A DNA stretch of 64,000 nt, from assembly GCA_020847545.1 (NCBI GenBank), contig JADLBV010000007.1, forward strand, positions 1-64,000. Direction: 5' to 3'. The notes below the pieces were generated by a model. The model searched no databases. It was not told where the DNA came from and was given only the letters and a program-made list of their open reading frames with translations. Source of the DNA: Phycisphaerales bacterium (GTDB lineage: Bacteria; Planctomycetota; Phycisphaerae; Tepidisphaerales; Tepidisphaeraceae). The translations under genes were made by a program, and so were the position numbers. Positions 1-64,000 of the stretch are shown here, piece after piece; within the stretch, counting starts at the first letter, position 1; the number at the start of each line of letters is the position of its first letter.

Positions 1-47
1 ATCCGGCGGCTTGACGGGTTGACCCTGTTCCGATTCCAAAATCACCG

Positions 48-938
48 ATGATATGCTCTTGTTCATACCGCCATCATCAACACCGACGACCGCCAGGTGA
101 AGATGCAGTTGGCGTGGCGCTCACTGAATTTCTGGGGTTCAGTTGCGGGTTGGATTTTGAAACCAAGCTGATGGCCAAGCCGGATGCGCCCAAGTTATTG
201 CGACGGGAGCTGGCTTCCCGGCGGTGGGATCCCCAGCCGATCATCATGTCAGCCATCACCGATGTCTATCAACCGATCGAACACAAGATGCGCATCACCC
301 GCCAGTGTCTGGAGGTGATGGCCGAGTGCGGCCAGCCGGTGGCGACCATGACCAAGAGCGCGCTGGTGCTGCGCGACACGGATTTGTGGTCCAAGCTCGC
401 CAAAATCAACGCCGGGCGGGTCACGGTGACGCTGGTGACGATGGATTCGGAATTGGCGCAAAAACTGGAGCCGCGGGCGTCATCGCCGGCCGCCCGATTG
501 CGGATCATCCGCGAATTGACGGCCGCCGGCGTGCCGGTGACGGTGAATGTCGCCCCGATCATCCCCGGCCTGACCGACAGCGAATTGCCGGGCATTTTGC
601 AGGCAATCTCCGAAGCGGGGGCCAAACAGGCGGCCTGGGTCATGCTTCGGCTGCCGTATCAGCTCAAAGACCTGTTTCTGGACTGGCTCAAACGGTCGGT
701 CCACCCGGATCGGGCGCGCAAGGTTGAATCGCTCATCCGGCAATCCCGCGGCGGAAAACTGTATGAATCATCCTATGCGACCCGTCGTCGCGGGCGGGGG
801 GAACTGGCCGAACAACTCGCACAGACGTTTGATGTGTTCACCCGAAAATATGGCTTGAACCGCGACATTCGCGCGCTGTCGGCCGCCCATTTTTATCGGC
901 CTGAAGTTGGGGGGCAACTGAAGCTGTTTGAGCAATGA
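48..938 (+). CDS. PA0069-type radical SAM protein, N-terminal FeS region missing
   Basis: From about residue 26 the protein follows the PA0069/spore-photoproduct-lyase-like radical SAM family: EFLGFSCGLDFETK, then ITDVYQPIE, VTVNVAPIIPGLTD and RGGKLYESS blocks in family order. The family carries its Cys-x3-Cys-x2-Cys iron-sulfur motif immediately before EFLGFS. Here the first ~25 codons are unrelated (CSCSYRHHQHRR) and an in-frame stop lies at 12-14, so recognisable homology starts near position 123. About 270 residues remain where I would expect roughly 350. Without the cluster ligands it could not do radical SAM chemistry, so it is probably a 5'-truncated remnant, or the product of a rearrangement or assembly join near position 120. 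On the minus strand a frame starting with ATG at 66-64 is open to the window edge (22 codons), compatible with an unrelated divergent gene there. Confidence 0.6.
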   Translation: MICSCSYRHHQHRRPPGEDAVGVALTEFLGFSCGLDFETKLMAKPDAPKLLRRELASRRWDPQPIIMSAITDVYQPIEHKMRITRQCLEVMAECGQPVATMTKSALVLRDTDLWSKLAKINAGRVTVTLVTMDSELAQKLEPRASSPAARLRIIRELTAAGVPVTVNVAPIIPGLTDSELPGILQAISEAGAKQAAWVMLRLPYQLKDLFLDWLKRSVHPDRARKVESLIRQSRGGKLYESSYATRRRGRGELAEQLAQTFDVFTRKYGLNRDIRALSAAHFYRPEVGGQLKLFEQ

Positions 939-951
939 TCGGGCCGTGTGA

Positions 952-1926
952 TCAACTCTGTGGCCGGGCATATAACTGATCCAGCAGTTGATCGGTTTTG
1001 GCCGCTTCGGCAATGGGACAGACCGGGGGGCGGTTCTCCATGATGGCTTGCACAAAATCCTCCACGAGCGGCTGATGGACATTGGGCGCGGAGGGCAGGT
1101 CGAGTTCCTGCGTTTCGCGACCGAGGGTGAGGAGAACTTTGCCGGCGTCGTATGGCCGCCAGGTGAGTTTTCCTTCCGAACCGATGATCTCCATCTCATG
1201 GGTCCATGTTTTGGAACTCCAGCCGAAACAGGCGGTCGCCTGAGCGCCGTCGGGGAAGCCCATCAGGGCGGTGGCGGTGTCTTCGGCGGTGTAGGGCTGG
1301 ACCAGCGTGGCGGTCTGACCGATCAGACGGGTGGGCATGCCCATCAGGCCAATCAGTACGTCGAACATATGCGATCCCATATCGGCGGCCGGTCCGCCGC
1401 CGGATCGGACCGGGTCCACACGCCAGCGTTTGGGATCATCAGCGGCCGGGTTGAACCATGCGATGTAGGCCATGCGGATCAGGACGATTTTTCCCAGCGT
1501 TCCTTCCCGGATCAATCGGCGGGCATGGGCGAAACGGGCGTTGCATCGACGGTAGTAGGCACAACCGACGATCAGGCTTTTGTTTTTTGCGGCCACGATG
1601 ATCTGTTCCGCCTCGGCCGCGGTGCGCGCCAGGGGTTTTTCGATCAGGACATGCTTGTCGGCATTGATCACCGCGATGGCTTCTGAGGCATGAAACTCAA
1701 CGGGGCGGGCGAGATAGACGGCATTGGCGGTGGTTGTTTGCAGCGATTGGGCCAGATCGGAGTGACGTTCATGGGCGTTGAACCGATCGGCCAGAGCATT
1801 CACTCGATCAATGGAGGAGCCACAAATGCCAACGATTTGGCTGTTCGGCGTTGCCGCCAGCGCCTCGGCGACGCGCTTTTGCACGATGTCCCCCGTGCCG
1901 ACCAATAGCCACTTCACATCCGCCAT
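952..1926 (-). CDS. Gfo/Idh/MocA-family NAD(P)-dependent oxidoreductase
   Basis: A 324-residue Gfo/Idh/MocA protein, cytoplasmic. It has an N-terminal Rossmann fold (LLVGTGDIVQKR near residues 6-17), the EKPLA motif near residue 95 that contacts cofactor and substrate, and a GSHMFDVL segment near 180 holding the usual catalytic histidine. The family oxidises or epimerises sugars, inositols and UDP-sugars; the substrate cannot be read here. I chose the ATG at 1926, overlapping the upstream stop as TAATG, over a longer reading that begins inside the upstream gene. It is last in a four-gene operon (ROK regulator, deacetylase, DegT aminotransferase, this gene). A DegT/Gfo-Idh pair is typical of amino-sugar or sugar-nucleotide synthesis, where the oxidoreductase makes the keto-sugar that the aminotransferase aminates. 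Confidence 0.88.
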   Translation of the reverse strand: MADVKWLLVGTGDIVQKRVAEALAATPNSQIVGICGSSIDRVNALADRFNAHERHSDLAQSLQTTTANAVYLARPVEFHASEAIAVINADKHVLIEKPLARTAAEAEQIIVAAKNKSLIVGCAYYRRCNARFAHARRLIREGTLGKIVLIRMAYIAWFNPAADDPKRWRVDPVRSGGGPAADMGSHMFDVLIGLMGMPTRLIGQTATLVQPYTAEDTATALMGFPDGAQATACFGWSSKTWTHEMEIIGSEGKLTWRPYDAGKVLLTLGRETQELDLPSAPNVHQPLVEDFVQAIMENRPPVCPIAEAAKTDQLLDQLYARPQS

Positions 1927-3083
1927 TATTTGGACTCCAACAGGCTTTGTTTGAGTGCCCACGCGATGTATTGCAAATCTTCATCGCTGGTAAGCGGAAA
2001 GATCGGCAGGGAGATCACCTGTTCACTGGCTTGTTCGGCAATGGGACAGTCGGCGCGGTCGTAATCCAGTTCACTGAAGGCATCCCAGGTCCAGACGGCC
2101 GGATAGTGCAGGCTGGTGGCGACGCCATGTCGATTCTTCAGATGATCGCGAAAGGCATCGCGTGACAGTTTTGTCCTGTCGGTGTTGAGTCGCACGACAT
2201 ACAGGTGGGCACCGTGTCCCTCGCTGTCATAACCGGCCGGCAGGATCAATTCATCCACACCCTCCAGAAGCTGGGACATGACGCGGGATTTTTGTCGCTT
2301 GAGGGCATTGACGCGGTCGGCTTTGGCGAGCTGCGTCAGCCCGACCGCCAATTGCGGCTTGGTCATTCGATAATTAAAGCCAATCGATGCGACGCGAAGT
2401 TGTTTTCCGTAGACATATCCAAACGTCTTTTTCTGTCTGGCCCGTTCAAGAAATTCCTGATCGTCACTGGTGATCGCACCCCCTTCGCCGAGTGTGGTCA
2501 TGTTTTTGTTGGATTGAAAGCTGTAGCAGCTTGCTTTGCCCGCGCCGCCAATGCCGCGGCTTTTGTATTTTGTGCCGACGGCGTGGGCGGCATCATAGAT
2601 GATGGGGATGCCGCTTTCGCGGGTGATGACGTCAAAGGCATCAATGTCGGCCGGATGGCCAGCGAAATGGACGGGAATGATGGCCTTGGTTCGTTTGGTG
2701 ATTTTCCGTCGAACGGCCTGTGGGTCGAGGCACAGTGTTTTGGGATCGATATCCGCAAAAACGACCTTCGCCCCCTGGGCGACGGCGCAGGTGGCGGTGC
2801 AGACAAAGGTTAAGGGCGTGGTGATGACCTCATCGCCCGGCTTTATGCCCAGAACCATCATGCAGACGTCCAGTGCCGTGCCGCAGGAGTTGATGGAGAC
2901 CGCGCCGTGCGATCCCTCGTGGGCCGCGAAGGCCTTCTGGAAATCGGCCTCCTCCGGCAGTGGGAAAAATGAGCCGTTTTCAGCGGTGGCGGCGGATATC
3001 ACCCTCATCGCCGCTTCCACATCATCCTGCTCAAACAGGCCGCCCAATGCGGCAAAGGGAATGGTGCGGGGGGAGATTGTCAT
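1926..3083 (-). CDS. DegT/DnrJ/EryC1/StrS-family PLP aminotransferase
   Basis: A 385-residue PLP-dependent sugar aminotransferase fold. Visible are SINSCGTALDV (phosphate-binding area), a PVHFAGHPADID segment, DAAHAVG with the aspartate that pairs with the PLP nitrogen (near residue 170), and SFQSNKNMTTLGEGG with the Schiff-base lysine (near 196). Members aminate keto-sugars on nucleotide carriers or, less often, act as dehydratases. The start at 3083 is preceded by AGGAAG at good spacing, and the gene begins 5 bp after the deacetylase stop, so the two are translated together. A longer frame upstream has no ribosome-binding site and runs into the neighbour. The context suggests synthesis or turnover of an amino-sugar under ROK control. 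Confidence 0.9.
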   Translation of the reverse strand: MTISPRTIPFAALGGLFEQDDVEAAMRVISAATAENGSFFPLPEEADFQKAFAAHEGSHGAVSINSCGTALDVCMMVLGIKPGDEVITTPLTFVCTATCAVAQGAKVVFADIDPKTLCLDPQAVRRKITKRTKAIIPVHFAGHPADIDAFDVITRESGIPIIYDAAHAVGTKYKSRGIGGAGKASCYSFQSNKNMTTLGEGGAITSDDQEFLERARQKKTFGYVYGKQLRVASIGFNYRMTKPQLAVGLTQLAKADRVNALKRQKSRVMSQLLEGVDELILPAGYDSEGHGAHLYVVRLNTDRTKLSRDAFRDHLKNRHGVATSLHYPAVWTWDAFSELDYDRADCPIAEQASEQVISLPIFPLTSDEDLQYIAWALKQSLLESK

Positions 3084-3087
3084 ATTG

Positions 3088-4002
3088 TTACTTCCTTTCA
3101 TACCCTTTGCGATCCAACTCCAGATTTTTTTGTTTTGATCCCGGCGGCACGGCATTTCGATATGCAGTCGCCAGATCAACCACCGTCACCGGTTTCAGTT
3201 CCAACTGATGCTCCTGGGCAAGTCGCTGCACATGAGCGATGATCCCTTCCAATGTCTGGAAGCGGAAATTATTCGGGTCGGAATAGTCAAATGTGTTATG
3301 CGTGGTGGCGCGGATGGATTTGATCGGAGTGTGATCCGCCAGTTGCCGTCGGATCGATTTGAGGATTGTGTAATAATGATTTTTGGCATCCACCAGTTCA
3401 ACGCGTAAATCCTGCGGATGCGCTCCGCCCCACATGCGGGAATCCGGGTCCACCGTTACGGGCGTTTCCACAAAATCCATATCCCCCTCCAACACGCGGT
3501 TGTGCCGATGGGCGTAGTGCGGGTCGAGAGGCGCGCCAGCGTGGATCGAGACACATTGTGGGAGTATGCGACCGGGCATGCTGTTGGAACCCTGGCGATA
3601 ACCCAGCGATTCCAGCACCCCATAAGTGTGGTCGTTTGTCGAAACGTAACCGATACAGATGCTGGTTGGACGATACCCCATCACCTGGGCGAAACGGTCG
3701 GTCGCCTCGGCCAAAATCCTGTATTGCTCATCCGGGCCGTAGATTCCCAGAAATTCCTCATAACCCTGGGTGGCAGGATGAACATGCACGCCCACCTCGT
3801 GTCCGCGCTGTTTCAGGTCGCGATACAGATCGGCATGAGCCTCAATGTCCGGCGGGATGACATAGAACGTACCCGGCAGGCCGTGGGATTCCAGGCATTG
3901 GGCGAACCCCGCCGAAGCACGGCGTCCAAGGTCGGGATCGTTCACCGACGCCTGCATCGATTCGCAGTCAATCTGGAGCGTGAAATACAATGGTGATTTC
4001 AT
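3088..4002 (-). CDS. polysaccharide deacetylase (NodB-like) family protein
   Basis: A 304-residue protein with the NodB-type carbohydrate esterase core: FTLQIDCES near residue 8 supplies the aspartate motif and HEVGVHVHP near residue 69 supplies the two metal-binding histidines. GTFYVIPPDIE lies between them as in CE4 enzymes. There is no signal peptide, so it should act in the cytoplasm on a soluble sugar derivative rather than on peptidoglycan or extracellular chitin. Its ATG overlaps the ROK regulator stop as ATGA, and the aminotransferase follows 5 bp after its end. Family members remove N- or O-acetyl groups; in this operon an amino-sugar or glycan fragment is a reasonable guess. Confidence 0.82.
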   Translation of the reverse strand: MKSPLYFTLQIDCESMQASVNDPDLGRRASAGFAQCLESHGLPGTFYVIPPDIEAHADLYRDLKQRGHEVGVHVHPATQGYEEFLGIYGPDEQYRILAEATDRFAQVMGYRPTSICIGYVSTNDHTYGVLESLGYRQGSNSMPGRILPQCVSIHAGAPLDPHYAHRHNRVLEGDMDFVETPVTVDPDSRMWGGAHPQDLRVELVDAKNHYYTILKSIRRQLADHTPIKSIRATTHNTFDYSDPNNFRFQTLEGIIAHVQRLAQEHQLELKPVTVVDLATAYRNAVPPGSKQKNLELDRKGYERK

Positions 4003-5237
4003 ACATTCTCTTGGGATCGTGTATACAAAAGTTCATGAGGCGAGTCGGAGAGTCGAACATTCTGGACGCCCCATCGCCGCGAGTAAAAGAAGCCACACGC
4101 CAGGGCGACCAGTTCATCTTCGAGTGTCGCTCGAGCCGGAACGATGACGGACCGGCGGCGGGCGGCGTGGAGAATCCATCGTTGGGATCGCCGTACCACT
4201 TCTTCGATCCACTGCGGTTTGTCCGCCAGCACATAGCCGCTGATGGCGACGTGGTCCGGGTCCATCAGATTGATGACCAGCCCCATCGCCCATCCCAATC
4301 GTTCAAAAACATCCTCCATCATCGCGCGGGCATAACTGTCACCGGCCAGCCATGCTTGATGGATTGCATCAATGCCAAGGCGCGGTGATGTATCAACCAG
4401 TTCCATCTGGCGCAAACTGGAACTGACAGAATGACGCAGATCGTCGATGACGCGGCCGCAGATGGCCGGGCCGCTGCAGTAGACTTCAAGGCAGCCACGC
4501 CGGCCGCAGCCGCACAGCGGACCACCAGCGGCTTGAACGACGTGGCCGATCTCTCCACCCAGCCCATGACTGCCGGGATGCAACGCCCCGGCCACCATGC
4601 CGTGGGCGCTGACACCATCGGCGACGTTGAATCGCACCAGCGACTGCGGCGGCGGGCCGGGTATTGCCTGATATTCGGCCGTCAAACCGCTCATCGGGAT
4701 CAGCCGTACGGGCAATCCCAAAGCCTCGGAAAATTGTCCTTCCATTTGCTCATCGGCCCATGGGAGAACACTGCTGGTGAGCATCCGACCTTCCAGCGGC
4801 ACGGCATTGACCGACAAACCCATTCCCGGCAAGTCTGTTCGATTCATGCCGGTCGATTCGAGCAGGTTTTCAAGCTGTTGCGTAATTAATTCCCGCGCCT
4901 GTTCGGCCGACTCCACCCGCAGAACCCGACGCGTGTCGCGGGTGAGCAATCGAAGATCCGAATCCACGATGGCCCCGGTCAACTGTGTCCCATCAAACAG
5001 ACACACCGCCACAGGGCGGTCAATGCGTAGGATGAATGTTGCAGCGGGTCGTCCGCGTCCGCGTTCATCATTGCCATTAAACTCGCGGCGAACGCATCCC
5101 TCCTTCAGTAATCGCGACAGGATGCCCGTGACGGTGGAGGGGGAGATTTTCAATAGCTGAGCCACTTCCCGCACATTGGTCCGTAGACGCGACAACAAAA
5201 CATCGAACACGGCGGAGTTGGAGATGTTCTCGGTCAT
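3999..5237 (-). CDS. ROK-family transcriptional regulator (NagC/XylR type)
   Basis: 412 residues: an N-terminal winged helix-turn-helix (residues ~10-65, NVREVAQLLKISPSTVTGILSRLL) followed by a ROK sugar-kinase-like domain. The ROK zinc motif is intact at CGCGRRGCLEVYCSG (near residue 250), with the GLGGEIGHV segment just before it. Such proteins are usually repressors released by a sugar or sugar phosphate. It is the first gene of the operon that continues with the deacetylase, aminotransferase and oxidoreductase, joined by an ATGA overlap. It is divergent from the beta-propeller gene at 5394 across an AT-rich 156-bp region that contains a perfect 12-bp palindrome, so it may control both directions. 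Confidence 0.9.
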   Translation of the reverse strand: MTENISNSAVFDVLLSRLRTNVREVAQLLKISPSTVTGILSRLLKEGCVRREFNGNDERGRGRPAATFILRIDRPVAVCLFDGTQLTGAIVDSDLRLLTRDTRRVLRVESAEQARELITQQLENLLESTGMNRTDLPGMGLSVNAVPLEGRMLTSSVLPWADEQMEGQFSEALGLPVRLIPMSGLTAEYQAIPGPPPQSLVRFNVADGVSAHGMVAGALHPGSHGLGGEIGHVVQAAGGPLCGCGRRGCLEVYCSGPAICGRVIDDLRHSVSSSLRQMELVDTSPRLGIDAIHQAWLAGDSYARAMMEDVFERLGWAMGLVINLMDPDHVAISGYVLADKPQWIEEVVRRSQRWILHAARRRSVIVPARATLEDELVALACGFFYSRRWGVQNVRLSDSPHELLYTRSQENV

Positions 5238-5393
5238 TCTTGCGGTCTTTCTCTATTCATTCATTTTATTGAGGCGAAGAACTCTGTCAAGATAATATTA
5301 TCCGATTTAGCGATTATTAAGATATGTTATTGTATAGTTTGTCTGATTATGATATAAATCATCTGGTAAATATAGGTTTATTTCGGTATTATA
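5238..5393. promoter_or_regulatory. AT-rich divergent promoter region with palindrome GATAATATTATC
   Basis: This intergenic region is markedly AT-rich against GC-rich neighbours. It holds a perfect 12-nt palindrome GATAATATTATC at 5291-5302 and a looser inverted repeat GATT...AATC at 5345-5360. The first is well placed as an operator for the adjacent ROK regulator. Positions 5363-5374 read CTGGTAAATATA, the same 12 bases as the left part of the LacI operator region at 25911-25922. No single best -35/-10 pair stands out. Confidence 0.45.
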
Positions 5394-6545
5394 ATGAATA
5401 TACGACCATTAAAGCTGTTTGATGAATCTTTCGGAAACCAGTGGCATGATGAGGTTGAAGGGCGCTGGTTATATGAGGATTTTAAGGCCAATGCTCGATG
5501 GCGGAAGCATTGGATCAGTTTTGACTGTGCCGCTTACAACCCGGCCGACGATCGGGTTTATCTGGGAATCACCAGTTTCGATGCTGATATTTTCAAAGCA
5601 TATGATCGTAAGTCCGGTCAATTTGTGGACTTGGGTTATTCCCGCATAGCAGATCCGTTTGATGCCAAATTTCATCGCGCCTTGGAATTGGGGGATGATG
5701 GCTGTCTGTATGCGGCCGTCGCGCTGCTGCATGATTGCGACCGATACAACGAAGCGCCGGGCGGCGCGATCATAAAATATGATCCGCGCAATGGTGACAT
5801 CACCAAGGTGGCCACGCCGTTGCCGCATGTTTACATCCAATCCATCGCGTTGGATTGGGGGCGACGGATGATTTATTGCATGTGCTTCGCTCCGGAAAAA
5901 CTGGCCGGTTTTAATTTGCGCACGGGCGAAGTGATTGATTATGGCCTGTTTGGCACAGGCATCGGCGGCATGGCACAGGGGGAAAACCTCTGTCTCGATG
6001 ATCGCGGCCGGGCGTGGTGCGGCTGGCAGTTGACCCGCGCATGGCAAAGTGCCCCAAGTGCCGATGGCCACCGGTTGTGCTGTATTGACCCCGATCTGGG
6101 CCGTATTCTCTTTTTTCAAAACGGCCTGCCTCGTCCGGATGGAGGTTACGGAACCGTAAAAGTTGAAGGGTTGTTTAATCTGGGGGATGGCCACCTCCAT
6201 GCCAGCGGCGGCAACGGCTCGATATACCGGATCAACATTGAAACAGGCACAAGCCAATATCTGTTCACCCCCATCACCGACCGACGCAGCCGACTAACCT
6301 CATTGGCACTGGGACCGGATGGATGCGCTTATGGCGTGACCGGGCGCGATGGACATTGCCAACTGCTGCGGTTCGATTTCAATAACAATCGATATGATCT
6401 GTTGGGGCGCGTGGGTGAGGCCGGCGGTGAGGGTTGTTTTCAGGTGCATCATGTTGTCTTCGCGGCAGATGGCACATTGTATGCCTGTGAAAACGATGTG
6501 CCGCACCGCAGCGCCTATCTGTGGGAAATCACGGACATTTTTTAA
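5394..6545 (+). CDS. beta-propeller protein of unknown function
   Basis: 383 residues without a signal peptide or membrane segment. Short repeated units such as DDRVYLGITS, DDGCLYAAVAL, GRRMIYCMCF, DDRGRAWCGW, GDGHLHASGG, PDGCAYGVTG and ADGTLYACEN, each followed by a strand ending in Y/F-D, indicate a six- to eight-bladed propeller of the NHL/SMP-30 type. I cannot assign a family with a known reaction. Histidines and aspartates cluster in the HRALELGDDG and QVHHVVFAADG segments, so a metal site or polysaccharide-lyase-like activity is possible but unproven. It is divergent from the ROK regulator, and the next gene begins 8 bp after its stop, so the two are probably co-transcribed. Confidence 0.6.
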   Translation: MNIRPLKLFDESFGNQWHDEVEGRWLYEDFKANARWRKHWISFDCAAYNPADDRVYLGITSFDADIFKAYDRKSGQFVDLGYSRIADPFDAKFHRALELGDDGCLYAAVALLHDCDRYNEAPGGAIIKYDPRNGDITKVATPLPHVYIQSIALDWGRRMIYCMCFAPEKLAGFNLRTGEVIDYGLFGTGIGGMAQGENLCLDDRGRAWCGWQLTRAWQSAPSADGHRLCCIDPDLGRILFFQNGLPRPDGGYGTVKVEGLFNLGDGHLHASGGNGSIYRINIETGTSQYLFTPITDRRSRLTSLALGPDGCAYGVTGRDGHCQLLRFDFNNNRYDLLGRVGEAGGEGCFQVHHVVFAADGTLYACENDVPHRSAYLWEITDIF

Positions 6546-6553
6546 TCAACACC

Positions 6554-7840
6554 ATGACATTCGCGCCCAGGCCTCAAAACGATTTTCTGCTATTCATGCG
6601 GATGTATTACGACCGCTGTCGGGCGTTGTTGCCTCAAATTGCGGCGATCGCCGCGAAATGGACGTTTGAGGACCTGATCCCGGGGCTGAGCGATTTTGAT
6701 GTGCGGCTGATTTTTTCCGACCCGATGGATGTGCGCCAATGGATCATCGCCTCCGAAGCCGTCGGCCGCGTTCATACGGAAATGTGCCGTGAATTTCCCG
6801 AATGGGCTCGCAATCTGGAACATCTGCCCGGCGTCAATTTGACGGTCGATGAGATTCGCAATCCCCTTTTTTTCTACCCCGAATTTCAACAATGGACTTT
6901 TTATGACGGTAAGCCGGAAATCATCGCAAAGATCCAGGGTGCATTGCGGCAGATAAGCTGGTCTTCGCGTGATGAGCTGTATCATCTGAAAAAATTCGCC
7001 GCGTTCTGCGGCCCATACAATCGCGAAATCGACCAGCCCATCAATCTCGGTCGGTTTGAGGGCAAATATCCGCTGCACAGCCGGTATATGCACTATTTCG
7101 CGCCTCCCGTGCAGGCCGTCATGTCGCTGCTCCACCGCCGCAACATCCCGGGCAAACTGGAGGCGCTGCGCATGGCCAGACTACAGCTGCCCAATCCACA
7201 TGTCATTGATTGCCTTTTTGAAACGCTGGAACGCCACTACGAAGTACCCCAGGATTATCAGGAGCCGAGGTTGAGCCAACTGGAACGCGAATTGGAGGCG
7301 TATCTTCAAGACGCATGGGCAGCGCTGGAGGGGCATGTGACGCTCGTGAAGCATGATGCGGGGAATGGTTGTGGCGAGATCCGAAAGAAGGTGACGGCGG
7401 TGAAGGGCGAACCCATACCGGCGTTTTTTGAATGCGCCAAGTTCGGCCGGTTATTGAAAGGGAGGTTGCAGTTTTACGCCCAGACCATTCCACATTTCGA
7501 CAGCGCATGGCTGATTCGCAACGAACTGGGACGGGCCGCCGCCAATTTTTATCACAAGCCGCTGTCCATCTATGGGCAGGTTCGCTATGGCGGCCAGTGG
7601 TCCGCCGCTCAGGTACTGGAGCGCCTTCGTGGAAAAACACTAACAGATATGGAATGCCGCGATGTGATGGCATTCGCTCATCTGGCCGCTCAACCCATCC
7701 CAGTGGGAGAGGAGCGGAAACGCTCGCAACAAGCAGCCGATGGATACGATAGCGTCCTGACCTGCCTGGAGAAGCTGGGACAGGATTTACTTCAATGTTT
7801 ATCTCCGGAAAATGTAGGTCGGAATACCGGTTTCTCGTAA
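6554..7840 (+). CDS. nucleotidyltransferase-fold protein with GLSDFDVRLIF motif
   Basis: 428 residues, cytoplasmic by appearance. Near residue 38 it reads GLSDFDVRLIF: the G-S-D-x-D pattern on a beta strand that is the metal-binding core of pol-beta-type nucleotidyltransferases. A third carboxylate could come from DEIRNPLF (near residue 98). The rest is mainly helical (KLEALRMARLQLPN, LERELEAYLQDAWAALEGHV), as in nucleotidyltransferases fused to HEPN- or PAP-like helical domains. I do not recognise the family. The ATG at 6554 was preferred to an in-frame GTG at 6521 that lies inside the propeller gene. Pairing with a propeller gene and a divergent ROK regulator suggests a sugar-linked role, but neither nucleotide nor acceptor can be read from the sequence. 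Confidence 0.55.
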   Translation: MTFAPRPQNDFLLFMRMYYDRCRALLPQIAAIAAKWTFEDLIPGLSDFDVRLIFSDPMDVRQWIIASEAVGRVHTEMCREFPEWARNLEHLPGVNLTVDEIRNPLFFYPEFQQWTFYDGKPEIIAKIQGALRQISWSSRDELYHLKKFAAFCGPYNREIDQPINLGRFEGKYPLHSRYMHYFAPPVQAVMSLLHRRNIPGKLEALRMARLQLPNPHVIDCLFETLERHYEVPQDYQEPRLSQLERELEAYLQDAWAALEGHVTLVKHDAGNGCGEIRKKVTAVKGEPIPAFFECAKFGRLLKGRLQFYAQTIPHFDSAWLIRNELGRAAANFYHKPLSIYGQVRYGGQWSAAQVLERLRGKTLTDMECRDVMAFAHLAAQPIPVGEERKRSQQAADGYDSVLTCLEKLGQDLLQCLSPENVGRNTGFS

Positions 7841-7979
7841 TCAGATACTGGTAACCGTGAATTGTATCGACTCCGATCTTGCGAAAAACAGAATTCGGTT
7901 GATTTATGCACACGAGGCAAGCCACCCTCCTGTTCGTCGAAACGCATGGCCTCATGCAGCGGGGTGTTCAGACATTCGG

Positions 7980-8909
7980 CTATAATCGGTTCAGCCGCCA
8001 CACATCAGGAGTCATGTTATTGCCGGCGACCAGCCATAGGACATCATGGTAGACGAAGACGCTGGCCGCGTGGCGCGGGAGCCAAGGGGAGTTGGGCAAT
8101 TCAGTCCAGCTTACCCCATCATCGGAATACCAGACGTCATTGCGGTTCCCATCAAGATTGTACCCTTCCATGATCCACAACCGCCCGTCAAAGACAGCCA
8201 CTTCATGCATTTGCCGAGGTGCCCAAAGGGCAGTATTTGCGTACTGCTGCCAATTACGTCCATCAGATGAACTCCATACATCATTATGAAACGTGCGTTG
8301 AGGGTGGGCCGGCGTGTCATATGTACCGCCACCGAGTATCCACATCCGGCCCTTGAGGACGGCACTATTGCCGATCAAACCGCGCGGGCCCCATGGGGCA
8401 TTGTCCAAGACCTTTTCCCAAGCCGCGCCGTCGGTTGAACACCACACATCACCGTACAGATTTTCGTCGGTCGATGCGAATTGCGGTAGCGCCTGACCAC
8501 CCATCACCCAGATTCGACCGTTAAAGGCGAGAGTGTGATGAAATACACGCGGTCCCCAGGGGAGGTGGTCCGTCACTTGTCGCCAGATGATTCCGTCATC
8601 GCTGTTCCAGACGTCATTCTGATAGTGCCCCTGATTGGGGTCACCGCCAACAATCCACATGCGGCCATCGTGAACCACATAACCGGCATAGTGACGGCCT
8701 TCCCACGGGGCCTGAGGAACCTCCAGATGCCAGTCCAGCCCATCGATAGAAGACCAGACCTCACTGTTGCAGATGCGAGGAAAATGGACCTTGTCATTCG
8801 GGTTCCAGCCACCCAGGAGCCACATTTTATCTTTGAAGACCAATGCACCGGCCCCATCGCGCGGTGCGAAAGGTGCATGGCCGGTTACCTTCGTCCATTG
8901 ATACATCAT
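7980..8909 (-). CDS. Kelch/Asp-box beta-propeller protein without export signals
   Basis: 309 residues of repeats built on MWLLGGW, DVWNSDDGIIW, RIWVMGGQ, DVWCSTDGAAW, RMWILGGG, DVWSSSDGRNW and DVWYSDDGVSW, a Kelch-like propeller with Asp-box-like turns. It is a close full-length paralogue of the PEP-CTERM propeller at 23705-24814: both share GHYQNDVW, a Gly-Gly-Gly-Thr-Tyr-Asp-Thr-Pro turn and the final GNNMTPDVW. This copy has neither the signal peptide nor the PEP-CTERM tail, ending four residues after MTPDVW, so it should stay in the cytoplasm unless exported otherwise. Its ATG overlaps the upstream stop as ATGA, making it the last gene of locus A. No catalytic residues are evident; it may bind or isomerise a sugar. 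Confidence 0.8.
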   Translation of the reverse strand: MMYQWTKVTGHAPFAPRDGAGALVFKDKMWLLGGWNPNDKVHFPRICNSEVWSSIDGLDWHLEVPQAPWEGRHYAGYVVHDGRMWIVGGDPNQGHYQNDVWNSDDGIIWRQVTDHLPWGPRVFHHTLAFNGRIWVMGGQALPQFASTDENLYGDVWCSTDGAAWEKVLDNAPWGPRGLIGNSAVLKGRMWILGGGTYDTPAHPQRTFHNDVWSSSDGRNWQQYANTALWAPRQMHEVAVFDGRLWIMEGYNLDGNRNDVWYSDDGVSWTELPNSPWLPRHAASVFVYHDVLWLVAGNNMTPDVWRLNRL

Positions 8910-10633
8910 TCAGAGATCGTCACGGATTCGCCTTGGCCGATGTCGAGGATGCGGCTGCTCCATAAAAGTCCAGCACGGCGAACGCCCGTGCTGGCCGGTC
9001 TATGCAGGGTGACACCCTGGATGGCGGCGGCGGCTGTGAGCGTCCAGTCATTTTCATGGCGACGAAGTTCAAGACAGCGCCGGGCATCGCAGAAATTGCA
9101 CCAGGCCCGCGCGGTCAAGGCAAGCAGGCCCAGCGCCTCGGTCGCGTCGAGGATGGCTTGGCGCATCGCGTATTGAACATTTCTATATTGTTCAGGTGCG
9201 TTGGCATAGGGATGGAGGCAGGTGCAGATGACGCCGTGAAAGCGACTTGCGGATTCATCATAAAATCGCCGCATGATGTCGTACGACTGCTCTGGTGTCC
9301 GGGGGGGCAGGAGCGATTTGTCCCCCTGCATCACATCGTCTATAAAAATGGTGGGTTGCTGAGTTAGATGGATGATCGTGCCATCAGGCCGCATAAAGCG
9401 CGCCGGACGTGCCGAGCCTAAGTAACCGTATTGCCAGCCACGAAATCCGAGGAAATTGCATTCCATGCGAAACCCGCTGGAAGACAGAATCTCTGCCATT
9501 TCCGTGTATCCCGGCCAGATGACGCTGTGGGCACGGCCGACAATGGGAGACAAGCCTGTCTTCTCTTGAAACAATGCGGCATGTTGATGCAGCGTGCGGG
9601 CTTCCTGCTCGAATGTTGGCGTGGCATTCCCCGGCCAATAGTGCAATTGAAAATCATGTCCGTGTGCCAGCCAATGGTCGATTTGAGATCGATCGAGGTC
9701 GGGAAGGTGGTGCGGAATAATGTTCAGCGTATAAGGCACACCACGATCGGCACACGGACCGGCCAGGTCGGAGTAAGTATCCCAGTTGTACGCATCCGAA
9801 TCGCCGTCGAGCAGTGTCAGGGCCGGAGCATCGTTTGGAAAAAGCCACAGGCGTGGAATCGGCAGCACAGGATCGGTCAGATGACGAATGATCGACACCA
9901 ACAGATCGGCCCAGACATCCGCCTGGGGAATGTCACGCAGATGGCAGTCCACCAGACCTTCAAACAGAGTGCCGGGTTTGTATCGCACCGGATCGGTCGG
10001 ATCGCCCAGGATGCCGTTGGTGGCCAGTCGGGGATCGCCCTGACGCAACATGAGTGCGGTTTGGCCGGGATCAAACCAGAAGATGACGATTTTTCCTTTG
10101 CCCGCATCCACCTCGATAACCGCTGGATAAGTGGACAATTCATCGCTGCGCACCCCCCCCATCGCCAGCGCTCGTTCCCCTTCAATTCGTCGCAGGAACA
10201 TGGGGCTTAACGTCTGGATGGTCGTACCACCATGATCGCCCGTCCAAGGGTGTGATGACAGAAGGCCGGCATATCCCGGCGGCATCGTGTGATAAGTGTG
10301 ATGAATTGTCTCACTGAACCGCAAGCCCATCGACTGAATCAGTTCCGTGGGTGGACTTATCAACACGGCCGCCCCGCCGTCGTGAACCCATCCCCCGATG
10401 GTTTCGCATTCCCGCTGGGTTAATGTTTCGGCGGAGATGAACGCCAGCGCCCGGCCGGCGAGCGCTGTGGAGGGATCATCCACGGCGTTCAATTCCATCT
10501 CGTCAACGCAGTGATACCCTTCCTGGCTCAGGATTTCGCTAAAAAACCGGCGCATCGGCTGGGTTGGGGTGCGGTACAGACACAATAGCGGATGCGGATT
10601 CCACTTCATCGAAGAACTTCGAGACAGGCTCAT
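8906..10633 (-). CDS. two-domain protein: glutaminase-like/ThuA-type N-terminus plus polysaccharide-deacetylase-like C-terminus
   Basis: 575 residues with no convincing signal peptide. Residues ~10-230 look like a class I glutamine-amidotransferase/ThuA-type alpha/beta domain (LAFISAETLTQRECETIGGWVHDGGAAVLISPP and later IVIFWFDPGQTALML, each strand-turn-helix). From about residue 270 a deacetylase-like barrel follows: ALTLLDGDSDAYNWDTY gives an Asp motif, GHDFQLHYWPG a His motif, and GVICTCLHPYANAP a late His. The start at 10633 is supported by AAAGGA 5 nt upstream. It overlaps the Kelch gene by 4 nt and follows the transglutaminase-like gene by 9 bp. It probably processes an acylated sugar, but the ligands differ enough from classical NodB proteins that the activity is uncertain. 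Confidence 0.65.
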   Translation of the reverse strand: MSLSRSSSMKWNPHPLLCLYRTPTQPMRRFFSEILSQEGYHCVDEMELNAVDDPSTALAGRALAFISAETLTQRECETIGGWVHDGGAAVLISPPTELIQSMGLRFSETIHHTYHTMPPGYAGLLSSHPWTGDHGGTTIQTLSPMFLRRIEGERALAMGGVRSDELSTYPAVIEVDAGKGKIVIFWFDPGQTALMLRQGDPRLATNGILGDPTDPVRYKPGTLFEGLVDCHLRDIPQADVWADLLVSIIRHLTDPVLPIPRLWLFPNDAPALTLLDGDSDAYNWDTYSDLAGPCADRGVPYTLNIIPHHLPDLDRSQIDHWLAHGHDFQLHYWPGNATPTFEQEARTLHQHAALFQEKTGLSPIVGRAHSVIWPGYTEMAEILSSSGFRMECNFLGFRGWQYGYLGSARPARFMRPDGTIIHLTQQPTIFIDDVMQGDKSLLPPRTPEQSYDIMRRFYDESASRFHGVICTCLHPYANAPEQYRNVQYAMRQAILDATEALGLLALTARAWCNFCDARRCLELRRHENDWTLTAAAAIQGVTLHRPASTGVRRAGLLWSSRILDIGQGESVTISE

Positions 10634-10642
10634 AAAATTCCT

Positions 10643-11533
10643 TTACCCTTTGCGCAGGGAGTAAAACCGACGACGAAATTCCTCCGGAAGAAGGAATTGA
10701 AGACCGCGGTTGGGATACAGTTTTTTGATTCGGCTTAGAGTGGCTGGGGAATCGCTTGTAAACCACGATCCCTGATCGATTTGGATCGGGACCATCATCA
10801 CTCGCCGATACCACGCGCGCAAAGCGCTGTCTCCAGTGAATGCCCCTTCCATCCAGAGGCCATAATCAAATCCCTGTACCGTGAACAATCCGACCGCCAG
10901 TGGTATCGCGGCCGAAATCAGCTCGAAACGATAATCACCGGTTATGACCGCATGGCAAAACTCCATCAGGTTAAGTCTCTTGCCACGACGAACAAAAAAA
11001 CGCTTCGTATCCAGGTCAACCAGAGTCCACCGGCCGTCCAGCCACACCTCCAGGAGCTGGTGACCATTATTATATCCGTTTAGTTCCTGCAACGTCGTGC
11101 CCGCCACCCGTCGCAACGGCACGCCCAGGCCAGCCAACAAGTCCAGCGCGAATTGTGAAAGATTCCCACAGGTGACGATGATCTTTTCGGTCATCGCCAT
11201 GCGGCATAGTTCCGCGTGGGTTCTGGCATTGTCCCGCGCGCCATGCGAACAAATCCAGCAGATGGCCGAAAGCAGGGAGAATACATCGCCTTGATAAACG
11301 ATCCGCTGCTGGTTGTCCTGCCCGGGAATGATGAAACGGTAGAGCCCCTCATGGTCGAGATGGTATGTTCGACCATGCACACGATACCGGCCCGGTGAGA
11401 TCACCAGTGTCGAGGGGAGGTTGGCGGCACGGCCGGCGGATGATCGCACTTCAGTCACGTCCATTCCGCGCAGATGAAACGCGACTGGCTTATTTTGCGG
11501 AGTTGGAGGCATCTTCGGACGCGCCAATTTCAC
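10643..11533 (-). CDS. transglutaminase-like (papain-fold) superfamily protein
   Basis: 296 residues. A transglutaminase-like triad is visible in order: Cys in IIVTCGNLSQFALDLLAGLG (near residue 122), His in NNGHQLLEVWLDGRW (near 158), and Asp in TLVDLD (near 174), with the typical Trp-Leu-Asp-Gly-Arg-Trp hairpin. The preceding FSLLSAICWICSHGARDNARTH resembles the helix before the catalytic cysteine. No signal peptide is seen. The start overlaps the Gfo/Idh stop as ATGA. Members act as proteases, peptide N-glycanases or amidases; in this carbohydrate operon, cleavage of an amide-linked sugar or peptide-glycan is a possible role. The specific substrate is unknown. Confidence 0.72.
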   Translation of the reverse strand: MKLARPKMPPTPQNKPVAFHLRGMDVTEVRSSAGRAANLPSTLVISPGRYRVHGRTYHLDHEGLYRFIIPGQDNQQRIVYQGDVFSLLSAICWICSHGARDNARTHAELCRMAMTEKIIVTCGNLSQFALDLLAGLGVPLRRVAGTTLQELNGYNNGHQLLEVWLDGRWTLVDLDTKRFFVRRGKRLNLMEFCHAVITGDYRFELISAAIPLAVGLFTVQGFDYGLWMEGAFTGDSALRAWYRRVMMVPIQIDQGSWFTSDSPATLSRIKKLYPNRGLQFLLPEEFRRRFYSLRKG

Positions 11534-12726
11534 TCCCTTGGATGTTGGCCGACGGCGCGATGAGCGCCGGGTCGGAAATCGGGAACTTCGAGGCGAATGC
11601 CATCCCGCTCGGTGGATTGGGCCGCGATGATTGCCGGGGCCGCGCTCTCGGCGGCTTTGTAAACATCCATTTCCGGCGTGGTGTCATTGAGGATCGAATC
11701 CACAAAATAACGAACGGGCCAATAGTCGCTGCCGCCGTGCCCGGACGAAAGCACCTCGGCCGCAGTCGTTTGCGGATCATAATCCCACCAGGTTTCCTCG
11801 GGCGTTTCATTGCCGTGCGGGCCGGCAATCAGAAGTTTCATTTTGTCATGATCGCTCCGGTGGGTTTCGACACTGCCTTTGGTGCCCATCATGTTGTACC
11901 AGTGCCGGCCGGTGATCGCCTTGCTGGCGGAAAAGACCGTAAAACAGCAACTGAGCCGAAGAATGGTGTCACCGGCGGTGTGCATCAGCGCGGTCTCAAG
12001 GTCGGGCCGGGGGAAAAAGTCGTGAACATAGCTTTGAGTGGGATTGGTCCCCATGCAGGAAACGGCCGTCACCCGGTCGTTCAAAACGCGCAGGATCGGA
12101 CTCAGTTCGTGAGGAAGATACAAAATGGGGTGGCCCATGTTCCAGAATCGGCTTTTGCGCGGGTTGGGATGCTTTTGCGCCTCCTCGATGGTCATGCGTC
12201 GGCCGGTCTGGGGGTCAAGAAAATACCGATCATCGTGCATGCCGTGAAAATATTGCCCTTCGGCATAAACGATTTTCCCCAGCGTGCCGTCTTCGCGCAG
12301 TTTTTTCCAGTGATTGATGAACGGAGTGTACCGAACCTCCTCCCCCAACATGTACTTCAAGCCGGTTCGCTCGACCGCCACGACAATCCGCCAGATGTCC
12401 TCCAGACTGAAGGACATGGGCACTTCGCTCAGGACATGCTTTCCCGCGTCCAGGCTCTCAATCACGAGGTCCGGGCAATTTTCCGGTTCGACCACGATGT
12501 AAACCGCGTCGATATCGGCTTCACGGAGCATTCGGCGGTGATCGGTATAAACCTTGGCCTCGTCATCGCCCAGTTCCGCCGCCGCCTTATTTGCCAAATC
12601 GATGAATCGATCACAAAGGGCGGTGATCTTCAACCCCTGAATTGTCTTGCACGTTTTGATCAGCCCAACGGCTCGTGGCCCGCCGCCGATGAACCCGATC
12701 CGAATCGTCTTGGATTTACTTGTCAT
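11530..12726 (-). CDS. Gfo/Idh/MocA-family oxidoreductase
   Basis: 398 residues, cytoplasmic. The N-terminal Rossmann motif IRIGFIGGGPRAVGL (residues 8-22) and a SEVPMSFSLEDIW segment near residue 105, in place of the usual EKP, mark a divergent branch of the family. The C-terminal domain contains EVRYTPFINHW and later NMGHPILYLPHELSPILRVL, where the histidines take the usual catalytic place. The missing EKP lysine is a real difference from the paralogue at 952 and may mean an altered reaction. It overlaps the end of the DUF4091 gene by 11 nt and the start of the transglutaminase-like gene by 4 nt, so it is tightly coupled within locus A. Confidence 0.85.
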   Translation of the reverse strand: MTSKSKTIRIGFIGGGPRAVGLIKTCKTIQGLKITALCDRFIDLANKAAAELGDDEAKVYTDHRRMLREADIDAVYIVVEPENCPDLVIESLDAGKHVLSEVPMSFSLEDIWRIVVAVERTGLKYMLGEEVRYTPFINHWKKLREDGTLGKIVYAEGQYFHGMHDDRYFLDPQTGRRMTIEEAQKHPNPRKSRFWNMGHPILYLPHELSPILRVLNDRVTAVSCMGTNPTQSYVHDFFPRPDLETALMHTAGDTILRLSCCFTVFSASKAITGRHWYNMMGTKGSVETHRSDHDKMKLLIAGPHGNETPEETWWDYDPQTTAAEVLSSGHGGSDYWPVRYFVDSILNDTTPEMDVYKAAESAAPAIIAAQSTERDGIRLEVPDFRPGAHRAVGQHPRE

Positions 12727-15103
12727 TGGCGAGTTCCGTCAGCACCTCCAGACGGGCTGCCTCGGCCATGCGGCTGGAGTTGGTTGGGTGCCAGGCATAG
12801 CCGGGGTCTTCCTTGAGCAGTTGCTCCGTCATCCGACGGGCCAGACCCTCGGCGGCTGCCTGCCCCTTCTTCTGTGACAGCATATACAGGTATTGATAAT
12901 CCTCAATCCCCTCCCGCAATGCCTCCCAATGTTTGGACCCGCTCACGCCGCTGGGCGATAGAAAAACCGGAGTGTAGTTGGAATAACCGATGGCGGTGTA
13001 CGGATTCCAACTGTCCGCCAAGCCGCCATTATCGCCATAGGCCCAGTAGCCGGAGAACGTTGCTCCGGCCTCGAAACAGCGCCATGGCTGCAATCGATAG
13101 TACGATGCGTCAAAATGCAGCACCGGCGTGGTGCATTGATAAAAGCCCAGTTCCTTCCCCTGTTGCCGCAACTTTTGATACATCGCCGGGAGTTCCGGTG
13201 TGGCGGCATATTTGCCAAGTGTGGGCAAAATAACATCCGCCAGTTCCATCATCGGCAGCGCCGCTTGGAACTCCTGGGTGTTTAAGATCAGCGGATTGGT
13301 GAGAATTCCCACATCCTTCGTCACCGACTTGAATGCTTTGGATATGTCATAACACCCCTGGAAACGTGACATGGCCGGTTCATCCATGAAAACAATCAGC
13401 GCCTGAAGCGGCTTAAGTCCGATCTCCTGGTTATGCCTGGCCCAGTCGGCGGCCCATTGGCCAATTGCCCGTTCATATTCGGGGGATTGGTATTTCAGGC
13501 CGGCAAAATCACTGCCCGGCGACATGCCGCAGGAGACGGCGAAATGTCGAACAATCGGGTTCCTCTGCCGCCAAAATTTCACAAAATCATCCCAGTGGGA
13601 ATAATCGATCTTGCCTGTCAGGTTCCCTTGGGGATCGAAGTCGCCGCCATGGGGAAAGGGCGTCTGGTTGGATGTCCCCCAGACCATGTTCAGCCGGTTG
13701 TTCGTCAGATCCCTGGCGGCGGCCTCCTGGTTGCTGTCGTTGACCCCATAGCTCTTGAGATAGATGTAGTCCCACATACCGCTGTTGAGCGCCATGTCAT
13801 CGGACATGCGTACATCGGCCACATCCAGCCGCAACGGAATAAAGCGTTCAAAGGAGCCGGAGGAAAGCATAATGCGGCCGGCATATTGACCCGCTGCAAT
13901 TTTATCTGAATGGAAGGAGAGCCAAATCTGCCGGGTCATGCCGGCCGGCACGACCGTCGTGTAATGACCGTTGGTCGACTTCATGCTGACCAGGGCCGAA
14001 TGGGTTGGCCAGCCGACGCGGTTGTCCACCATCTCCACCTGATAGACGCTTAATCCCGCATCCGCGGGCAGCCCGGTGATTACAAACTGCACGGTTCGCG
14101 CCTCTTCCGAGGCATTGGTCAAATTGAAGACCTCGGCGCGATGCTCGTTGCCCATCATGCGCACATTCAGTTCAATCCCACCCGGCATTGGCGCCGGCAA
14201 CCCTTCGAGCAACTGGTATGGCGGGGTGTGCCATACCGTCAAACGCGCTGTTCCGTTTGCCGCGAGGAGTTTGCCGTAGATGGCATGTACCTTTTCATCC
14301 AGCGGCCCGATGGGCAAGATCGCCTTGAAATTCGCCAACGTCTTTGGATAAACATCCGATTGAATCAGCGGCTTGATCGCATCGAGTTCCTCCAACAGCC
14401 GCTTTTTGGCCGCGACCGGCGCATCTTTTTCAACCGCGTTGCGCACCTCGGTCCAGTCGGAAGCGACACGGCGAAAGACTCCCAGTTGCGTCAGCCTCAG
14501 CGGGTCGGCCAACTGCTCATCGGTCAATATCGGGCCGGTGATGGGCTTCTTAAGCCAGGCATCTTCTCCTTTGTAGACCTCGATCTCATCGCAAAAGAGA
14601 ATCAGGCCCGAAGAGACTCCCGTCACCCGCACATACCGGCCGTGTGTGCTTAGGGCGGTGGTGCGGTAGGTATGCGCAGCATAGGTTCCATCCTTCAAAA
14701 GCCACGATTCCTCCAGTCGGACCAGATCACCCACCACATGAAACGCCTGTCCATCCGTGCTGACGGCAATCGCCAGTGAGGTGGGAAAGCCATAGGCGCC
14801 GGTCGCGGCGGAACGGAACGAAATGCCGCTGATTGGCTGATCGCTTCCAAGGTCAATGGTGATGGAGACCGGCTTGTGGATGAAATTCCACCCAACACAG
14901 CGAGGATCCTCCCATACAACCCCCTTCTCTACGATCACCCCATCAGTCAGTTGTGTTTTATCCCCAGGATCGGTGCAAGAATCGTTCGGCTCAATGTTGA
15001 ACGTATAAGGCTTGTGCAGCGCGATATTGGTCGGAGTTGCCTGAGCGCAAAAAGCGCGGGGAATCAGAGTCAAGAGAACAACAACCGCAAGTCGGTTCAT
15101 CAT
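12716..15103 (-). CDS. secreted discoidin (F5/8 type C) and DUF4091 protein, locus A
   Basis: 795 residues. The signal peptide MMNRLAVVVLLTLIPRAFCAQA is followed by a discoidin-like domain (residues ~25-190: NIALHKPYTF, VSITIDLGSDQPISGISFRS, TYRTTALSTHGRYVRV, FCDEIEVYKG), a helical linker, beta-sandwich modules with WLSFHSDKIAAGQYAGRI, and a TIM-barrel-like C-terminal half ending in the DUF4091 signature KHWEALREGIEDYQYLYML. IVFMDEPAMSRF near residue 590 carries a DEP motif that may hold a catalytic acid. DUF4091 proteins are carbohydrate-active by association but lack a fixed assignment. GAGG upstream of tandem ATGs at 15103 and 15100 sets the start. It is paralogous to the proteins at 20400 and 29726 and follows the pseudopilin by 17 bp. 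Confidence 0.85.
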   Translation of the reverse strand: MMNRLAVVVLLTLIPRAFCAQATPTNIALHKPYTFNIEPNDSCTDPGDKTQLTDGVIVEKGVVWEDPRCVGWNFIHKPVSITIDLGSDQPISGISFRSAATGAYGFPTSLAIAVSTDGQAFHVVGDLVRLEESWLLKDGTYAAHTYRTTALSTHGRYVRVTGVSSGLILFCDEIEVYKGEDAWLKKPITGPILTDEQLADPLRLTQLGVFRRVASDWTEVRNAVEKDAPVAAKKRLLEELDAIKPLIQSDVYPKTLANFKAILPIGPLDEKVHAIYGKLLAANGTARLTVWHTPPYQLLEGLPAPMPGGIELNVRMMGNEHRAEVFNLTNASEEARTVQFVITGLPADAGLSVYQVEMVDNRVGWPTHSALVSMKSTNGHYTTVVPAGMTRQIWLSFHSDKIAAGQYAGRIMLSSGSFERFIPLRLDVADVRMSDDMALNSGMWDYIYLKSYGVNDSNQEAAARDLTNNRLNMVWGTSNQTPFPHGGDFDPQGNLTGKIDYSHWDDFVKFWRQRNPIVRHFAVSCGMSPGSDFAGLKYQSPEYERAIGQWAADWARHNQEIGLKPLQALIVFMDEPAMSRFQGCYDISKAFKSVTKDVGILTNPLILNTQEFQAALPMMELADVILPTLGKYAATPELPAMYQKLRQQGKELGFYQCTTPVLHFDASYYRLQPWRCFEAGATFSGYWAYGDNGGLADSWNPYTAIGYSNYTPVFLSPSGVSGSKHWEALREGIEDYQYLYMLSQKKGQAAAEGLARRMTEQLLKEDPGYAWHPTNSSRMAEAARLEVLTELANDK

Positions 15104-15120
15104 TATTACCTCAATTGTCT

Positions 15121-15888
15121 TCAGTGATTTAATGCCCAATGCTTATCAGTGGATTCTATGTAGGGATAGTAGGTGGCCTGACTGCCCAGCGCGCCAATTC
15201 CGTAAAGCGATGCCGGGGTGTTCGGGTCCGGGGCATAGACGGTGGTGACATGTCCATCCGCCCACAGCACGTTGCATCCGCCACTGGGATGCCATGGCCA
15301 TGCCAACTGCCCGCCGGGATCAGCGGAGTTGAAGCTATAGACATAATACCCACCGACATATCCATTGCTCCATTTGTTTGTTTCCGCCACCATGACCACA
15401 TCGGAGGGATGTTTCACGGTATTCAACTTGACAGCGCCGTAGGTAAGAACGGCATTTCGGTAAGTCAAGTTAAACTGCAGGCTCATCCCATAGCTGACAA
15501 ATCCGTTTTTAATGCGATATGTGTCATCCGGCACGGTCGATGAAAGGTTGATTCGCGGCATGGACGGGCAAAACAGCACCTGGCTGATTTTCGCCGTGGG
15601 GTCGGCTTCGCTGATCGTGTAGGTCAGGTCGCGGGTCTGCTGGAGGAATTCATACCATCGATATGTCGTCGCACTGTATGGCCAATAGGGAATGGGAGCC
15701 CATCCCTGCTGGTTGCCGGCGTACATCTGAATCGCCAGCCCGACCTGCCGCATGTTACTCATGCACTGGACGCGCTGGGCGGACTGCCGAGCCTTGTTGA
15801 GCGACGGCAGCAATATCGAGATCAAAATCGCTATAATGCCGATGACGACCAGCAACTCGACCAACGTGAAGGCGTTTGTCTTTCGCAC
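15121..15888 (-). CDS. type II pseudopilin with His-Xn-DG block, locus A
   Basis: 255 residues. [20 protein letters not shown] has the type IV prepilin cleavage region (here Ala-Phe rather than Gly-Phe) and the glutamate at mature position 5, followed by the hydrophobic helix and [23 protein letters not shown]. The C-terminal block [16 protein letters not shown] has the His...Asp-Gly-His of planctomycete pseudopilins, with ten residues between His and Asp. After processing by a prepilin peptidase it would sit in the inner membrane as a pseudopilus subunit. It lies between the PEP-CTERM gene and the DUF4091 gene, so it is presumably made only when locus A is induced. Confidence 0.9.
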
Positions 15889-15906
15889 GATGACCTTTCT
15901 GTCAGC

Positions 15907-15942
15907 CCTTCTCCTCGCGGATTGTGGTCCGCGAGGCGAAGG
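15907..15942 (-). terminator. strong hairpin between PEP-CTERM and pseudopilin genes
   Basis: Arms CCTCGCGGA (15913-15921) and TCCGCGAGG (15928-15936) pair around a 6-nt loop, extended after one mismatch by CCTTC (15907-15911) with GAAGG (15938-15942). On the transcribed strand no clear U tract follows. It may be a partial terminator or a processing and stability element that makes the upstream PEP-CTERM message more abundant than the rest of the operon. Confidence 0.55.
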
Positions 15943-15951
15943 CCGACCGGT

Positions 15952-16725
15952 TTATTTCCGACGACGCAGCATCATCAGGCCGCCGAAACCCAGCAGGCTC
16001 AATGCCGCCGGTTCCGGGACGGCATTAATCTGGATATCATCATATACGGGATAGTTGCCTCCGGCGGTGTACAGTTGCACTCCACCATTCGCGATCACAT
16101 TGCCAGAGCCACCCGCGAAGGCGATGGAACCAATGTTGAACGGAGACCCACTGGTCGTCACATCTGTGGCCCAACCCACGGCTGTTTGATTCGTAAAATC
16201 GATAACCAATTCAAGCTTGTAGGTGTGCGTAGGATCGAAAGAGCCTGCGTAACTCCCGCCGGATGCATTGGCCATTCTGAATTGATAGCTGGATGCGCCG
16301 TCATAATTCATTCTTATGCCCACAACTGGCGCAGCGGTTGTACTGGTGGCATTAAGATAAAATCCGACAAAACCTGCGCTCATGGTTCCAGGGCGTACCA
16401 ACGCCGAAAGGGTCGAGCCATCGCCCACCGCCGAAGAGGCGGATCCCCATCCACGCACATACTGCTCGTTGGCATACTGCAGCCAAGACTGGCTGCCTTC
16501 TAAAATGGGATAAGTAGGCGGTATGTAGGCGCCGGTTGGTGTAACCCATCCTCCATTGGCGGCACCGGAAGCCCGTGTCCAACCATCCACGCTGTCAAGC
16601 TCATGCGTGCCGGCGGTATACGTCGGTGTCTCAAAATTACTGATGACTGCCCCATTGGAAACAACGGCCCCGGCCAGAAACATCAAGCCGGCGGACGCCA
16701 ACGATAAACTGAGATGCCTTGACAT
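15952..16725 (-). CDS. PEP-CTERM sorting domain protein, locus A
   Basis: 257 residues: signal peptide MSRHLSLSLASAGLMFLAGA, a beta-rich middle (ISNFETPTYTAGTHELDSV, VDGWTRASGAANGGW, YIPPTYPILEGSQSW, VTTSGSPFNIGSIAF), and a C-terminal tail beginning AVPEPAALSLLG and ending LRRRK. The PEP-CTERM tail directs sorting by an exosortase to the outer surface or extracellular matrix in Gram-negative bacteria. It is a paralogue of 26055-26852, sharing the FETP/FEPP opening, PPTYP...SGTQS/EGSQS and the domain order, and is probably a jelly-roll carbohydrate-binding fold. GGAGGAG upstream fixes the start at 16725. It directly follows the regulator gene, 23 bp downstream. Confidence 0.88.
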   Translation of the reverse strand: MSRHLSLSLASAGLMFLAGAVVSNGAVISNFETPTYTAGTHELDSVDGWTRASGAANGGWVTPTGAYIPPTYPILEGSQSWLQYANEQYVRGWGSASSAVGDGSTLSALVRPGTMSAGFVGFYLNATSTTAAPVVGIRMNYDGASSYQFRMANASGGSYAGSFDPTHTYKLELVIDFTNQTAVGWATDVTTSGSPFNIGSIAFAGGSGNVIANGGVQLYTAGGNYPVYDDIQINAVPEPAALSLLGFGGLMMLRRRK

Positions 16726-16748
16726 GATACTCCTCCAAAAAAGTGGTC

Positions 16749-17918
16749 TCAACTGCCAGTGCCACATGCAAAATGGTCCATTAAGACCGAATTGTTTTTC
16801 GTGTTTGTACTCTGCCGCACGACAAGCCGTACGGGCATTTTGTATTGATATTTCATGTCATTGCCGGGATTGCGGTGCTGCTCCACCAGCGCCAAGGCCA
16901 TCTGTCGTCCGGTTTCATAACGATCCACCGCTACGGTGGTCAAAGGCGGTGATGTTTCACCTGACATGGGGTTGTTATCGAACCCGGTTACCGACAGTTG
17001 GCCGGGAATTTCAATCCCCGCCGATTCCGCCTCGCGCAAAACCTTCATGGCGATGTAGTCGCTGGAGGTCGCCAGCGCCGAGACGCCGCGTTCAATCAAT
17101 GAACGCAACGCCATCACGCATGATGTGTTGAAATCAAATTGATGCTCAATCAAAGACTCATCCACCTCAAGACCGGCTTCTTTCATCGCTTGACGAAAAC
17201 CGGCCTGGCGGGTGGAGGCGGTCTCATTTTGCTCCCAATAGGCGATGCGTTGATGACCCAGGCCGATCAGATGGGCCGTCGCCTGTTGCAGGCCGGTTTG
17301 CTGGTCGGTTGTCACATAGTTCAGACCCAGCTTGCGGATTCTTTCCCAACTCAGGCTCTTTTCCGGCTGAAAGGCGACATAGGGAATTTTCCGTTCGATG
17401 ACACGCTTGGTGACTTGTCGCAATTGAGGATTGCCCGCATCATACAATATGATTCCATGCGGAGGGTCCTGTTCCACCTGGTCGAGCATATAAGCAACGT
17501 GGCGTTGTGGCGGGACAAACTGAAATTCAACGGTTGCGCCGTTTTCCCGACCGGCATCGGCGACACCCCGCAGATATTCCCTCGCGATGCCCGCCGGCTC
17601 ATAGAGAAATTCATCGAACGTGCGCGACAGTGGCACGGAAATAACCAATCCCTGGCGTTCAGCCCGCACCCGACGAACGGCCGAGTGTCGCACCGGACGC
17701 ACAAAACACCCCGCTCGAGGTTGCTTATAAAGCGTCCCCTCGGCCACCAAATCCGCCAATGCCCGCCGAACCGTACGGCGATTCATTTTGAATTGTTCGG
17801 CAAGTACTCGCTCCGGCGGCAGTCGGCCTTCCGGACCAAATTTCTCATCGGCAATCCAGCCGATAATTTCCTCCCGCACTTTCTGATATCGAAGAGATTC
17901 GGCGACCAAGACAGGCAT
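16749..17918 (-). CDS. GntR-type DNA-binding/LacI-type sensor regulator, locus A
   Basis: 389 residues. Residues ~8-75 form a GntR winged helix (VREEIIGWIADEKF, LPPERVLAEQFKMNRRTVRRALADLVAEGTLYKQPRAGCFV), and residues ~90-375 a periplasmic-binding-protein-like LacI/AraR sensor (LVISVPLSR, ATAHLIGLGHQRIAYWE, ALATSSDYIAMKVLREAESAG, SVTGFDNNPMSGETSPPLTTV). This AraR-like combination usually represses sugar catabolism until a sugar binds. It heads locus A. Two copies of a 19-nt element lie at 17937-17955 and 17982-18000 around its own promoter, and another pair with identical spacing precedes the PEP-CTERM gene at 18934, so autoregulation and a second target are likely. Confidence 0.88.
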   Translation of the reverse strand: MPVLVAESLRYQKVREEIIGWIADEKFGPEGRLPPERVLAEQFKMNRRTVRRALADLVAEGTLYKQPRAGCFVRPVRHSAVRRVRAERQGLVISVPLSRTFDEFLYEPAGIAREYLRGVADAGRENGATVEFQFVPPQRHVAYMLDQVEQDPPHGIILYDAGNPQLRQVTKRVIERKIPYVAFQPEKSLSWERIRKLGLNYVTTDQQTGLQQATAHLIGLGHQRIAYWEQNETASTRQAGFRQAMKEAGLEVDESLIEHQFDFNTSCVMALRSLIERGVSALATSSDYIAMKVLREAESAGIEIPGQLSVTGFDNNPMSGETSPPLTTVAVDRYETGRQMALALVEQHRNPGNDMKYQYKMPVRLVVRQSTNTKNNSVLMDHFACGTGS

Positions 17919-17936
17919 TTCAGTGGTCCTCTCTGA

Positions 17937-17955
17937 TGCACCAACTATACACCAG
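17937..17955. promoter_or_regulatory. candidate operator A1 (TGCACCAACTATACACCAG)
   Basis: This 19-nt element overlaps the -10 box and predicted transcription start of the locus A promoter, 19 bp upstream of the regulator ATG. It matches 19016-19034 at 18 of 19 positions and 19061-19079 at 17 of 19. Read on the minus strand it contains two TGGTG half-sites spaced 11 nt apart in direct orientation. Confidence 0.72.
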
Positions 17956-17971
17956 ATAAAAAAGAAGTCAA
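17944..17971 (-). promoter_or_regulatory. locus A promoter, TTGACT-16-TATAGT
   Basis: On the minus strand TTGACT (17971-17966) and TATAGT (17949-17944) are 16 nt apart, a good sigma-70-type promoter. Transcription would start near 17937, giving a leader of about 19 nt with AGAGAGG as ribosome-binding site. Operator A1 overlaps the -10; operator A2 lies just upstream of the -35. Confidence 0.65.
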
Positions 17972-17981
17972 ATTATTTTTA

Positions 17982-18000
17982 TACCCCAACCATGCACCAG
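17982..18000. promoter_or_regulatory. candidate operator A2 (TACCCCAACCATGCACCAG)
   Basis: Second, less perfect copy of the A1 element, starting exactly 45 bp from it and upstream of the -35 box. The same 45-bp spacing recurs between 19016 and 19061. It probably binds the hybrid regulator encoded next to it. Confidence 0.6.
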
Positions 18001-18040
18001 ACCAGAAACCATCCAGAAAATGATCAGACTGTATCAGGCC

Positions 18041-18934
18041 TCAATTCCTCTGGTGGTCTTTTCGTCGCAATAAAATGCCCGCAAAGGGTAACAATAATGC
18101 TGTCGAAACAGGCTCGGGAACCAGTGCAGCAGCTATGGCCTGCCAGTTTTCAAGCGTTGCGTCAAAATACCGGATTTTTTGACGAATGGTCCATGTTTCA
18201 CCAATGGTCCCAGCCCCCTGCAACAAGGACATCTGGGCATACAGCTTGTTGTCGAAATCCCGATCCCAGATAAAGTGATGCAAACCCAGCTCGGCACCTT
18301 GCTCGATTATGGAGACCAGACCATCGCCGAGGGCCGGGTCGTACTGTGCAACAGCAATGGCACCACTATTCATGTGGGCATTTCCGCCGTCGTTTGCCAC
18401 AGTAGTTCCAGAATCGGTAAGAGAACCGTTCAGACTATAGCTGGCATAACCGGTCAGGCGGTTATCCCGAGATCCCAGGAATCCATAAGCTGTAGTAATC
18501 TGTTCATCTGAGATGCGGGTCAGCGTAACGGTTTCACTGATACCCGCATCAGTGACCGTCATCACGGATGTTAGATCGAGTACCGTAGCGAGCGTGGTTG
18601 ATCGAGTGAAAGCCAGCGAACTGCCGGAATATGTGGCATTTGGAGAATAGGCGGCCGGTGTACCATCCACGGTGATGGAAAATGAATGCACCACCTCATT
18701 GCCATGCACGGAGCCTGCCCAGTCGGGATCGGCAATCACAGTACCTTGTCCACTGCTGGGGGCGGAAATGATCCCTTTGCCATTCCGTGTCAAGCTTAAT
18801 ACGGTCCATGACTTCGCCTCGTCGAATACAACAGTCGTATTTGCCGTCTGAAAAGCAACCGTTGCCGCCTGAATCATAACAGGAGTGCCGGCGATGATCG
18901 GGCATATCAGTGCGATCGAATCAGCTATTTTCAT
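18041..18934 (-). CDS. PEP-CTERM sorting domain protein with its own promoter
   Basis: 297 residues: short signal sequence MKIADSIALICPIIAGTPVM, then repeated beta strands (TVVFDEAKSWTVLSLTRNGKG, SFSITVDGTPAAY, DLTSVMTVTDAGISETVTLTRI, GLVSIIEQGAELGLHHFIWDRDFDN), and a tail starting VPEPVSTALLL and ending LLRRKDHQRN. The beta-sandwich region resembles the N-terminal supersandwich of some polysaccharide lyases, but I cannot confirm catalytic residues. I chose the ATG at 18934 because GGAG lies 6 nt before it; earlier Met codons lack that spacing. The gene has its own promoter carrying the same paired operators as locus A, so it probably belongs to that regulon although it sits beyond locus B. 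Confidence 0.78.
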   Translation of the reverse strand: MKIADSIALICPIIAGTPVMIQAATVAFQTANTTVVFDEAKSWTVLSLTRNGKGIISAPSSGQGTVIADPDWAGSVHGNEVVHSFSITVDGTPAAYSPNATYSGSSLAFTRSTTLATVLDLTSVMTVTDAGISETVTLTRISDEQITTAYGFLGSRDNRLTGYASYSLNGSLTDSGTTVANDGGNAHMNSGAIAVAQYDPALGDGLVSIIEQGAELGLHHFIWDRDFDNKLYAQMSLLQGAGTIGETWTIRQKIRYFDATLENWQAIAAALVPEPVSTALLLPFAGILLRRKDHQRN

Positions 18935-19015
18935 GCCCAACTCCATTCTCCTCGGGTTGTTCACTCACAAAATCCTTGCGAAAATGCAGTCACGAGTTCA
19001 CAAAAACATGACACA

Positions 19016-19034
19016 TGCACCAACTATACACCAA
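19016..19034. promoter_or_regulatory. candidate operator A3 (TGCACCAACTATACACCAA)
   Basis: Eighteen of nineteen bases match operator A1, and it overlaps the -10 box of the promoter at 19023-19050 in the same register as A1 does at the locus A promoter. It would place the PEP-CTERM gene at 18934 under the same regulator. Confidence 0.72.
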
Positions 19035-19050
19035 GCAATAAGGGAGTCAA
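19023..19050 (-). promoter_or_regulatory. promoter for PEP-CTERM gene, TTGACT-16-TATAGT
   Basis: On the minus strand TTGACT (19050-19045) and TATAGT (19028-19023) with 16 nt between them, the same boxes and spacer length as the locus A promoter. The expected leader before the ATG at 18934 is about 80 nt. Confidence 0.65.
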
Positions 19051-19060
19051 GACAATTTTA

Positions 19061-19079
19061 TGCACCAACTATGTACCAG
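19061..19079. promoter_or_regulatory. candidate operator A4 (TGCACCAACTATGTACCAG)
   Basis: Fourth copy of the 19-nt element, starting 45 bp from A3 and placed upstream of the -35 box. It reproduces exactly the arrangement of A1 and A2. Confidence 0.7.
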
Positions 19080-19097
19080 AAAGGGTCAAAGGAGAGA

Positions 19098-20249
19098 TCA
19101 GAGATGCCGATTGAACCAATCCAAGGCTTCTGCCTGAATATCCGCATCATAACAGTGGATTTTTTGAGGTGTGTAACACCTGACGCGATCGGGACATCCG
19201 GCCCATTGATAGGCGTTTTGAATCATATTCATGGCATCCCGCCTTCCTCGGTGCGGGAAAAGAACATCCTCCGTGCCGACCACCACCATGCATGCCTTTG
19301 GGGCGGCCATCGCGATCAGGTCCGGCACGTCGATACGGTTCCATACGCCAGGCAAGAGGCAGAATGTGCCAACCGCCTTCTCTAGGTTGTATGCCTGTTG
19401 CGCATCACCGGTTGTCATCCACCCGACCGAGACGGCCGCGGTGATTCGATCATCCAGGGCGGCCAGCATGTTGGTCCGCCAGCCGCCGCCTGACACACCC
19501 GTTGCGCCGATTCGTTTGGCATCCACTTCCGGGCGGGAGATCAGATAATCGACACACCTGCTGTCATCAGCGAAATTGACGCCTGCCCATGTGGTTCCGG
19601 CCCAGTTCAGTTCCCGCACGCCCAGGTAGAGCAGTGAATTCACAATGGCGCAATATTTCCAGATGGTATCACTGTCCAGTGTCCGCGGGTCGAGCTGATC
19701 AGGAATGCCGTGCAGGCCGCGCGGAATTCGCGAGCCAAAGTGATAGGCGTCGATGCTGATGACACAATATCCACGGGATGCGAACCAATCGGAAAGGGGC
19801 CGGCCGCTGCTGATCGCATCCCGATGTTCCTGGATGATCTCGTGAACCGGTTCGCCGCAGATGCGATCCGCGCCGAATAAGATTGGGCCGCCCCATTCAT
19901 GCATCACCACCAGCGCCGGAGCGGGCAGTTTTACTTTTTTCGGGACATAAAAATATCCCGGCACGCGAAACCAGGGGGCTGTGTTGAATTCAATCTGTTC
20001 GCGGATGAAATCGGAAGTTTCAATGCGATTGAGCGTCCGGGCGCGCAAATCCGTCGCGGGAGGATCGTAATGGAGCGCCGCGCGAAGATGAGATTGGACG
20101 ATGGATCGCCATTGTTCGTAGCCGCCATTGGGATTGCCCCTCCGCCACGAATCGGAGCTGAGATCCATCGGGCGATTGGTGCGCAGTTGCTCGATGGTTG
20201 ATTGTAGTGATCCATAAATCGTCACAGGTTTCTGACCCAGATCAAACAT
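19098..20249 (-). CDS. alpha/beta hydrolase (acetyl-xylan-esterase/dienelactone-hydrolase type)
   Basis: 383 residues, no signal peptide. The serine-hydrolase core is clear: ALVVMHEWGGPILFG (oxyanion strand, near residue 105), GYCVISIDAYHFGSR, IGATGVSGGGWRTNML with the nucleophile Ser of G-x-S-x-G (near 245), VVVGTEDVLFPHRGRRD supplying the Asp, and QKIHCYD the His. The layout is that of large esterases acting on acylated polysaccharides or xenobiotic esters. GAGGAG 7 nt before the ATG at 20249 fixes the start; longer readings need a TTG with no ribosome-binding site. It is the last gene of locus B, 150 bp after the DUF4091 gene. Deacetylation of an imported sugar fragment is the likely job, by inference. 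Confidence 0.82.
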   Translation of the reverse strand: MFDLGQKPVTIYGSLQSTIEQLRTNRPMDLSSDSWRRGNPNGGYEQWRSIVQSHLRAALHYDPPATDLRARTLNRIETSDFIREQIEFNTAPWFRVPGYFYVPKKVKLPAPALVVMHEWGGPILFGADRICGEPVHEIIQEHRDAISSGRPLSDWFASRGYCVISIDAYHFGSRIPRGLHGIPDQLDPRTLDSDTIWKYCAIVNSLLYLGVRELNWAGTTWAGVNFADDSRCVDYLISRPEVDAKRIGATGVSGGGWRTNMLAALDDRITAAVSVGWMTTGDAQQAYNLEKAVGTFCLLPGVWNRIDVPDLIAMAAPKACMVVVGTEDVLFPHRGRRDAMNMIQNAYQWAGCPDRVRCYTPQKIHCYDADIQAEALDWFNRHL

Positions 20250-20399
20250 TCTCACGCTCCTCGCAAACAACTGACTCCGGTGAAGTCCATTTACTGTCTG
20301 TCTCATTTCAGAACGCAATGAGGTAGTTGTCAAATTGCAGATTTGACGATCACGGCGGATCGATGGATCAGGATCATCAATGTGGTGGTGTACGGATCA

Positions 20400-22841
20400 T
20401 TACCGCTGAGCGGCCAACAAGTCCAGCATATTCAACCGCAGTTTCTCGCCAATGGACGATGCATTGTTGAATGTCTGTGGGTATTTTTTGTTGTAATTCA
20501 CGACATTCTGCTGAAGATTATCCCAGGAGACATCGGCCAGCAGTTTGCGTGCCCGTTCGGCCGAGGCTTTGTCGAGCGAATCGATTTTCGCACGGAGCAT
20601 CACCGCGTATTCATAATCCTGTATGCCTTCACGCGCGGCTTCCCAGTGTTTGGATGTGGTGATGCTATCGGGCGAGATGTACACGGGCGTGAAGCTCTGC
20701 CTGCCGATGGCGGCGTATTCGTTCCAACTGTTGGCGCCGCCGGCGTCGCCGTATGCCCAGAACTGTGATCCATTGCCGCCCGCGGCGAACGCAAACCAAG
20801 GTTGGAGGCGGTAGTACGATGGGTCAAAATGTCTCGTCGGTCCGCTGCAGTCATAGAACCAGAGCTGCTTGCCATCGGCGCGCAACTGCTGATAGAAAGC
20901 GCGCAACTCCGACGGGCCGGAGCGATATTGCCCCAGCGTTGGCGAGACGATATCCGCCAGTTCCAGAGCCTCTTTGGCATGTTCGACCTCATGCGCGCCG
21001 ATGCCCACGGGATCGACAAACAGCAGGATGTCGCGCGTGCCGGTGCGGAACGGACGGGCAAATCGCGCGGTTGTCAGAAAATGCTCGGCCGCTCCCGGTT
21101 CATCCAGCGTCAGCAGCATCACTTGCCCCGGAGCCAGTCCCAGCACCTCCTTGTTGTGTTTGGCCCAATCGGCGGCCCATTGCCGCACCAGTCGATCAAA
21201 CGCCTCCGTTCCCTGCGACAGGCCGGCCAGGGTGCTGTTGTCATGGAACGCCGCGAACGCCATGTAATGCCCGGCATCGGGCCACAGCCTGACGAATTTG
21301 TCCCATGCGGTGTAGTCGATCGCGCCGGTGAGATTGCCTTGGGCGTCGATGACCGATGGCTTGGGGACCGGGACGCTGCCGGGGCCGCACCAGACGGTGT
21401 CGGCAAGATGCGACCGCATGTCCACGACCGCCGCGGCCGCGTTTTTCGCTGTAATTTGGTAATTCAGGTCCGTAACGTAATCCCACATCCCCATCGAGCA
21501 GGACATCCGCTTCGGCATCGAAATCGGCGCCACCAACAACTTCAGATCGATTGTCTTTCTGAAATCGCCGGATTCAACAATCACTTGCCCGGCGTAAGTG
21601 CCGGCGTGGGATGGTTTGGTTGGGTTGAACGAGAGCCATATTTGCCGGGTCATGCCGGCGGGGACGGTGGTGAGATATTCCCCCTTATTGGCCGACAATT
21701 TTACCAGCGCCGAGGCGACGACGGCGAACTCGCGCGTGTCCACATATTCGACCTGATACACACACACCACATCGGCCGGAATCCCTTCGAGACTGAATCG
21801 CACGATCCGGGACTGGTCCGATGCGTTGGTGAGGTTGAAGACCTCTGCGCGATGCTCGTCGAGCATCATTCGCACGGACAACGCTGGCATATTGCCCATG
21901 GGGCGCTCGAGCAGGTTGAGCATCCGGTACGGCGGCGTGTGCCAGAGCGTCAGCGGCTCGTACTTGTTCGCCGCCAAGGCCCGGCCGTACACTGCCAATA
22001 CCTGAGCGTGCAGTTTGTTGAGGGGCATGACAGCGCGAAAACCATCCAGTTCCTGTGGATATGCCGTCGTGTCGTTCTGCTGGCGCAGGCGGGATAACTC
22101 ATTCAGCAGTTCGTTGCGGGATGTGTTTGGGGCATAGGTATTCACCATCGACTTGACCGCGTCGATATCGCTGCGGATTCGGCCGTGGACTCCCAGTTGT
22201 GTAAGACGCAGGGGGTCGGTGATTTCGGATTCGCTCGCGGGTGTGCCGCGCAACGGCGCTGTCAGCAGTGATTTGTCGCCGGGGTGAATCTCGATTTCGT
22301 CAATGAAAATGAAGATGGACGATGGCACGATATTGAATCGCACATAGCGGCCGCGGGTCGAGAGGTGGCTCGTCTTGAACAGATACTCTTCATAGAAGTT
22401 GTAAGGCTTGTGCGACGGCCCTTCCGCCAGGCGGACCAGATCACCGGCGGTGACATAGTTTTTACCGTCGTCGCTGACCTGAACGAGAATCGACGATGGA
22501 AACGAAACCCCCGAGGCGTTGGCCGCGCTGCGCAGCGCGACGCCGCTGATCGGCTGAACCTGTCCCAGATCGATGGTAATCGCGACGGGGGCGCGTGTGT
22601 GCTGCCAGCCGACACACCCTTTTTGGCCCCACAGGGAGCTGGTCTTGGGGACATCAACATAGACGCCATCGGTCAGATCGGTGGGGTCGCCGGCATCAGT
22701 ACACAACGGATAGTTCGGCGGGATCGAGAAGGTATACGGTTTTCCCTTGGCCAGGTTTTCACCGCCGGCACATGCGGCTTGTGCGGATATCAGCGTGACA
22801 ACAAAAAGGATGCAAAAAGAAAAAGGGGGATGAAATCGCAT
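20400..22841 (-). CDS. secreted discoidin (F5/8 type C) and DUF4091 protein, locus B
   Basis: 813 residues. The signal peptide (MRFHPPFSFCILFVVTLISA) precedes a discoidin-like domain (NLAKGKPYTFSIPPN, VAITIDLGQVQPISGVALRS, LFKTSHLSTRGRYVRFN, IFIDEIEIHPG), followed by the same linker, sandwich and barrel order as the locus A paralogue at 12716. VMLLTLDEPGAAEHF gives the corresponding DEP motif and KHWEAAREGIQDYEYAVML the DUF4091 signature. The two paralogues align over their whole length, including WLSF and YRLQPW, so they arose by duplication and diverged. It is probably exported to the periplasm or surface to act on polysaccharide. It follows the pseudopilin after 96 bp. Confidence 0.86.
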   Translation of the reverse strand: MRFHPPFSFCILFVVTLISAQAACAGGENLAKGKPYTFSIPPNYPLCTDAGDPTDLTDGVYVDVPKTSSLWGQKGCVGWQHTRAPVAITIDLGQVQPISGVALRSAANASGVSFPSSILVQVSDDGKNYVTAGDLVRLAEGPSHKPYNFYEEYLFKTSHLSTRGRYVRFNIVPSSIFIFIDEIEIHPGDKSLLTAPLRGTPASESEITDPLRLTQLGVHGRIRSDIDAVKSMVNTYAPNTSRNELLNELSRLRQQNDTTAYPQELDGFRAVMPLNKLHAQVLAVYGRALAANKYEPLTLWHTPPYRMLNLLERPMGNMPALSVRMMLDEHRAEVFNLTNASDQSRIVRFSLEGIPADVVCVYQVEYVDTREFAVVASALVKLSANKGEYLTTVPAGMTRQIWLSFNPTKPSHAGTYAGQVIVESGDFRKTIDLKLLVAPISMPKRMSCSMGMWDYVTDLNYQITAKNAAAAVVDMRSHLADTVWCGPGSVPVPKPSVIDAQGNLTGAIDYTAWDKFVRLWPDAGHYMAFAAFHDNSTLAGLSQGTEAFDRLVRQWAADWAKHNKEVLGLAPGQVMLLTLDEPGAAEHFLTTARFARPFRTGTRDILLFVDPVGIGAHEVEHAKEALELADIVSPTLGQYRSGPSELRAFYQQLRADGKQLWFYDCSGPTRHFDPSYYRLQPWFAFAAGGNGSQFWAYGDAGGANSWNEYAAIGRQSFTPVYISPDSITTSKHWEAAREGIQDYEYAVMLRAKIDSLDKASAERARKLLADVSWDNLQQNVVNYNKKYPQTFNNASSIGEKLRLNMLDLLAAQR

Positions 22842-22937
22842 TCATTCTCCAACTGAAAATTTACAACCAATGGGCGCGAATTGTCATATGGGTGCGGCAA
22901 GGCATCGTTGGATGGCGAATCCGTGGCAATAAGTTCC

Positions 22938-23663
22938 TTAACGAATCCGCCAGTAGTCCGGCGATGAGTTCATTGTTGTCAGGGCGCCTTGACCATAAAT
23001 GCCCGAAGCAATGCCCGGCGTTGTGTTGCGCACCGTGGTGACGTGGCCATCCATCCACAGCACGTTGCACTTTTCGAGCCGTCCATGCCTCGGCCATGCG
23101 ATGCCGGGGTTGGATGAATACCAGGGATATGCCATGAAATAACCGACATTGTTGTTTTCGGCCAAGGTTCCCTCAACGAGCAGAATTTTCTCCGCGGAAG
23201 AGCGGACATCGGTGAATTTGTTGGCGCGGTAGATATTCGCCGCCCAGTCATAGGAACACGCCAGATTCATCGTATATGAGAAATATCCCCAATAGGTGGA
23301 ATACTGCCGGTCATTGAGCGTTGGGTGGTTCCAGACCGGCTGTTCGTATTCAGGGCAATAAAAGACATCATCCGTTGCGATGTATTTGCCGTCCAGCAAC
23401 AGCGTCCCCCAATTGTCGTGCATGTTGCTGACATAGGGAACAATAAACCAATCCTGTCGAACCAGTGGTATCGTCCCCTTGAAGCTGTTGCCGTAGTTGA
23501 CGCACGCCAAACCGAGTTGGCGCATGTTGCTCATGCACTGTACCACGCGCGCCGATTGGCGGGCGCGATTGAGCGCCGGCAGCAACATCGAGATCAGAAG
23601 CGTTATAATGCCGATGACGACCAGCAATTCAACCAACGTGAAACCATGACGTGATTTTTTCAT
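22938..23663 (-). CDS. type II pseudopilin with His-Xn-DG block, locus B
   Basis: 241 residues. [20 protein letters not shown] has the canonical Gly-Phe-Thr-Leu-Val-Glu prepilin site; the hydrophobic helix runs into [23 protein letters not shown]. The C-terminus contains [20 protein letters not shown], with eleven residues between His and Asp rather than the canonical nine. The start at 23663 has GGAG at 6 nt. It lies 41 bp after the PEP-CTERM propeller gene and before the DUF4091 gene, the same position relative to DUF4091 as in locus A. Confidence 0.9.
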
Positions 23664-23704
23664 GGCAATCTCCATTGAACTCGCTCTTTGCGACCAAACG
23701 TTTC

Positions 23705-24814
23705 TTACTTTCTACGCAGAGTCACCGCCGCGCCGCCGATACCCAGCAGCGCTGCTGCACCTGGTTCGGGAACGACCGTCAATTTCCACACATCCGGCGT
23801 CATATTGTTTCCCGCGACCATCCACAGGGCGTCGTCGTGAACGAAAACACTCGCGGCATGACGCGGCGCCCAGGGGGTGTCGGGCAACTCGGTCCAGTTG
23901 ACCCCATCGGGGGAATGCCACACATCCTCGCGGTTGCCCGCGCCGTCGTACCCTTCCATGACCCACAGTTCGTTGTTGAACACCGCCACATCGTGGTATT
24001 CTCGAGGCGCCCACGGTGCGTTGGCGGTGTGTTGTGTCCACTCGATGCCGTCGGCGGTACTCCAGACATCGTTGAAATAGTTGCGCGGGTGATTCGGCGT
24101 GTCGTACGTTCCCCCGCCGAGGACCCACAATCGTCCATTCATCACGGCCGCGCCGCCGATCATTCCACGTTGAGGCCAGAACGGTTCATTGGGCGTGACT
24201 TGGCGCCATGCGATGCCATCGGTGCTGATCCAGATGTCGCGATAGAAGGTTTCGGGGGCGGCCGCGAATTGCGGCAGCGTCTGGCCGCCCATTACCCAGA
24301 TTTTGTTGTTGAATTCAACGGTGTGATGGAGCACGCGCGGCCCCCAGGGGACATTGTCCGTGAGTTTCGTCCACGTCGATCCGTTGGTCGAACTCCAGAC
24401 ATCGTTCTGATAATGTCCCTGGTTGGCATCCCCGCCGACAATATACATTTTGTTGTCGTGAACAATATACCCGGCGGTGTGTCGGCCTTCCCAGTCGGTC
24501 GCGGGGTTGTACACACCATCCTTGAATGTGTTGGGCTTGACCAGCGTCCAGTCGGCACCATTGGTTGAACTCCAGACCTCATTGTTGGTGATTTTGGGAA
24601 AGTGGGTCGCATCGGATGGGTTCCATCCACCCAGAAGCCACATCTTGTTGTTGTAGACCAGCGCCCCAGCGCCGTCGCGTGCGGCAAAGGGGGCGGAAGC
24701 GGTCACCTGATGCCATTGATATTGAGGATTGGTCGCGTTGGCTTGTTGTACAGTGGATGTTGCCATGATGCTGATGATAACCGCAACGACGAAATATCGT
24801 GCCTGTTGAAACAT
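23705..24814 (-). CDS. PEP-CTERM Kelch/Asp-box beta-propeller protein, locus B
   Basis: 369 residues: signal peptide [20 protein letters not shown], seven Kelch-like repeats ([68 protein letters not shown]), then a tail beginning [12 protein letters not shown] and ending VTLRRK. It is the exported, anchored counterpart of the protein at 7980-8909. Propellers of this kind bind or cleave glycans at the cell surface, but no catalytic set is evident. The start at 24814 has only a weak GGAA ribosome-binding site. It lies 53 bp after the LacI regulator gene, so it is the first structural gene of locus B. Confidence 0.86.
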
Positions 24815-24867
24815 GATGTATTTCCAGTGCGTATCGGCCAATTCACACGCGAGTCGGCCGATCAATC

Positions 24868-25908
24868 CTATTGCACACACGGACCGGTTGATCCACGAAC
24901 AATCAACCTGGCGGGCAGACGCTCATGGACAATCTGCGTCTGTCCGTGAAGAATCTGATTCAGCAACAGTTCGGCGGCGCGGTTACCGATCTTATCGGTC
25001 GGGTTGTCCAACGTGGTCAGGATCGGATGATCGGTACGCAGACTGCCGCGTTCTTCAGTGTTGTCATGCCCGACCAGCGACAGATCGACACCCACGCGCA
25101 GACCGGCACGGGCCATGGCATCCATGACGCCGTAGGCGATCGCATCGTTCGAGCAGATAAGTGCGCTGGCCGGCCGGCGGGTCAGCCATTGTGAGAACGG
25201 CCCGATCGTCGCCTGCCGCCAGTTTTCCTGCGTCGGCTCGCTGATTAGGGGTATCCAACAGTTGAACAATTCATCCATCGACAATTGCAACCCCGCCTGG
25301 GCCGCGACCATGAGCGGATAGCGGTTGGAATCCCGCGGTCCGACAAACCCGATGTTGCGATGCCCCAGTTCATGCAAATGCGCCACCGCCTGCCGAACCC
25401 CCTCGGCATTCTGCACGCGCACGGTGTTGATCGCGTATCGCTCGGCGTCGGAATCGAACGCCACATGCGGCATCCGATTGAGTCCAAGCAACTGGGCCAA
25501 TTCCTCATTGGCCACACCCGAAAGCACCAGCACACCATCACAGGCGCGGGGCTGCCGGACGAGCGATTCATATATATGCAGTTCTTCGCCTGGATCGAAA
25601 AAACTCATATGCAGGCGAAACCCTTGTGATTTGAGCTTGGCTTCCAGGCATCTGAACTGCTCACTTTCAGACAGCACGATCTTGATGCTCGCCGGGGAGA
25701 AGATTCGATTGATCGGAACCATCACGGCGTGGGTCAGCCGGCGTTTGCGAACACGGGCCTTGACCCCGCCCAGTTCCGTGCTGATGCGAAAGATTTGCTG
25801 TCGGCGCTGCTCGGAAATGCGTAATGTGGGATCCCCGCGAAGCAGACGCGAAACCACCGCGACGGAAACTTCCGCCCGTTCCGCGATGCTGGTCATTGTG
25901 GTGCCCAT
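24868..25908 (-). CDS. LacI-family transcriptional regulator, locus B
   Basis: 346 residues. The LacI headpiece is at the N-terminus (MTSIAERAEVSVAVVSRLLRGDP, with hinge helix around residue 50), followed by a periplasmic-binding-protein-like sensor (GVLVLSGVANEELAQLLG, AVAHLHELGHRNIGFVGPRDS, ASALICSNDAIAYGVMDAMARAG, SLVGHDNTEERGSLRTDHPILTTL). It is divergent from the PEP-CTERM gene at 26055. Both sides carry a 23-nt inverted repeat with GGTAAAT-type arms (25913-25935 and 26010-26032), one covering its own transcription start and one the -10 of the divergent gene. It should repress itself, locus B and the divergent gene until a sugar binds. Confidence 0.9.
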   Translation of the reverse strand: MGTTMTSIAERAEVSVAVVSRLLRGDPTLRISEQRRQQIFRISTELGGVKARVRKRRLTHAVMVPINRIFSPASIKIVLSESEQFRCLEAKLKSQGFRLHMSFFDPGEELHIYESLVRQPRACDGVLVLSGVANEELAQLLGLNRMPHVAFDSDAERYAINTVRVQNAEGVRQAVAHLHELGHRNIGFVGPRDSNRYPLMVAAQAGLQLSMDELFNCWIPLISEPTQENWRQATIGPFSQWLTRRPASALICSNDAIAYGVMDAMARAGLRVGVDLSLVGHDNTEERGSLRTDHPILTTLDNPTDKIGNRAAELLLNQILHGQTQIVHERLPARLIVRGSTGPCVQ

Positions 25909-25912
25909 AACT

Positions 25913-25935
25913 GGTAAATATATTCTTTCTTTACC
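25913..25935. promoter_or_regulatory. candidate LacI operator B1
   Basis: 23-nt inverted repeat with arms GGTAAA (25913-25918) and TTTACC (25930-25935). It begins at the predicted start of the regulator transcript and runs toward its ATG, a position that would block elongation and give autorepression. The same arms and the same 23-nt length recur at 26010-26032. Confidence 0.68.
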
Positions 25936-25941
25936 TCCATA

Positions 25942-25969
25942 AAGATAACTCTTTATTTCATTTAGTCAA
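25942..25969 (-). promoter_or_regulatory. locus B promoter, TTGACT-16-TATCTT
   Basis: Minus-strand boxes TTGACT (25969-25964) and TATCTT (25947-25942) with a 16-nt spacer. The start would be near 25935, just before operator B1, giving a leader of about 27 nt for the LacI gene. Confidence 0.55.
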
Positions 25970-25988
25970 TATTATATCAATTTTTTAT

Positions 25989-26017
25989 TTGACACTGCCA
26001 ATTTTATAAGGTAAATA
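25989..26017 (+). promoter_or_regulatory. promoter for divergent PEP-CTERM gene, TTGACA-17-TAAATA
   Basis: A consensus TTGACA at 25989-25994, a 17-nt spacer, and TAAATA at 26012-26017. The -10 lies inside operator B2, so binding of the LacI protein would exclude RNA polymerase. Confidence 0.62.
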
Positions 26018-26032
26018 TGTAATTGATTTACC
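26010..26032. promoter_or_regulatory. candidate LacI operator B2
   Basis: 23-nt inverted repeat with arms GGTAAAT (26010-26016) and ATTTACC (26026-26032), the more symmetric of the two B operators. It overlaps the -10 box of the PEP-CTERM gene at 26055. Confidence 0.7.
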
Positions 26033-26054
26033 AATCACTTTTTTGGAGGAACCC

Positions 26055-26852
26055 ATGCGAATGCATCACTTCGTCCCAACGGTGTTTGCCGCCGGTTTAA
26101 TGGCGGTTGGTACTTTTTCTCACGCGGCCATGATCGCCGATTTTGAACCACCGGCCTATGAAGGCAATCCGGCGACTCAAACGGACATCGACGGAACCAA
26201 CGGATGGAATGCCACGGGTGGTACCGGCCTTCTGTACCCCGACAACACCAGCGGTTATGTACCACCGACCTATCCTCCACTATCGGGAACGCAGTCGTAT
26301 GTACTCTATGGCGGCTACCAGGCCCGCGGCTTCGGCGCTGCCGCTGCGGCGGTGGCTGATGGCTCAATTCTGTCCATGCTCAGCGGGGTGGAGACCTTTA
26401 GCGGTATAGGGGCCAACGGCGCGGCTTTCTACCTGAGTAGCAACGCAGCGCTGGGTGGCGGTAGCACTCCGGGGGGTATCGAATATTGGGGACCGACAAA
26501 GACCTTCAGTGTGTACGGTGCCGGCGGGTCAACCGTCACGGCCGTCCCTTTTGCCATACAAACCAAGTATCTGCTGGAGATGGAACTGGATTTTACCAAC
26601 GACACCTTTGATGCATATGTCACGGACATCACCAACAGCGGGCCGCGTACGCTGCTTGCCAACGACAAAGGCTTTGCCAGCGCACTGAGTGCAGCCAATG
26701 TCGCCAGCGACGGCGGTGTCTTGATCTATCATGCGCCCGGTGGCAACGCCATGTACGCCGATGACATCCAGATTAACACTGTTCCTGAACCCGCATCAAT
26801 TGGATTGTTAGGTCTGGGCTTACTGGCATTAATTCGCCGACGAAGCCGCTGA
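26055..26852 (+). CDS. PEP-CTERM sorting domain protein divergent from LacI
   Basis: 265 residues: signal peptide MRMHHFVPTVFAAGLMAVGT, then a beta-rich region (MIADFEPPAYEGNPATQTD, GTNGWNATGGTG, YVPPTYPPLSGTQSYVLYGG, LDFTNDTFDAYVTDITNSG) and the tail VPEPASIGLLG...LIRRRSR. It is a paralogue of the locus A protein at 15952-16725, aligning through the FE(P/T)P opening, PPTYP, SGTQS and the TNDTFDAYVTDITNSG/TNQTAVGWATDVTTSG strand pair. GGAGGA lies 4 nt before the ATG at 26055. Operator B2 overlaps its promoter, so expression should follow the LacI regulator. Confidence 0.87.
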   Translation: MRMHHFVPTVFAAGLMAVGTFSHAAMIADFEPPAYEGNPATQTDIDGTNGWNATGGTGLLYPDNTSGYVPPTYPPLSGTQSYVLYGGYQARGFGAAAAAVADGSILSMLSGVETFSGIGANGAAFYLSSNAALGGGSTPGGIEYWGPTKTFSVYGAGGSTVTAVPFAIQTKYLLEMELDFTNDTFDAYVTDITNSGPRTLLANDKGFASALSAANVASDGGVLIYHAPGGNAMYADDIQINTVPEPASIGLLGLGLLALIRRRSR

Positions 26853-27127
26853 ACATGACATCGTTTCTTCTCTCCGGCCACGTCGTAATATTTGTGTGCC
26901 ACGGCGTGGTTTTTATTGGTAGTCCTGAATGAACCGTTGCCGTCTTCGACGAACGAGAATCGGCCCCCTTTAACCAGTGGGGAGTTCGACCCGGCAGGGA
27001 ATAAATACATAGCGTAGACGCAGCCATTGGCGGACGATGCCGCGGTACTGAGAGCGGTACGGGAATAGGGCATCCGCCAACCCACTGCCATCATCCGACT
27101 TTCTTCTCTCATGGCTCCAACTGCATT
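26853..27127. other. convergent intergenic region, possible degenerate coding remnant
   Basis: About 275 bp between convergent genes. A weak hairpin CCAC-GGC-GTGG followed by TTTTTATT at 26899-26917 could end the PEP-CTERM transcript. On the minus strand a frame starting with ATG at 27112 (MREESRMMAVGWRMPYSRTA) stays open and runs antisense into the PEP-CTERM gene. I recognise nothing in it, so it is either a remnant of a fourth gene of locus C or chance. Confidence 0.3.
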
Positions 27128-28585
27128 TCACAACGTCGCGGATTCGTCCTCGAATCCGGGCGGACGGTAACGACGTCCGCCAGCTCGCTTCCACGCGATT
27201 TGAAGCAGAATCAGCGAAATGACAGTGAGTAGCTGAAATGATGCAATCCAGACGGGAATGAAACGATATTTCGCGTCAGGGCCTTGGTTTATCACCTTTC
27301 CCATCATGTCAAGGAATACACCGGTCAACAGCCCTGCGAAGATGACCGCCAGAGCACGAACCATCGCGTTGCTGGAACTGAATTGCCCGTAGCGACTTCG
27401 CGGCAGCATGTACATCAATAGAGGAATCTCCGACGCGGTAAACAGGCCCACCAGCGGAATAGCCGCCAGGCTGCTGGCCAACAGCAGATGCCATGCAGCC
27501 CGCGGCGGGAGATCAATGAACAGGAAGGTCGCTTGCAGCGGCGTGATGAACATCAGGCCAACTGTCGCAATCAACATGAGCTTGAGTGGGTGGAACCGAT
27601 CCACGAACCAGCCTCCCAACAACAAAAAAGGAATCGTCAGCCACTGAGCCATTCCGACGAGATGGAAATAGTTTTCGATTCCAACACCAACGCTTCGGAA
27701 GAAGAATACACGAAATGTTTCCATGCACATTGACAGCGCCCAGAACGTGGACGAAGCGTACAGTAGCCAATAGAGTGGTTGCGAAAAGCATTCCGTCCAG
27801 TAGGTGCGCAGCGAAGCCGCCAGTCCCTGACCGCCACCGACATTCGCCGGCGGCGGCGGGTAACGGCCCTCACGCACCTTCAGGCACATCAGTCCGAACA
27901 CGGCCACATACACGACCGCCGCCACGACGAATATTTCGCGCATGTGGCTTTCGGCGAACGGTGCCACCGCCAGGTTGTACGTTCCCGCCGCTCCCAGTCC
28001 GACCATCCTGAAAACCGCGATGAATCGTCCAAGAAACTGCGCCGGGACCACGTCGTTGAACAGATACCAATACACGCTGGTCACAAAGAGATTAAAGAAC
28101 TGGAACGCGATCAGTAGTACGGCGATGACGGCTATCACGACGGTGGATGCCGTCATCCCCGACAATATACCGCGCGCTGCCAGCCAGCCGCCAATGGATT
28201 CGGAGTAACCAAGAAGCACCAGCAACAGGCCGATCATTGGCGTGGGCACGAGCAGGAAGGGAATGCGTCGTCCCCACCGACTGCGATATCGATCGCTACG
28301 GAAGCTGACGATCGGCGTGATGATCAGGTTCATCGTTGCTGACAGCGTGGTGATGAGAAGACCGATCGTCGTGCTGGAAGCGCCCAGTTCATTGAGCTTC
28401 AGCGGCAGGATGGATGGGACCACGCTCTCCATCAGAAAGAAAACGAAATCGCCCCACAGGAGCCAGGCCATCAGCGAGAAAAGCCCCCATCGTGTATAGG
28501 TGAGTGTGCCAACGTGGTATAGGCGATCTGATGCCGTCTCCCTCTCGACGGGCACGGTTTCATCGCTGGATGAGGTGGCGCTCAT
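27128..28585 (-). CDS. MFS sugar transporter (GPH/SLC45-like), locus C
   Basis: 485 residues with twelve likely transmembrane helices. The cytoplasmic loop after helix 2-3 reads FRSDRYRSRWGRRIPFLLV, the D-R-x(n)-R-W-G-R-R-x-P motif typical of glycoside-pentoside-hexuronide:cation symporters and plant-type sucrose carriers. A second half begins around FFRSVGVGIENYFHLVGMA. It would import mono- or oligosaccharides released by the other products of locus C. Its start overlaps the sialidase-like gene stop by 4 nt (ATGA). It is the only transporter among loci A to D, which suggests that the other loci rely on carriers encoded elsewhere. Confidence 0.86.
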   Translation of the reverse strand: MSATSSSDETVPVERETASDRLYHVGTLTYTRWGLFSLMAWLLWGDFVFFLMESVVPSILPLKLNELGASSTTIGLLITTLSATMNLIITPIVSFRSDRYRSRWGRRIPFLLVPTPMIGLLLVLLGYSESIGGWLAARGILSGMTASTVVIAVIAVLLIAFQFFNLFVTSVYWYLFNDVVPAQFLGRFIAVFRMVGLGAAGTYNLAVAPFAESHMREIFVVAAVVYVAVFGLMCLKVREGRYPPPPANVGGGQGLAASLRTYWTECFSQPLYWLLYASSTFWALSMCMETFRVFFFRSVGVGIENYFHLVGMAQWLTIPFLLLGGWFVDRFHPLKLMLIATVGLMFITPLQATFLFIDLPPRAAWHLLLASSLAAIPLVGLFTASEIPLLMYMLPRSRYGQFSSSNAMVRALAVIFAGLLTGVFLDMMGKVINQGPDAKYRFIPVWIASFQLLTVISLILLQIAWKRAGGRRYRPPGFEDESATL

Positions 28586-29721
28586 GCGAGATCGATCTGG
28601 AAGATCACGCCCCAGACGGTCATGTCTTCCGGAGGGGGATAGGGATAGTCGTTGCCGCGATGCCCCACTGCGAGAATCCGCCCGTCGTCAAGCTGCACCG
28701 ACTGCGGGTAGTACCCCGCCGGCGGGAGCGTGGTCCGATGCCAAGAATCGCCGTCATCGACCGTCGCCCAGACGCCTTCATGGGAGATGTAGAGCAGCAC
28801 GCCTTGGCGGGTCATGCGCAGTTCCGGCTGCCCGCCGTGCGGAATATCCAGAAGTTTGACCGGACCGGCCATCCACCGTCCGGCTTTCTTCGTGACACGC
28901 ACCTGTCGTCGTGGAGCGCCATTGGGCGCATAGGAGAGCGACGGGCCTTCGAGTTTCAATTCCGCCCGGCAGATAACCAGCAGGTCGCCGTTGCTCAACT
29001 CCGCTACCGCAGGTTCCGGCAGGCCGACCTGACCGTTTTCGTTCGGCGCGATCAGGATCGGCGCCGACCAACTCTGCCCGTGGTCTGACGAGGTCGTTAG
29101 ATACGAATTGACGTTGTAATATTCGTTTTCGTCGCCACGCTGAATGCCATAACCGACGGCGGCGACCGTGCCGTCGCGCAATTCGATGATACGATTGATC
29201 CAGAGGCGTCCCAGGTGTCCGGTGACGTGCGGCGAAATGATTTCGACGTTCTGCGCCGCAGGCCAGGTCAGGCCGTCATCATAACTTCGAGCGATGCAGG
29301 CGCCGCGCCCTTTCCATGCCGCGTCGGCCAGGTCCATGTGCATCCGGTGCGCCAGCGTCACGCCGCAGCGCAGCCGGCAAATGCAATAAAACGCCGCATG
29401 GTTCCACATTCCCGGCACGTCGAGTTCCGTGACCTGCTGCAAGCCGGCGGGACCGATGTTCCGGGCATCGACGTGGAAAAGCCGCTGTCGCTTGTTCAGT
29501 CCCGTCATGTTGTAGAACGAATTCGGGAAAGCCCGGTCAAATTCAGGCGGCATGATGGGCGGCGGGCGATTCAAATCGCCGAAGATGTGCAGCATACCCA
29601 GCATCGGCCCGCGCTCGCCGCTCCACAACGTACACCAGGCCACCCAGCACGGATTTTCGGGCGGATGGTACAGATTCGGCACGATTTCCACGCGGCTGAT
29701 CTTAAATACAGGTATTTTCAT
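28582..29721 (-). CDS. BNR/Asp-box sialidase-like protein, locus C
   Basis: 379 residues without a signal peptide. Three Asp-box motifs are present: SYDDGLTW (near residue 160), SSDHGQSW (near 220) and VDDGDSWH (near 330), the turns of a six-bladed sialidase-type propeller. An N-terminal region rich in PPENPCWVAWC precedes it, and GLPEPAVAELSNGDLLVICR resembles the central strand of exo-sialidases; a full arginine triad is not obvious. Glycoside hydrolase or phosphorylase activity is possible. I chose the ATG at 29721, 4 bp after the DUF4091 stop, over an earlier in-frame start lying inside that gene. Lack of a signal peptide places it in the cytoplasm with products imported by the MFS carrier. 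Confidence 0.8.
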   Translation of the reverse strand: MKIPVFKISRVEIVPNLYHPPENPCWVAWCTLWSGERGPMLGMLHIFGDLNRPPPIMPPEFDRAFPNSFYNMTGLNKRQRLFHVDARNIGPAGLQQVTELDVPGMWNHAAFYCICRLRCGVTLAHRMHMDLADAAWKGRGACIARSYDDGLTWPAAQNVEIISPHVTGHLGRLWINRIIELRDGTVAAVGYGIQRGDENEYYNVNSYLTTSSDHGQSWSAPILIAPNENGQVGLPEPAVAELSNGDLLVICRAELKLEGPSLSYAPNGAPRRQVRVTKKAGRWMAGPVKLLDIPHGGQPELRMTRQGVLLYISHEGVWATVDDGDSWHRTTLPPAGYYPQSVQLDDGRILAVGHRGNDYPYPPPEDMTVWGVIFQIDLA

Positions 29722-29725
29722 GTAG

Positions 29726-31528
29726 TCACCGGCAGACGCGTTGAATGCGTTCACACAACTGTCCGATTTTGTGCCGCGCCTTAATCAGGGATTTCCCTGA
29801 ATAATCCCAGTTCCCCAACTTGAGCGGGTCCTTGTCTCGAATCACACCCGCTTCGTTCAGCAGACGCGATGCTTCCTTGACCATAGATGATCCGGGATGC
29901 CGCTGACCGAGCTGCTCAGACAGATTGTTCAACAGCCAAAGATATTCGTAATCCTCCATCCCCTGACGGAGGAGTTCAAAGCGAATTGATGTTACTGGCC
30001 CGTCCTTCCCTGGGTATAGAACACACGTGTTGGGAAACTCTTCATAGGCGAACCACGCCGTCAGATCGGTGAACGGACCGAAACCATCCATGTCGTATTT
30101 CCAGCAGAACCACATGCCCAATCGGTATGCCGCCGGCATGGCGTCGGTACGGTACAGGCCAGGGAAATAAGTCCATATCTGCCGTCCGCGCGCGCGCTCG
30201 GCCTGCTCACGCTGTTCGTGACCCGCCAGCACTGTCGTGTCGATCGCCCAGATATACACATTTTCTGCGATTTCGGAAGAAAACGGATCGGCGTTGAGCG
30301 TCACCATGGTCCGCAGCGGCGGCGTTACCTGGTGCGCCCAGCGGGTGGCCTGTCGGGTGTAATCGAAATCGTCGATGCCCGGCACATGCGATTGATGACC
30401 TTTGTGTGGCTCACCGGCCATGTACGCGATCGAGCGATCCATCCAGCCGTTGGACTTAAGATGGTCGGCCATTCGCGAATACTCCGACGCAATCCGTCGC
30501 CAGTCCTGCGCGGTGCGATGCTCCCAGTCTTTCATGAAATCGGCCCAGACATAGGCTTGCGATGCTTCACTGAAGACGAATGGCGTAGAGAAATATCCGG
30601 CGATCCGCGGTTCCATCCCGATGTTCCATGTTCCTGGCCAGAGAAAGGCGGTCTGCCCGCGAGAGACTGCAAAGCGCATGTCGGCGTCGAAAGCCGACCA
30701 ATCCGTGCTGATCGAACCATCCCGCCTAAGTGTCTGGCGAATGCTCAACGGATAATACGAAGGCGCCGATGGGCTGATTCGATGATCGAGATACATTTCG
30801 ACATACTTTTTGCGCAGCGCGTCGAACTCGGCGGTCCCCTGTGTCAATCCACTGCTTTCGGATAACCCGCGCTCCCAGAGATAAAAGAGGTTGGGCAGAT
30901 GATTCTCCCGCGGCAGGTCAAAATCCCACACATGAACGACCAGCGGAACGACGGTCGGCGCACTACCGGCGGGCGCGACGCGTATTTCACCGCGATAGAT
31001 TCCAGCGGGCGTATTTACCGGCGTGTGCAGATCGACCCAGATCGGTTGGGCGGCACCGGCAGATACGTTGAACTTTTCAGCGCGGCGCAGCGGGTCCGGC
31101 CAGGCGATTAGGCGTCGAGTATCCAACATCCCGCACTCCAGTTCCTTCGGAAGCTAGCGTTTCGGATTGTCCGGTACGAAATCGACAACATAACAGGTGA
31201 TGCTTTCCTGCGCCAGCACGTCACTGGAATCATCGCGTTTGAGTTCCGTCCAGGAAATGTGAACGTCGGTCAATGAGTGATCCCCTGCCAGAATCACAAC
31301 CTGAATCGACTCGTGTTCCTGTCGCGCGGTCCATATTTCCGCCCGTTTTTCCCGAGCGGAGGGATCGAAATCGGCCGCCTGCGGCCCGACGCGCTCCATG
31401 TCACCGACGACCTCGATTTGATAGCCCATCACTGCCGCGGGCGTCGATCCCCGCGACGGCATGGCAACACAAAACATCATTGGAATGATGGCGAGGAACA
31501 CCACCATCGTGGATGTCGCATCTTTCAT
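29726..31528 (-). pseudogene. DUF4091 protein interrupted by one in-frame TAG, locus C
   Basis: One reading frame of 601 codons contains a single TAG at 31156-31154. The first 124 codons give a signal peptide (MKDATSTMVVFLAIIPMMFC) and a sandwich domain ending VVDFVPDNPKR. After the TAG the same frame continues LPKELECG-MLDTRRLIAWPDPLRR, where intact DUF4091 proteins read directly into the WPDPL block. The remainder is a barrel with MAGEPHKGH and a C-terminal DUF4091 signature RQGMEDYEYLWLL. There is no frameshift and no other damage, so this is a recent nonsense mutation, a base-call error, or read-through. The downstream part could restart at ATG 31129 (467 aa), but that product would lack a signal peptide. 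It keeps the locus C gene order between the PEP-CTERM and sialidase genes. Confidence 0.75.
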
Positions 31529-31584
31529 GTCTTACCGATCTCAGTTGAAGTACGCGATCACCTTTTCCAGCACATCCGCCAGCG

Positions 31585-32391
31585 TTAGACAGAAGGATGC
31601 CCCATCCGCCGTCGTACCAGCAAACCGCCCGCCAACGCCAGAATCAGCAGACCCGTACCCGGTTCGGGGACCGCCAGATCGGTGTACTGAAGATTGTCAA
31701 AGCGAGATTGTCCCCCACGCCCGTAGGCGCCCATGAGCACGCCGGCGTATTGGAAGTTTCCGCTGACGGCGCCGACGCCGCTGGCGGTGTTGCCATTGAT
31801 GATGAACGTGAAGGCGCCACCGGCGCGCTCAATCGTGAGATGGTCATAGGTCGGCCAGCCATTTCGTCCAACATTGACGGTGCCCAGCAACGTGCTGCCG
31901 CCGCTCAGATAGGCCGCGCTGATCGGCGCGGTGGCCTGGCGAATTTCCCATCGGTCCTGCACGTCGTTGCGACCGAAAAACAGCGACTTGCCGCTGCTCC
32001 AGGGATCGGTCGATTCGCTGAGGATCAGCCCCATCATGTAGTTTCCCGCCGCATAGACGCTCCTGGCATCGACCTCTACGCGAACGTCTGTTGTCAGGGT
32101 TGTGTCATTTCGAATCTGAGTCTGTTCGTCAAGACCAACACTCCCTCCATAGTTGACTCGCAGCGCGCCAGGCAACGGATAAGTTGCGCCGATGTCATCG
32201 TCAGGCCAGTTGAAAATAAAGTCGATGTCGTCGCCGGCCCGACTGGCGTTGAAACCGGCGGTATACGTCGGCAGCGATGTCGGCGTACTCCCCTGGTAGG
32301 TGAAATCATCGATAAAATACGGCGATGCTTGCGCACCAGCGCCCAGTCCGACGATCATCAAGGCCGCGGACAACCGAGTAACTGCGTTCAT
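31585..32391 (-). CDS. PEP-CTERM sorting domain protein, locus C
   Basis: 268 residues: signal peptide MNAVTRLSAALMIVGLGAGA, a single beta-sandwich domain (YFIDDFTYQGSTPTSLPTY, TTDVRVEVDARSVYAAGNYM, DHLTIERAGGAFTFIING, SGNFQYAGVLMGAYGRGG) and the tail VPEPGTGLLIL...LVRRRMGHPSV. The layout of DDFTYQ...FDNLQYTDL is that of LamG/concanavalin-like sugar-binding domains common in PEP-CTERM proteins. It is not closely similar to the A and B PEP-CTERM proteins. AAGGAG precedes the ATG. It lies 24 bp after the pseudopilin gene and 56 bp before the interrupted DUF4091 gene. Confidence 0.86.
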   Translation of the reverse strand: MNAVTRLSAALMIVGLGAGAQASPYFIDDFTYQGSTPTSLPTYTAGFNASRAGDDIDFIFNWPDDDIGATYPLPGALRVNYGGSVGLDEQTQIRNDTTLTTDVRVEVDARSVYAAGNYMMGLILSESTDPWSSGKSLFFGRNDVQDRWEIRQATAPISAAYLSGGSTLLGTVNVGRNGWPTYDHLTIERAGGAFTFIINGNTASGVGAVSGNFQYAGVLMGAYGRGGQSRFDNLQYTDLAVPEPGTGLLILALAGGLLVRRRMGHPSV

Positions 32392-32415
32392 GACTCACTC
32401 TCCTTTTGTGGCCGC

Positions 32416-33051
32416 TTAATTGCGATACCACGGGTTGGTTGATGCCCCCTGGTCCATGTTCAGATCCGCTCTGGGCATGCCGGCCACATGGCCGTCCAGA
32501 TAGCCCATGTTCAATGACATGTTGGGATGCCTGCTAACGGGCAAATACGCTTCAAGTCCCAGCAGGATCACCGTACCGGTCAGACCGTCGCCAACGACGA
32601 TCTTTTCGCTGTGTCGGCGGACGGTGGACCGCTTGACGAACGTCAACCAGGCGTTGACCGGTTCGGTGAGCGTACTGCCGAGATATCCGTTCAAACCATA
32701 CGCCGTCTTGAATGTCGGATACGGATAGGCCTCATCCGCCAGAGCCGGACAGGTGAAGATATTGTTGGTTCCTTCGCCAATCTGGATCGTCTTGAAAGCG
32801 TACCGGCTGATCTTTTGGTTCCAGAACGGATCGATCAGCTCGGAAGACGCCACGCATGGCATGAAATCGTGATAATCATTGGCGTACTGCTGAAGCAGAT
32901 AGGAAAGTTGCCGCAAGTTCGACATGCACGCGACCTGTTTAGCCGACTCGCGGGCGCGGTTTAGCGCGGGCAGTAGTATGGATATAAGCAGCGCGACGAT
33001 GCCTATTACCACAAGAAGTTCGACAAGGGTGAAACCCATTCGTTTTTTCAT
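32416..33051 (-). CDS. type II pseudopilin with His-Xn-DG block, locus C
   Basis: 211 residues. [20 protein letters not shown] has a canonical prepilin processing site and helix, then [23 protein letters not shown]. The C-terminal block [20 protein letters not shown] has ten residues between His and Asp-Gly. The start at 33051 is supported by GAGG and lies 8 bp after the regulator stop, so translation is probably coupled. Here the pseudopilin comes first after the regulator and the PEP-CTERM gene second, the reverse of loci A and B. Confidence 0.9.
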
Positions 33052-33059
33052 GGAACACC

Positions 33060-34214
33060 TCATGACTCCTGCGTCTGCCGCAGGCGGCACCCTTCGCCGT
33101 AACGCTCGATGGTGAACGATTCGACGATTCGGTCGGTCCAGTTCAATTCCATTGCGGCCTGCGGTTCAATTTGCAGCAGCTTGCACGTCGGCTCGATCGA
33201 AATTGCGTGAAGCTGATCGCCGCGCCCTTCGAGGCAGTCGATCATCTGTCGCACGGCCCGGCGGGCGAATTCTTCGGCGGGAATCAACTGACTCCACCGC
33301 ACCACGTTCGGACCACTGATGATGTTGGGCATCTCCTCGACAAACGGCAACGGAACATACAGCAGACTCTGCGGATTCGGATGAATCGCCTTGAGTGCGG
33401 CGGGCAACAACGCCACCGGCCAGTGCTCGGCGATCAACGCGGCATTCTCAAGCCCGCGCCTGCACAGCATCTGCGCCACATGATCGATGCGTTCCGGTTC
33501 CAGCGCGCAGAGATGCATCGACGGCTGGCGGGCATGGCGCTCGATCGACTCGACGTACCCGGCGAGCATCTCCTGGCCTGTGTGATATTCCGGACTGGAA
33601 GGATCGGCCTCAAACCAAACCGGATCGCGCCCCGCAACGAGTAGTTCGCGCGTAATCTCGCGCAGCAGCGACGTGGCTCCCAGCCGAACTTGTGGCGCCG
33701 GCACGCTCAGCGAGCAGTTGCCCAGCACCAAATACGGCAGCGAATGCTGCTTGAAATATTCGATGTGAAAATCGTGCACCATTCCATAGAGAAGGACCGC
33801 ATCGACCGATCGGCGGCGGATCATCTCTGGCGGATTGCCGCCCAGTACGCGGTCGGTCTGCATCTGTTCGATGACGAGTTCATAACCTGCCTGTTGAGCC
33901 AGTTTCTGCACGGCAAATGCAATCAGGCGCAGATAGGACCCCATGTCAGGCATGTCCAAATAGAGCAGGCCAAGACGATGATGTTTCTGTACGACGGCCT
34001 TGTCCTTCGCGCCGGCTAGAAAGGTTCCCTGCCCGTGGCGACGCTCGACAATACCCCTGCGCGCCAGCAAATCGTTTGCCCAGCGAACTGTCCCGTAGGT
34101 GACGCCCAACTGAACGGCCAGTTCCCTTTCCGACGGCAACGAATCGCCGGGACGAAGGTTTCGCTGGCGAATCAAGCGTTCGATATTATGGGCAACCTGA
34201 CTGTAGCGACTCAT
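33060..34214 (-). CDS. GntR-type/LacI-sensor transcriptional regulator, locus C
   Basis: 384 residues. A GntR winged helix occupies residues ~5-72 ([60 protein letters not shown]) and a LacI-like sensor follows ([68 protein letters not shown]). The regulator at 16749 has the same domain order, but the sequences differ widely. The ATG at 34214 was preferred to an upstream TTG. The promoter region is very AT-rich and contains AATATAC (34216-34222) and GTATATT (34243-34249) as an inverted pair, a candidate operator. It presumably represses locus C until a sugar is bound. Confidence 0.87.
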
Positions 34215-34639
34215 AAATATACTCAAGTGCTATGTGCTCTACGTATATTACTTCCATCTTCGTGATTTTGCAAATTATTTTTGATATATAATATAATTTG
34301 TAGATTTTATCAGACTTTTCCAAGTAGATTACAAAGCATATATCAACTGCGCTGCACAGTTGAAGTGAATACCTAACCCGAATATTTCACGTTTTTTATA
34401 GGCCTACCCACAACTTGAATCAGCCCAGGAGCGGATTCGGCGACAATGCGTCAGATGATCTGGGACGAAGCGGTGGAGGATGTGATCAAAAAGAGTCATG
34501 GAAGGGCCGTGATCCGCCGATTCGAACTGCTACGGGCGGCGTGAAAACGGTCAGTTTGAGTAATGATGCGGCCGTGAGAAACATCGCGGCATGGCGAGGA
34601 GGCGGCGGATAATACGATGTTTATGTCTTCTATTTGAAC
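34215..34639. other. gene-poor region: AT-rich promoter zone of locus C and a small remnant
   Basis: The part nearest the GntR gene (34215-34400) is AT-rich, with the inverted pair AATATAC/GTATATT (34216-34222 and 34243-34249) and TATAATATAATT near 34288. The rest returns to GC-rich composition. It holds one 32-codon plus-strand frame (34446-34544, starting MRQMIWDEAVEDVIKKSHG) that could be a gene fragment; I see no match for it. No RNA gene or repeat is visible. Confidence 0.35.
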
Positions 34640-36472
34640 TCAAGTTGACCGCTCGCCACGGCTCCAGACCTGAAACTGTGAATCCGCGGCCCATGTATTG
34701 CCGGCCGAGGCGTAATCGCAGTAGTGCGCATCGATTTGCTTGTCATTGCACATCACCGGAACGGTCCACTCTCCCCAGATGTCCCTTCCATGTGTTGATG
34801 TCGAACAGGGTGACATCTGGATTTGCCCGTGATTTGCCATTATGAATCGAACCGGTTCATCCCATCGGCCGGCGTCGAGGCGTTTGTCCCTGGCGAGCAA
34901 TAACGGGCCGTACATCACGGCCTGATGAACGATCTTTTGTTGATCGGTCTCCTCCAGCAGGCGAGGATTCATGCCAAGGGAGATTTCGATTCGATCATTT
35001 GGCTCCCAGGTTCGGTCGATGCTCAGGTATGTGCCGGCGATCACCTTTTCGATCGGCCTGCCATTGACCTGAACCCGCGCGGATTCACACCATGCTGGAA
35101 TCCTAAGCCGCAACACAAACCGCGCTGCGCGGGATGGATCCACACGCAGGAGAATGTCGCCCGACCGGGGATAATCACTCTCCATCGAAAGTTTCAAATC
35201 AATGCCCTCATCCAACGTCACATCGGCCTGATATTGGCCGTAGAAGTTAATGACCGGCCCTTCATCCCCTCGCATGACACACATTCGTGGCCAGAGCATC
35301 ATGATCCGCGGACCGTTGGCCACGCAGCAATTTTGCTCCATCCCGCACTGGTTTTCGCCGGCCTCCTTGATGCCGGACATCGGATTGTGCCGGCAGAACC
35401 ACGATCCATCGGGCTTCATGGAATGCAGATAGGCATTGTAAAATGCCCGTTCAATCTCATCGGCGACCTTCGGATCATTCGTCAATTGCAGAATCTGAAG
35501 ACCAAGCTTGATCCAGAGCATCGCCGTGCAGCTTTCCATCATTTTCGCCAGCGGCTCCAACTGATGGCGGCGCCCATGATACCAGCATTCCCCGGCCGAC
35601 CCCGACCCGCAGGCCATGATTTCATCATCGCGAATGGATTGCCAGGCATTGACGGCCGCGTTCAGATACTCCCCTTGGCCGGTCTGGCGATAGAGATGAC
35701 ACAACGCCTCGTAACAGGCCATCATTTCATACGCTTTTAGCCCATTCTCACGCGACCACCAGTTCTCCTCGGTGATCTTCGCATGGTTGCGATCGCCGAC
35801 CGGGATGCGATCCAATGCCTTGTCGACCAGACGGGGCGCATCGTATCGTCGCCAATCCGTGACAATTGACTGCGCATGGTCAAGATAGCGTTCTTCGCCC
35901 GTGTGATGATACAGGTCCACCAATGGTTCGATGATCGTGCTTGAGGGCATGCCCAGAAACTTTCCGATCTGCACCACGCTGGTGTCATATCGCGCCAACT
36001 CTTCCATCGTGTAATCGGCCAGCCGTTGCGCCGCACGCAGTGCGCGCTGATCTCCAGTCGATTCATAGCAGGCCAGAAGGCCGGCCAGGGTATATCGACG
36101 CCCCCAAATGTCCCATTGCCCCCACTGCCCAGGCTGTTGAAGACAGGCGGTGATCAAACCCGCCTCATCCTGCGCCTTGAGCAATGCGTCCAGCGCTTCT
36201 TCCATCTTTTGTTTGACTGATTCATCGTGTGTGTAATTCCACGCATCGACCAGCGAGAGGAACCATTTTCCCCAAAATTCTCCGCGCCATTCCCTGTCAT
36301 CCTGCCGGGTGATGAATGGCTCCACCAGCGCGGCGATGTCCTGCCGCATGATCCGGTTGCGAATCACCGAGTCGATCCGGCCGCCGATAAAGCCGCCGAT
36401 CTTCACTTGTCCCCATGGATATGGGCGAATTGACTCATGTGAACACATCGTATTTGAGGTCATTCCATACAT
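34640..36472 (-). CDS. GH127-like (beta-L-arabinofuranosidase/DUF1680) glycoside hydrolase
   Basis: 610 residues, no signal peptide. The (alpha/alpha)-barrel of GH127 is recognisable: EFWGKWFLSLVDAWNYT, WDIWGRRYTLAGLLACYESTG, then KMMESCTAMLW with the Glu-x-Cys pair and QNCCVANGPRIMMLWPRM with the Cys-Cys pair. In characterised GH127 enzymes these Glu and Cys residues bind zinc and one Cys is the nucleophile, so the active site looks intact. A C-terminal beta-sandwich follows (VLRLRIPAWCESARVQVNG, HQAVMYGPLLLARD). The start at 36472 has AGGTGAG and lies 19 bp after the upstream stop. It should hydrolyse a terminal furanoside or related sugar inside the cell, with the ADP-ribosylglycohydrolase and PhyH genes as operon partners. 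Confidence 0.87.
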   Translation of the reverse strand: MYGMTSNTMCSHESIRPYPWGQVKIGGFIGGRIDSVIRNRIMRQDIAALVEPFITRQDDREWRGEFWGKWFLSLVDAWNYTHDESVKQKMEEALDALLKAQDEAGLITACLQQPGQWGQWDIWGRRYTLAGLLACYESTGDQRALRAAQRLADYTMEELARYDTSVVQIGKFLGMPSSTIIEPLVDLYHHTGEERYLDHAQSIVTDWRRYDAPRLVDKALDRIPVGDRNHAKITEENWWSRENGLKAYEMMACYEALCHLYRQTGQGEYLNAAVNAWQSIRDDEIMACGSGSAGECWYHGRRHQLEPLAKMMESCTAMLWIKLGLQILQLTNDPKVADEIERAFYNAYLHSMKPDGSWFCRHNPMSGIKEAGENQCGMEQNCCVANGPRIMMLWPRMCVMRGDEGPVINFYGQYQADVTLDEGIDLKLSMESDYPRSGDILLRVDPSRAARFVLRLRIPAWCESARVQVNGRPIEKVIAGTYLSIDRTWEPNDRIEISLGMNPRLLEETDQQKIVHQAVMYGPLLLARDKRLDAGRWDEPVRFIMANHGQIQMSPCSTSTHGRDIWGEWTVPVMCNDKQIDAHYCDYASAGNTWAADSQFQVWSRGERST

Positions 36473-36491
36473 GGTATTCTCACCTGCTTGA

Positions 36492-37985
36492 TTAATTAAT
36501 CGTGTAGATTGCATGAGGAAGCCATTGTTGCGTATCGGATCGGCCCACCCCGAAATTCCATGCCGCTCCACCCGATGCCGATCGCCGAACCGCCGCCGTC
36601 ACCACATGCAAACCCTTTCCCAGTTCCAAATCCTTGTGCTGGTTGGCCAGCATGACACTGCGATGCAGGGATGGGGAGACGATCCCTTTTTCACGCTCAA
36701 ATGCGGCCGCGCCGTCGATCCACACTCGGCACGGCTGTGCGGTGTTGAACATGATGCGCACCCGCTGCGGCGTCTCGATATTGACCGGAAATTTCAGCAG
36801 CAACACATCGTCTTTGAACTCTTCCGCCGACAACCTCCCCATCGTCCCATCAAACCGCACTTCCGACCAGACACCCTCCGGCAATCGTTCGATGGCTTCA
36901 CGGTTGATCGGCAACGCGCCTACGAAGGCCATCTTGGCCTTGATGCACAAATCCTTCATGTCGATTGATGGATGATCTTCGACCGGCGGTCGGCGAGAGT
37001 CGATTTTCCGGTGCAGGTTGATCACCAGGTCGGTCAGCTCATCGAGCGTCTGCGGAGGCGCGCTCAAATTCACGATTTCAGGGCTTAATACCAGTTTGTT
37101 GCCCAGCGGTTCGATCCATTTGGCCGGTATGGATGCGGGATTGATGATCCCCATCAGCGCCCCCACCGTGGCGGCGGTGCAGTCGGTGTCCCGGCCGCAA
37201 TTGTTGGCGATGCAGATGGCCTGCCCAAAGTCATCCGGCGCCAAAAGCCACGCCATGACGGTGAAGGCGATGTTGGCCGTCACATCCGTGAAATTTTCGT
37301 GGTCGTAACGCTCAAGGATTTGCCTGCGAATGGCCATCCAGTCATCCGATGCATCCATCCACCGTCGAACGTCAGTGACCGCCTGATGAATCAGGCATTC
37401 ACGTGGAATCCGACGCAGCGCCTGATCCAGCAGAACTTCCGGGTCGGATTCGACAAAAGCCAGGCTCTGCAATGCCGCCAGGAACATGGCGGCCCAGACC
37501 CCCTCGCCGGCATGGTCCACGCACGCATCCTCATACGCATAGGCCGCCGCCAACTCCGGCGTCGCGGGCGCCAAGCACGCCCACAACTCGCTGCGAATGG
37601 CCGCCCCCATTCCATTGGCAAACCAGTTGTCATACGCCCCGGTTTGCGGCGGCTTCAACCCCAGCCGCATGTTGCGTTTGGCGGCCGCATATTCATCAAA
37701 GGGAAATTCAACGTGCCGTTCCCATGCATCCGCCAGCACATGCCGGCTGACGACGGGATTGGCCATGTCCCGCAGCACGCACGCCCATACCACCTGAAGG
37801 TCCAAGTCGTCGTTGGGAAGCATCGCCTTGGGGACCGGGGTGTAAAACCACACATCAATCGGCCCAAGGTTTCCTTCAAACGGCATCCCCAGCGTTCCGC
37901 CGATGCTCTTGCCCAGCCAGCAGGCGTTGATTCGCTCACGGATGGATGAACCCAATCCACTTTTGTTGACCATCACATCGGCCAT
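36492..37985 (-). CDS. ADP-ribosylglycohydrolase-family protein with extra C-terminal domain
   Basis: 497 residues. The N-terminal ~310 residues are an ADP-ribosylglycohydrolase fold: RINACWLGKSIGGTLGMPFEG, LPNDDLDLQVVW in place of the metal-binding TDDT, YEDACVDHAGEGVWAAMF, and NNCGRDTDCTAATVGALMG, the second metal-binding signature. The C-terminal ~170 residues (FVGALPINREAIERLPEG, VRIMFNTAQPCRVWIDGAA, GKGLHVVTAAVRRSASGGAAW) look like a beta-sandwich sugar-binding module. Family members remove ADP-ribose from proteins or open ribosyl bonds. Placed between GH127 and dioxygenase genes, this one more likely acts on a carbohydrate N- or O-glycosidic bond. The metal ligands appear intact. There is no signal peptide. 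Confidence 0.85.
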   Translation of the reverse strand: MADVMVNKSGLGSSIRERINACWLGKSIGGTLGMPFEGNLGPIDVWFYTPVPKAMLPNDDLDLQVVWACVLRDMANPVVSRHVLADAWERHVEFPFDEYAAAKRNMRLGLKPPQTGAYDNWFANGMGAAIRSELWACLAPATPELAAAYAYEDACVDHAGEGVWAAMFLAALQSLAFVESDPEVLLDQALRRIPRECLIHQAVTDVRRWMDASDDWMAIRRQILERYDHENFTDVTANIAFTVMAWLLAPDDFGQAICIANNCGRDTDCTAATVGALMGIINPASIPAKWIEPLGNKLVLSPEIVNLSAPPQTLDELTDLVINLHRKIDSRRPPVEDHPSIDMKDLCIKAKMAFVGALPINREAIERLPEGVWSEVRFDGTMGRLSAEEFKDDVLLLKFPVNIETPQRVRIMFNTAQPCRVWIDGAAAFEREKGIVSPSLHRSVMLANQHKDLELGKGLHVVTAAVRRSASGGAAWNFGVGRSDTQQWLPHAIYTIN

Positions 37986-38012
37986 AATATCTCTCTGATT
38001 CGGTCCTTAATC

Positions 38013-38780
38013 TCATTCGCCGACGATCGGGAACAGTTCCCCATCCAGCACCGCGCCGGCTTTCATACCAAGGGGATCGGTGACGATGTGCTTGGTACCG
38101 CTGTAGGTTGTGCTGGCATCGACAAAAATCACGGCGTGCGCCACGCGCGGCTCATCGGTGCTGTTGGCATTGGCCTGATGCGGGCAACGCCCGTGGTGAA
38201 ACGTGCAGTCCCCCGCCCGCAGAGGCACCGTCACCCGCGACTCCCATTGCATCTCCGGGCACATCTCAAACATGCTGCGGGCATCGCCAAGGTCCTGCGC
38301 TGCCAGATCGTTGCGATTGTGAAACCCGGGAATGAACGTCATGCACCCCCGCTCCGGCGGAACATCGCACAATGCGATCCAGATGGAAATCGGATGGGTT
38401 GAATTGTTGTGCGGCCAATAGGGTTGATCCTGATGAAACTCGGTGGGTGTGTTGTTGTGCGGCTTCTTGATGAGAATCTGGTCGTGCCACAACCGCAGTG
38501 GCACCTCGGCCAGCTTGCGGGCGACGGCCGTGACGTTGGGATGAAACGTCAAACGGCGCATCGCCTCATCCACCCGCCAGATGTTGACATGCTGGGTGAA
38601 TATATCGCCTACGGTGTTGCTCTTGTTCGCCGCCGCCGCCGCGATGGCCGCCTGACGATACTCCGCCGCCTCCTGTTTGGAAATGATCCCGTTCACGCGG
38701 ACAAACCCATCCCGCCGGTAGGCGTCAATGGTCTGTTGCGAAATTTCGTTCGCCCTGTTCGATTGTGTTTGCGCAGCCAT
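38013..38780 (-). CDS. phytanoyl-CoA dioxygenase (PhyH) family 2-oxoglutarate/Fe(II) oxygenase
   Basis: 255 residues, cytoplasmic. TEFHQDQPYWPHNN carries the His-x-Asp iron ligands (near residue 117), and CTFHHGRCPHQANANST the distal histidine, with VAHAVIFVD following where the 2-oxoglutarate-binding arginine usually lies. Leading segments YRRDGFVRVNGIISKQEAAEYR and LWHDQILIKKP match PhyH proteins. These enzymes hydroxylate small molecules using oxygen and 2-oxoglutarate. AAGGAG is followed by tandem ATGs at 38783 and 38780; the second has better spacing. It heads the PhyH, ADP-ribosylglycohydrolase, GH127 operon and is divergent from an AraC regulator, so oxidation of a modified sugar or osmolyte is a fair guess. 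Confidence 0.85.
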   Translation of the reverse strand: MAAQTQSNRANEISQQTIDAYRRDGFVRVNGIISKQEAAEYRQAAIAAAAANKSNTVGDIFTQHVNIWRVDEAMRRLTFHPNVTAVARKLAEVPLRLWHDQILIKKPHNNTPTEFHQDQPYWPHNNSTHPISIWIALCDVPPERGCMTFIPGFHNRNDLAAQDLGDARSMFEMCPEMQWESRVTVPLRAGDCTFHHGRCPHQANANSTDEPRVAHAVIFVDASTTYSGTKHIVTDPLGMKAGAVLDGELFPIVGE

Positions 38781-38920
38781 CATTGCTCCTTTTGTGTGAT
38801 TATATGCCTTCTACACGGGGATAATTATGCGCATGCCATCCGAACGGATGTTAGCCCCACAGGCGCTTTTTTATAGCATAATATTGACTTTCTAATTTTT
38901 CCGATCTACGTTTGCCTGCC
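38781..38920. promoter_or_regulatory. divergent promoter region between PhyH and AraC genes
   Basis: An inverted repeat CATCCG-AA-CGGATG occupies 38837-38850 midway between the two genes. Toward AraC, TTATAGCATAA is followed by TTGACT (38885-38890). The repeat is a plausible operator, but AraC proteins usually bind direct repeats, so its role is uncertain. Confidence 0.35.
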
Positions 38921-39802
38921 ATGTCGCGCCTGGCCCCCATGCATTATCGCCGACGAATACTGTTCGCCTCCGGTGATGCGCCGGTCATGATCCGCCGGGC
39001 GAGCATCTCCGGCAGCGACAACCCCCATGATCATGATTATTTTGAAATTCAGATCATCGAGGGAGGACACGGAACACATTGGACCATCCAGGGCCACGCG
39101 CCGCTGCATCGAGGACAAGCCTTTTTGCTTCGACCGGGCGCATGGCACGCCTATCGCGATTGTCGCGGCCTGCGGGTCTTCATCTGCGGTTTCAGTCAGG
39201 AATTGCTGGGCAGGGAACTACAATGGTGCCAATCCGACCCCCTCCTTGGCCGACTTCTGGGACCGGCCGCCGTCGGCCAGGGAGCCGGAGGGATTATCAC
39301 CCTTCAACTTCCTTCGGCCGGGCTGACCTATTGCCGCCGCCAATTCGCCGAAATGAAAAAGACCGAAGGGGCAATCGCCCGATCCGACCAGATCGGCCTG
39401 CTGCTGCTGGTGCTTGGCGAGCTTGGCAGGGCATCCGCGCAGGTGCTCCAACCCTCCGCGACCCCCACGCACCATCGAGCCGTCGCCAATGTGCTCAAGG
39501 CTCTTGAACAATCCCCCGCCCGACCTTGGACGCTTGAAGAACTGGCCTCGCTTGCCTGTCTGGAACGCTCTTATCTGGTTCGTATCTTCAAAACCCAGGC
39601 GGGACTGCCCCCCTTGGCATATCTTCGTCGCCGTCGTGCCGATTTGGCCGCTTCACTCCTGTTGAAAACCAACCTGCCGATCAGCAAGGTGGGCAACGAT
39701 GTGGGGTGGGATGACCCAAACCACTTCGCACGCCAATTTCGCCTCCATTTTGGCCTCAGCGCCTCCGCCTACCGCGCCCGCTTCCGCACGCTCTCCCGAT
39801 AG
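38921..39802 (+). CDS. AraC-family transcriptional regulator
   Basis: 293 residues. A cupin-type sensor occupies the N-terminal part (NPHDHDYFEIQIIEGGHGTHW, RGQAFLLRPGAWHAYRDC), and residues ~195-293 are a double helix-turn-helix of the AraC type (PWTLEELASLACLERSYLVRIFKTQAGLPPLAYLRRRRADLAASLL, ISKVGNDVGWDDPNHFARQFRLHFGLSASAYR). It is divergent from the PhyH/ARH/GH127 operon and probably activates it in response to a sugar. No ribosome-binding site is visible, so the start is uncertain: ATG 38921 or 38939, with an upstream TTG unlikely. Confidence 0.88.
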   Translation: MSRLAPMHYRRRILFASGDAPVMIRRASISGSDNPHDHDYFEIQIIEGGHGTHWTIQGHAPLHRGQAFLLRPGAWHAYRDCRGLRVFICGFSQELLGRELQWCQSDPLLGRLLGPAAVGQGAGGIITLQLPSAGLTYCRRQFAEMKKTEGAIARSDQIGLLLLVLGELGRASAQVLQPSATPTHHRAVANVLKALEQSPARPWTLEELASLACLERSYLVRIFKTQAGLPPLAYLRRRRADLAASLLLKTNLPISKVGNDVGWDDPNHFARQFRLHFGLSASAYRARFRTLSR

Positions 39803-39840
39803 CGGCCCAATTGCGGCATAATAAATGTACCCGACACTGC

Positions 39841-39856
39841 ATTTATCGTGTACAAT
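39841..39856. promoter_or_regulatory. candidate FadR-type operator D1 (ATTTATCGTGTACAAT)
   Basis: Differs from 41571-41586 at one position. The core TCGTGTACAA resembles the TNGTATACNA pattern of hexuronate-type GntR regulators. It sits 7 nt before the ATG of the first GntR gene and covers the -10 TACAAT. Confidence 0.6.
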
Positions 39857-39862
39857 GTCAAC

Positions 39863-40564
39863 ATGGCGGTCGTCAGCAATCGACAACGCGCATACGCACA
39901 CATTCGCCGGAAGATGGCGGCCGGTGAATTGTCGATGGGGGAACATCTTTCGGAAGAGGCATTGGCAAAGGAGATCGGGGTCAGCCGCACACCCGTTCGG
40001 GAGGCTTTGAACCGGCTGGGGACCGAAGGGCTATTGGAACACACGCCGAATTGCGGCGCGTACATCAAGAGTTTTTCCCGACAGGAGTTGTGGGAGTTGC
40101 TGGAACTGCGGGCGTTGCTGGAAGGATACACGGCCGCGCGGGCGGCGACGCGGCTCGGGCCGGAACAACTGGAGAATTTGCAGCGCCTGTGCGATGAGAT
40201 GTTGCGGATGTGCCGGATGTTGCGGGATCAAAAGCGGGCCAACTTTACGGACGATGAAAAAAGGCGATTCTCGCTGGCGGATGCCACGTTTCACCAGTTG
40301 GTGGTCGACGCCTGCGGCAATGATCGGGTGAAACGGCTGGTGGAGGATTACGGCTTGATCTCCAAGCTATGCAATCGCAACTGGGATTCGCCCAAATCGC
40401 TGGAGTTCAACAACGCCTGTTGGACCTGGGGGGCGCACGCCCGCATCCTGCGGGCGCTGAAAAAACATGACAGCGAGGGGGCGCGGCGATGGATGAACGA
40501 CCATATCGGCCGAAGCGAGGCCACATTCATGAAATTTTTCGACGGCTGGGATGAATCGCTGTGA
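39863..40564 (+). CDS. GntR-family (FadR/FCD) regulator, first tandem copy, locus D
   Basis: 233 residues: GntR winged helix at residues ~8-72 ([51 protein letters not shown]) and an all-helical FCD ligand domain ([54 protein letters not shown]). Conserved His and Asp residues in the FCD core suggest a metal-dependent organic-acid ligand, as in uronate regulators. The second copy at 41593 is closely similar throughout, indicating recent duplication. The ATG lies 7 nt after the -10 box, so the message is probably leaderless. A pseudopilin gene follows after 80 bp. Confidence 0.9.
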   Translation: MAVVSNRQRAYAHIRRKMAAGELSMGEHLSEEALAKEIGVSRTPVREALNRLGTEGLLEHTPNCGAYIKSFSRQELWELLELRALLEGYTAARAATRLGPEQLENLQRLCDEMLRMCRMLRDQKRANFTDDEKRRFSLADATFHQLVVDACGNDRVKRLVEDYGLISKLCNRNWDSPKSLEFNNACWTWGAHARILRALKKHDSEGARRWMNDHIGRSEATFMKFFDGWDESL

Positions 40565-40593
40565 CGTGGCCGGGCGCCTGTTGAGAGGGTTCT

Positions 40594-40650
40594 GAAGACT
40601 TTTTGGAACGGAGAGATCGGCGGACACTTTTTTGGGAAACTCTCATGAAT
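40594..40650 (+). repeat. conserved 57-nt leader before pseudopilin, copy 1
   Basis: Aligns with 42374-42430 with about seven mismatches in 57 positions; the stretch CGGACACTTTTTTGGGA is identical. It spans the intergenic part and ribosome-binding region before each pseudopilin ATG, marking the extent of the tandem duplication. Confidence 0.7.
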
Positions 40651-41472
40651 ACGGGGTTTTTCTCGATCGTGGACAGTGAGAGTCGGCGAGCCGGCTGGCC
40701 GCGGGTGCGATTTGGGGGTCCAACCGCATGTACATTGGTTGAGTTGCTTGTCGTCATAGGCATCATAGCCCTTCTGATCTCGATGCTGCTGCCGGCCTTG
40801 AACAAGGCGCGCGAGTCGGCCAAGGGGGTGACGTGCCTGTCCAACCTGAGACAGATCGGCCAGGCCACGCTCATGTACGCGCAGGATTATCACAACACAC
40901 TGCCACGGGCGGTGGATTTTACTTATCAATACAGCGGTGGGAGCTACACGGTTTTCTGGTTTTCGCTGATCCGGCCCGATCTGGGAGCGTCGGCGTTGAT
41001 CCCGCCCGGCGAGGCGGGCGCGCTGGGTGTGCTGGTCTGTCCGAGCGACCCGACGATGGGTGGCGACAAGGCGATGGGCGCCTTGCCATACGGCCTATAC
41101 CTGCCACCCGAATGGAGCGGAATATATGACTATGGCCGGCGCAGCTATGCCATGAACGGACACATGGATGGCTGGGTCAGGCTCAGTCGAGTCCCTCATT
41201 CGGCCGAAACTATCCTCTATTCTGATTTTCAATGGTGGATGCTGGGCACCAACCTCATCCTCATTCCCGACCCGATCTCGCCGGCGTTGATGCAATGGGA
41301 GAAATGCCTACCCACGCGCTGGCATGGCGGGTACGTCAATTGTGCTTTTGTTGATGGGCACGCGGAAAGCTTCAAAGCGGATACGCTTGGAGACCCCAAT
41401 TACAATGGCCGGGCGAATGAGAATTTCCGCAAATGGTGGGTGAACTGGCCGACTTCTCCCTATTCGTATTGA
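40645..41472 (+). CDS. type II pseudopilin with long leader, first copy, locus D
   Basis: 275 residues. The hydrophobic helix [20 protein letters not shown] starts only at about residue 30, after a long leader [20 protein letters not shown] and onward. The expected Gly-Phe cleavage site is replaced by [10 protein letters not shown] (Ala-Cys), so processing may be slow or absent. [23 protein letters not shown] is typical, and the C-terminus has [14 protein letters not shown], the canonical nine residues between His and Asp. ATG 40645 was chosen because the paralogue begins at the equivalent position; its ribosome-binding site is weak (GGGA). It probably serves locus D under the FadR-type regulator. 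Confidence 0.85.
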
Positions 41473-41557
41473 AAACACGAAATTTAAGCCTTTATTGATT
41501 CGGCCCGCACGGATAATTACCCATTTTAATAAGACGAAAATGAGGATAAAAATTTTA

Positions 41558-41586
41558 TTGACAAACTCGTATTTATCGTATACAAT
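41558..41586 (+). promoter_or_regulatory. leaderless promoter of second GntR gene, TTGACA-17-TACAAT
   Basis: TTGACA (41558-41563), 17-nt spacer, TACAAT (41581-41586). The predicted start falls on or next to the A of the ATG at 41593, implying a leaderless transcript. Confidence 0.68.
41571..41586. promoter_or_regulatory. candidate FadR-type operator D2 (ATTTATCGTATACAAT)
   Basis: Differs from D1 at one position and contains the palindromic core GTATAC. It overlaps the -10 box, so binding of a FadR-type protein would repress the second regulator gene and the pseudopilin behind it. Confidence 0.65.
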
Positions 41587-41592
41587 CGGTAC

Positions 41593-42363
41593 ATGGCGGT
41601 TTTGAGCAATCGACATCGCGCCTACGCCCACATTCGCCAGAAGATGGTGATGGGTGAGTTGACCATGGGGGCGCATCTTTCCGAAGAAGCTTTGGCCAAG
41701 GAGATCGGGGTCAGCCGCACGCCGGTGCGGGAGGCGTTGAATAGGCTGGGGACCGAGGGGTTGCTGGAACACGCACCGAATTGTGGCGCGTTCGTCAAGA
41801 AATTCTCCCGTCAGGAAATATGGGAACTCTTTGAGCTTCGGGAAGTGCTTGAAGGGTATGCGGCCGCGCGGGCGGCGACGCGGCTTGGGCCGGAACAACT
41901 GGAGGAAATGCAACATCTGTGCGATGAGATGTTGCGGATGTGCCGGATGCTGCGGGATCATAAACGGCCCAACTTTACGGATGAGGAGCGAAGGCGGTTC
42001 TCGTTGACCGATGCCACGTTTCACCGGAAGGTGATCGGCGCGTGCGGCAATGAGCGGGTGAAGCGGCTGGTGGAGGATTTCGGGCTGATTTCCAAGCTCT
42101 GCAACCGCAAATGGCCTTCATCGCCGTCGTCGGAATTCAATAACGCCTGTTGGACCTGGGGGGCGCACGCCCGCATCCTGCGGTCGCTCAAGAAGCATGA
42201 TGGTGAGGGTGCGCGGCGATGGATGAGCGATCACATCAACCGCGGCGAAGCGGGAGCCATGGAATTGTATGATGATCCAGTGGAACCGACGATGATACCG
42301 TCGGCCAGGACCATATCATCGAAGGATCAATTGTCAGTGCGATATCGCAAGGGGGCGCGTTGA
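41593..42363 (+). CDS. GntR-family (FadR/FCD) regulator, second tandem copy, locus D
   Basis: 256 residues, nearly the same winged helix as the first copy ([51 protein letters not shown]) and the same FCD domain ([40 protein letters not shown]). The last ~25 residues differ from the first copy ([20 protein letters not shown]), so the two have begun to diverge at the C-terminus. DNA-recognition residues are identical, so both should bind operators D1 and D2; heterodimers are possible. The gene is led by a strong promoter overlapping D2. The pseudopilin ATG lies 61 bp after its stop. Confidence 0.9.
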
Positions 42364-42373
42364 AAGGTTGATT

Positions 42374-42430
42374 GAGGACTCTTTGGCACGGAGTGGTTGG
42401 CGGACACTTTTTTGGGAGACTCTCATGAAT
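42374..42430 (+). repeat. conserved 57-nt leader before pseudopilin, copy 2
   Basis: Second copy of the element at 40594-40650. It includes the ribosome-binding site GGGAG 6 nt before the pseudopilin ATG at 42425. Confidence 0.7.
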
Positions 42431-43240
42431 TCACAATTCTGCACGGCAGCGGGTGGTATGGGGCGGCAAATCGACCGAACGCGGGCCAGTCATAGAGGTC
42501 CAAAAGCCTTTACCCTGGTTGAACTCCTTGTGGTCATAGGAATTATCGCGATTTTGATCTCGATGCTGTTGCCGGCACTGAACAAGGCGCGCGAGTCTGC
42601 CAAGGATGTGGCGTGCAAGTCCAACCTGAAGCAACTGGGCATCGCCTCTCTCTTGTATGCGCAGGATTACCACGGCTACATCGAAAACGTGGTGTTGGAT
42701 CTGCATCTGGCAACCCTGTTCTATCCGTATCTGCGTGGTGGATCACCCCCCTATCCACCCTCATTTTCCATCCCCGGTCCAAAATTGGAGGTTTGTATTT
42801 GCCCATCAGACCCAACCATGGGTGGCAATACCTCCTATGGGGCCGGTGTGGTCCCCTTTGGATGGCCTGATCTGGTGGAACAGGATCATTTGAACAAGTG
42901 GGGCGCCAGATACATCAGCTATTGTGAGAACAATCATCTTTGCTGGGATGGAACCAATTGGGCGAAGTTCAAGCGCAATCAGGTCAAAAACTCAGCCCTG
43001 ACCATCCATTATGCGGATTATCCATGGTGGACGATCGCCTCGGGTGTGATCTCGGTTCCCAACATGTACAACCCGAACAATTTTACCCTGTGGGATGCCC
43101 ACTTTGACAAGGATCGCCATCGCGGCATGGTGAACTGCCTGTTCCTGGATGGGCACGTTGAATCCCTTCATTACACAACACTGGTCACCAATGGATCCAA
43201 TGATCACCTGTGGCAGCGGGATCCGGGTTCAGAATGGTGA
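42425..43240 (+). CDS. type II pseudopilin, second copy, locus D
   Basis: 271 residues. After a ~27-residue leader ([20 protein letters not shown]...) comes [20 protein letters not shown], with Ala at -1 and Phe at +1, then [23 protein letters not shown]. The C-terminal block [17 protein letters not shown] has the canonical nine-residue His-X9-Asp-Gly spacing. The internal PSDPTMGGN is shared with the first copy (PSDPTMGGD), but the middle sequences have diverged, unlike the regulators. This fits faster change in the externally exposed part. The PEP-CTERM gene follows after 57 bp and is likely co-expressed. Confidence 0.9.
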
Positions 43241-43297
43241 AATAATACACGGTCCATCGTGTGATGGATCATCCATTTCCTTTTTTGGAGGTCTCTT

Positions 43298-44092
43298 ATG
43301 AGAGCGTCTTATGTATCGTGTCTGGTTGCAGGGGGATTGGCTTTTACTCTCGCCGGTTCGACAGCGCAGGCGGCGTGGATGGCGCCATCGGGCGGATGGC
43401 AACTGAACTATGAAGCCAGCGGCGGCGATCTGCCGGAAGCGGCGTCGCCTGCTTGGACCAATAGCGGCTATCAGTCCGGCAATTCCGGGGCGGACAACTA
43501 TGTGACGATCCTGGCCGATGGCGTAACCAGCGAGCAGGCGTTGTATCTTGGCAATACCGCTACGTCAGGGCAAAAGTGGCCGATTTACGATCTGACCAGT
43601 GGGGCCGGAGCTGGAACGGCAAGCGACAAGATCACACTTGATTTCCGGTTCCGTTTGATCGACGTCCCGGCAGGTTGGCAATGGGGCCTGGCTGTGAACC
43701 GACCCGCCGCAGGCGGCGACAGGTCGTACCTCTTTGATTTTGGTACGACGGGTATCTTAAACGGCAACACATTCTCATTTCATGGTGTATCACTTGGAAA
43801 CGACTGGCACGATGCGCGAGTGCTGATTGATGTAGCCGCGAACACTGCGGATCTGTACCTGGATGGGAGTGCTACCGCTGAGTACAGCATCACCGGCACA
43901 TTCACCTCCGGCGGTACGAATAATGACGTGTGGTTCGGGGATGGACAGGGTGCTGTTGAAGGCAAAGTTCATTTGAGCTATCTCCGACTGACCAACAATG
44001 AACTTGCTTCGGTTGTTCCCGAGCCGGCATCGCTGGGCCTACTGGCCCTGGGTGGAGCAACGATGCTGATGCGCCGGCGTCGGCAGGCGTAA
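43298..44092 (+). CDS. PEP-CTERM sorting domain protein with LamG-like fold, locus D
   Basis: 264 residues: signal peptide MRASYVSCLVAGGLAFTLAG, LamG/concanavalin-like domain (LYLGNTATSGQKWPIYDLTS, ITLDFRFRLIDVPAGWQWGL, SFHGVSLGNDWHDARVLIDV, DLYLDGSATAEYSITGTF), and the tail VVPEPASLGLLALG...RRRRQA. The same domain forms the N-terminal half of the next protein (LSLDNTASSG, LMTLDFRFRITD, LGNSWHDARLSIN, DARLYLDGD), so one arose from the other. It probably binds or masks sugar at the outer surface. GGAGG 6 nt before the ATG sets the start, and a GC-rich hairpin at 44112-44148 follows its stop. Confidence 0.88.
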   Translation: MRASYVSCLVAGGLAFTLAGSTAQAAWMAPSGGWQLNYEASGGDLPEAASPAWTNSGYQSGNSGADNYVTILADGVTSEQALYLGNTATSGQKWPIYDLTSGAGAGTASDKITLDFRFRLIDVPAGWQWGLAVNRPAAGGDRSYLFDFGTTGILNGNTFSFHGVSLGNDWHDARVLIDVAANTADLYLDGSATAEYSITGTFTSGGTNNDVWFGDGQGAVEGKVHLSYLRLTNNELASVVPEPASLGLLALGGATMLMRRRRQA

Positions 44093-44111
44093 GCAGGATT
44101 GTCGGATTTCT

Positions 44112-44148
44112 CCGCCCCCCCTCTCGGGTTTTCCGGGAGAGGGGGCGG
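44112..44148 (+). terminator. GC-rich hairpin after locus D PEP-CTERM gene
   Basis: CCCCCTCTC (44117-44125) pairs with GAGAGGGGG (44137-44145), extended past a small bulge by CCG with CGG. No U tract follows, so it may be an RNA-stability element or partial terminator between the two PEP-CTERM genes. Confidence 0.5.
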
Positions 44149-44204
44149 GGGTCCGCTATCGTAATTCCCACAAAATACAATGCGGATGATGGAGGGATGC
44201 GTTT

Positions 44205-46028
44205 ATGAATCCCGTATTGCGATACTCTGTCCATGCCTGCTTGATGACCTGCGTGTCACAGGCATCAATGACCTTTGCACAATCTTATCTTACGCCCTCG
44301 AATGGGTATCAATCCTCCTACGATGCGGCCAGCCAACTGCGGCCGGACCAACAACCGGGAACGATGGCCTCACCCCTCTGGTCGGCCTATGGATACACCG
44401 CATCCAACGCCGTGGTGCAGCAGGAGGGAGGCTCCGGCCCGTGGGTGCTGAGTCTGGACAACACCGCCTCATCGGGCGCGGCGAAATATTCGTATTATCA
44501 TCTGGATTCGGGCACGGGCAGCGGAACCAATTCCGATTTGATGACGCTTGATTTTCGCTTTCGGATCACGGATACGAACTGGCTCAATTTCAATCCGCAG
44601 TTGTCGCTGGGGGTTGTCCGGCCGCCCACCGCGCTGCAGGCCGCCAATGGCCAGACGGAACATCTGTATTATCTCACGTTCGGGCGGTATGGGATCCAAC
44701 GGCTGAATGCCGGCGGAACCATGAGCACCACAAACATCAACCTGGGCAACTCTTGGCATGATGCGCGCCTTTCGATCAATACCCGACTGGCCGATGCAAG
44801 ACTGTATCTGGATGGCGATACGACACCGGTTGTTTCCTTCAGCGGCGGGCCGGGCGCCGACACTCGCAACCAATTGTTATTTGGCGACGGTTCGAGCGAT
44901 GTTGTCGGAAAAGCCAATGTCAGCGCGTTGCGCTGGACGAACAACAACATGGCGATCCCGCTCGTGGGCGGACAGGTCAACATCCTCAAGACCACCGTCG
45001 TCGATACCAATGTCAAGGATGTGAACTTCACCTACGCCCACCGATTCACGGATGGGACCATTTCCCTGTCCCATTCCGTTGGACAGCACCTGACGCCGGA
45101 GGAGACGAGTATACTGCAGGTCTCCCATGACAATGGCCAGACCTGGCAGACGCCGTCGCCGGGTACGCAATTGCCCCATATCAGCTCAACCAATCTCCCC
45201 GGCGGAGGAGCCGCCATGCTCTCCCGCTGGGATGCGGATCCCTCCACCCCACATACGACATGGGGGCTGATGACGCACAAGTGGGCATCATCCAGCTCAA
45301 CACCGACCCAGACCTATGGCACGGTGACATTCCCGTTTGCAACATCGTATTTGATGATGCACCGTTCACTGGTGGAGCTGGACAACGGAGACTGGGTGGC
45401 CACGGCCTATGGGCTGGACAATGCCGATCCCAGTATTTTGAGTTCATATGTCATCGGGTCAGCCGATCAGGGTCAGACGTGGAATTATCTGGCCAGTATC
45501 GGTTCAGGCGCAGGCCCTGGCGGTGAGGGGTACAACGAATCCAGCCTTGTGGAACTGGCCAATGGCAACCTGTTGGCGTTGATGCGCACGGACAACACAC
45601 ACCCGGCGGCATTGATGCAGACCAAGTCCAGCGATGGCGGATTGACCTGGTCGGCGCCAATCCAGATCGCCGACTACGGGGTCGATCCGGCTATCATCCT
45701 CCTGCAAAATGGGGCGCTGGTGGCATCGTCCGGTCGGCCGGGAATGTATATTCTGGTTGATTTTTCAGGCACGGGCGATCACTGGCAGGAGGTGCCGATC
45801 TATTCCGGCGTCGGCTCATCCTATACCAGCCTCGTGGAACTGGAACCCAATGTGATCGGATTGTTTTACGATGAGAGCGGCTTTGCCGGCTCGCAGCTCG
45901 ATCCGGCGCTGATGCCCAATCGAATCCTGATGGACACGATTCAGATTCAACTCGTCCCGGAACCGGCGACAATGCTGCTGGCGATGGCGGGCGGCTTGCT
46001 GTTGATGTCACGGCGAAGACCTGTGTAA
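44205..46028 (+). CDS. PEP-CTERM protein: LamG-like domain fused to Asp-box sialidase propeller
   Basis: 607 residues. Signal peptide (residues 1-25), LamG-like domain (~27-245), then an exo-sialidase-type propeller with Asp boxes SHDNGQTW (near 310), SADQGQTW (near 425) and SSDGGLTW (near 480), conserved strand starts SLVELDNGDWVATAYG and SSLVELANGNLLALMR, and a PEP-CTERM tail VPEPATMLLAM...SRRRPV. The two ELxNG(D/N) strands with following arginines suggest a working or recently lost glycosidase site. Sialidase-fold enzymes cleave sialic acid, other 2-keto acids or sulfated sugars; the substrate is open. It is surface-anchored, in contrast to the cytoplasmic BNR protein of locus C, and starts 112 bp after the previous gene with GGAGGG. 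Confidence 0.87.
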   Translation: MNPVLRYSVHACLMTCVSQASMTFAQSYLTPSNGYQSSYDAASQLRPDQQPGTMASPLWSAYGYTASNAVVQQEGGSGPWVLSLDNTASSGAAKYSYYHLDSGTGSGTNSDLMTLDFRFRITDTNWLNFNPQLSLGVVRPPTALQAANGQTEHLYYLTFGRYGIQRLNAGGTMSTTNINLGNSWHDARLSINTRLADARLYLDGDTTPVVSFSGGPGADTRNQLLFGDGSSDVVGKANVSALRWTNNNMAIPLVGGQVNILKTTVVDTNVKDVNFTYAHRFTDGTISLSHSVGQHLTPEETSILQVSHDNGQTWQTPSPGTQLPHISSTNLPGGGAAMLSRWDADPSTPHTTWGLMTHKWASSSSTPTQTYGTVTFPFATSYLMMHRSLVELDNGDWVATAYGLDNADPSILSSYVIGSADQGQTWNYLASIGSGAGPGGEGYNESSLVELANGNLLALMRTDNTHPAALMQTKSSDGGLTWSAPIQIADYGVDPAIILLQNGALVASSGRPGMYILVDFSGTGDHWQEVPIYSGVGSSYTSLVELEPNVIGLFYDESGFAGSQLDPALMPNRILMDTIQIQLVPEPATMLLAMAGGLLLMSRRRPV

Positions 46029-46062
46029 ACGGGTACGGAGCACCCCCCCTGGAAAGAAGAAC

Positions 46063-48000
46063 ATGAAGATTGCAAATTTCGTTGTTGCGGCACTTGTCGT
46101 TCTGAACGCGGGTGTGGCGATTGCATCCTCCTGGCCACAGGTTATCGACCCGTATCCGCAGGAGGCAACGATCGACAAGCCGATGGCGGTGACGGTCGAT
46201 ATTACCGATGACATGTGGCGTTCGCGGGCAAGGCCGAGTGCCGCCAATATCGAAAACCTGATGAAGGAACTGGCGGCGCTGGGGTTCAAACAGGTCAACT
46301 GGCTCATCTGTCCCGAACGATATTTGGAAAAATCGGTCTTTGAGGATGTCACGCCGCACGATGGTGTTCGTCTGGTGGCGGATGCAGCGCATCGCAACGG
46401 GATGACGTTCTACGCCTTGTTCAAGCCGTTTGAGACCGGCAGCATCAATGCGGAGGTGCCGCCGGCGGTGAAGGTGCCGGCCGACATGCCCCACATCACC
46501 ACGCTCAGCGGACGACTGTACGATTACGCCCCGTTTGTGGCCAAACATTCCCAGATGCGCATCGAACGCCGGCCGGTCGATGAACGGCTGGATACGCCCG
46601 TGGCGACGATCAAACTGGTCAAACTGGATGCCAAACCCACACGGGTGGATCGTCAGCACCTCGAACTGCTCATCGGAAAGGAGAATGGCCAATTTGAGCC
46701 GTACACCGGGCCGATGACCTTCGCCTGCGCGGTGGAAGAGCGACAGGGGAAGGATGTTCGAGTCATCACACTGTCAGGATTGAAAATCGATCCGGCCTAT
46801 CGATATTTCGTCGTACACACGACATTCGACAAGGAAGGACCGGGAGATTTCACCAATTCGGCCAGCCGGATCATCGAATTGTATGACAAGACATTGACAA
46901 TATTGCCTTCCTCTTCGGACCGGGATGCCATCGACACCGCCACATTGCGGGATACGACACTACGGTATTTCTGGTTGGTCCATACCGGACGGTGGGGTAT
47001 CCCGGCGGAATATGCGCTGGACAGTACCTATGGCTCAACCCCGCAAACAACCGCCTACTGGTTTGGCGTGACTCAGGGGTCCAACAACGACCCGGATCGG
47101 ACATTGGATGCGCCCGGCGGCGGATCCATCGCCGTCGTTCGCGGCGTGGCCCGATATATGAATGTGCTGCATCCGAGCTATCCGGAGGTTCGCGCCTACT
47201 GGCTGGAGCAGATCGAGAACCTGATCGATGATGGAGCGGATGGGATCACCCTGCGCGTGGACAACCATGCCACTTGGTACACCGAGCCGGATGAATTTGG
47301 ATTCAACCCGCCGGTGGTGGAGGCATTTAAGCAAAAATATGGGGTGAATATTCTCACCCAGCCGTTTGACCGCGAAAAATGGCGCGAATTGCAAGGGGAT
47401 GCCTATACGCAATTCGTCCGCGAGGCGCGGGAATTGACGGCCAAACGGGGTGTGAAATTCCAACTGTCGATCAACCAGTTGATGGTCAGGAAATTTCCAT
47501 ACTGGAACATGAACAATGTGCCGGTGAGCATCCAATGGCAGTGGAATCGGTGGATCGAGGAGAAACTGTGCGATTCGGTGGAACTGAAGCTGACCCCCTG
47601 GCCGTGGGGCAGTTATGAGGGGAAGGGGGCGGATATCGCCAAAGAGGTGTGTGATCTGGCCCACGCCAACGGCCTGAAAGTCTGGGCCAACGCCCGGATT
47701 CAGACCTGGTGGCTGACGATCTGGAATCCCGAGGAGTTAAAGACCAACCCACTGACCCAGGCCGATGTGGACAAGATCACCGAACGGCTGCGCTGGGTGT
47801 GGCAGAGCCAGGCGATCGATGGATTAATCGTCTACGAAAATTTCGACTTCACCTATCTCGACGGCAAAACGGGCAAAACTTATGTTTCGCCCGCGTTCAA
47901 ATCCATTTTGCAACATATCCGCCAAAACAGCTCGCAACAGTTGCGGGCCGAGACGCTGAATACCTTGTGTGTGGATGATTCGTCGGCCACACGACCATAG
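46063..48000 (+). CDS. secreted TIM-barrel glycosidase-like protein, locus D
   Basis: 645 residues with signal peptide MKIANFVVAALVVLNAGVAI. The N-terminal barrel strand opens AVTVDITDDMWRSRARPSA; LVADAAHRNGMTFYALFKPFE, DDGADGITLRVDNHATWY, REARELTAKRGVKFQLSIN, DLAHANGLKVWANARIQTWW and AIDGLIVYENFDF follow as successive barrel strands, as in family-10-like glycosyl hydrolases and related GHL clans. Acidic residues at the ends of DGITLRVDN and GLIVYENFDF are candidate catalytic groups. It has no PEP-CTERM tail. It begins 34 bp after the sialidase fusion and is probably the last gene of locus D, degrading polysaccharide outside the inner membrane. Confidence 0.75.
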   Translation: MKIANFVVAALVVLNAGVAIASSWPQVIDPYPQEATIDKPMAVTVDITDDMWRSRARPSAANIENLMKELAALGFKQVNWLICPERYLEKSVFEDVTPHDGVRLVADAAHRNGMTFYALFKPFETGSINAEVPPAVKVPADMPHITTLSGRLYDYAPFVAKHSQMRIERRPVDERLDTPVATIKLVKLDAKPTRVDRQHLELLIGKENGQFEPYTGPMTFACAVEERQGKDVRVITLSGLKIDPAYRYFVVHTTFDKEGPGDFTNSASRIIELYDKTLTILPSSSDRDAIDTATLRDTTLRYFWLVHTGRWGIPAEYALDSTYGSTPQTTAYWFGVTQGSNNDPDRTLDAPGGGSIAVVRGVARYMNVLHPSYPEVRAYWLEQIENLIDDGADGITLRVDNHATWYTEPDEFGFNPPVVEAFKQKYGVNILTQPFDREKWRELQGDAYTQFVREARELTAKRGVKFQLSINQLMVRKFPYWNMNNVPVSIQWQWNRWIEEKLCDSVELKLTPWPWGSYEGKGADIAKEVCDLAHANGLKVWANARIQTWWLTIWNPEELKTNPLTQADVDKITERLRWVWQSQAIDGLIVYENFDFTYLDGKTGKTYVSPAFKSILQHIRQNSSQQLRAETLNTLCVDDSSATRP

Positions 48001-48079
48001 GTGGTGCTCCCCTGCCGTGCGATGGATCAATCGGTGCGCCTTGCGTGATCCGTTATCACCGAGAGGTTCGTCATGAGGA

Positions 48080-49252
48080 TCAGGCTGGTTGCAATGACTG
48101 CGAAGCATTCGACGGCTCGGCGGTTGAACGTCGTCGGGTGGGGACCAATCTTCTCCATGAAAGTGCAAACCCCGTCCAGACCAAGACCACCGTTCCGGCC
48201 GAGGCCAGGCCCGCAATGGATTGCCCCATGATGCCGGCCGCTTCGCCGGTGTGTCCAAATCGCGCCAGCGCCCGCAGTCTTCGACCCAAGCTCTGGCTGG
48301 CGAATGGTTCGTATCGAATCACCTCGCCTGCGCGGTTAATCGACAATTGCGAACGCTTTTGCGGCTGTCGGCCATTGCCGTGGTCAAGGGTAAACACCAA
48401 GGGAGATTCCGCGGATTGTGGCAATGTCAGGGACACCGAGCGCCAATTGTCGGAATATTGCTGAGCGGCAAGCAACCCCTGATCCGCGCCATTCATGGTC
48501 AGGGAAAAATCCGGCCTTTTCTCCTGCGTCCTGGAAACCTGTGGCCGGGCGCCTGTCGGCGAATTGGGAGGTGTTTCTCCAACAGCACGGTAGATCAGAT
48601 TGCCGGCCCATGGATAGGAAATGACCACACCGCTGGCCACAATGATCAGCAGCGGTGCCCAGCACCAGAACCCGATCACATGATGCCAGTTCCAATCACG
48701 GGCCTTGCCACGCAGTCGCAATTGAAACAGGGAGATGGACCTGATCGCATTCCAACTCCATCTCCTTGGCCACCACAAATAAAATCCCGATATGACCAGG
48801 AATAAAAACGCCAGGTTGCAAGCGCCGGTGATGGCCCGACCGGTGGTGCGCCATTCGCCGGATAGCGCCAACCAGCGATGCAGGTCGGTCACACCGCGAA
48901 AAAACGCGCGCACACGCGGTGAACCTTCACCATGTACAGTTGCGGTATAAGGATTGATATATACCGTTCGCCCACGCCCAAATGAAACCGCCACCGGCGC
49001 GGCCGGGTCATTTTGAAATGCGATGTTGGTGGGGGCCGATTTGTCATGTTTTACGGCCGCCAGCAGACTGGCGATGGGTAATCGAGGTGAATCGGATGCC
49101 GGCGGCGACTGCCAATAGCCGCTGTTGGCCCAGTTGCTGATTTGCAGCTCATACGTCAACAGCACCCCCGTCAGCGCCATCAGCCCGATGACGATGCCGG
49201 CCGCGAGACCGGTACAAAGATGCGCCCAAAAGATAATTTTTCGCAATGACAC
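48080..49252 (-). CDS. PepSY-associated membrane protein (PiuB-like)
   Basis: 390 residues. The N-terminal helix IIFWAHLCTGLAAGIVIGLM is typical of PepSY-TM proteins. Further membrane segments are near residues 140-160 (ACNLAFLFLVISGFYLWWP) and 195-220 (VIGFWCWAPLLIIVASGVVIS), with a last one near 350. The loop VYINPYTATVHGEG and the histidines DLHRWL and HHVIGFW match iron-uptake-associated PepSY proteins, which probably act as ferric-siderophore reductases. It follows a pseudopilin by 17 bp behind a promoter with a Fur-box-like palindrome, supporting an iron role. The start is a GTG at 49252 with a weak ribosome-binding site. Confidence 0.83.
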   Translation of the reverse strand: MSLRKIIFWAHLCTGLAAGIVIGLMALTGVLLTYELQISNWANSGYWQSPPASDSPRLPIASLLAAVKHDKSAPTNIAFQNDPAAPVAVSFGRGRTVYINPYTATVHGEGSPRVRAFFRGVTDLHRWLALSGEWRTTGRAITGACNLAFLFLVISGFYLWWPRRWSWNAIRSISLFQLRLRGKARDWNWHHVIGFWCWAPLLIIVASGVVISYPWAGNLIYRAVGETPPNSPTGARPQVSRTQEKRPDFSLTMNGADQGLLAAQQYSDNWRSVSLTLPQSAESPLVFTLDHGNGRQPQKRSQLSINRAGEVIRYEPFASQSLGRRLRALARFGHTGEAAGIMGQSIAGLASAGTVVLVWTGFALSWRRLVPTRRRSTAEPSNASQSLQPA

Positions 49253-49269
49253 GCGCGTCGTCCCATTGA

Positions 49270-50106
49270 TTAACGGATTTCAATGCCCGGCCAGTATCCC
49301 TTGACGATGTAGCCGACACCCTGGCTTTTGCCGGGGCCGAAGGGGTAATACTTGTATTGTGCCCCTCCTACGCTGCGTTCTCCCTCTGGGATTGGCCAGT
49401 TGTCTTCCGCCAGATCGTGACCATTGGCCTTGGTCTTTACCAATGCGTGCAGTTCTCCGACATGGCCGTCAAGAAAGGCCGCGTTGGCCACGCCATTGCC
49501 TGATCCGGGGTGTCGAAAACAAAGGCTGCCCATATTGTTATTGATCGGTTTGACCACCGCGACTGTTGGGTTTGAGACAGCCGGATTGTTCTGCCAATCC
49601 GCCCAAATCATGATTTTGGTGGAGTCGCCCTTGAGAAAGTTTCGTTTGACCCAGAATGGCCTTGGACCAACCGACGTCGGACGGGCGCTGGCGGAAAGAG
49701 AATTCTCACCCGCGCCATAACTGACCTTCACCTCATACGTCTCGCCCGTTGCGATGGTCGGCGTGAACAACCCCAAACGAGACATTTCCTCGGTGATCTG
49801 ATCGCCAACGCAGCGCGCTACCTTTTCAATGATGACGTTCTTGCCCATATATCGCGGCAGCCCCTCATCATAGTTGAGAAACTTGTGTGAATCGGGCATC
49901 CACCCCTTGTTGTCGATGGTGTACATCTCGGTTGCCCTCGCATACTGCCGTAACATCGACTTACACGCCACCGACCGTGCCGCCAATCGTGCTTTGTTCA
50001 GCGTCGGGAGCAAAATACTGATCAACAGCGCAATCACCCCGATCACCACAAGCAGTTCGACAAGGCTAAAACCGTTGCGCGGCCGACGAAGAACCAAACC
50101 CTTCAT
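49270..50106 (-). CDS. type II pseudopilin in putative iron-regulated operon
   Basis: 278 residues. [20 protein letters not shown] has a Gly-Phe prepilin site with Ser at +2, then LLPTLNKARLAARSVACKSMLRQ. The C-terminal RHPGSGNGVANAAFLDGHV has thirteen residues between His and Asp, the longest of the six here. A 30-residue extension after it (PEGERSVGGAQYKYYPFGPG) is unlike the others. It is the only pseudopilin in the window not near carbohydrate genes; instead it precedes PepSY in a promoter unit with a Fur-like box. This suggests the pseudopilin family is used as an adaptable partner for different uptake functions. Confidence 0.88.
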   Translation of the reverse strand: MKGLVLRRPRNGFSLVELLVVIGVIALLISILLPTLNKARLAARSVACKSMLRQYARATEMYTIDNKGWMPDSHKFLNYDEGLPRYMGKNVIIEKVARCVGDQITEEMSRLGLFTPTIATGETYEVKVSYGAGENSLSASARPTSVGPRPFWVKRNFLKGDSTKIMIWADWQNNPAVSNPTVAVVKPINNNMGSLCFRHPGSGNGVANAAFLDGHVGELHALVKTKANGHDLAEDNWPIPEGERSVGGAQYKYYPFGPGKSQGVGYIVKGYWPGIEIR

Positions 50107-50172
50107 TGTGAGATTTCCTTCCTGTTTTTCACACTTGCCAGCTACTTGCCAGCAAAATTCACATTCCTTGGC

Positions 50173-50200
50173 ATGATATTGAGATTCAATCTCATGTCAA
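50173..50200 (-). promoter_or_regulatory. promoter TTGACA-16-TATCAT with Fur-box-like palindrome in spacer
   Basis: Minus-strand TTGACA (50200-50195) and TATCAT (50178-50173) are 16 nt apart. A perfect 7-1-7 inverted repeat, TGAGATT-C-AATCTCA on the plus strand, occupies 50180-50194 between them. The TGA...TCA ends and 7-1-7 layout match Fur boxes, so repression by iron-loaded Fur is the simplest reading. The start lies ~60 nt upstream of the pseudopilin ATG. Confidence 0.7.
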
Positions 50201-50333
50201 GGCTGGTCCGATTTTTCTTCAGTGCCTCGACCTCTTCCACAAATAATGATTGTGTGGGAGTGCTAAAATGCTGTTGTTGACATGTATCTGGCGTTGCCTT
50301 GACGGATAGACAAGAGTGGCCAAACGACTCGAA

Positions 50334-51026
50334 CTATGTCCCCGCCGCCCTGTTGAGTCGGAAAACAATTGGTGAATTGGTCGGACGATACTGTTCGGTG
50401 CAAATTGATGCGTTGATGAAGGTGGTGCCGGGAAATTCATCGGACTCACTTGTCCCATATCCGCCGCGAATGTGCCCAAAGATGTGGATTCGCGGGTGGA
50501 CATCCCGTGGCCGCTTGATCTGCCGAAGCCTGAGCAACAAGTCGAGACACCCGGTTGCCCTTGGCGCTGACATCCCGCCGGCCGTTGACAGGTCTCCATG
50601 TCCGTAGGCCGGGCCGTGGGTTACGAGGATGTCAACATCGTCGGGGATCTGGCTCCAGACGCCCGCGATGGGTGTACCCCGCTTTGTCATGAAAAACCAG
50701 TTGCGGAATTCGGGGGTGATCGGCGAACCCCAAATCTTGAACCCTTCCACATCGATCGATTCATTGAGCAGTAATTTCACCCCTGCGGAATCGAAGATCG
50801 CACGGGCTTCATTCGGGTGCGACTCGACAAATTCATCGTGATTGCCGGCCGTAACGATCTTGATTCGATGCGGCTGCTCCTTGAGCCAGTCCGCAAAATC
50901 CTCAACATCCCGCCGCAACCCGCGCCCGGTGAAGTCCCCGGCATGAATGAGAACATCGCCGTCAGGCAGCTTGACTTGACGGTGCAGCGAATGGGTGTCG
51001 CTCAGAGCGACAAAACGAGTCGCCAT
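50334..51026 (-). CDS. calcineurin-like metallophosphoesterase
   Basis: 230 residues. The five metallophosphoesterase blocks are present in order: ALSDTHSLH (D-x-H), LIHAGDFTGRG (G-D), IVTAGNHDEF (G-N-H-D/E), DILVTHGPAYG (H), and HIFGHIRGGYG (G-H-x-H variant, with Arg in place of the second His). Such small proteins hydrolyse phosphomonoesters or phosphodiesters; the substrate is unknown. The altered last block is common in this subgroup. The start at 51026 has AAGGA; a longer reading lacks a site. It appears monocistronic. Confidence 0.86.
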   Translation of the reverse strand: MATRFVALSDTHSLHRQVKLPDGDVLIHAGDFTGRGLRRDVEDFADWLKEQPHRIKIVTAGNHDEFVESHPNEARAIFDSAGVKLLLNESIDVEGFKIWGSPITPEFRNWFFMTKRGTPIAGVWSQIPDDVDILVTHGPAYGHGDLSTAGGMSAPRATGCLDLLLRLRQIKRPRDVHPRIHIFGHIRGGYGTSESDEFPGTTFINASICTEQYRPTNSPIVFRLNRAAGT

Positions 51027-51186
51027 CTTCGTTGTCCTTATTGTATCCCAACAGCTTCGGTGGCCGGTGTCATGAATCAATCCTCATCAATTTCACACTT
51101 GAATCAATGCCGCCATGAGGCGAACGAAACGAAATCCTGAACAAATGTTTACAATTAACCCCGTTAATTCGTCCAAGTCGACGAAT

Positions 51187-51963
51187 TCAGGTTGCGATAC
51201 ATTGCAGTTTTAGCCATCTGACAGCATCTGGATGTTTCTTCCACGCCCCCCAGAGCGTGTCAGCGCAGAAAATCGCTTCCGTATCATCGCCTGGGGAGTA
51301 GTAGTCGAGACGGGATCGTGGACGTCGTTTTTTGCCGATCAGATAAACCTCGACGTGCGGATTCTGCTTTCGCGCCTTCTTCAACAGGGCGGTTGCCTTG
51401 CTCTCACTGTCGTTCGAGTAAGCCAACAACACCCGCGCCCAGCACGGCACCGCCATCCAATCCCTCTTGTACCGGTCCAAAAGCGAAGCCGCGCTGTCGT
51501 ATCGCCTGGTTTGCAGGTAACAGGCCACGAGTATGTCACGAACGCCCTGGTTGTCGTTGGGGTTCAGCTCAATCATTAGCTCGTAAATACCGATTGCCTC
51601 GTCGAGATGCTCGGGTTGGCCCCACTCAAGCAAGCTATCAGCCAGCCCCGCCAGCGCCCGCATGTACGGCCGGGTGTCGATGTCGAGCCAGAAATGGCCC
51701 TTCATCCGCGAAATGTAGTCCTCTCCAAGATCACGCCGCCCGGTCTCGACCGCTCGGCGCATGGCGGCCACATGATCAATGAGAAATTTACATTCGATAT
51801 CTGCCAATTTGCTCAGGGCATCGGCGCAATCGGGATAAAGCTTCAGTGCTCGACGACACAATTCAGATGCCGTCTTATCATCACTGGCATCCATCGCGTC
51901 ATAGACCAGTCCCTGTGCGACCGATCGGGCATCTTGTAATTCCTTACGCATCTGATGCCACAT
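51187..51963 (-). CDS. TPR-repeat protein of unknown function
   Basis: 258 residues, all helical. Tetratricopeptide-like units are seen at KTASELCRRALKLYPDCADALSKLADIEC, LDEAIGIYELMIELNPNDNQGVRDILVACYLQTRRYDSAASLLDRY and ATALLKKARKQNPHVEVYLIG. The C-terminal GDDTEAIFCADTLWGAWKKHPDAVRWLK recalls the end of TPR/SEC-C-associated proteins found widely in bacteria. A protein-interaction role is likely; no catalytic motif is seen. Start is either ATG 51963 or the in-frame ATG 51951; spacing to AAGG does not decide. Confidence 0.72.
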   Translation of the reverse strand: MWHQMRKELQDARSVAQGLVYDAMDASDDKTASELCRRALKLYPDCADALSKLADIECKFLIDHVAAMRRAVETGRRDLGEDYISRMKGHFWLDIDTRPYMRALAGLADSLLEWGQPEHLDEAIGIYELMIELNPNDNQGVRDILVACYLQTRRYDSAASLLDRYKRDWMAVPCWARVLLAYSNDSESKATALLKKARKQNPHVEVYLIGKKRRPRSRLDYYSPGDDTEAIFCADTLWGAWKKHPDAVRWLKLQCIAT

Positions 51964-52054
51964 CCTTCTCGTTCACGTCGTCGTGCTTCATCCGGCAGCG
52001 CGGCAATTCATTTGACATGATGCGAATCGATTTAATGAGGCGAAAAAATTTATC

Positions 52055-52081
52055 GTAACCCTATTGCAATAAAATAGTTAC
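52055..52081 (-). terminator. hairpin downstream of ahcY
   Basis: GTAAC-c-CTATT (52055-52065) and AATAGTTAC (52073-52081) pair with one bulge. On the minus strand it follows the ahcY stop by about 22 nt and leads into an AU-rich stretch with TTTTTT. It is a plausible intrinsic terminator for the ArsR-methyltransferase/ahcY unit. Confidence 0.45.
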
Positions 52082-52103
52082 AATCAGCAACAAAGAATAA
52101 GAA

Positions 52104-53600
<1,497 letters not shown>

Positions 53601-53608
53601 AAATTCTC

Positions 53609-54592
53609 CTATTGTTTTGACTGTTCCGTTTCCGTGCTTTTCTTCGTAATAGCCGTCGCTAAAAACAGCGCCGGACCTTTTGTATTCACCTGCGGCGTGA
53701 GCGGCCGCACCGTCGATTGATCAAATCCCGCCTCCTGCAGCATATCCCGCATCGCCTCCGTGCCGAATCCGGCGTGTTGCTGGTTCAACTGGCGGCGAAA
53801 ATCATCCCGGTCGTGCGGCAGCAGATCGACGATGACCGCCCGTCCGCCCGGTTTGACGATGCGGGCCATCTCACGCAGCACGGCGGCCGGCTGTGACACA
53901 TACGTCAGCACCAGCAACAACATCGCCGCATCGCATGTTCCATTCTCCAGCGGGATCGCCTGCAAGTCACCTCGCAAAACCCGCACATTGTTCAGTTCGG
54001 CCGTCCGACGGGCGGCGGTCTTCAACATCGCGGCCGAATTGTCGATCCCGATCACCTGCCGCACATACGGAGCCAATTCCGCCACCAGCGAACCGGTGCC
54101 GCAACCCAGATCGACCACGGTCCAATCGGGCGGGATCAACGCACAGCACGCCGCCGCGACGAATCGATCCCCGTACAATTCCGCACGCAATTTATCCCAT
54201 TGGGCGGCCGCCCCGGCAAAAAACGACTGGCTGGCGTTTTCACGATCCCGCAGCCGCCGGGCCAGCCGAAGCTGATCCTGCCGCACGGTTGGCCACGCAT
54301 CGGTCTGCTCCCGCGCCAGCAGCCACAACCGTCTCGCCGGTGGCTTCAACTCATCGAGGATCATCCGGTACAACCGTGTCGTCGCGTGCCGCCGCGAACA
54401 CACCCAATGCTGATCCGCCAGCAATTTCAGATGACGGCTGACGGTCGATTGCGGCAACTGCACGATCTCGCACAATTCCGCCACACCCAACTCGTTACGC
54501 TCCAGCAACAACAGCAACCGCAGCCGGGTGGGGTCGGCCAGCGACTCCATCCAGGCCACCAGCGCATCGGGCTGCGTGGAACCCTTAACCAT
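53609..54592 (-). CDS. ArsR-family regulator fused to SAM methyltransferase
   Basis: 327 residues. The N-terminal ~90 form an ArsR winged helix ([60 protein letters not shown]); residues ~140-310 form a class I methyltransferase ([17 protein letters not shown] with the G-x-G-x-G motif, [45 protein letters not shown]). No ArsR metal-binding cysteines are seen. Its position directly before ahcY suggests a regulator of the SAM cycle that senses SAM or SAH through the methyltransferase fold, similar in idea to SahR. The ATG at 54592 was chosen over a longer frame because it gives a normal ArsR N-terminus. Confidence 0.85.
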
Positions 54593-54721
54593 CAGTTCAT
54601 CCGGATGGATTGTTGAATAAAACCGCCCGCTTGTCAAGCGACTATGCGTAGGCAACCAACTCAAACGCTGGCAGGAATAAATCCAGACCGATCGAGATGT
54701 AAACCATGCAACTACAGTATT

Positions 54722-56773
54722 TTATGATTTGTCATCACCCTTTTCCATCGCTGATATTTCGGCGGCCGACATCTGATATTGGCGGGTGGGGGCAACCGTG
54801 CCATCGTCCAGAACATCACGCGCGGTGGTGCGCAAATGGACGAACAATCGTTTGAGATCGATGATCCCGCCGACGGTGAACCAGATGCTGGTGATGACGC
54901 CCAAAACCAGCGGCATCAGAATCGCGACGATGTACCAATAGCTCGTCCACCAGTCGGTCGACAACGGCCAGATGAAATTCCATGCCGTCACCACCGCGAA
55001 GACCACCACCCAGAGCATCGTCCAGACGAACACGGAGATCGACAGCACCTTGTCGCCAAGGGTAAATTGATGGTCGATGCCAAGCAGTTTCTGCCACATG
55101 CTGACTCGGCCGGACTTTAAGGCCACATCATCATCCTTGATGGCGTATTTGCCCCGATGCAGGAGCTTGTCCATGTCATAATCTTCCTTGCAGGTCAGCA
55201 GGGAGATGACAATGTAGGCGACAATGGCCGACACCATCGCGATCAGCCACATGTATTGGCCGTTGATGGGAAAACTGTCGGCGTGGGCCTTGAGATATTC
55301 GCTGCTGGGAAACCAATGGATCAGCAGCGGATAGAGCCGGCCGGCCCAGATTTGTTCGAGGATGACGCCCGCCACCCCCAGAAATCCGCCCAGGATCATC
55401 GACACCCACGCGGCTGCGGTGGTTCCTTTCTTCCAATACAACCCGCCGATGATGACCGCACCCGCTCCACCCAGATAAATGCTGCCGGTGAGGGCGAAGA
55501 ACATGTAAATATACTGCGTCTGTCGAAACAGCAGGCTGAAGAAAAAGGCAAAGACCGCCACCCCCGCGATGGAGAGTCGCAACAACCACAGGTGCTGTCG
55601 TGTGGTCAATGGTTTTTTGCGCAGCGGCAGAACCATGTCCTGAATGATGATGCTCCCCCACGAGTGCAGATAGGAGACATCGGTGGTGATGAGCAAAAAG
55701 ACCATCACCGCCAGAAAAATCCCCTTGATGCCGATCGGCAGCAGATGGCTGAGCGCCACCGGCACGCGCATCTGCTCCTGAATCTGCGGATTGTCGATCT
55801 GCGACAGTTCATGGTTGACTTGTGCCGCACCGGCCGCGAAGTCGGGGTGGTGCATGTAGGTGTAGGCGCTGATCGCAAGCAAAATGAGCATCACCCGCAA
55901 TGCGAAATCGCGCCATCGGCCCAAAATGCCACCCATCTTGGCCTCGTGGGGGTTGGCGGCCGATGCGTTGAACCCTTGGCTCCCCTGCCAGGCGAGTGTT
56001 CCGTAGACCGCCCCGAAGATGCCGATCAGCACGAACCAGATGTTGAAATCCTTCACCTGACTGGTGTCGAAGGGATTCATCAACGACTCGCCCGGCGGCG
56101 TCTGGGTCAACGACTGGGCCATCTGCGACCAGCTCACCAGACTCAAGACCGCGATGGCGATGATGATGTACATCGCATACGAAAACAGCCCCTGCACGCA
56201 GTCGGTCACCATGATCGTCAACTGCCCGCCGAGCATGACCAGCACCAGCGCCAGCGACAAAAACATGATCATCACCAGCGCGAATGTGGAAAACTCAAAC
56301 CCGAAGATCGGAACCGTCAACGGCAATTTGCAGTAATAGATCAAAAACCGCCCACCGACGGAGGGGAATATGGCGTAGTTGATAATCCCGGAGACGGAGG
56401 CCAGAAAACCTGAAAAGATGCGAAACGCCTTGGAATAGCGCGCCTCAAAGAGTTGCGCCAGCGTCAACACGCGGGTTTCGCGATAGCGATAAAGGACAAA
56501 TCCGGTAAGGGCCAGAAAGAGCGTCGCCGGTGTTTGCAGCACCCGCCACCAGTCAAACGCCAGGCCGGCCTTGTAGATCAGCTCAAACTCCGCCACCGCG
56601 CTGATCAGCCCCCACCCGGCCATCATGCCGGCCGTGGCGACCAGATATCGCCCCGCCCCGCGCCCCGCGGCCATGAAGTCGCTCACGCTCCTCATGTACC
56701 GCTGCGTCTTGACGCTGATCCACAACACTCCAATCAACGGCACGATTAAAATCGCCCAGTCAATCCAGTGCAT
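54722..56773 (-). CDS. sodium:solute symporter (SSS family)
   Basis: 683 residues with about fourteen transmembrane helices. Typical SSS segments are present: AGRGAGRYLVATAGMMAGWGLISAVAEFELIYKAG near the N-terminus, REFLIYYCKLP-like loop after helix 4, LVLVMLGGQLTIMVTDCVQGL, and the DVSYLHSWGSIIIQDMVLPL region of helices 8-9. A C-terminal cytoplasmic domain (residues ~520-683) adds two further helices. It imports a sugar, vitamin, amino acid or carboxylate with sodium. Upstream lies the ceramidase-like gene, 53 bp away, which may supply the substrate. GAGGGC precedes the ATG. Confidence 0.88.
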   Translation of the reverse strand: MHWIDWAILIVPLIGVLWISVKTQRYMRSVSDFMAAGRGAGRYLVATAGMMAGWGLISAVAEFELIYKAGLAFDWWRVLQTPATLFLALTGFVLYRYRETRVLTLAQLFEARYSKAFRIFSGFLASVSGIINYAIFPSVGGRFLIYYCKLPLTVPIFGFEFSTFALVMIMFLSLALVLVMLGGQLTIMVTDCVQGLFSYAMYIIIAIAVLSLVSWSQMAQSLTQTPPGESLMNPFDTSQVKDFNIWFVLIGIFGAVYGTLAWQGSQGFNASAANPHEAKMGGILGRWRDFALRVMLILLAISAYTYMHHPDFAAGAAQVNHELSQIDNPQIQEQMRVPVALSHLLPIGIKGIFLAVMVFLLITTDVSYLHSWGSIIIQDMVLPLRKKPLTTRQHLWLLRLSIAGVAVFAFFFSLLFRQTQYIYMFFALTGSIYLGGAGAVIIGGLYWKKGTTAAAWVSMILGGFLGVAGVILEQIWAGRLYPLLIHWFPSSEYLKAHADSFPINGQYMWLIAMVSAIVAYIVISLLTCKEDYDMDKLLHRGKYAIKDDDVALKSGRVSMWQKLLGIDHQFTLGDKVLSISVFVWTMLWVVVFAVVTAWNFIWPLSTDWWTSYWYIVAILMPLVLGVITSIWFTVGGIIDLKRLFVHLRTTARDVLDDGTVAPTRQYQMSAAEISAMEKGDDKS

Positions 56774-56826
56774 GCAATGCCCTCGTTGGCCCCCTGAATC
56801 AACCCATTCAACCTCGGATCATATTT

Positions 56827-58338
56827 TTACAATTCGCGGAGCAATTCACCCACCGTGCGCTCATACATCTCCTGCCATTGCGGAGCCAGGGGGCACTCGA
56901 CGACTTCGTACCCCCCCTTATCATAATTTCCCACCGGCGAGCCGTAATGCAAATACCCGTTGGAGAAGGCCGCTATGAATGTATTTGGAAATGGCGACGC
57001 CTTTTTCACCCGCAACGACACCTCCGTCAGCACCTCCAGCGGCGAGCCGACCAGAATGCCATCGCCGATCCGCAACAACTGGATCTCGGCATCGACTGTC
57101 TGTGAACCGGTATCACGGACCAGCCGCTGGTGTTTGCGCAGGGTGTCGATGTTTTCGCGGATGCGGGCGAGTTTCTCCATCGACCGGATGTTTTGCAGAT
57201 ATTTGTCCAGGTTGGCGCGGTTCAGCTTGTCCATCTGCCGAAGGGTTGGATCACTCACCAGATCGGCCTGCATGTAGCGATAGGCATCGGAGAGCGGATA
57301 ATCCGGATGCAACTGATATTGCAGATACAGCGGCAGAAAATTCTTGAAATTCAGCGGGCAATATCGCAACGACTCCAGCAACTGATCCCCCTCGGCCTGC
57401 AATTGGGCGATGCACTGGTCAAAATCCTTTCGCCACGGCAACTTAAGCGTCTTGGAGACCACATTCAGTTTGGCATTTTCATCGGTTTTAATCTGCCGCA
57501 GCGCCTTGATCGTCTGTTCCGCCAGCTCCCAGCCGATCGGTTCGATCCGGCGGACATGATGAAAATCCTTGAAGGTCATGTCGATCACATCACCCGCAGC
57601 CCCCTGCACAAAAAAGGTGGTGGCCTCCCCTTCCAACGACTGCTCGATCACCCGCTGGGCGACGGCCGGATAATTGCCCGTAATCGCGCCGGTGGGATCG
57701 CCAAAGAGCAGGTGACAGGCAAAGTTGAAAATCACCGCCAACGTCCCCCCTTCCATCCGGTCGATGCGGATGATGCCGATCTGCGGATCAAACGGCGCCA
57801 CCCCGGCCACCTCCTGATCGGTCGGCGATGGGTTGGTGTGGCGGATGGTCCAGTGCCTGCCATCCTTCATGTTCAACGTGCGGTTCATCGAAATGCGGTC
57901 GGCCCGGCCGCTACCGACGCCGATTTTGACCGGAACCATGTTCTGTCGGGCCTGTCGAATGACCTCAAACGTCCGCTTCAACTGTTCCTGATCATCACAC
58001 AACATCCTCCCCAGCGGGTGCGTGTGCGAAGCATTGACCAGCACGTTTTTGCCGGCGATCCCCAATTCGCGTTCAACACGTCCGCGCAACGTGGGCAAAA
58101 ATTCCTCCGAAACATCCGGCAGCAGATTGTCGCTGATCTTCCGCCCGCCGATGGAGGTGACATCCATCGTCAAAAGGACAAGCTGCGTTTGCCCATCATC
58201 CAAAACCAGCGCCCGTGCATACAACGGATCAAGCACCCGCGCATCGGGCGCCTGTGATGTAATCTCAATCCTTGCAACACCAGCCTGAACCGGATGGGAT
58301 GATGTGGAATCAGATGATGCAGCTCGACGCTGGGCCAT
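56827..58338 (-). CDS. neutral/alkaline ceramidase-like protein
   Basis: 503 residues. The N-terminal AGVARIEITSQAPD, LVLLTMDVTSIG and NVLVNASHTHPLG follow the neutral ceramidase superfamily, whose zinc site uses histidines in SHTH and in FACHLLFG (near residue 215). VQGAAGDVIDM matches the conserved G-x-A-G-D block. There is no clear signal peptide (MAQRRAASSDSTSSHPVQAG), unlike secreted ceramidases. In planctomycetes this family is abundant and often has unknown amidase or sugar-linked substrates. The SSS gene follows, suggesting uptake of a small molecule and its hydrolysis. GAGGAG 6 nt before the ATG supports the start. Confidence 0.8.
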   Translation of the reverse strand: MAQRRAASSDSTSSHPVQAGVARIEITSQAPDARVLDPLYARALVLDDGQTQLVLLTMDVTSIGGRKISDNLLPDVSEEFLPTLRGRVERELGIAGKNVLVNASHTHPLGRMLCDDQEQLKRTFEVIRQARQNMVPVKIGVGSGRADRISMNRTLNMKDGRHWTIRHTNPSPTDQEVAGVAPFDPQIGIIRIDRMEGGTLAVIFNFACHLLFGDPTGAITGNYPAVAQRVIEQSLEGEATTFFVQGAAGDVIDMTFKDFHHVRRIEPIGWELAEQTIKALRQIKTDENAKLNVVSKTLKLPWRKDFDQCIAQLQAEGDQLLESLRYCPLNFKNFLPLYLQYQLHPDYPLSDAYRYMQADLVSDPTLRQMDKLNRANLDKYLQNIRSMEKLARIRENIDTLRKHQRLVRDTGSQTVDAEIQLLRIGDGILVGSPLEVLTEVSLRVKKASPFPNTFIAAFSNGYLHYGSPVGNYDKGGYEVVECPLAPQWQEMYERTVGELLREL

Positions 58339-58499
58339 ATGGTGCTCCTCTAGCGGAATAGAATATCAGCACGACCCAATGAATTACAGCAAATTGAATT
58401 TGGAACCCTTCGCGCTCGGCAAAACACAACGATCCGAGCCATCAGCGGCATTGTAAATCACCTTGCCACTCCTTCTATTTGATATATACTAAATTGGCC
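58339..58499. promoter_or_regulatory. intergenic region with promoter of the BrnT/BrnA pair
   Basis: The plus-strand promoter TTGCCA (58463-58468), 16-nt spacer, TATACT (58485-58490) predicts a start near 58497, only a few nucleotides before the BrnT ATG at 58500. The message is therefore close to leaderless. Nothing else is visible. Confidence 0.55.
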
Positions 58500-58769
58500 A
58501 TGTACGATTTCCGATGGAATGAAGACAACGAAAGCCATATTGGCGAACATGGCATCGTGCCGGATGAGGCGGAGCATGTGGTCAATCATGCCCGCCGGCC
58601 GTACCCCAGGCGGATCGAGGATGGGAAATATCTTGTGCTGGGACAGACCCGCCAAGGTGTTTATCTTCAGGTGATTTTCATCATCAATCCGAATCGAACG
58701 CTGTACATTATCCATGCCCGGCCATTGTCTGAAAGAGAAAAAATCCGCTACCGAAGGAATCGCAAATGA
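58500..58769 (+). CDS. brnT: BrnT-family ribonuclease toxin
   Basis: 89 residues. The opening DFRWNEDNESHIGEHGIVPDEAEHVV matches the F-x-W-D-E...N...KHGI/V...EA pattern of BrnT, a RelE-like ribonuclease toxin. The C-terminal IIHARPLSEREKIRYRR has the conserved I-S/H-A-R...E-R...Y-R pattern. It should cleave mRNA unless neutralised by BrnA. Its stop overlaps the antitoxin start by 4 nt (ATGA), the usual toxin-first order of this family. The middle is slightly shorter than some homologues, but key residues seem present. Confidence 0.82.
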   Translation: MYDFRWNEDNESHIGEHGIVPDEAEHVVNHARRPYPRRIEDGKYLVLGQTRQGVYLQVIFIINPNRTLYIIHARPLSEREKIRYRRNRK

Positions 58770-59074
58770 AAAAAACAAATTCCAAGCCATACTGGAAAAT
58801 GAACGCCAAGGAATTAAACGAAGCGACGCGGAAATACGACAGCGAATTGATTCCCACCACCCCCTTAACGGCCGAAATGCGAAAGCGCTTACAAGAGGCC
58901 AAAGCCAAAGCCCGCGCCGGCCGCAAGCCAGTAGGCCAAGGGAGCAAGCGCGTGCTGATTACGATGGAGCGTGGTCTGTTACAGGAGGCGGATCGGTTGG
59001 CACGACAGAAGGGTATGAGCCGCTCACAACTGATCGCCGACGGGCTGAAAACCATCCTGACCAAGAGCGCCTAA
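58766..59074 (+). CDS. brnA: BrnA-like ribbon-helix-helix antitoxin
   Basis: 102 residues. The last ~40 residues KRVLITMERGLLQEADRLAR...GMSRSQLIADGLKTIL are a ribbon-helix-helix DNA-binding domain, preceded by a flexible basic segment (KRLQEAKAKARAGRKPVGQG) that usually wraps the toxin. BrnA antitoxins bind BrnT and repress the operon. The order toxin-antitoxin and ATGA coupling fit the family. The RHH is placed C-terminally, as in BrnA. Confidence 0.78.
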   Translation: MKKTNSKPYWKMNAKELNEATRKYDSELIPTTPLTAEMRKRLQEAKAKARAGRKPVGQGSKRVLITMERGLLQEADRLARQKGMSRSQLIADGLKTILTKSA

Positions 59075-59097
59075 GACGCCACTGCCGATTTAAAATG

Positions 59098-59122
59098 AAA
59101 AAACCCACCTGACATGGGTGGG
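59098..59122 (-). terminator. intrinsic terminator of tRNA-Gly
   Basis: Arms CCCACC (59104-59109) and GGTGGG (59117-59122) with a 7-nt loop, followed on the minus strand by a T run complementary to 59098-59103. It lies 8 bp after the tRNA 3' end and faces BrnA on the other side. Confidence 0.75.
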
Positions 59123-59129
59123 GTAAGAA

Positions 59130-59202
59130 AGCGGGCGAAGGGAATCGAACCCTCAACCTGAAGCTTGGAAAGCTCCTGCTCTGCCAATTGAGCTACGCCC
59201 GC
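59130..59202 (-). tRNA. tRNA-Gly (anticodon TCC)
   Basis: A 73-nt cloverleaf with a 7-bp acceptor stem GCGGGCG/CGCCCGC, D arm AGCTC...GAGC, anticodon stem GGAGC/GCTTC around loop TTTCCAA (anticodon TCC) and T arm with GGTTCGATTCC. U73 as discriminator matches glycine tRNAs. CCA is not encoded. Confidence 0.95.
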
Positions 59203-59433
59203 GAGCGCGGGATATTCAGACCCGGATTTTGGGCCTATAACAAGAAGTGAATCACACGGGTTTGCGCAAAGGGTCCGGAAAAAATTTTATCAATTGACCA
59301 AACGACCCATAATTTCCCAACGTATGTCATTGGCGGAACCGATCGGGCATAAATTGTTGGTTTCGCAACACCAATGACGGGATTCGGACGATAAACAATC
59401 GGAAACGCAACATTAGATCGTGAAAGGGCCAGT

Positions 59434-61209
59434 ATGCAGAGTGTTGTCCACGTTACACATGAGGCGATTCAGAAGATCGGCGGCATCGGCGCGGTATTGC
59501 AGGGTCTTTTGACCAGCCGGGTCTATCTGGATCAAGTTGGGCGCAACATTCTGGTCGGCCCGTTCTGGCCCAGCGATGCGCACGGAGAACAGCGGCTTGG
59601 GCCGCAGGGAGAGGTGCTGTACAGCAGCCTCGACCATTTGTATCGCTCGCCGTTGGCCAGCAGGTTTCGAGAAATCGAGCAGGAATACGATGTGGGGATC
59701 GTCTATGGCCGTCGGCGGTACACGGACAAAACCACCGGCGTCATCAGCACGCCGGAAGTGTTGCTGATCGATGTCTCGCGATATGACAAATCCAAGATCG
59801 ACCAGTTCAAATTTGAGCTGTGGAAGACCTTCGGCATCGATTCCAGCCGGTATGAGAACATCTGGGATTATGAGCAATACCTGCGGCTGGCCCGGCCGGC
59901 TTTGGCGGCGCTGCACGCGCTGGGGGTCAGCAGCGCGCTGGAACCGTGCGTCATTTTGTCGCACGAATACATGGGGATGCCCACCGCACTGGCGGCGATC
60001 ATGGAAGGGGACCGCTCCAATTTCCGCACGATCTTCTATGCCCACGAAGTGGCGACGATGCGCCGGATCGTCGAGTCCCATCCGGGGCATGACACCATGT
60101 TTTACAACGTCATGCGCGCCGCCATGAGCCAGGGGCATTTTGTCGAGGATGTCTTTGGCGATCAGAGCGGCTATTACAAACATTCGCTGGTGAAGGCGGC
60201 ACGGTTCTGCGACTCGATTTTCGCGGTGGGGGATTATGTTCTGAAAGAGGCCCGATTCCTGGGTCCGGATTTTGTTCATGTCGAGGCGCAACTGGCCTAC
60301 AACGGCGTCCCCTGCTGGAAAATCAGCGTGGAAGAGAAGATGGCCAGCCGACGGAAGTTGCAGCAATATTGCGAAAATCTGCTTGGATATCGTCCGGATT
60401 ACGTCCTGACCCATGTGACCAGGTTGGTCCCCAGCAAGGGATTGTGGCGTGACTTGCGCGTGCTGGAACACATGGAAAAACGTCTCCGCGAGCGCAACGA
60501 GACAGCCGTGCTGCTGACATTAAGCACCGAAGTTCCCGGCCGCCGGGGCGATGACATTCACCTCATGGAACAGCGATATCACTGGCCGGTGGCGCATCGC
60601 GAAGGATTGCCCGATTTAAGCAGCGGCGAGGCGGCCTATTACCAGGGCGTTCAGGAATTCAACGCCCGCGCCCGCAACATCAAGGTGGTCTTCGTCAACC
60701 AGTTCGGATTCGAGCAAAAACTTTGCGGCCAGCGGATGCCCGCCGACATGGAATTCATGGACATCCGCAAGGGGAGCGATGTTGAATTCGGCCAGAGCAT
60801 CTACGAACCGTTCGGCATCGCACAGGTGGAGCCGATCAGTTTCGGCGGGATCTGCGTCTTCAGCAACGTCTGCGGATGCGCGGGTTTCGTGGACAAGGCC
60901 AACGACGGCAAACCAACCCCCAACGTGATCGTGGCCGACTACACCGAATTAACCCGGCAGGGATTGCGGCCGGAACAGTTGATGGCGATCGGCCGGGATC
61001 AACGTGACCTGATCGAGGATCAGGTGGCTCGGCAGGTGGCCGATGAACTGGTGAACCGCCTGCCGCATACACCTGAGGAATTCGAGCAATACATCGAGCG
61101 GGGATACGCCCTGGCGCAGAAGATGAGCTGGGATGTGGTGGCGCGCGATTATGTGCTGCCTGGGATCCATCGCGCCTCCAAGGCGCAGCGGCTGAAACAG
61201 ATCGCGTAG
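59434..61209 (+). CDS. glycosyltransferase, glycogen-synthase-like
   Basis: 591 residues, GT-B type. It begins VVHVTHEAIQKIGGIGAVLQGL, the K-x-G-G-x-G/A-x-V motif that binds the nucleotide sugar in starch/glycogen synthases; SHEYMGMP and TIFYAHEVATMRR follow, then LTHVTRLVPSKGLWRDLRVLE opens the second domain and IYEPFGIAQVEPISFGG gives the E-x7-E nucleotide-sugar signature. It differs from classical GlgA in length and internal loops, so it may make another glucan or be a GT4/GT5 hybrid. AAAGGG precedes the ATG. It stands alone, with the tRNA upstream and the kinase cluster convergent. Confidence 0.84.
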   Translation: MQSVVHVTHEAIQKIGGIGAVLQGLLTSRVYLDQVGRNILVGPFWPSDAHGEQRLGPQGEVLYSSLDHLYRSPLASRFREIEQEYDVGIVYGRRRYTDKTTGVISTPEVLLIDVSRYDKSKIDQFKFELWKTFGIDSSRYENIWDYEQYLRLARPALAALHALGVSSALEPCVILSHEYMGMPTALAAIMEGDRSNFRTIFYAHEVATMRRIVESHPGHDTMFYNVMRAAMSQGHFVEDVFGDQSGYYKHSLVKAARFCDSIFAVGDYVLKEARFLGPDFVHVEAQLAYNGVPCWKISVEEKMASRRKLQQYCENLLGYRPDYVLTHVTRLVPSKGLWRDLRVLEHMEKRLRERNETAVLLTLSTEVPGRRGDDIHLMEQRYHWPVAHREGLPDLSSGEAAYYQGVQEFNARARNIKVVFVNQFGFEQKLCGQRMPADMEFMDIRKGSDVEFGQSIYEPFGIAQVEPISFGGICVFSNVCGCAGFVDKANDGKPTPNVIVADYTELTRQGLRPEQLMAIGRDQRDLIEDQVARQVADELVNRLPHTPEEFEQYIERGYALAQKMSWDVVARDYVLPGIHRASKAQRLKQIA

Positions 61210-61214
61210 CGGCA

Positions 61215-62786
61215 TCAGGGATGCCCATCGGTCAAAATATCGCGGATCTTTCGGCTCAGGATGTCGGGCGTGAAGGGCTTTTGCAGGAAATGACCGGGGC
61301 CTTGTCCGGCGATTTCGTGGTAAATGTCGGAGTCGGCATACCCCGAAACAAACAACACGCGCAAATCCGAACGCAGTGCCCCCAGTTCGCGGGCCAGTTG
61401 CTGGCCGGACATTTCGGGCATCACCACATCCGTTACCAGCAAGTCGATTGGTCCACTGTGCGCGCGGGCGATGCGCAGCGCCTCCTGACCGTGCGGCGCT
61501 TCGAGGATGGTATACCCTTCGGCCTGTAACAACCGACGCATCAACTTGCGGACGATGTTCTGGTCTTCCACCAGCAACAACGTGGCGTTGATTCGCGGTT
61601 TCGGCGGCTGGGGCATCGTCTCCCGCAAAGTGGCGGCCGCCTGATGCGCCAGAGGCAAGTACAGATCAAATCGCGTCCCCTGCCCCACCTCGCTGTTTAC
61701 CTTGATGTCGCCACCAATCTGCTTGACCACCGCATAAACAGTGGACAACCCCAACCCCGTCCCCTTGTCGGGGCCTTTGGTGGTGAAAAACGGCTCAAAA
61801 ATATGCCCCATCGTGGATGAATCAATCCCCAATCCGGTGTCGCAAACGCTCAGCAGCGCAACCGCATTGCCGCTCAGCCGACATTCGCCCGGGATGCGAT
61901 CCGAACCCGCCTCCAGCCGTTCGGTGCCGATGGTCAATGTGCCACCCCTGGGCATCGCATCGCGTGAATTGACCGCCAGATTCATCACCACCTGCTCGAT
62001 CTGACCCGGATCGGCCAAAATCGGTAATGGCTGCGTCTCCAGGTCGGTCAACAGTCGAATCTGCTCGCCGATCAATCGCTGAAGCATCCGCTCCACATCA
62101 CTGACGAGCGTGTTGAGATCCAACACCTTGGGCAAAATGACCTGTTTACGGCTGAAGGACAGGAGTTGCCGGGTCAGCGAAGCCGCCCGTTCGGCCGCCC
62201 GTTTGATCTCCTGCACATCGTTGCTCAATTCATTGTCTTCCCCCAGCCGCGACAGCAACAATTCGGTGTATCCGGTGATGGCGGTCAACAGATTGTTGAA
62301 ATCATGCGCCACCCCTCCCGCCAGCCGGCCAACCGCCTCCATCTTCTGCGCCTGCATCAACTGCGCATCGCGATCGCGCAGCTCGCGCAGATGCCGTGCC
62401 TGCTCCATCGAATAGCGTATGGATCGTTCAAGCAACGGCGCGTTGATCTGCCCCTTGATCAGATAATCGGCCGCCCCCGCCTTCATCGCGGCGATGTCTA
62501 TTTCATGCTCTTTGGCCCCCGTCAACAGAATCATCGGCGCATCCACGCCGTGATCATGCGCCTCGCGAAGCAGTTCCAGCCCCGTGGACTGGCCGATGCG
62601 ATAATCGATCAGATAAACATCATGCCGCCCGGCCTGTAGCTGGCGACGCCCCTTCTCCACGCTGTCCACCCAGTCCAGGTGATATTTGTCCGGCCCGATT
62701 TCGTTCAACAGGTCGCGCGTGATGACAAAATCATCCTCATCATCCTCGATCAGCAGAATGTTGACCCGCTCCTCGGCCATGTTCAT
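61215..62786 (-). CDS. hybrid sensor kinase: REC - HisKA - HATPase - REC
   Basis: 523 residues. Residues ~5-125 form a receiver (NILLIEDDEDDFVITRDLL, phospho-Asp in VYLIDYRIG); GGVAHDFNNLLTAITGYTELL is the HisKA box; NLAVNSRDAMP, VCDTGLGID and GTGLGLSTVYAVV are the N, D/G1 and G2 boxes; residues ~400-520 form a second receiver (LLVEDQNIVRKLMRR, LLVTDVVMPEMSG). There is no membrane or PAS domain. It is thus a soluble kinase taking input through an N-terminal receiver, probably phosphorylated by the upstream kinase/response-regulator pair. The start at 62786 has AGGG and lies 10 bp after the single-receiver gene. Confidence 0.9.
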   Translation of the reverse strand: MNMAEERVNILLIEDDEDDFVITRDLLNEIGPDKYHLDWVDSVEKGRRQLQAGRHDVYLIDYRIGQSTGLELLREAHDHGVDAPMILLTGAKEHEIDIAAMKAGAADYLIKGQINAPLLERSIRYSMEQARHLRELRDRDAQLMQAQKMEAVGRLAGGVAHDFNNLLTAITGYTELLLSRLGEDNELSNDVQEIKRAAERAASLTRQLLSFSRKQVILPKVLDLNTLVSDVERMLQRLIGEQIRLLTDLETQPLPILADPGQIEQVVMNLAVNSRDAMPRGGTLTIGTERLEAGSDRIPGECRLSGNAVALLSVCDTGLGIDSSTMGHIFEPFFTTKGPDKGTGLGLSTVYAVVKQIGGDIKVNSEVGQGTRFDLYLPLAHQAAATLRETMPQPPKPRINATLLLVEDQNIVRKLMRRLLQAEGYTILEAPHGQEALRIARAHSGPIDLLVTDVVMPEMSGQQLARELGALRSDLRVLFVSGYADSDIYHEIAGQGPGHFLQKPFTPDILSRKIRDILTDGHP

Positions 62787-62796
62787 GGTTCCCTGT

Positions 62797-63252
62797 TCAC
62801 TGGTCCTTCTGGCCCGGCGGCAGCTCCACAATCTCAAACCAATACCGTCCCAACGCCTTCATAACATCCACCAACCCGGCAAAAGTCACAGGCTTGGTGA
62901 TAAAAGAATTCACGCCAAGATCATATGTTCGGTAAATATCCTCCTCCGCCTTGGATGTGGTCAACACGACGATGGGGATCGACCGCAGCTCCGCATTGGC
63001 CTTGATCTCACGCAACGCCTCGCGGCCATCTTTTCGTGGCATGTTCAAATCCAGCAAAATCAACCCGGGTCGCGGCGCGGCATCCGGCGCGGCATATTCA
63101 CCCTCCCTGCGCAGATAATCCAACAACGATTCCCCATCCGCCACCCAGCGAAAATCGTTCATCAACCGGCTTTCTTCCAGCGCCTCGCGGGTCATCAGGC
63201 GATCATCCGGATCATCATCCGCCAGCAATATCGTGATCGGCTTGGGAATCAT
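62797..63252 (-). CDS. Rcp1-type single-domain response regulator
   Basis: 151 residues: ITILLADDDPDDRLMTREAL, WVADGESLLDYLRREGEY, LILLDLNMPRKDGREAL with the phospho-Asp, and IPIVVLTTSKAEEDIYRTYDLGVNSFITKPV with Thr and Lys. The DDDPDDR start and long alpha2-beta3 loop match receivers that work with phytochrome-type kinases. There is no output domain. It overlaps the upstream kinase by 38 nt and precedes the hybrid kinase, so the three form a phosphorelay. Confidence 0.92.
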   Translation of the reverse strand: MIPKPITILLADDDPDDRLMTREALEESRLMNDFRWVADGESLLDYLRREGEYAAPDAAPRPGLILLDLNMPRKDGREALREIKANAELRSIPIVVLTTSKAEEDIYRTYDLGVNSFITKPVTFAGLVDVMKALGRYWFEIVELPPGQKDQ

Positions 63253-64000
63253 GGTTCAACTGCTCCTTTGCGTGATGGAGCGGCAACAATATGACAAATG
63301 TCGATCCCGCTCCCACCCGGCTGTGCGCGGTGATGGTTCCCCCGTGTCGCTCGACAATCTTTCGACAAACCGCCAACCCGATGCCGGTCCCTTCGTATTC
63401 CCCCCGGCCGTGCAACCGCTGAAAAACCGTGAAAATGCGATCCAGAGATTTCTCATCAAACCCGATGCCATTGTCCTCAACCGACAATTCGCACTGGGTC
63501 TGGCCATTGACCGCGTGACGTGCAAAAACCCGCACACGGGCCGGCTCATCCGGTTTGTGAAACTTCAGCGCGTTGCTGATGAGGTTCTGCAACAATTGCC
63601 GGATTTGCATCGGATCGGCATCGATGGTGGGGAGCGGTTCGATGTTCACCGTGCCGTGGGATTGTTCGATGCGGGCCTCCAGATCGTCCACCACTTCATG
63701 GGCGACGACCGACAAGTCGGTCGGTACAAACGGCTGCGCCCGCGTGGTGATGCGCGAGAAGGCCAGCAGGTCGGTGATCAGGTTCTGCATCCGACCGGCC
63801 GCGTTCTGCATCCGATCGAGATAATCGCAACTTTCAGGGCCAAGATCGCCCGCCGACCGGGTGCGCAATCGGTCCCCGAAAGCGAGTATTTTGCGCAACG
63901 GTTCCTGAAGATCGTGCGACGCCACCGATGCGAAATCCTGCAACTCACGGTTGCTCTGTTCCAGTTGGATCGCAGCCTCCTGCAGCTTCGTCTCCACCAT
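63215..64000 (-). CDS. sensor histidine kinase, 5' end beyond the window
   Basis: Only the C-terminal 261 residues are visible; the frame stays open at the window edge, so a sensor part (PAS, GAF or phytochrome) lies outside. FASVASHDLQEPLRKILAFGDRL is the HisKA box, QNLISNALKFHKP the N box, VEDNGIGFD the D box and GTGIGLAVCRKIVERHGG the G2 box. It overlaps the Rcp1-type receiver gene by 38 nt, indicating tight coupling. Stimulus unknown. Confidence 0.9.
   Translation of the reverse strand: MVETKLQEAAIQLEQSNRELQDFASVASHDLQEPLRKILAFGDRLRTRSAGDLGPESCDYLDRMQNAAGRMQNLITDLLAFSRITTRAQPFVPTDLSVVAHEVVDDLEARIEQSHGTVNIEPLPTIDADPMQIRQLLQNLISNALKFHKPDEPARVRVFARHAVNGQTQCELSVEDNGIGFDEKSLDRIFTVFQRLHGRGEYEGTGIGLAVCRKIVERHGGTITAHSRVGAGSTFVILLPLHHAKEQLNHDSQADHDIAGG

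Follow-up and report, generated by a model that had tools for sequence, protein, structure and literature searches.

A single in-frame TAG in a GH123-like gene of a draft planctomycete genome: consensus error or recent nonsense mutation

The window, a 64,000-nucleotide stretch of a Phycisphaerales contig, carries a GH123/DUF4091 gene that is split by one in-frame TAG inside its N-terminal domain. The chance that this TAG, in a secreted accessory gene of GH123-like type from a draft metagenome-assembled genome, is a consensus error (of sequencing or assembly) was put at about even. This reading was slightly favoured over a real, recent nonsense mutation, for which the chance was held to fall somewhat short of even; it was favoured because the assembly also has single-copy core genes that are cut in this way. 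If the TAG is an error, the organism's own gene would be open and would encode one polypeptide, running from a signal peptide through the N-terminal beta-sandwich and the barrel to the DUF4091 region. The assembly (162 contigs, 95.57% complete) is presumably of metagenomic origin.

The interrupted frame and its domain

The initial annotation had described a single in-frame TAG splitting a DUF4091 gene, and this was confirmed. The frame from ATG 31528 reads ...VPDNPKR, stop, LPKELECGMLDTRR...WPDPL...; 124 codons are followed by the TAG at 31156..31154 and then by 475 codons to the stop at 29726-29728 (minus strand), with no other stop between. A run of 475 codons after the TAG would be open by chance with a probability of about 1e-10 (equal codon use). 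The TAG is 31 kb into its contig, which is 132 kb long. The signal peptide is putative, having been called by eye from the hydrophobic N-terminus. The features of the gene and its two downstream neighbours are as follows.

29726-31528, minus strand: GH123/DUF4091 gene, whole read-through frame, opened by ATG 31528
31157..31528, minus strand: upstream piece, 124 codons, with the hydrophobic N-terminus and the first strands of the GH123 N-terminal beta-sandwich
31154..31156, minus strand: in-frame TAG, residue 125 of the read-through frame, in a low-confidence loop (122-140)
31136..31139, minus strand: GGAG, possible ribosome-binding site 6 nt before ATG 31129, seen in the sequence
29726..31129, minus strand: possible downstream reading frame, 467 codons from ATG 31129, with the rest of the beta-sandwich, the catalytic barrel and the DUF4091 region
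30413..30415, minus strand: codon 372, Gly in place of the catalytic Asp of the DE motif (Glu at 373 kept)
28582..29754, minus strand: BNR-like protein, overlapping the 3' end of the GH123-like gene (PF13088, 21 bits, below the cut-off of 31.4)
27128..28585, minus strand: MFS transporter (PF07690, 69.3 bits)

When the pieces were searched separately against Pfam, the downstream piece matched PF13320 (GH123_cat; 41.7 bits, above the curated cut-off of 23.1) and the last third of PF22680 (Glyco_hydro_123_N_2; 28.2 bits, profile positions 99-140), and the upstream piece gave no Pfam match. With the TAG read as X, in a 426-residue test piece with the stop at 126, a single PF22680 match was obtained (45.6 bits, cut-off 27) that covered profile positions 29-140 over residues 70-185 and spanned the stop; the two pieces therefore belong to one gene, with the stop inside one domain. 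The pattern is that of two same-frame pieces matching one homologous protein, with one stop between them.

A fold model built on 20 sequences (pLDDT 76.3, pTM 0.83) placed residue 125 in the low-confidence stretch, which separates strand 110-118 from strand 143-148 in the N-terminal beta-sandwich. Strands of one sandwich are thus predicted on both sides of the cut, and neither product would be expected to form a natural module. The sandwich is joined to the barrel only when the TAG is read through, both in the PF22680 match and in the predicted fold, which resembles 8k2j. The best matches of the model among solved structures were GH123 enzymes. Read through, the gene has the same fold as GH123/DUF4091 beta-N-acetylgalactosaminidases, the closest solved structure being NgaDssm (8k2j; Foldseek E 2.9e-34, TM 0.65 for the query and 0.73 for the target; sequence match E 3.2e-20), and BvGH123 (5l7r) is similar as well. 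Unlike those enzymes, it is split by a TAG and carries G-E as its catalytic pair, and its identity to relatives is 19-27%.

Homologues were compared at the site of the stop. From 28 homologue frames, three (L101, L108 and L110) were left out as wrong-frame translations; 20 of the 25 retained frames (19 of 24 distinct genes, L041 and L107 being the same gene) aligned through the stop position in one open frame, and the alignments of the other five started only after it. Among 80 outside loci (best alignments from a scan of named genomes), the position of the TAG was crossed by 74, and no stop was found at that place or anywhere in the aligned stretch of any of the 80, though no close orthologue was found in the 101 and 397 genomes searched (overlapping sets), where the best long matches had about 32-33% identity. 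One same-genus genome was examined, and its best match reached 37% identity along a portion of the protein. Homologues show no conserved residue at the TAG site.

Possible translation past the TAG

It had been proposed that the downstream half is made from ATG 31129 without a signal peptide, as a cytoplasmic product. This start is in frame with ATG 31528, stands 24 nt past the TAG with the GGAG 6 nt upstream, and opens a frame of 467 codons, so a cytoplasmic product is possible. It is unlikely to be functional, given the 24-nt gap and an ordinary duplex energy: 12.7% of the gene's positions have an upstream energy as good as that at ATG 31129 or better, and a gap of about 20 nt is reported to cost native E. 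coli gene pairs most of their reinitiation (PMC10666635). The product would have neither the first half of the N-terminal beta-sandwich nor the catalytic Asp. Four point mutants at the interface between the N-terminal domain and DUF4091 are described as precipitating (PMC11087588); by analogy, a piece without half of the N-terminal domain would be a poor candidate for a stable protein. A natural fission, with the upstream piece secreted, the downstream piece reinitiated in the cytoplasm alongside the BNR protein and the MFS carrier, and at least one of them functional, was accordingly regarded as improbable, since the cut falls inside one beta-sandwich domain and the homologues that cross the site are unsplit.

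Read-through of a real TAG by near-cognate decoding, which would yield a little full-length secreted Gly-Glu GH123-like protein beside a truncated secreted fragment, was considered more improbable still. The frame after the TAG is undamaged, and PMC7918605 argues that bacteria commonly have in-frame stops under purifying selection, and offers read-through as one interpretation. The gene resembles those proposals in having one stop in an otherwise open gene. It differs from them in that none of the homologues compared has the stop, release factor 1 (RF1) is complete and a suppressor tRNA was looked for in vain. The check for an amber-suppressor tRNA suggested in the initial annotation was run, and no CUA anticodon was present among the 44 tRNA matches of the whole assembly (43 anticodons read by ARAGORN and one, CAT, by eye). 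RF1 has a complete 383-codon frame; an apparent TGA inside the RF1 match, which had raised the loss of this factor, proved from the ORF list to be the gene's own terminal stop. With RF1 intact and no CUA anticodon, the TAG should terminate, and a full-length product would still have no catalytic Asp. A literature search returned no report of stop codon readthrough in a bacterial glycoside hydrolase from Planctomycetes. In a weaker form of the idea, core-gene stops of the same planctomycete genus (the G001 TAGs in a PEPCK and a ROK-family gene, below) would also be read through. The case would be surprising only under read-through, which is unlikely; of the three options first offered for the TAG, consensus error and recent nonsense mutation remain, and read-through found no support.

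Interrupted genes in the assembly and in control genomes

Other in-frame stops were sought in the window's assembly (G000). Ranking by codon score was too weak, placing the GH123-like gene at index 207 of 885, and a hexamer coding model was used instead. Across 834,706 bases and 509 long ORFs, it returned 42 stops after which the coding sequence carries on in the same frame. All 42 were scanned, and one Pfam domain lay across the stop in 5: IMP dehydrogenase (IMPDH; TAA), SufC (TAA), PYC_OADA (PYC; TAG), FdhD (TGA) and the GH123-like gene (TAG). As SufC had been flagged earlier and the GH123-like gene was given, 3 of the 5 are unselected. The remaining candidates had no domain over the stop, many of them plainly being adjoining genes that share a frame. 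The four other domain-crossing stops are located as follows.

L193 1762-1764, G000 contig C138: in-frame TAA in sufC, between sufB and sufD
L201 2376-2378, G000 contig C27: in-frame TAA in IMP dehydrogenase (single gene)
L212 8158-8160, G000 contig C5, minus strand: in-frame TAG in a pyruvate carboxylase-like gene, within its conserved carboxylase domain
L071 330-332, G000 contig C2: in-frame TGA in an FdhD/NarQ gene, near the contig start

IMPDH, SufC and PYC each had one match in G000 at the cut-off used. Their orthologues in the sister genome G001 are open (96%, 95% and 94% identity, respectively), as they are in G018 and G022; those of IMPDH and PYC are open in G006 too, where no SufC match was found. 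At the stop positions, G001 shares its residue with every outgroup compared: Glu (IMPDH), Glu (SufC) and Tyr (PYC, common to four relatives). As the stops are of three kinds and replace different residues, they follow no recoding rule. In SufC, residues on which the other sequences agree are also replaced at two more positions, one 4 codons before the stop and one 4 codons after it. FdhD, compared with G001 only, has a replacement two codons ahead of its stop; no odd replacements were found within 5 codons of the stops in IMPDH and PYC. In the GH123-like gene, the loop around the TAG is not conserved, so that a neighbouring odd substitution would not be recognisable there.

In whole-genome family searches, a stop inside the match was found in 1 of 52 ABC domains (SufC itself), and in 0 of 40 GFO_IDH_MocA, 0 of 4 sulfatase and 0 of 9 GH123 matches. 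When frames were compared between G000 and G001, five strongly coding ones (with a ratio of synonymous to nonsynonymous differences of 2.4 or more) had a G000 stop in their interior, namely IMPDH, sufC and three others (L203, L194 and L201); weaker frames in the list also held stops. The L203 stop was an alignment-gap artefact, the L194 frame was judged spurious antisense from its position and residues, and the 133-codon L201 frame, with two TGAs, was set aside. Because IMPDH and sufC were known beforehand, this comparison gives no unbiased excess.

The same scan was applied to two control genomes. In G001 (678,643 bases), all 30 candidates were scanned and 2 proved to cross a domain. The single-contig, same-family genome G013 (800,000 bases) gave 10, all scanned, of which 1 crosses a domain; it yields fewer candidates, and the sensitivity of the procedure there may be lower.

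L262 11371-12837, minus strand: PEPCK gene (G001), domain-crossing TAG
L235 16015-17142: ROK-family gene (G001), domain-crossing TAG
L271 12486-13766, minus strand: DAO-family oxidoreductase gene (G013), domain-crossing TAG

Counts as low as 3 unselected stops, 2 and 1 could not reveal a difference in rate. At the G001 PEPCK stop, all six other genomes have Ser, and a second odd residue follows two codons after the TAG. Genus-wide recoding of TAG was considered for this gene and rejected, as the TAG of the G000 PEPCK precedes the start codon, a different place from that in G001. The G013 DAO-family gene is possibly a real pseudogene. Base differences were also counted over 79,403 aligned bases of G000 and G001. 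The G-to-T class exceeded its reverse (1510 vs 1134), but G-to-A was as skewed or more (3972 vs 2646 for A-to-G), and the excess was put down to what looks like a shift in base composition.

The case for a wrong base at this TAG, which we infer, thus draws on core single-copy genes being hit in two draft genomes and on clustering of replacements (SufC, FdhD, PEPCK), not on rate. A living population in which IMPDH, SufC and PYC are all truncated is hard to accept, and of the 73 interrupted coding sequences of M. smegmatis, 28 are reported to be sequencing errors (PMC1852416). Against an error stand the position of the site deep inside its contig, the other 60 kb examined on that contig (C9:64001-124000), where no domain-crossing stop was found, and a rate not clearly above that of the controls.

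The catalytic motif and the origin of the stop

The catalytic DE motif of the gene reads Gly-Glu at residues 372-373. The pair aligned to these residues in 8k2j is D-E, and Asp stands at the position aligned to 372 in 24 of 24 relatives (L096 does not extend to the motif) and in 74 of 78 outside loci (2 of the 80 do not extend to it). The claim that the gene bears no damage other than the TAG therefore held for the reading frame and failed for the active site. According to PMC11087588, DE is kept in 94% of 734 DUF4091 sequences, the motif Asp stabilises the 2-acetamido group, and Asp-to-Glu/Asn mutants of characterised enzymes have little or no activity. With Gly-Glu in place of DE, the gene was filed as GH123-like by homology and not as an active GH123 enzyme; judging from the motif, a normal GH123 enzyme would not be expected even at full length.

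The missing catalytic Asp suggests relaxed selection on the gene, and it is mainly this residue that brings a real pseudogene close behind a consensus error, fitting the former as well or better. If real, the TAG would have arisen by a recent nonsense mutation, either fixed or still segregating, and the accessory gene that carries it would be on the way to losing its enzyme function or would already have lost it; the product would end at residue 124 and no active enzyme would be made. The motif already changed, the inactivity reported for Asp mutants, the accessory nature of the gene (with its distant best match in the same-genus genome), the termination expected at TAG, and the occurrence of such a stop in single-contig G013 all agree with this. 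It is opposed by the core-gene stops, which show that the assembly carries false or at least doubtful stops, and by the otherwise good state of the gene, which apart from the Asp matches 38 of 42 strongly conserved columns and has no second stop or frameshift.

In both readings the gene resembles interrupted coding sequences (ICDS), with adjacent same-frame pieces and one in-frame stop, in an assembly whose core genes also have stops. The causes of ICDS described in PMC1852416 include both real mutations and sequencing errors, and in-frame stops of both origins are already well known. Unlike the ICDS studied there, the present gene comes from a draft assembly and has no known close orthologue. 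Should the TAG be a consensus error, single in-frame stops in such draft genomes are not to be taken as biology, and sufC, IMP dehydrogenase and pyruvate carboxylase would offer a simple internal check; should it be real, this would be one more accessory glycosidase on its way out.

The surroundings of the gene, described as intact in the initial annotation, are so, the neighbouring ORFs being open. The gene lies in a carbohydrate locus (27128-37985, minus strand) with the MFS carrier, the BNR-like protein and a PEP-CTERM protein, and further with a GntR regulator, a GH127 and an ADP-ribosylglycohydrolase-like gene. The same locus holds a DUF1559-like protein, which we take to be of the pilin type.

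Follow-up and report, generated by a model that had tools for sequence, protein, structure and literature searches.

The classical Fur box of the E. coli type (TGATAATnATTATCA) is a 15-bp 7-1-7 palindrome with TGA...TCA ends that lies over sigma-70 promoters of iron genes, and the IRO box of RirA has the outline TGA-N9-TCA. In Caulobacter, the Fur-regulated hiuABC operon (PMC12424826) encodes a TonB receptor, the PepSY protein HiuB and HiuC, and, like the piuA/piuC/piuB loci, combines an iron box with a PepSY_TM/PiuB protein of the FoxB fold. In the siderophore reductase FoxB itself (7abw), conserved histidines bind two hemes (PMC13038864). Pseudopilins of the DUF1559/H-X9-DG type, which occur in the PVC group, share a prepilin N-terminus and form large paralogous families, with 68 DUF1559 paralogues in Planctopirus limnophila (PMC10632474) and 67 homologues of an alginate-induced pseudopilin in a verrucomicrobium (PMC13274419). 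In the literature searched, we found no report of a Fur box or an iron regulon of planctomycetes, and nothing relevant on HutX together with a pseudopilin.

The locus described here lies in a window of 64,000 nucleotides (the whole stretch of DNA that was analysed) and resembles the hiuABC and piu loci in joining an iron-type box to a FoxB-like PepSY_TM protein, but it is devoid of a TonB receptor and carries a pseudopilin in its place. The pseudopilin and PepSY_TM genes (Table 1) are located on the same strand with a gap of 17 bp and therefore probably form one operon. Upstream of both genes, a minus-strand promoter (TTGACA-16-TATCAT) agrees with the consensus at 11 of 12 positions, and its spacer is occupied from 50194 to 50180 by TGAGATT-G-AATCTCA. 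The initial annotation, which had placed a palindrome exactly within this 16-nt spacer, was correct in sequence and coordinates when read on the minus strand. Elsewhere in the window (52104-54664, minus strand), an S-adenosylhomocysteinase-like ORF adjoins an ArsR-type regulator fused to a methyltransferase, as read from the translation.

Table 1 Features of the pseudopilin-PepSY_TM locus and of further box sites in the same genome. Positions are those of the window unless a contig or locus handle is given.
Feature	Position	Strand	Remarks
-35 hexamer TTGACA	50195..50200	(-)	From sequence; same in G001 and G018
Putative iron-box operator TGAGATTGAATCTCA (box 1, pseudopilin-PepSY operon)	50180..50194	(-)	Perfect 7-1-7 palindrome in promoter spacer
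-10 hexamer TATCAT	50173..50178	(-)	From sequence; same in G001
Shine-Dalgarno-like AGGAAGGAA	50115..50123	(-)	From sequence; ahead of pseudopilin ATG
Pseudopilin, 278 aa	49270..50106	(-)	Prepilin-type N-terminal methylation signature; beside PepSY in four genomes
PepSY_TM membrane protein, FoxB/PiuB-like predicted ferric-chelate reductase	48080..49252	(-)	H11, H125, H190, H334 invariant
Box 2, strict (G000:C66)	L086:3662-8826		CBM96/PEP-CTERM protein, pseudopilin, HutX, membrane protein, second pseudopilin, esterase
Box 3, one mismatch (G000:C55)	L142:1185-4916		PEP-CTERM-like protein, methyltransferase, DUF1559 pseudopilin, 139-aa protein, HbpS
Box 4, one mismatch (G000:C83)	L301 ~1-1515	minus	feoAB; box in TTGAAA-16-TATAAT promoter
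Box 5	L302:1500-2294		Outer-membrane-like protein
Only Fur homologue of the genome	L001:1384-1905		PF01475, E 6.4e-25

The pseudopilin-PepSY operon is present in four genomes, all of them Phycisphaerales of one family, and two of the relatives carrying it are the Phycisphaerales MAGs SJ572 and SJ207. In the comparison with orthologues that the initial annotation had asked for, the palindrome was retained in all four pseudopilin promoter regions: it reads TTGACATGAGACTGAATCTCAATATCAT upstream of the gene in the congener G001, TTGACATAAGACTGAGTCTCAATACACT together with a second copy, TTGAGATCGAGTCTCGA, in G018, and TTGAGACGCAGTCTCAA near the pseudopilin start codon in G015. Alignment with the congener yielded the footprint TTGACATGAGA[T/C]TGAATCTCAATATCATGCC, in which 31 of 32 promoter positions are the same and outside of which the flanks have diverged. 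A search of 150 relatives (~0.6 Gb) with the relaxed box TGAGAYTNARTCTCA returned 60 sites in 43 of these genomes, compared to ~4.5 expected and to 0 sites for the reversed control in the same set. The aligned boxes are symmetric and non-random beyond the search pattern (TAATTGAGACTnAGTCTCAATTA), and the class consensus is TAATTGAGA[C/T]TnA[A/G]TCTCAATTA. Relative to the classical Fur box, arm positions 4 and 6 differ; because these two mismatches per arm are consistent across the class, the box appears to be a lineage-specific variant of the Fur box.

Among the proteins encoded next to the class boxes, Pfam analysis revealed FTR1 iron permease (9), SufB (SufBD, 8) and heme oxygenase (7). FeoB is also found among the box-headed genes of the class, and translations of the class-wide set further include an Nramp protein with two boxes and a neighbour resembling an iron ABC binding protein. 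For about half of the boxes in the class, the gene that follows has no evident iron role. Taken across genomes, a 7-1-7 inverted repeat, overlap with the core promoter and iron genes downstream are found together, as in a Fur-type operator, and from these sequence features we assign the box to an iron regulon as its putative operator with high confidence.

Strict matches are few in the genome under study, and allowing up to one mismatch gave six sites, of which five overlap or abut TTGACA/TTGAAA-16-TAnnnT promoters. Besides the pseudopilin-PepSY operon, the boxed units comprise feoAB, whose FeoA and FeoB were named by reading the translations, and two operons with heme-related products, namely the heme carrier HutX (PF06228, E 1.2e-27) in C66 and an HbpS-type heme protein (PF03928, E 1.9e-39) in C55. 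The HutX operon is kept together with its box and pseudopilin in G001 and G022, and in G006 a one-mismatch box directly precedes HutX, with a pilin signature further downstream. In three genomes, HutX is followed by a membrane protein of ~400 aa without a Pfam match (L086:5693-6889, L297, L298), a candidate heme permease. The boxed outer-membrane-like protein has homologues in G021 and G072 that are boxed too (L302, L113, L119; 42-48% identity) and could be an iron-related outer-membrane protein. No promoter accompanies the sixth site (C9:105816), which precedes tRNA-Phe and a CDF-like transporter and is probably a chance match, and a tRNA match at C77 was dismissed as T-arm sequence. In G009 and G006 (L084, L123), the first gene behind the box encodes a large PEP-CTERM-type protein of 581-583 aa and the next one a pseudopilin; the PEP-CTERM-type protein at L084 also shows a dockerin match.

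The PepSY_TM protein (PF03929, E 1.3e-52) matched FoxB over its full length by profile (8.3e-12, 21% identity), and its predicted model (pLDDT 88) matched the FoxB fold at 9.2e-15, which was the only confident PDB match. Its four invariant histidines occur in all 23 homologues compared and coincide with histidines of FoxB in the alignment. Profile, fold and histidines support the earlier reading of this protein as a PepSY membrane protein of the iron-uptake type. Outside the planctomycetes, its homologues adjoin genes whose translations read as TonB-receptor-like, PiuC-like dioxygenase and ExbB/ExbD-like, an arrangement similar to that of the Fur-regulated hiuABC operon. By analogy to FoxB, the protein probably reduces a ferric chelate, either a siderophore or heme-type iron. 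No Plug domain was detected in this genome, G001 or G018 (MAGs, 94-96% completeness).

The pseudopilin carries the N_methyl signature above cut-off (PF07963, E 1.4e-6) with the prepilin motif G-FSLVELL, including E5. With respect to a pilin-type globular fold, its predicted model, built from four sequences, was of poor quality (pLDDT 37). It has the same prepilin N-terminus as the DUF1559/H-X9-DG pseudopilins and likewise belongs to a large paralogous family, as the genome encodes 80 pilin-type (N_methyl) proteins; in contrast to the polysaccharide connection of that group, operator and operon here tie it to iron and heme genes. Three of the five iron-box operons in this genome hold a pseudopilin, and the four pseudopilins among their ~16 genes correspond to P ~9e-4 in a simple Poisson estimate that assumes ~3,100 genes, draws on a small, clustered sample and follows a motif search that was not blind to the pseudopilin finding. 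Class-wide, a pseudopilin lies within 3.5 kb downstream of 10 of 58 other boxes, compared to 3-4 in other orientations, so that a general pairing of box and pseudopilin is only suggestive. A DUF1559 pseudopilin in the window (41593-43240) adjoins a GntR/FCD regulator; PEP-CTERM-type proteins lie downstream, and no iron box was found at this locus, which is a pseudopilin locus of the non-iron type.

The initial annotation had linked the pseudopilin to iron rather than polysaccharide and, from there, proposed pseudopilins as general partners of uptake systems. The link to iron is well supported by the boxes in front of FTR1, SufB, heme oxygenase, Nramp and FeoB genes in the class and of feoAB in this genome. 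The generalisation is strengthened by the pseudopilin content of the boxed operons and by the recurrence of the HutX operon, but is no more than suggestive. With only ~four of the 80 pilin-type proteins in iron-box operons, most of them serve something else.

A Fur homologue had been called for, and exactly one is encoded in the genome. Its best NCBIfam match is a Fur equivalog model, below the cut-off of that model. Of the canonical metal sites (the HHDH region, CxxC, E108 and C138), it has lost most, with TYDY, CVCS and R in the places of HHDH, CxxC and E108, retaining only E81, D89, C93, H125 and C133 of the usual set, while the Fur proteins of f3, f12 and f17 relatives retain HDH and CxxC. 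Ligand loss is a trend across the family in which the recognition helix is kept. This helix reads [RK]ATVYRTL, with R/K before ATVYR where E. coli Fur (LATVYRVL) has L, and defines a clade common to the boxed families f1, f3, f4 and f5, plus f6. The fur gene itself has a box, with one or two mismatches, in two f6 genomes. Autoregulation of fur was considered for the present genome and rejected, with no box near its own fur gene. We hold with moderate confidence that the single Fur homologue would be the protein that binds the box.

Could the palindrome be a chance feature of the promoter? As such, and whatever its sequence, a perfect 7-1-7 palindrome is unremarkable, being common enough that 6.5 are expected per window under a first-order model, where four were observed. 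However, the exact 14 fixed bases of TGAGATTGAATCTCA, found once in the genome, are expected only 0.014 times per genome, and conservation in four genomes together with the shared iron regulon leaves chance a negligible probability; footprint and regulon already refute it. A regulator other than Fur deserves more attention, in particular an Rrf2-family [Fe-S] protein of the RirA/IscR type, since the RirA IRO box has the same outer triplets and length as the box described here. Eight Rrf2 proteins are encoded in the genome, one of their genes has a two-mismatch box near its start, SufB operons are a usual Rrf2/IscR target, and the resident Fur has lost most metal ligands. Yet the two-mismatch box is missing in the congener and 29 of 30 Rrf2 loci have no box, so that these loci give no support for Rrf2 control, whereas boxes at fur in the two f6 genomes, targets more typical of Fur (FTR1, feoAB, Nramp) and the recognition helix shared by the Fur clade of the boxed families all make an Rrf2 reader unlikely. 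A site of the DtxR/MntR or GntR type is highly improbable: although the genome encodes one DtxR-like protein and a GntR gene lies divergent to the HutX operon, none of 30 DtxR loci has a box (0/30), no GntR gene adjoins the box in any other boxed operon here, and across the class the targets are iron genes. Interpreting the C66 site as a GntR site was discarded as not generalisable.

The function of the operon admits two further readings. The PepSY_TM protein could be a copper reductase for heme-copper oxidases, as the PepSY_TM protein CrpH shares the conserved histidines and has a copper-linked role (PMC13038864), and the operon would then belong to copper and respiration instead of iron uptake. 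This is rather improbable given that the box is common to feoAB, FTR1, SufB and heme genes and that close PepSY homologues reside in loci of the TonB/PiuC type; FoxB was also the sole confident fold match, although CrpH has no solved structure for comparison. More weight has to be given to the possibility that pseudopilins in boxed operons are merely common genes that cluster with secreted PEP-CTERM genes and have no role in iron. The abundance of pilin-type proteins in this genome and the modest class-wide excess downstream of boxes fit such a scenario, which we nevertheless consider doubtful in view of the enrichment among the iron-box operons here, the PepSY pairing kept in four genomes and the HutX pairing kept in at least G001 and G022.

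From sequence and structure comparisons, we consider it likely that the palindrome is an iron-regulon operator, with Fur as the probable repressor, and that the operon would contribute a pseudopilin and a predicted ferric-chelate-reducing PepSY_TM protein to iron supply. Operator, promoter, operon, FoxB fold and shared regulon follow from sequence comparison, whereas binding by Fur, repression by iron, ferric reduction and an iron role of the pseudopilin are inferences. With ample iron, RNA polymerase would be blocked by a repressor bound between the two promoter hexamers (-35 and -10), most likely the single Fur-family protein, and under iron shortage the operon would be transcribed. Its products would be a pilus-like (pseudopilin) protein at the surface or in the periplasm and a PepSY_TM protein in the inner membrane, which would probably use electrons relayed by two hemes to reduce a ferric chelate. 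Ferrous iron could then enter the cell via FeoAB, the promoter of which contains the same box, and the pseudopilin may help to capture iron or to deliver it.

For Phycisphaerales without TonB receptors, we tentatively propose that pseudopilins, secreted PEP-CTERM proteins and PepSY, HutX or HbpS proteins could constitute an iron-repressed, TonB-independent system for iron and heme acquisition, possibly under a Fur lineage without classical metal sites. The pseudopilin families of planctomycetes are large and have no assigned function, and several members in this genome lie under the same type of iron operator. That these operons also encode heme-related proteins or a predicted ferric reductase, in cells in which we detected no TonB receptor, provides a directly testable role for pseudopilins. 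In addition, the box offers a motif for annotating iron regulons throughout the class.
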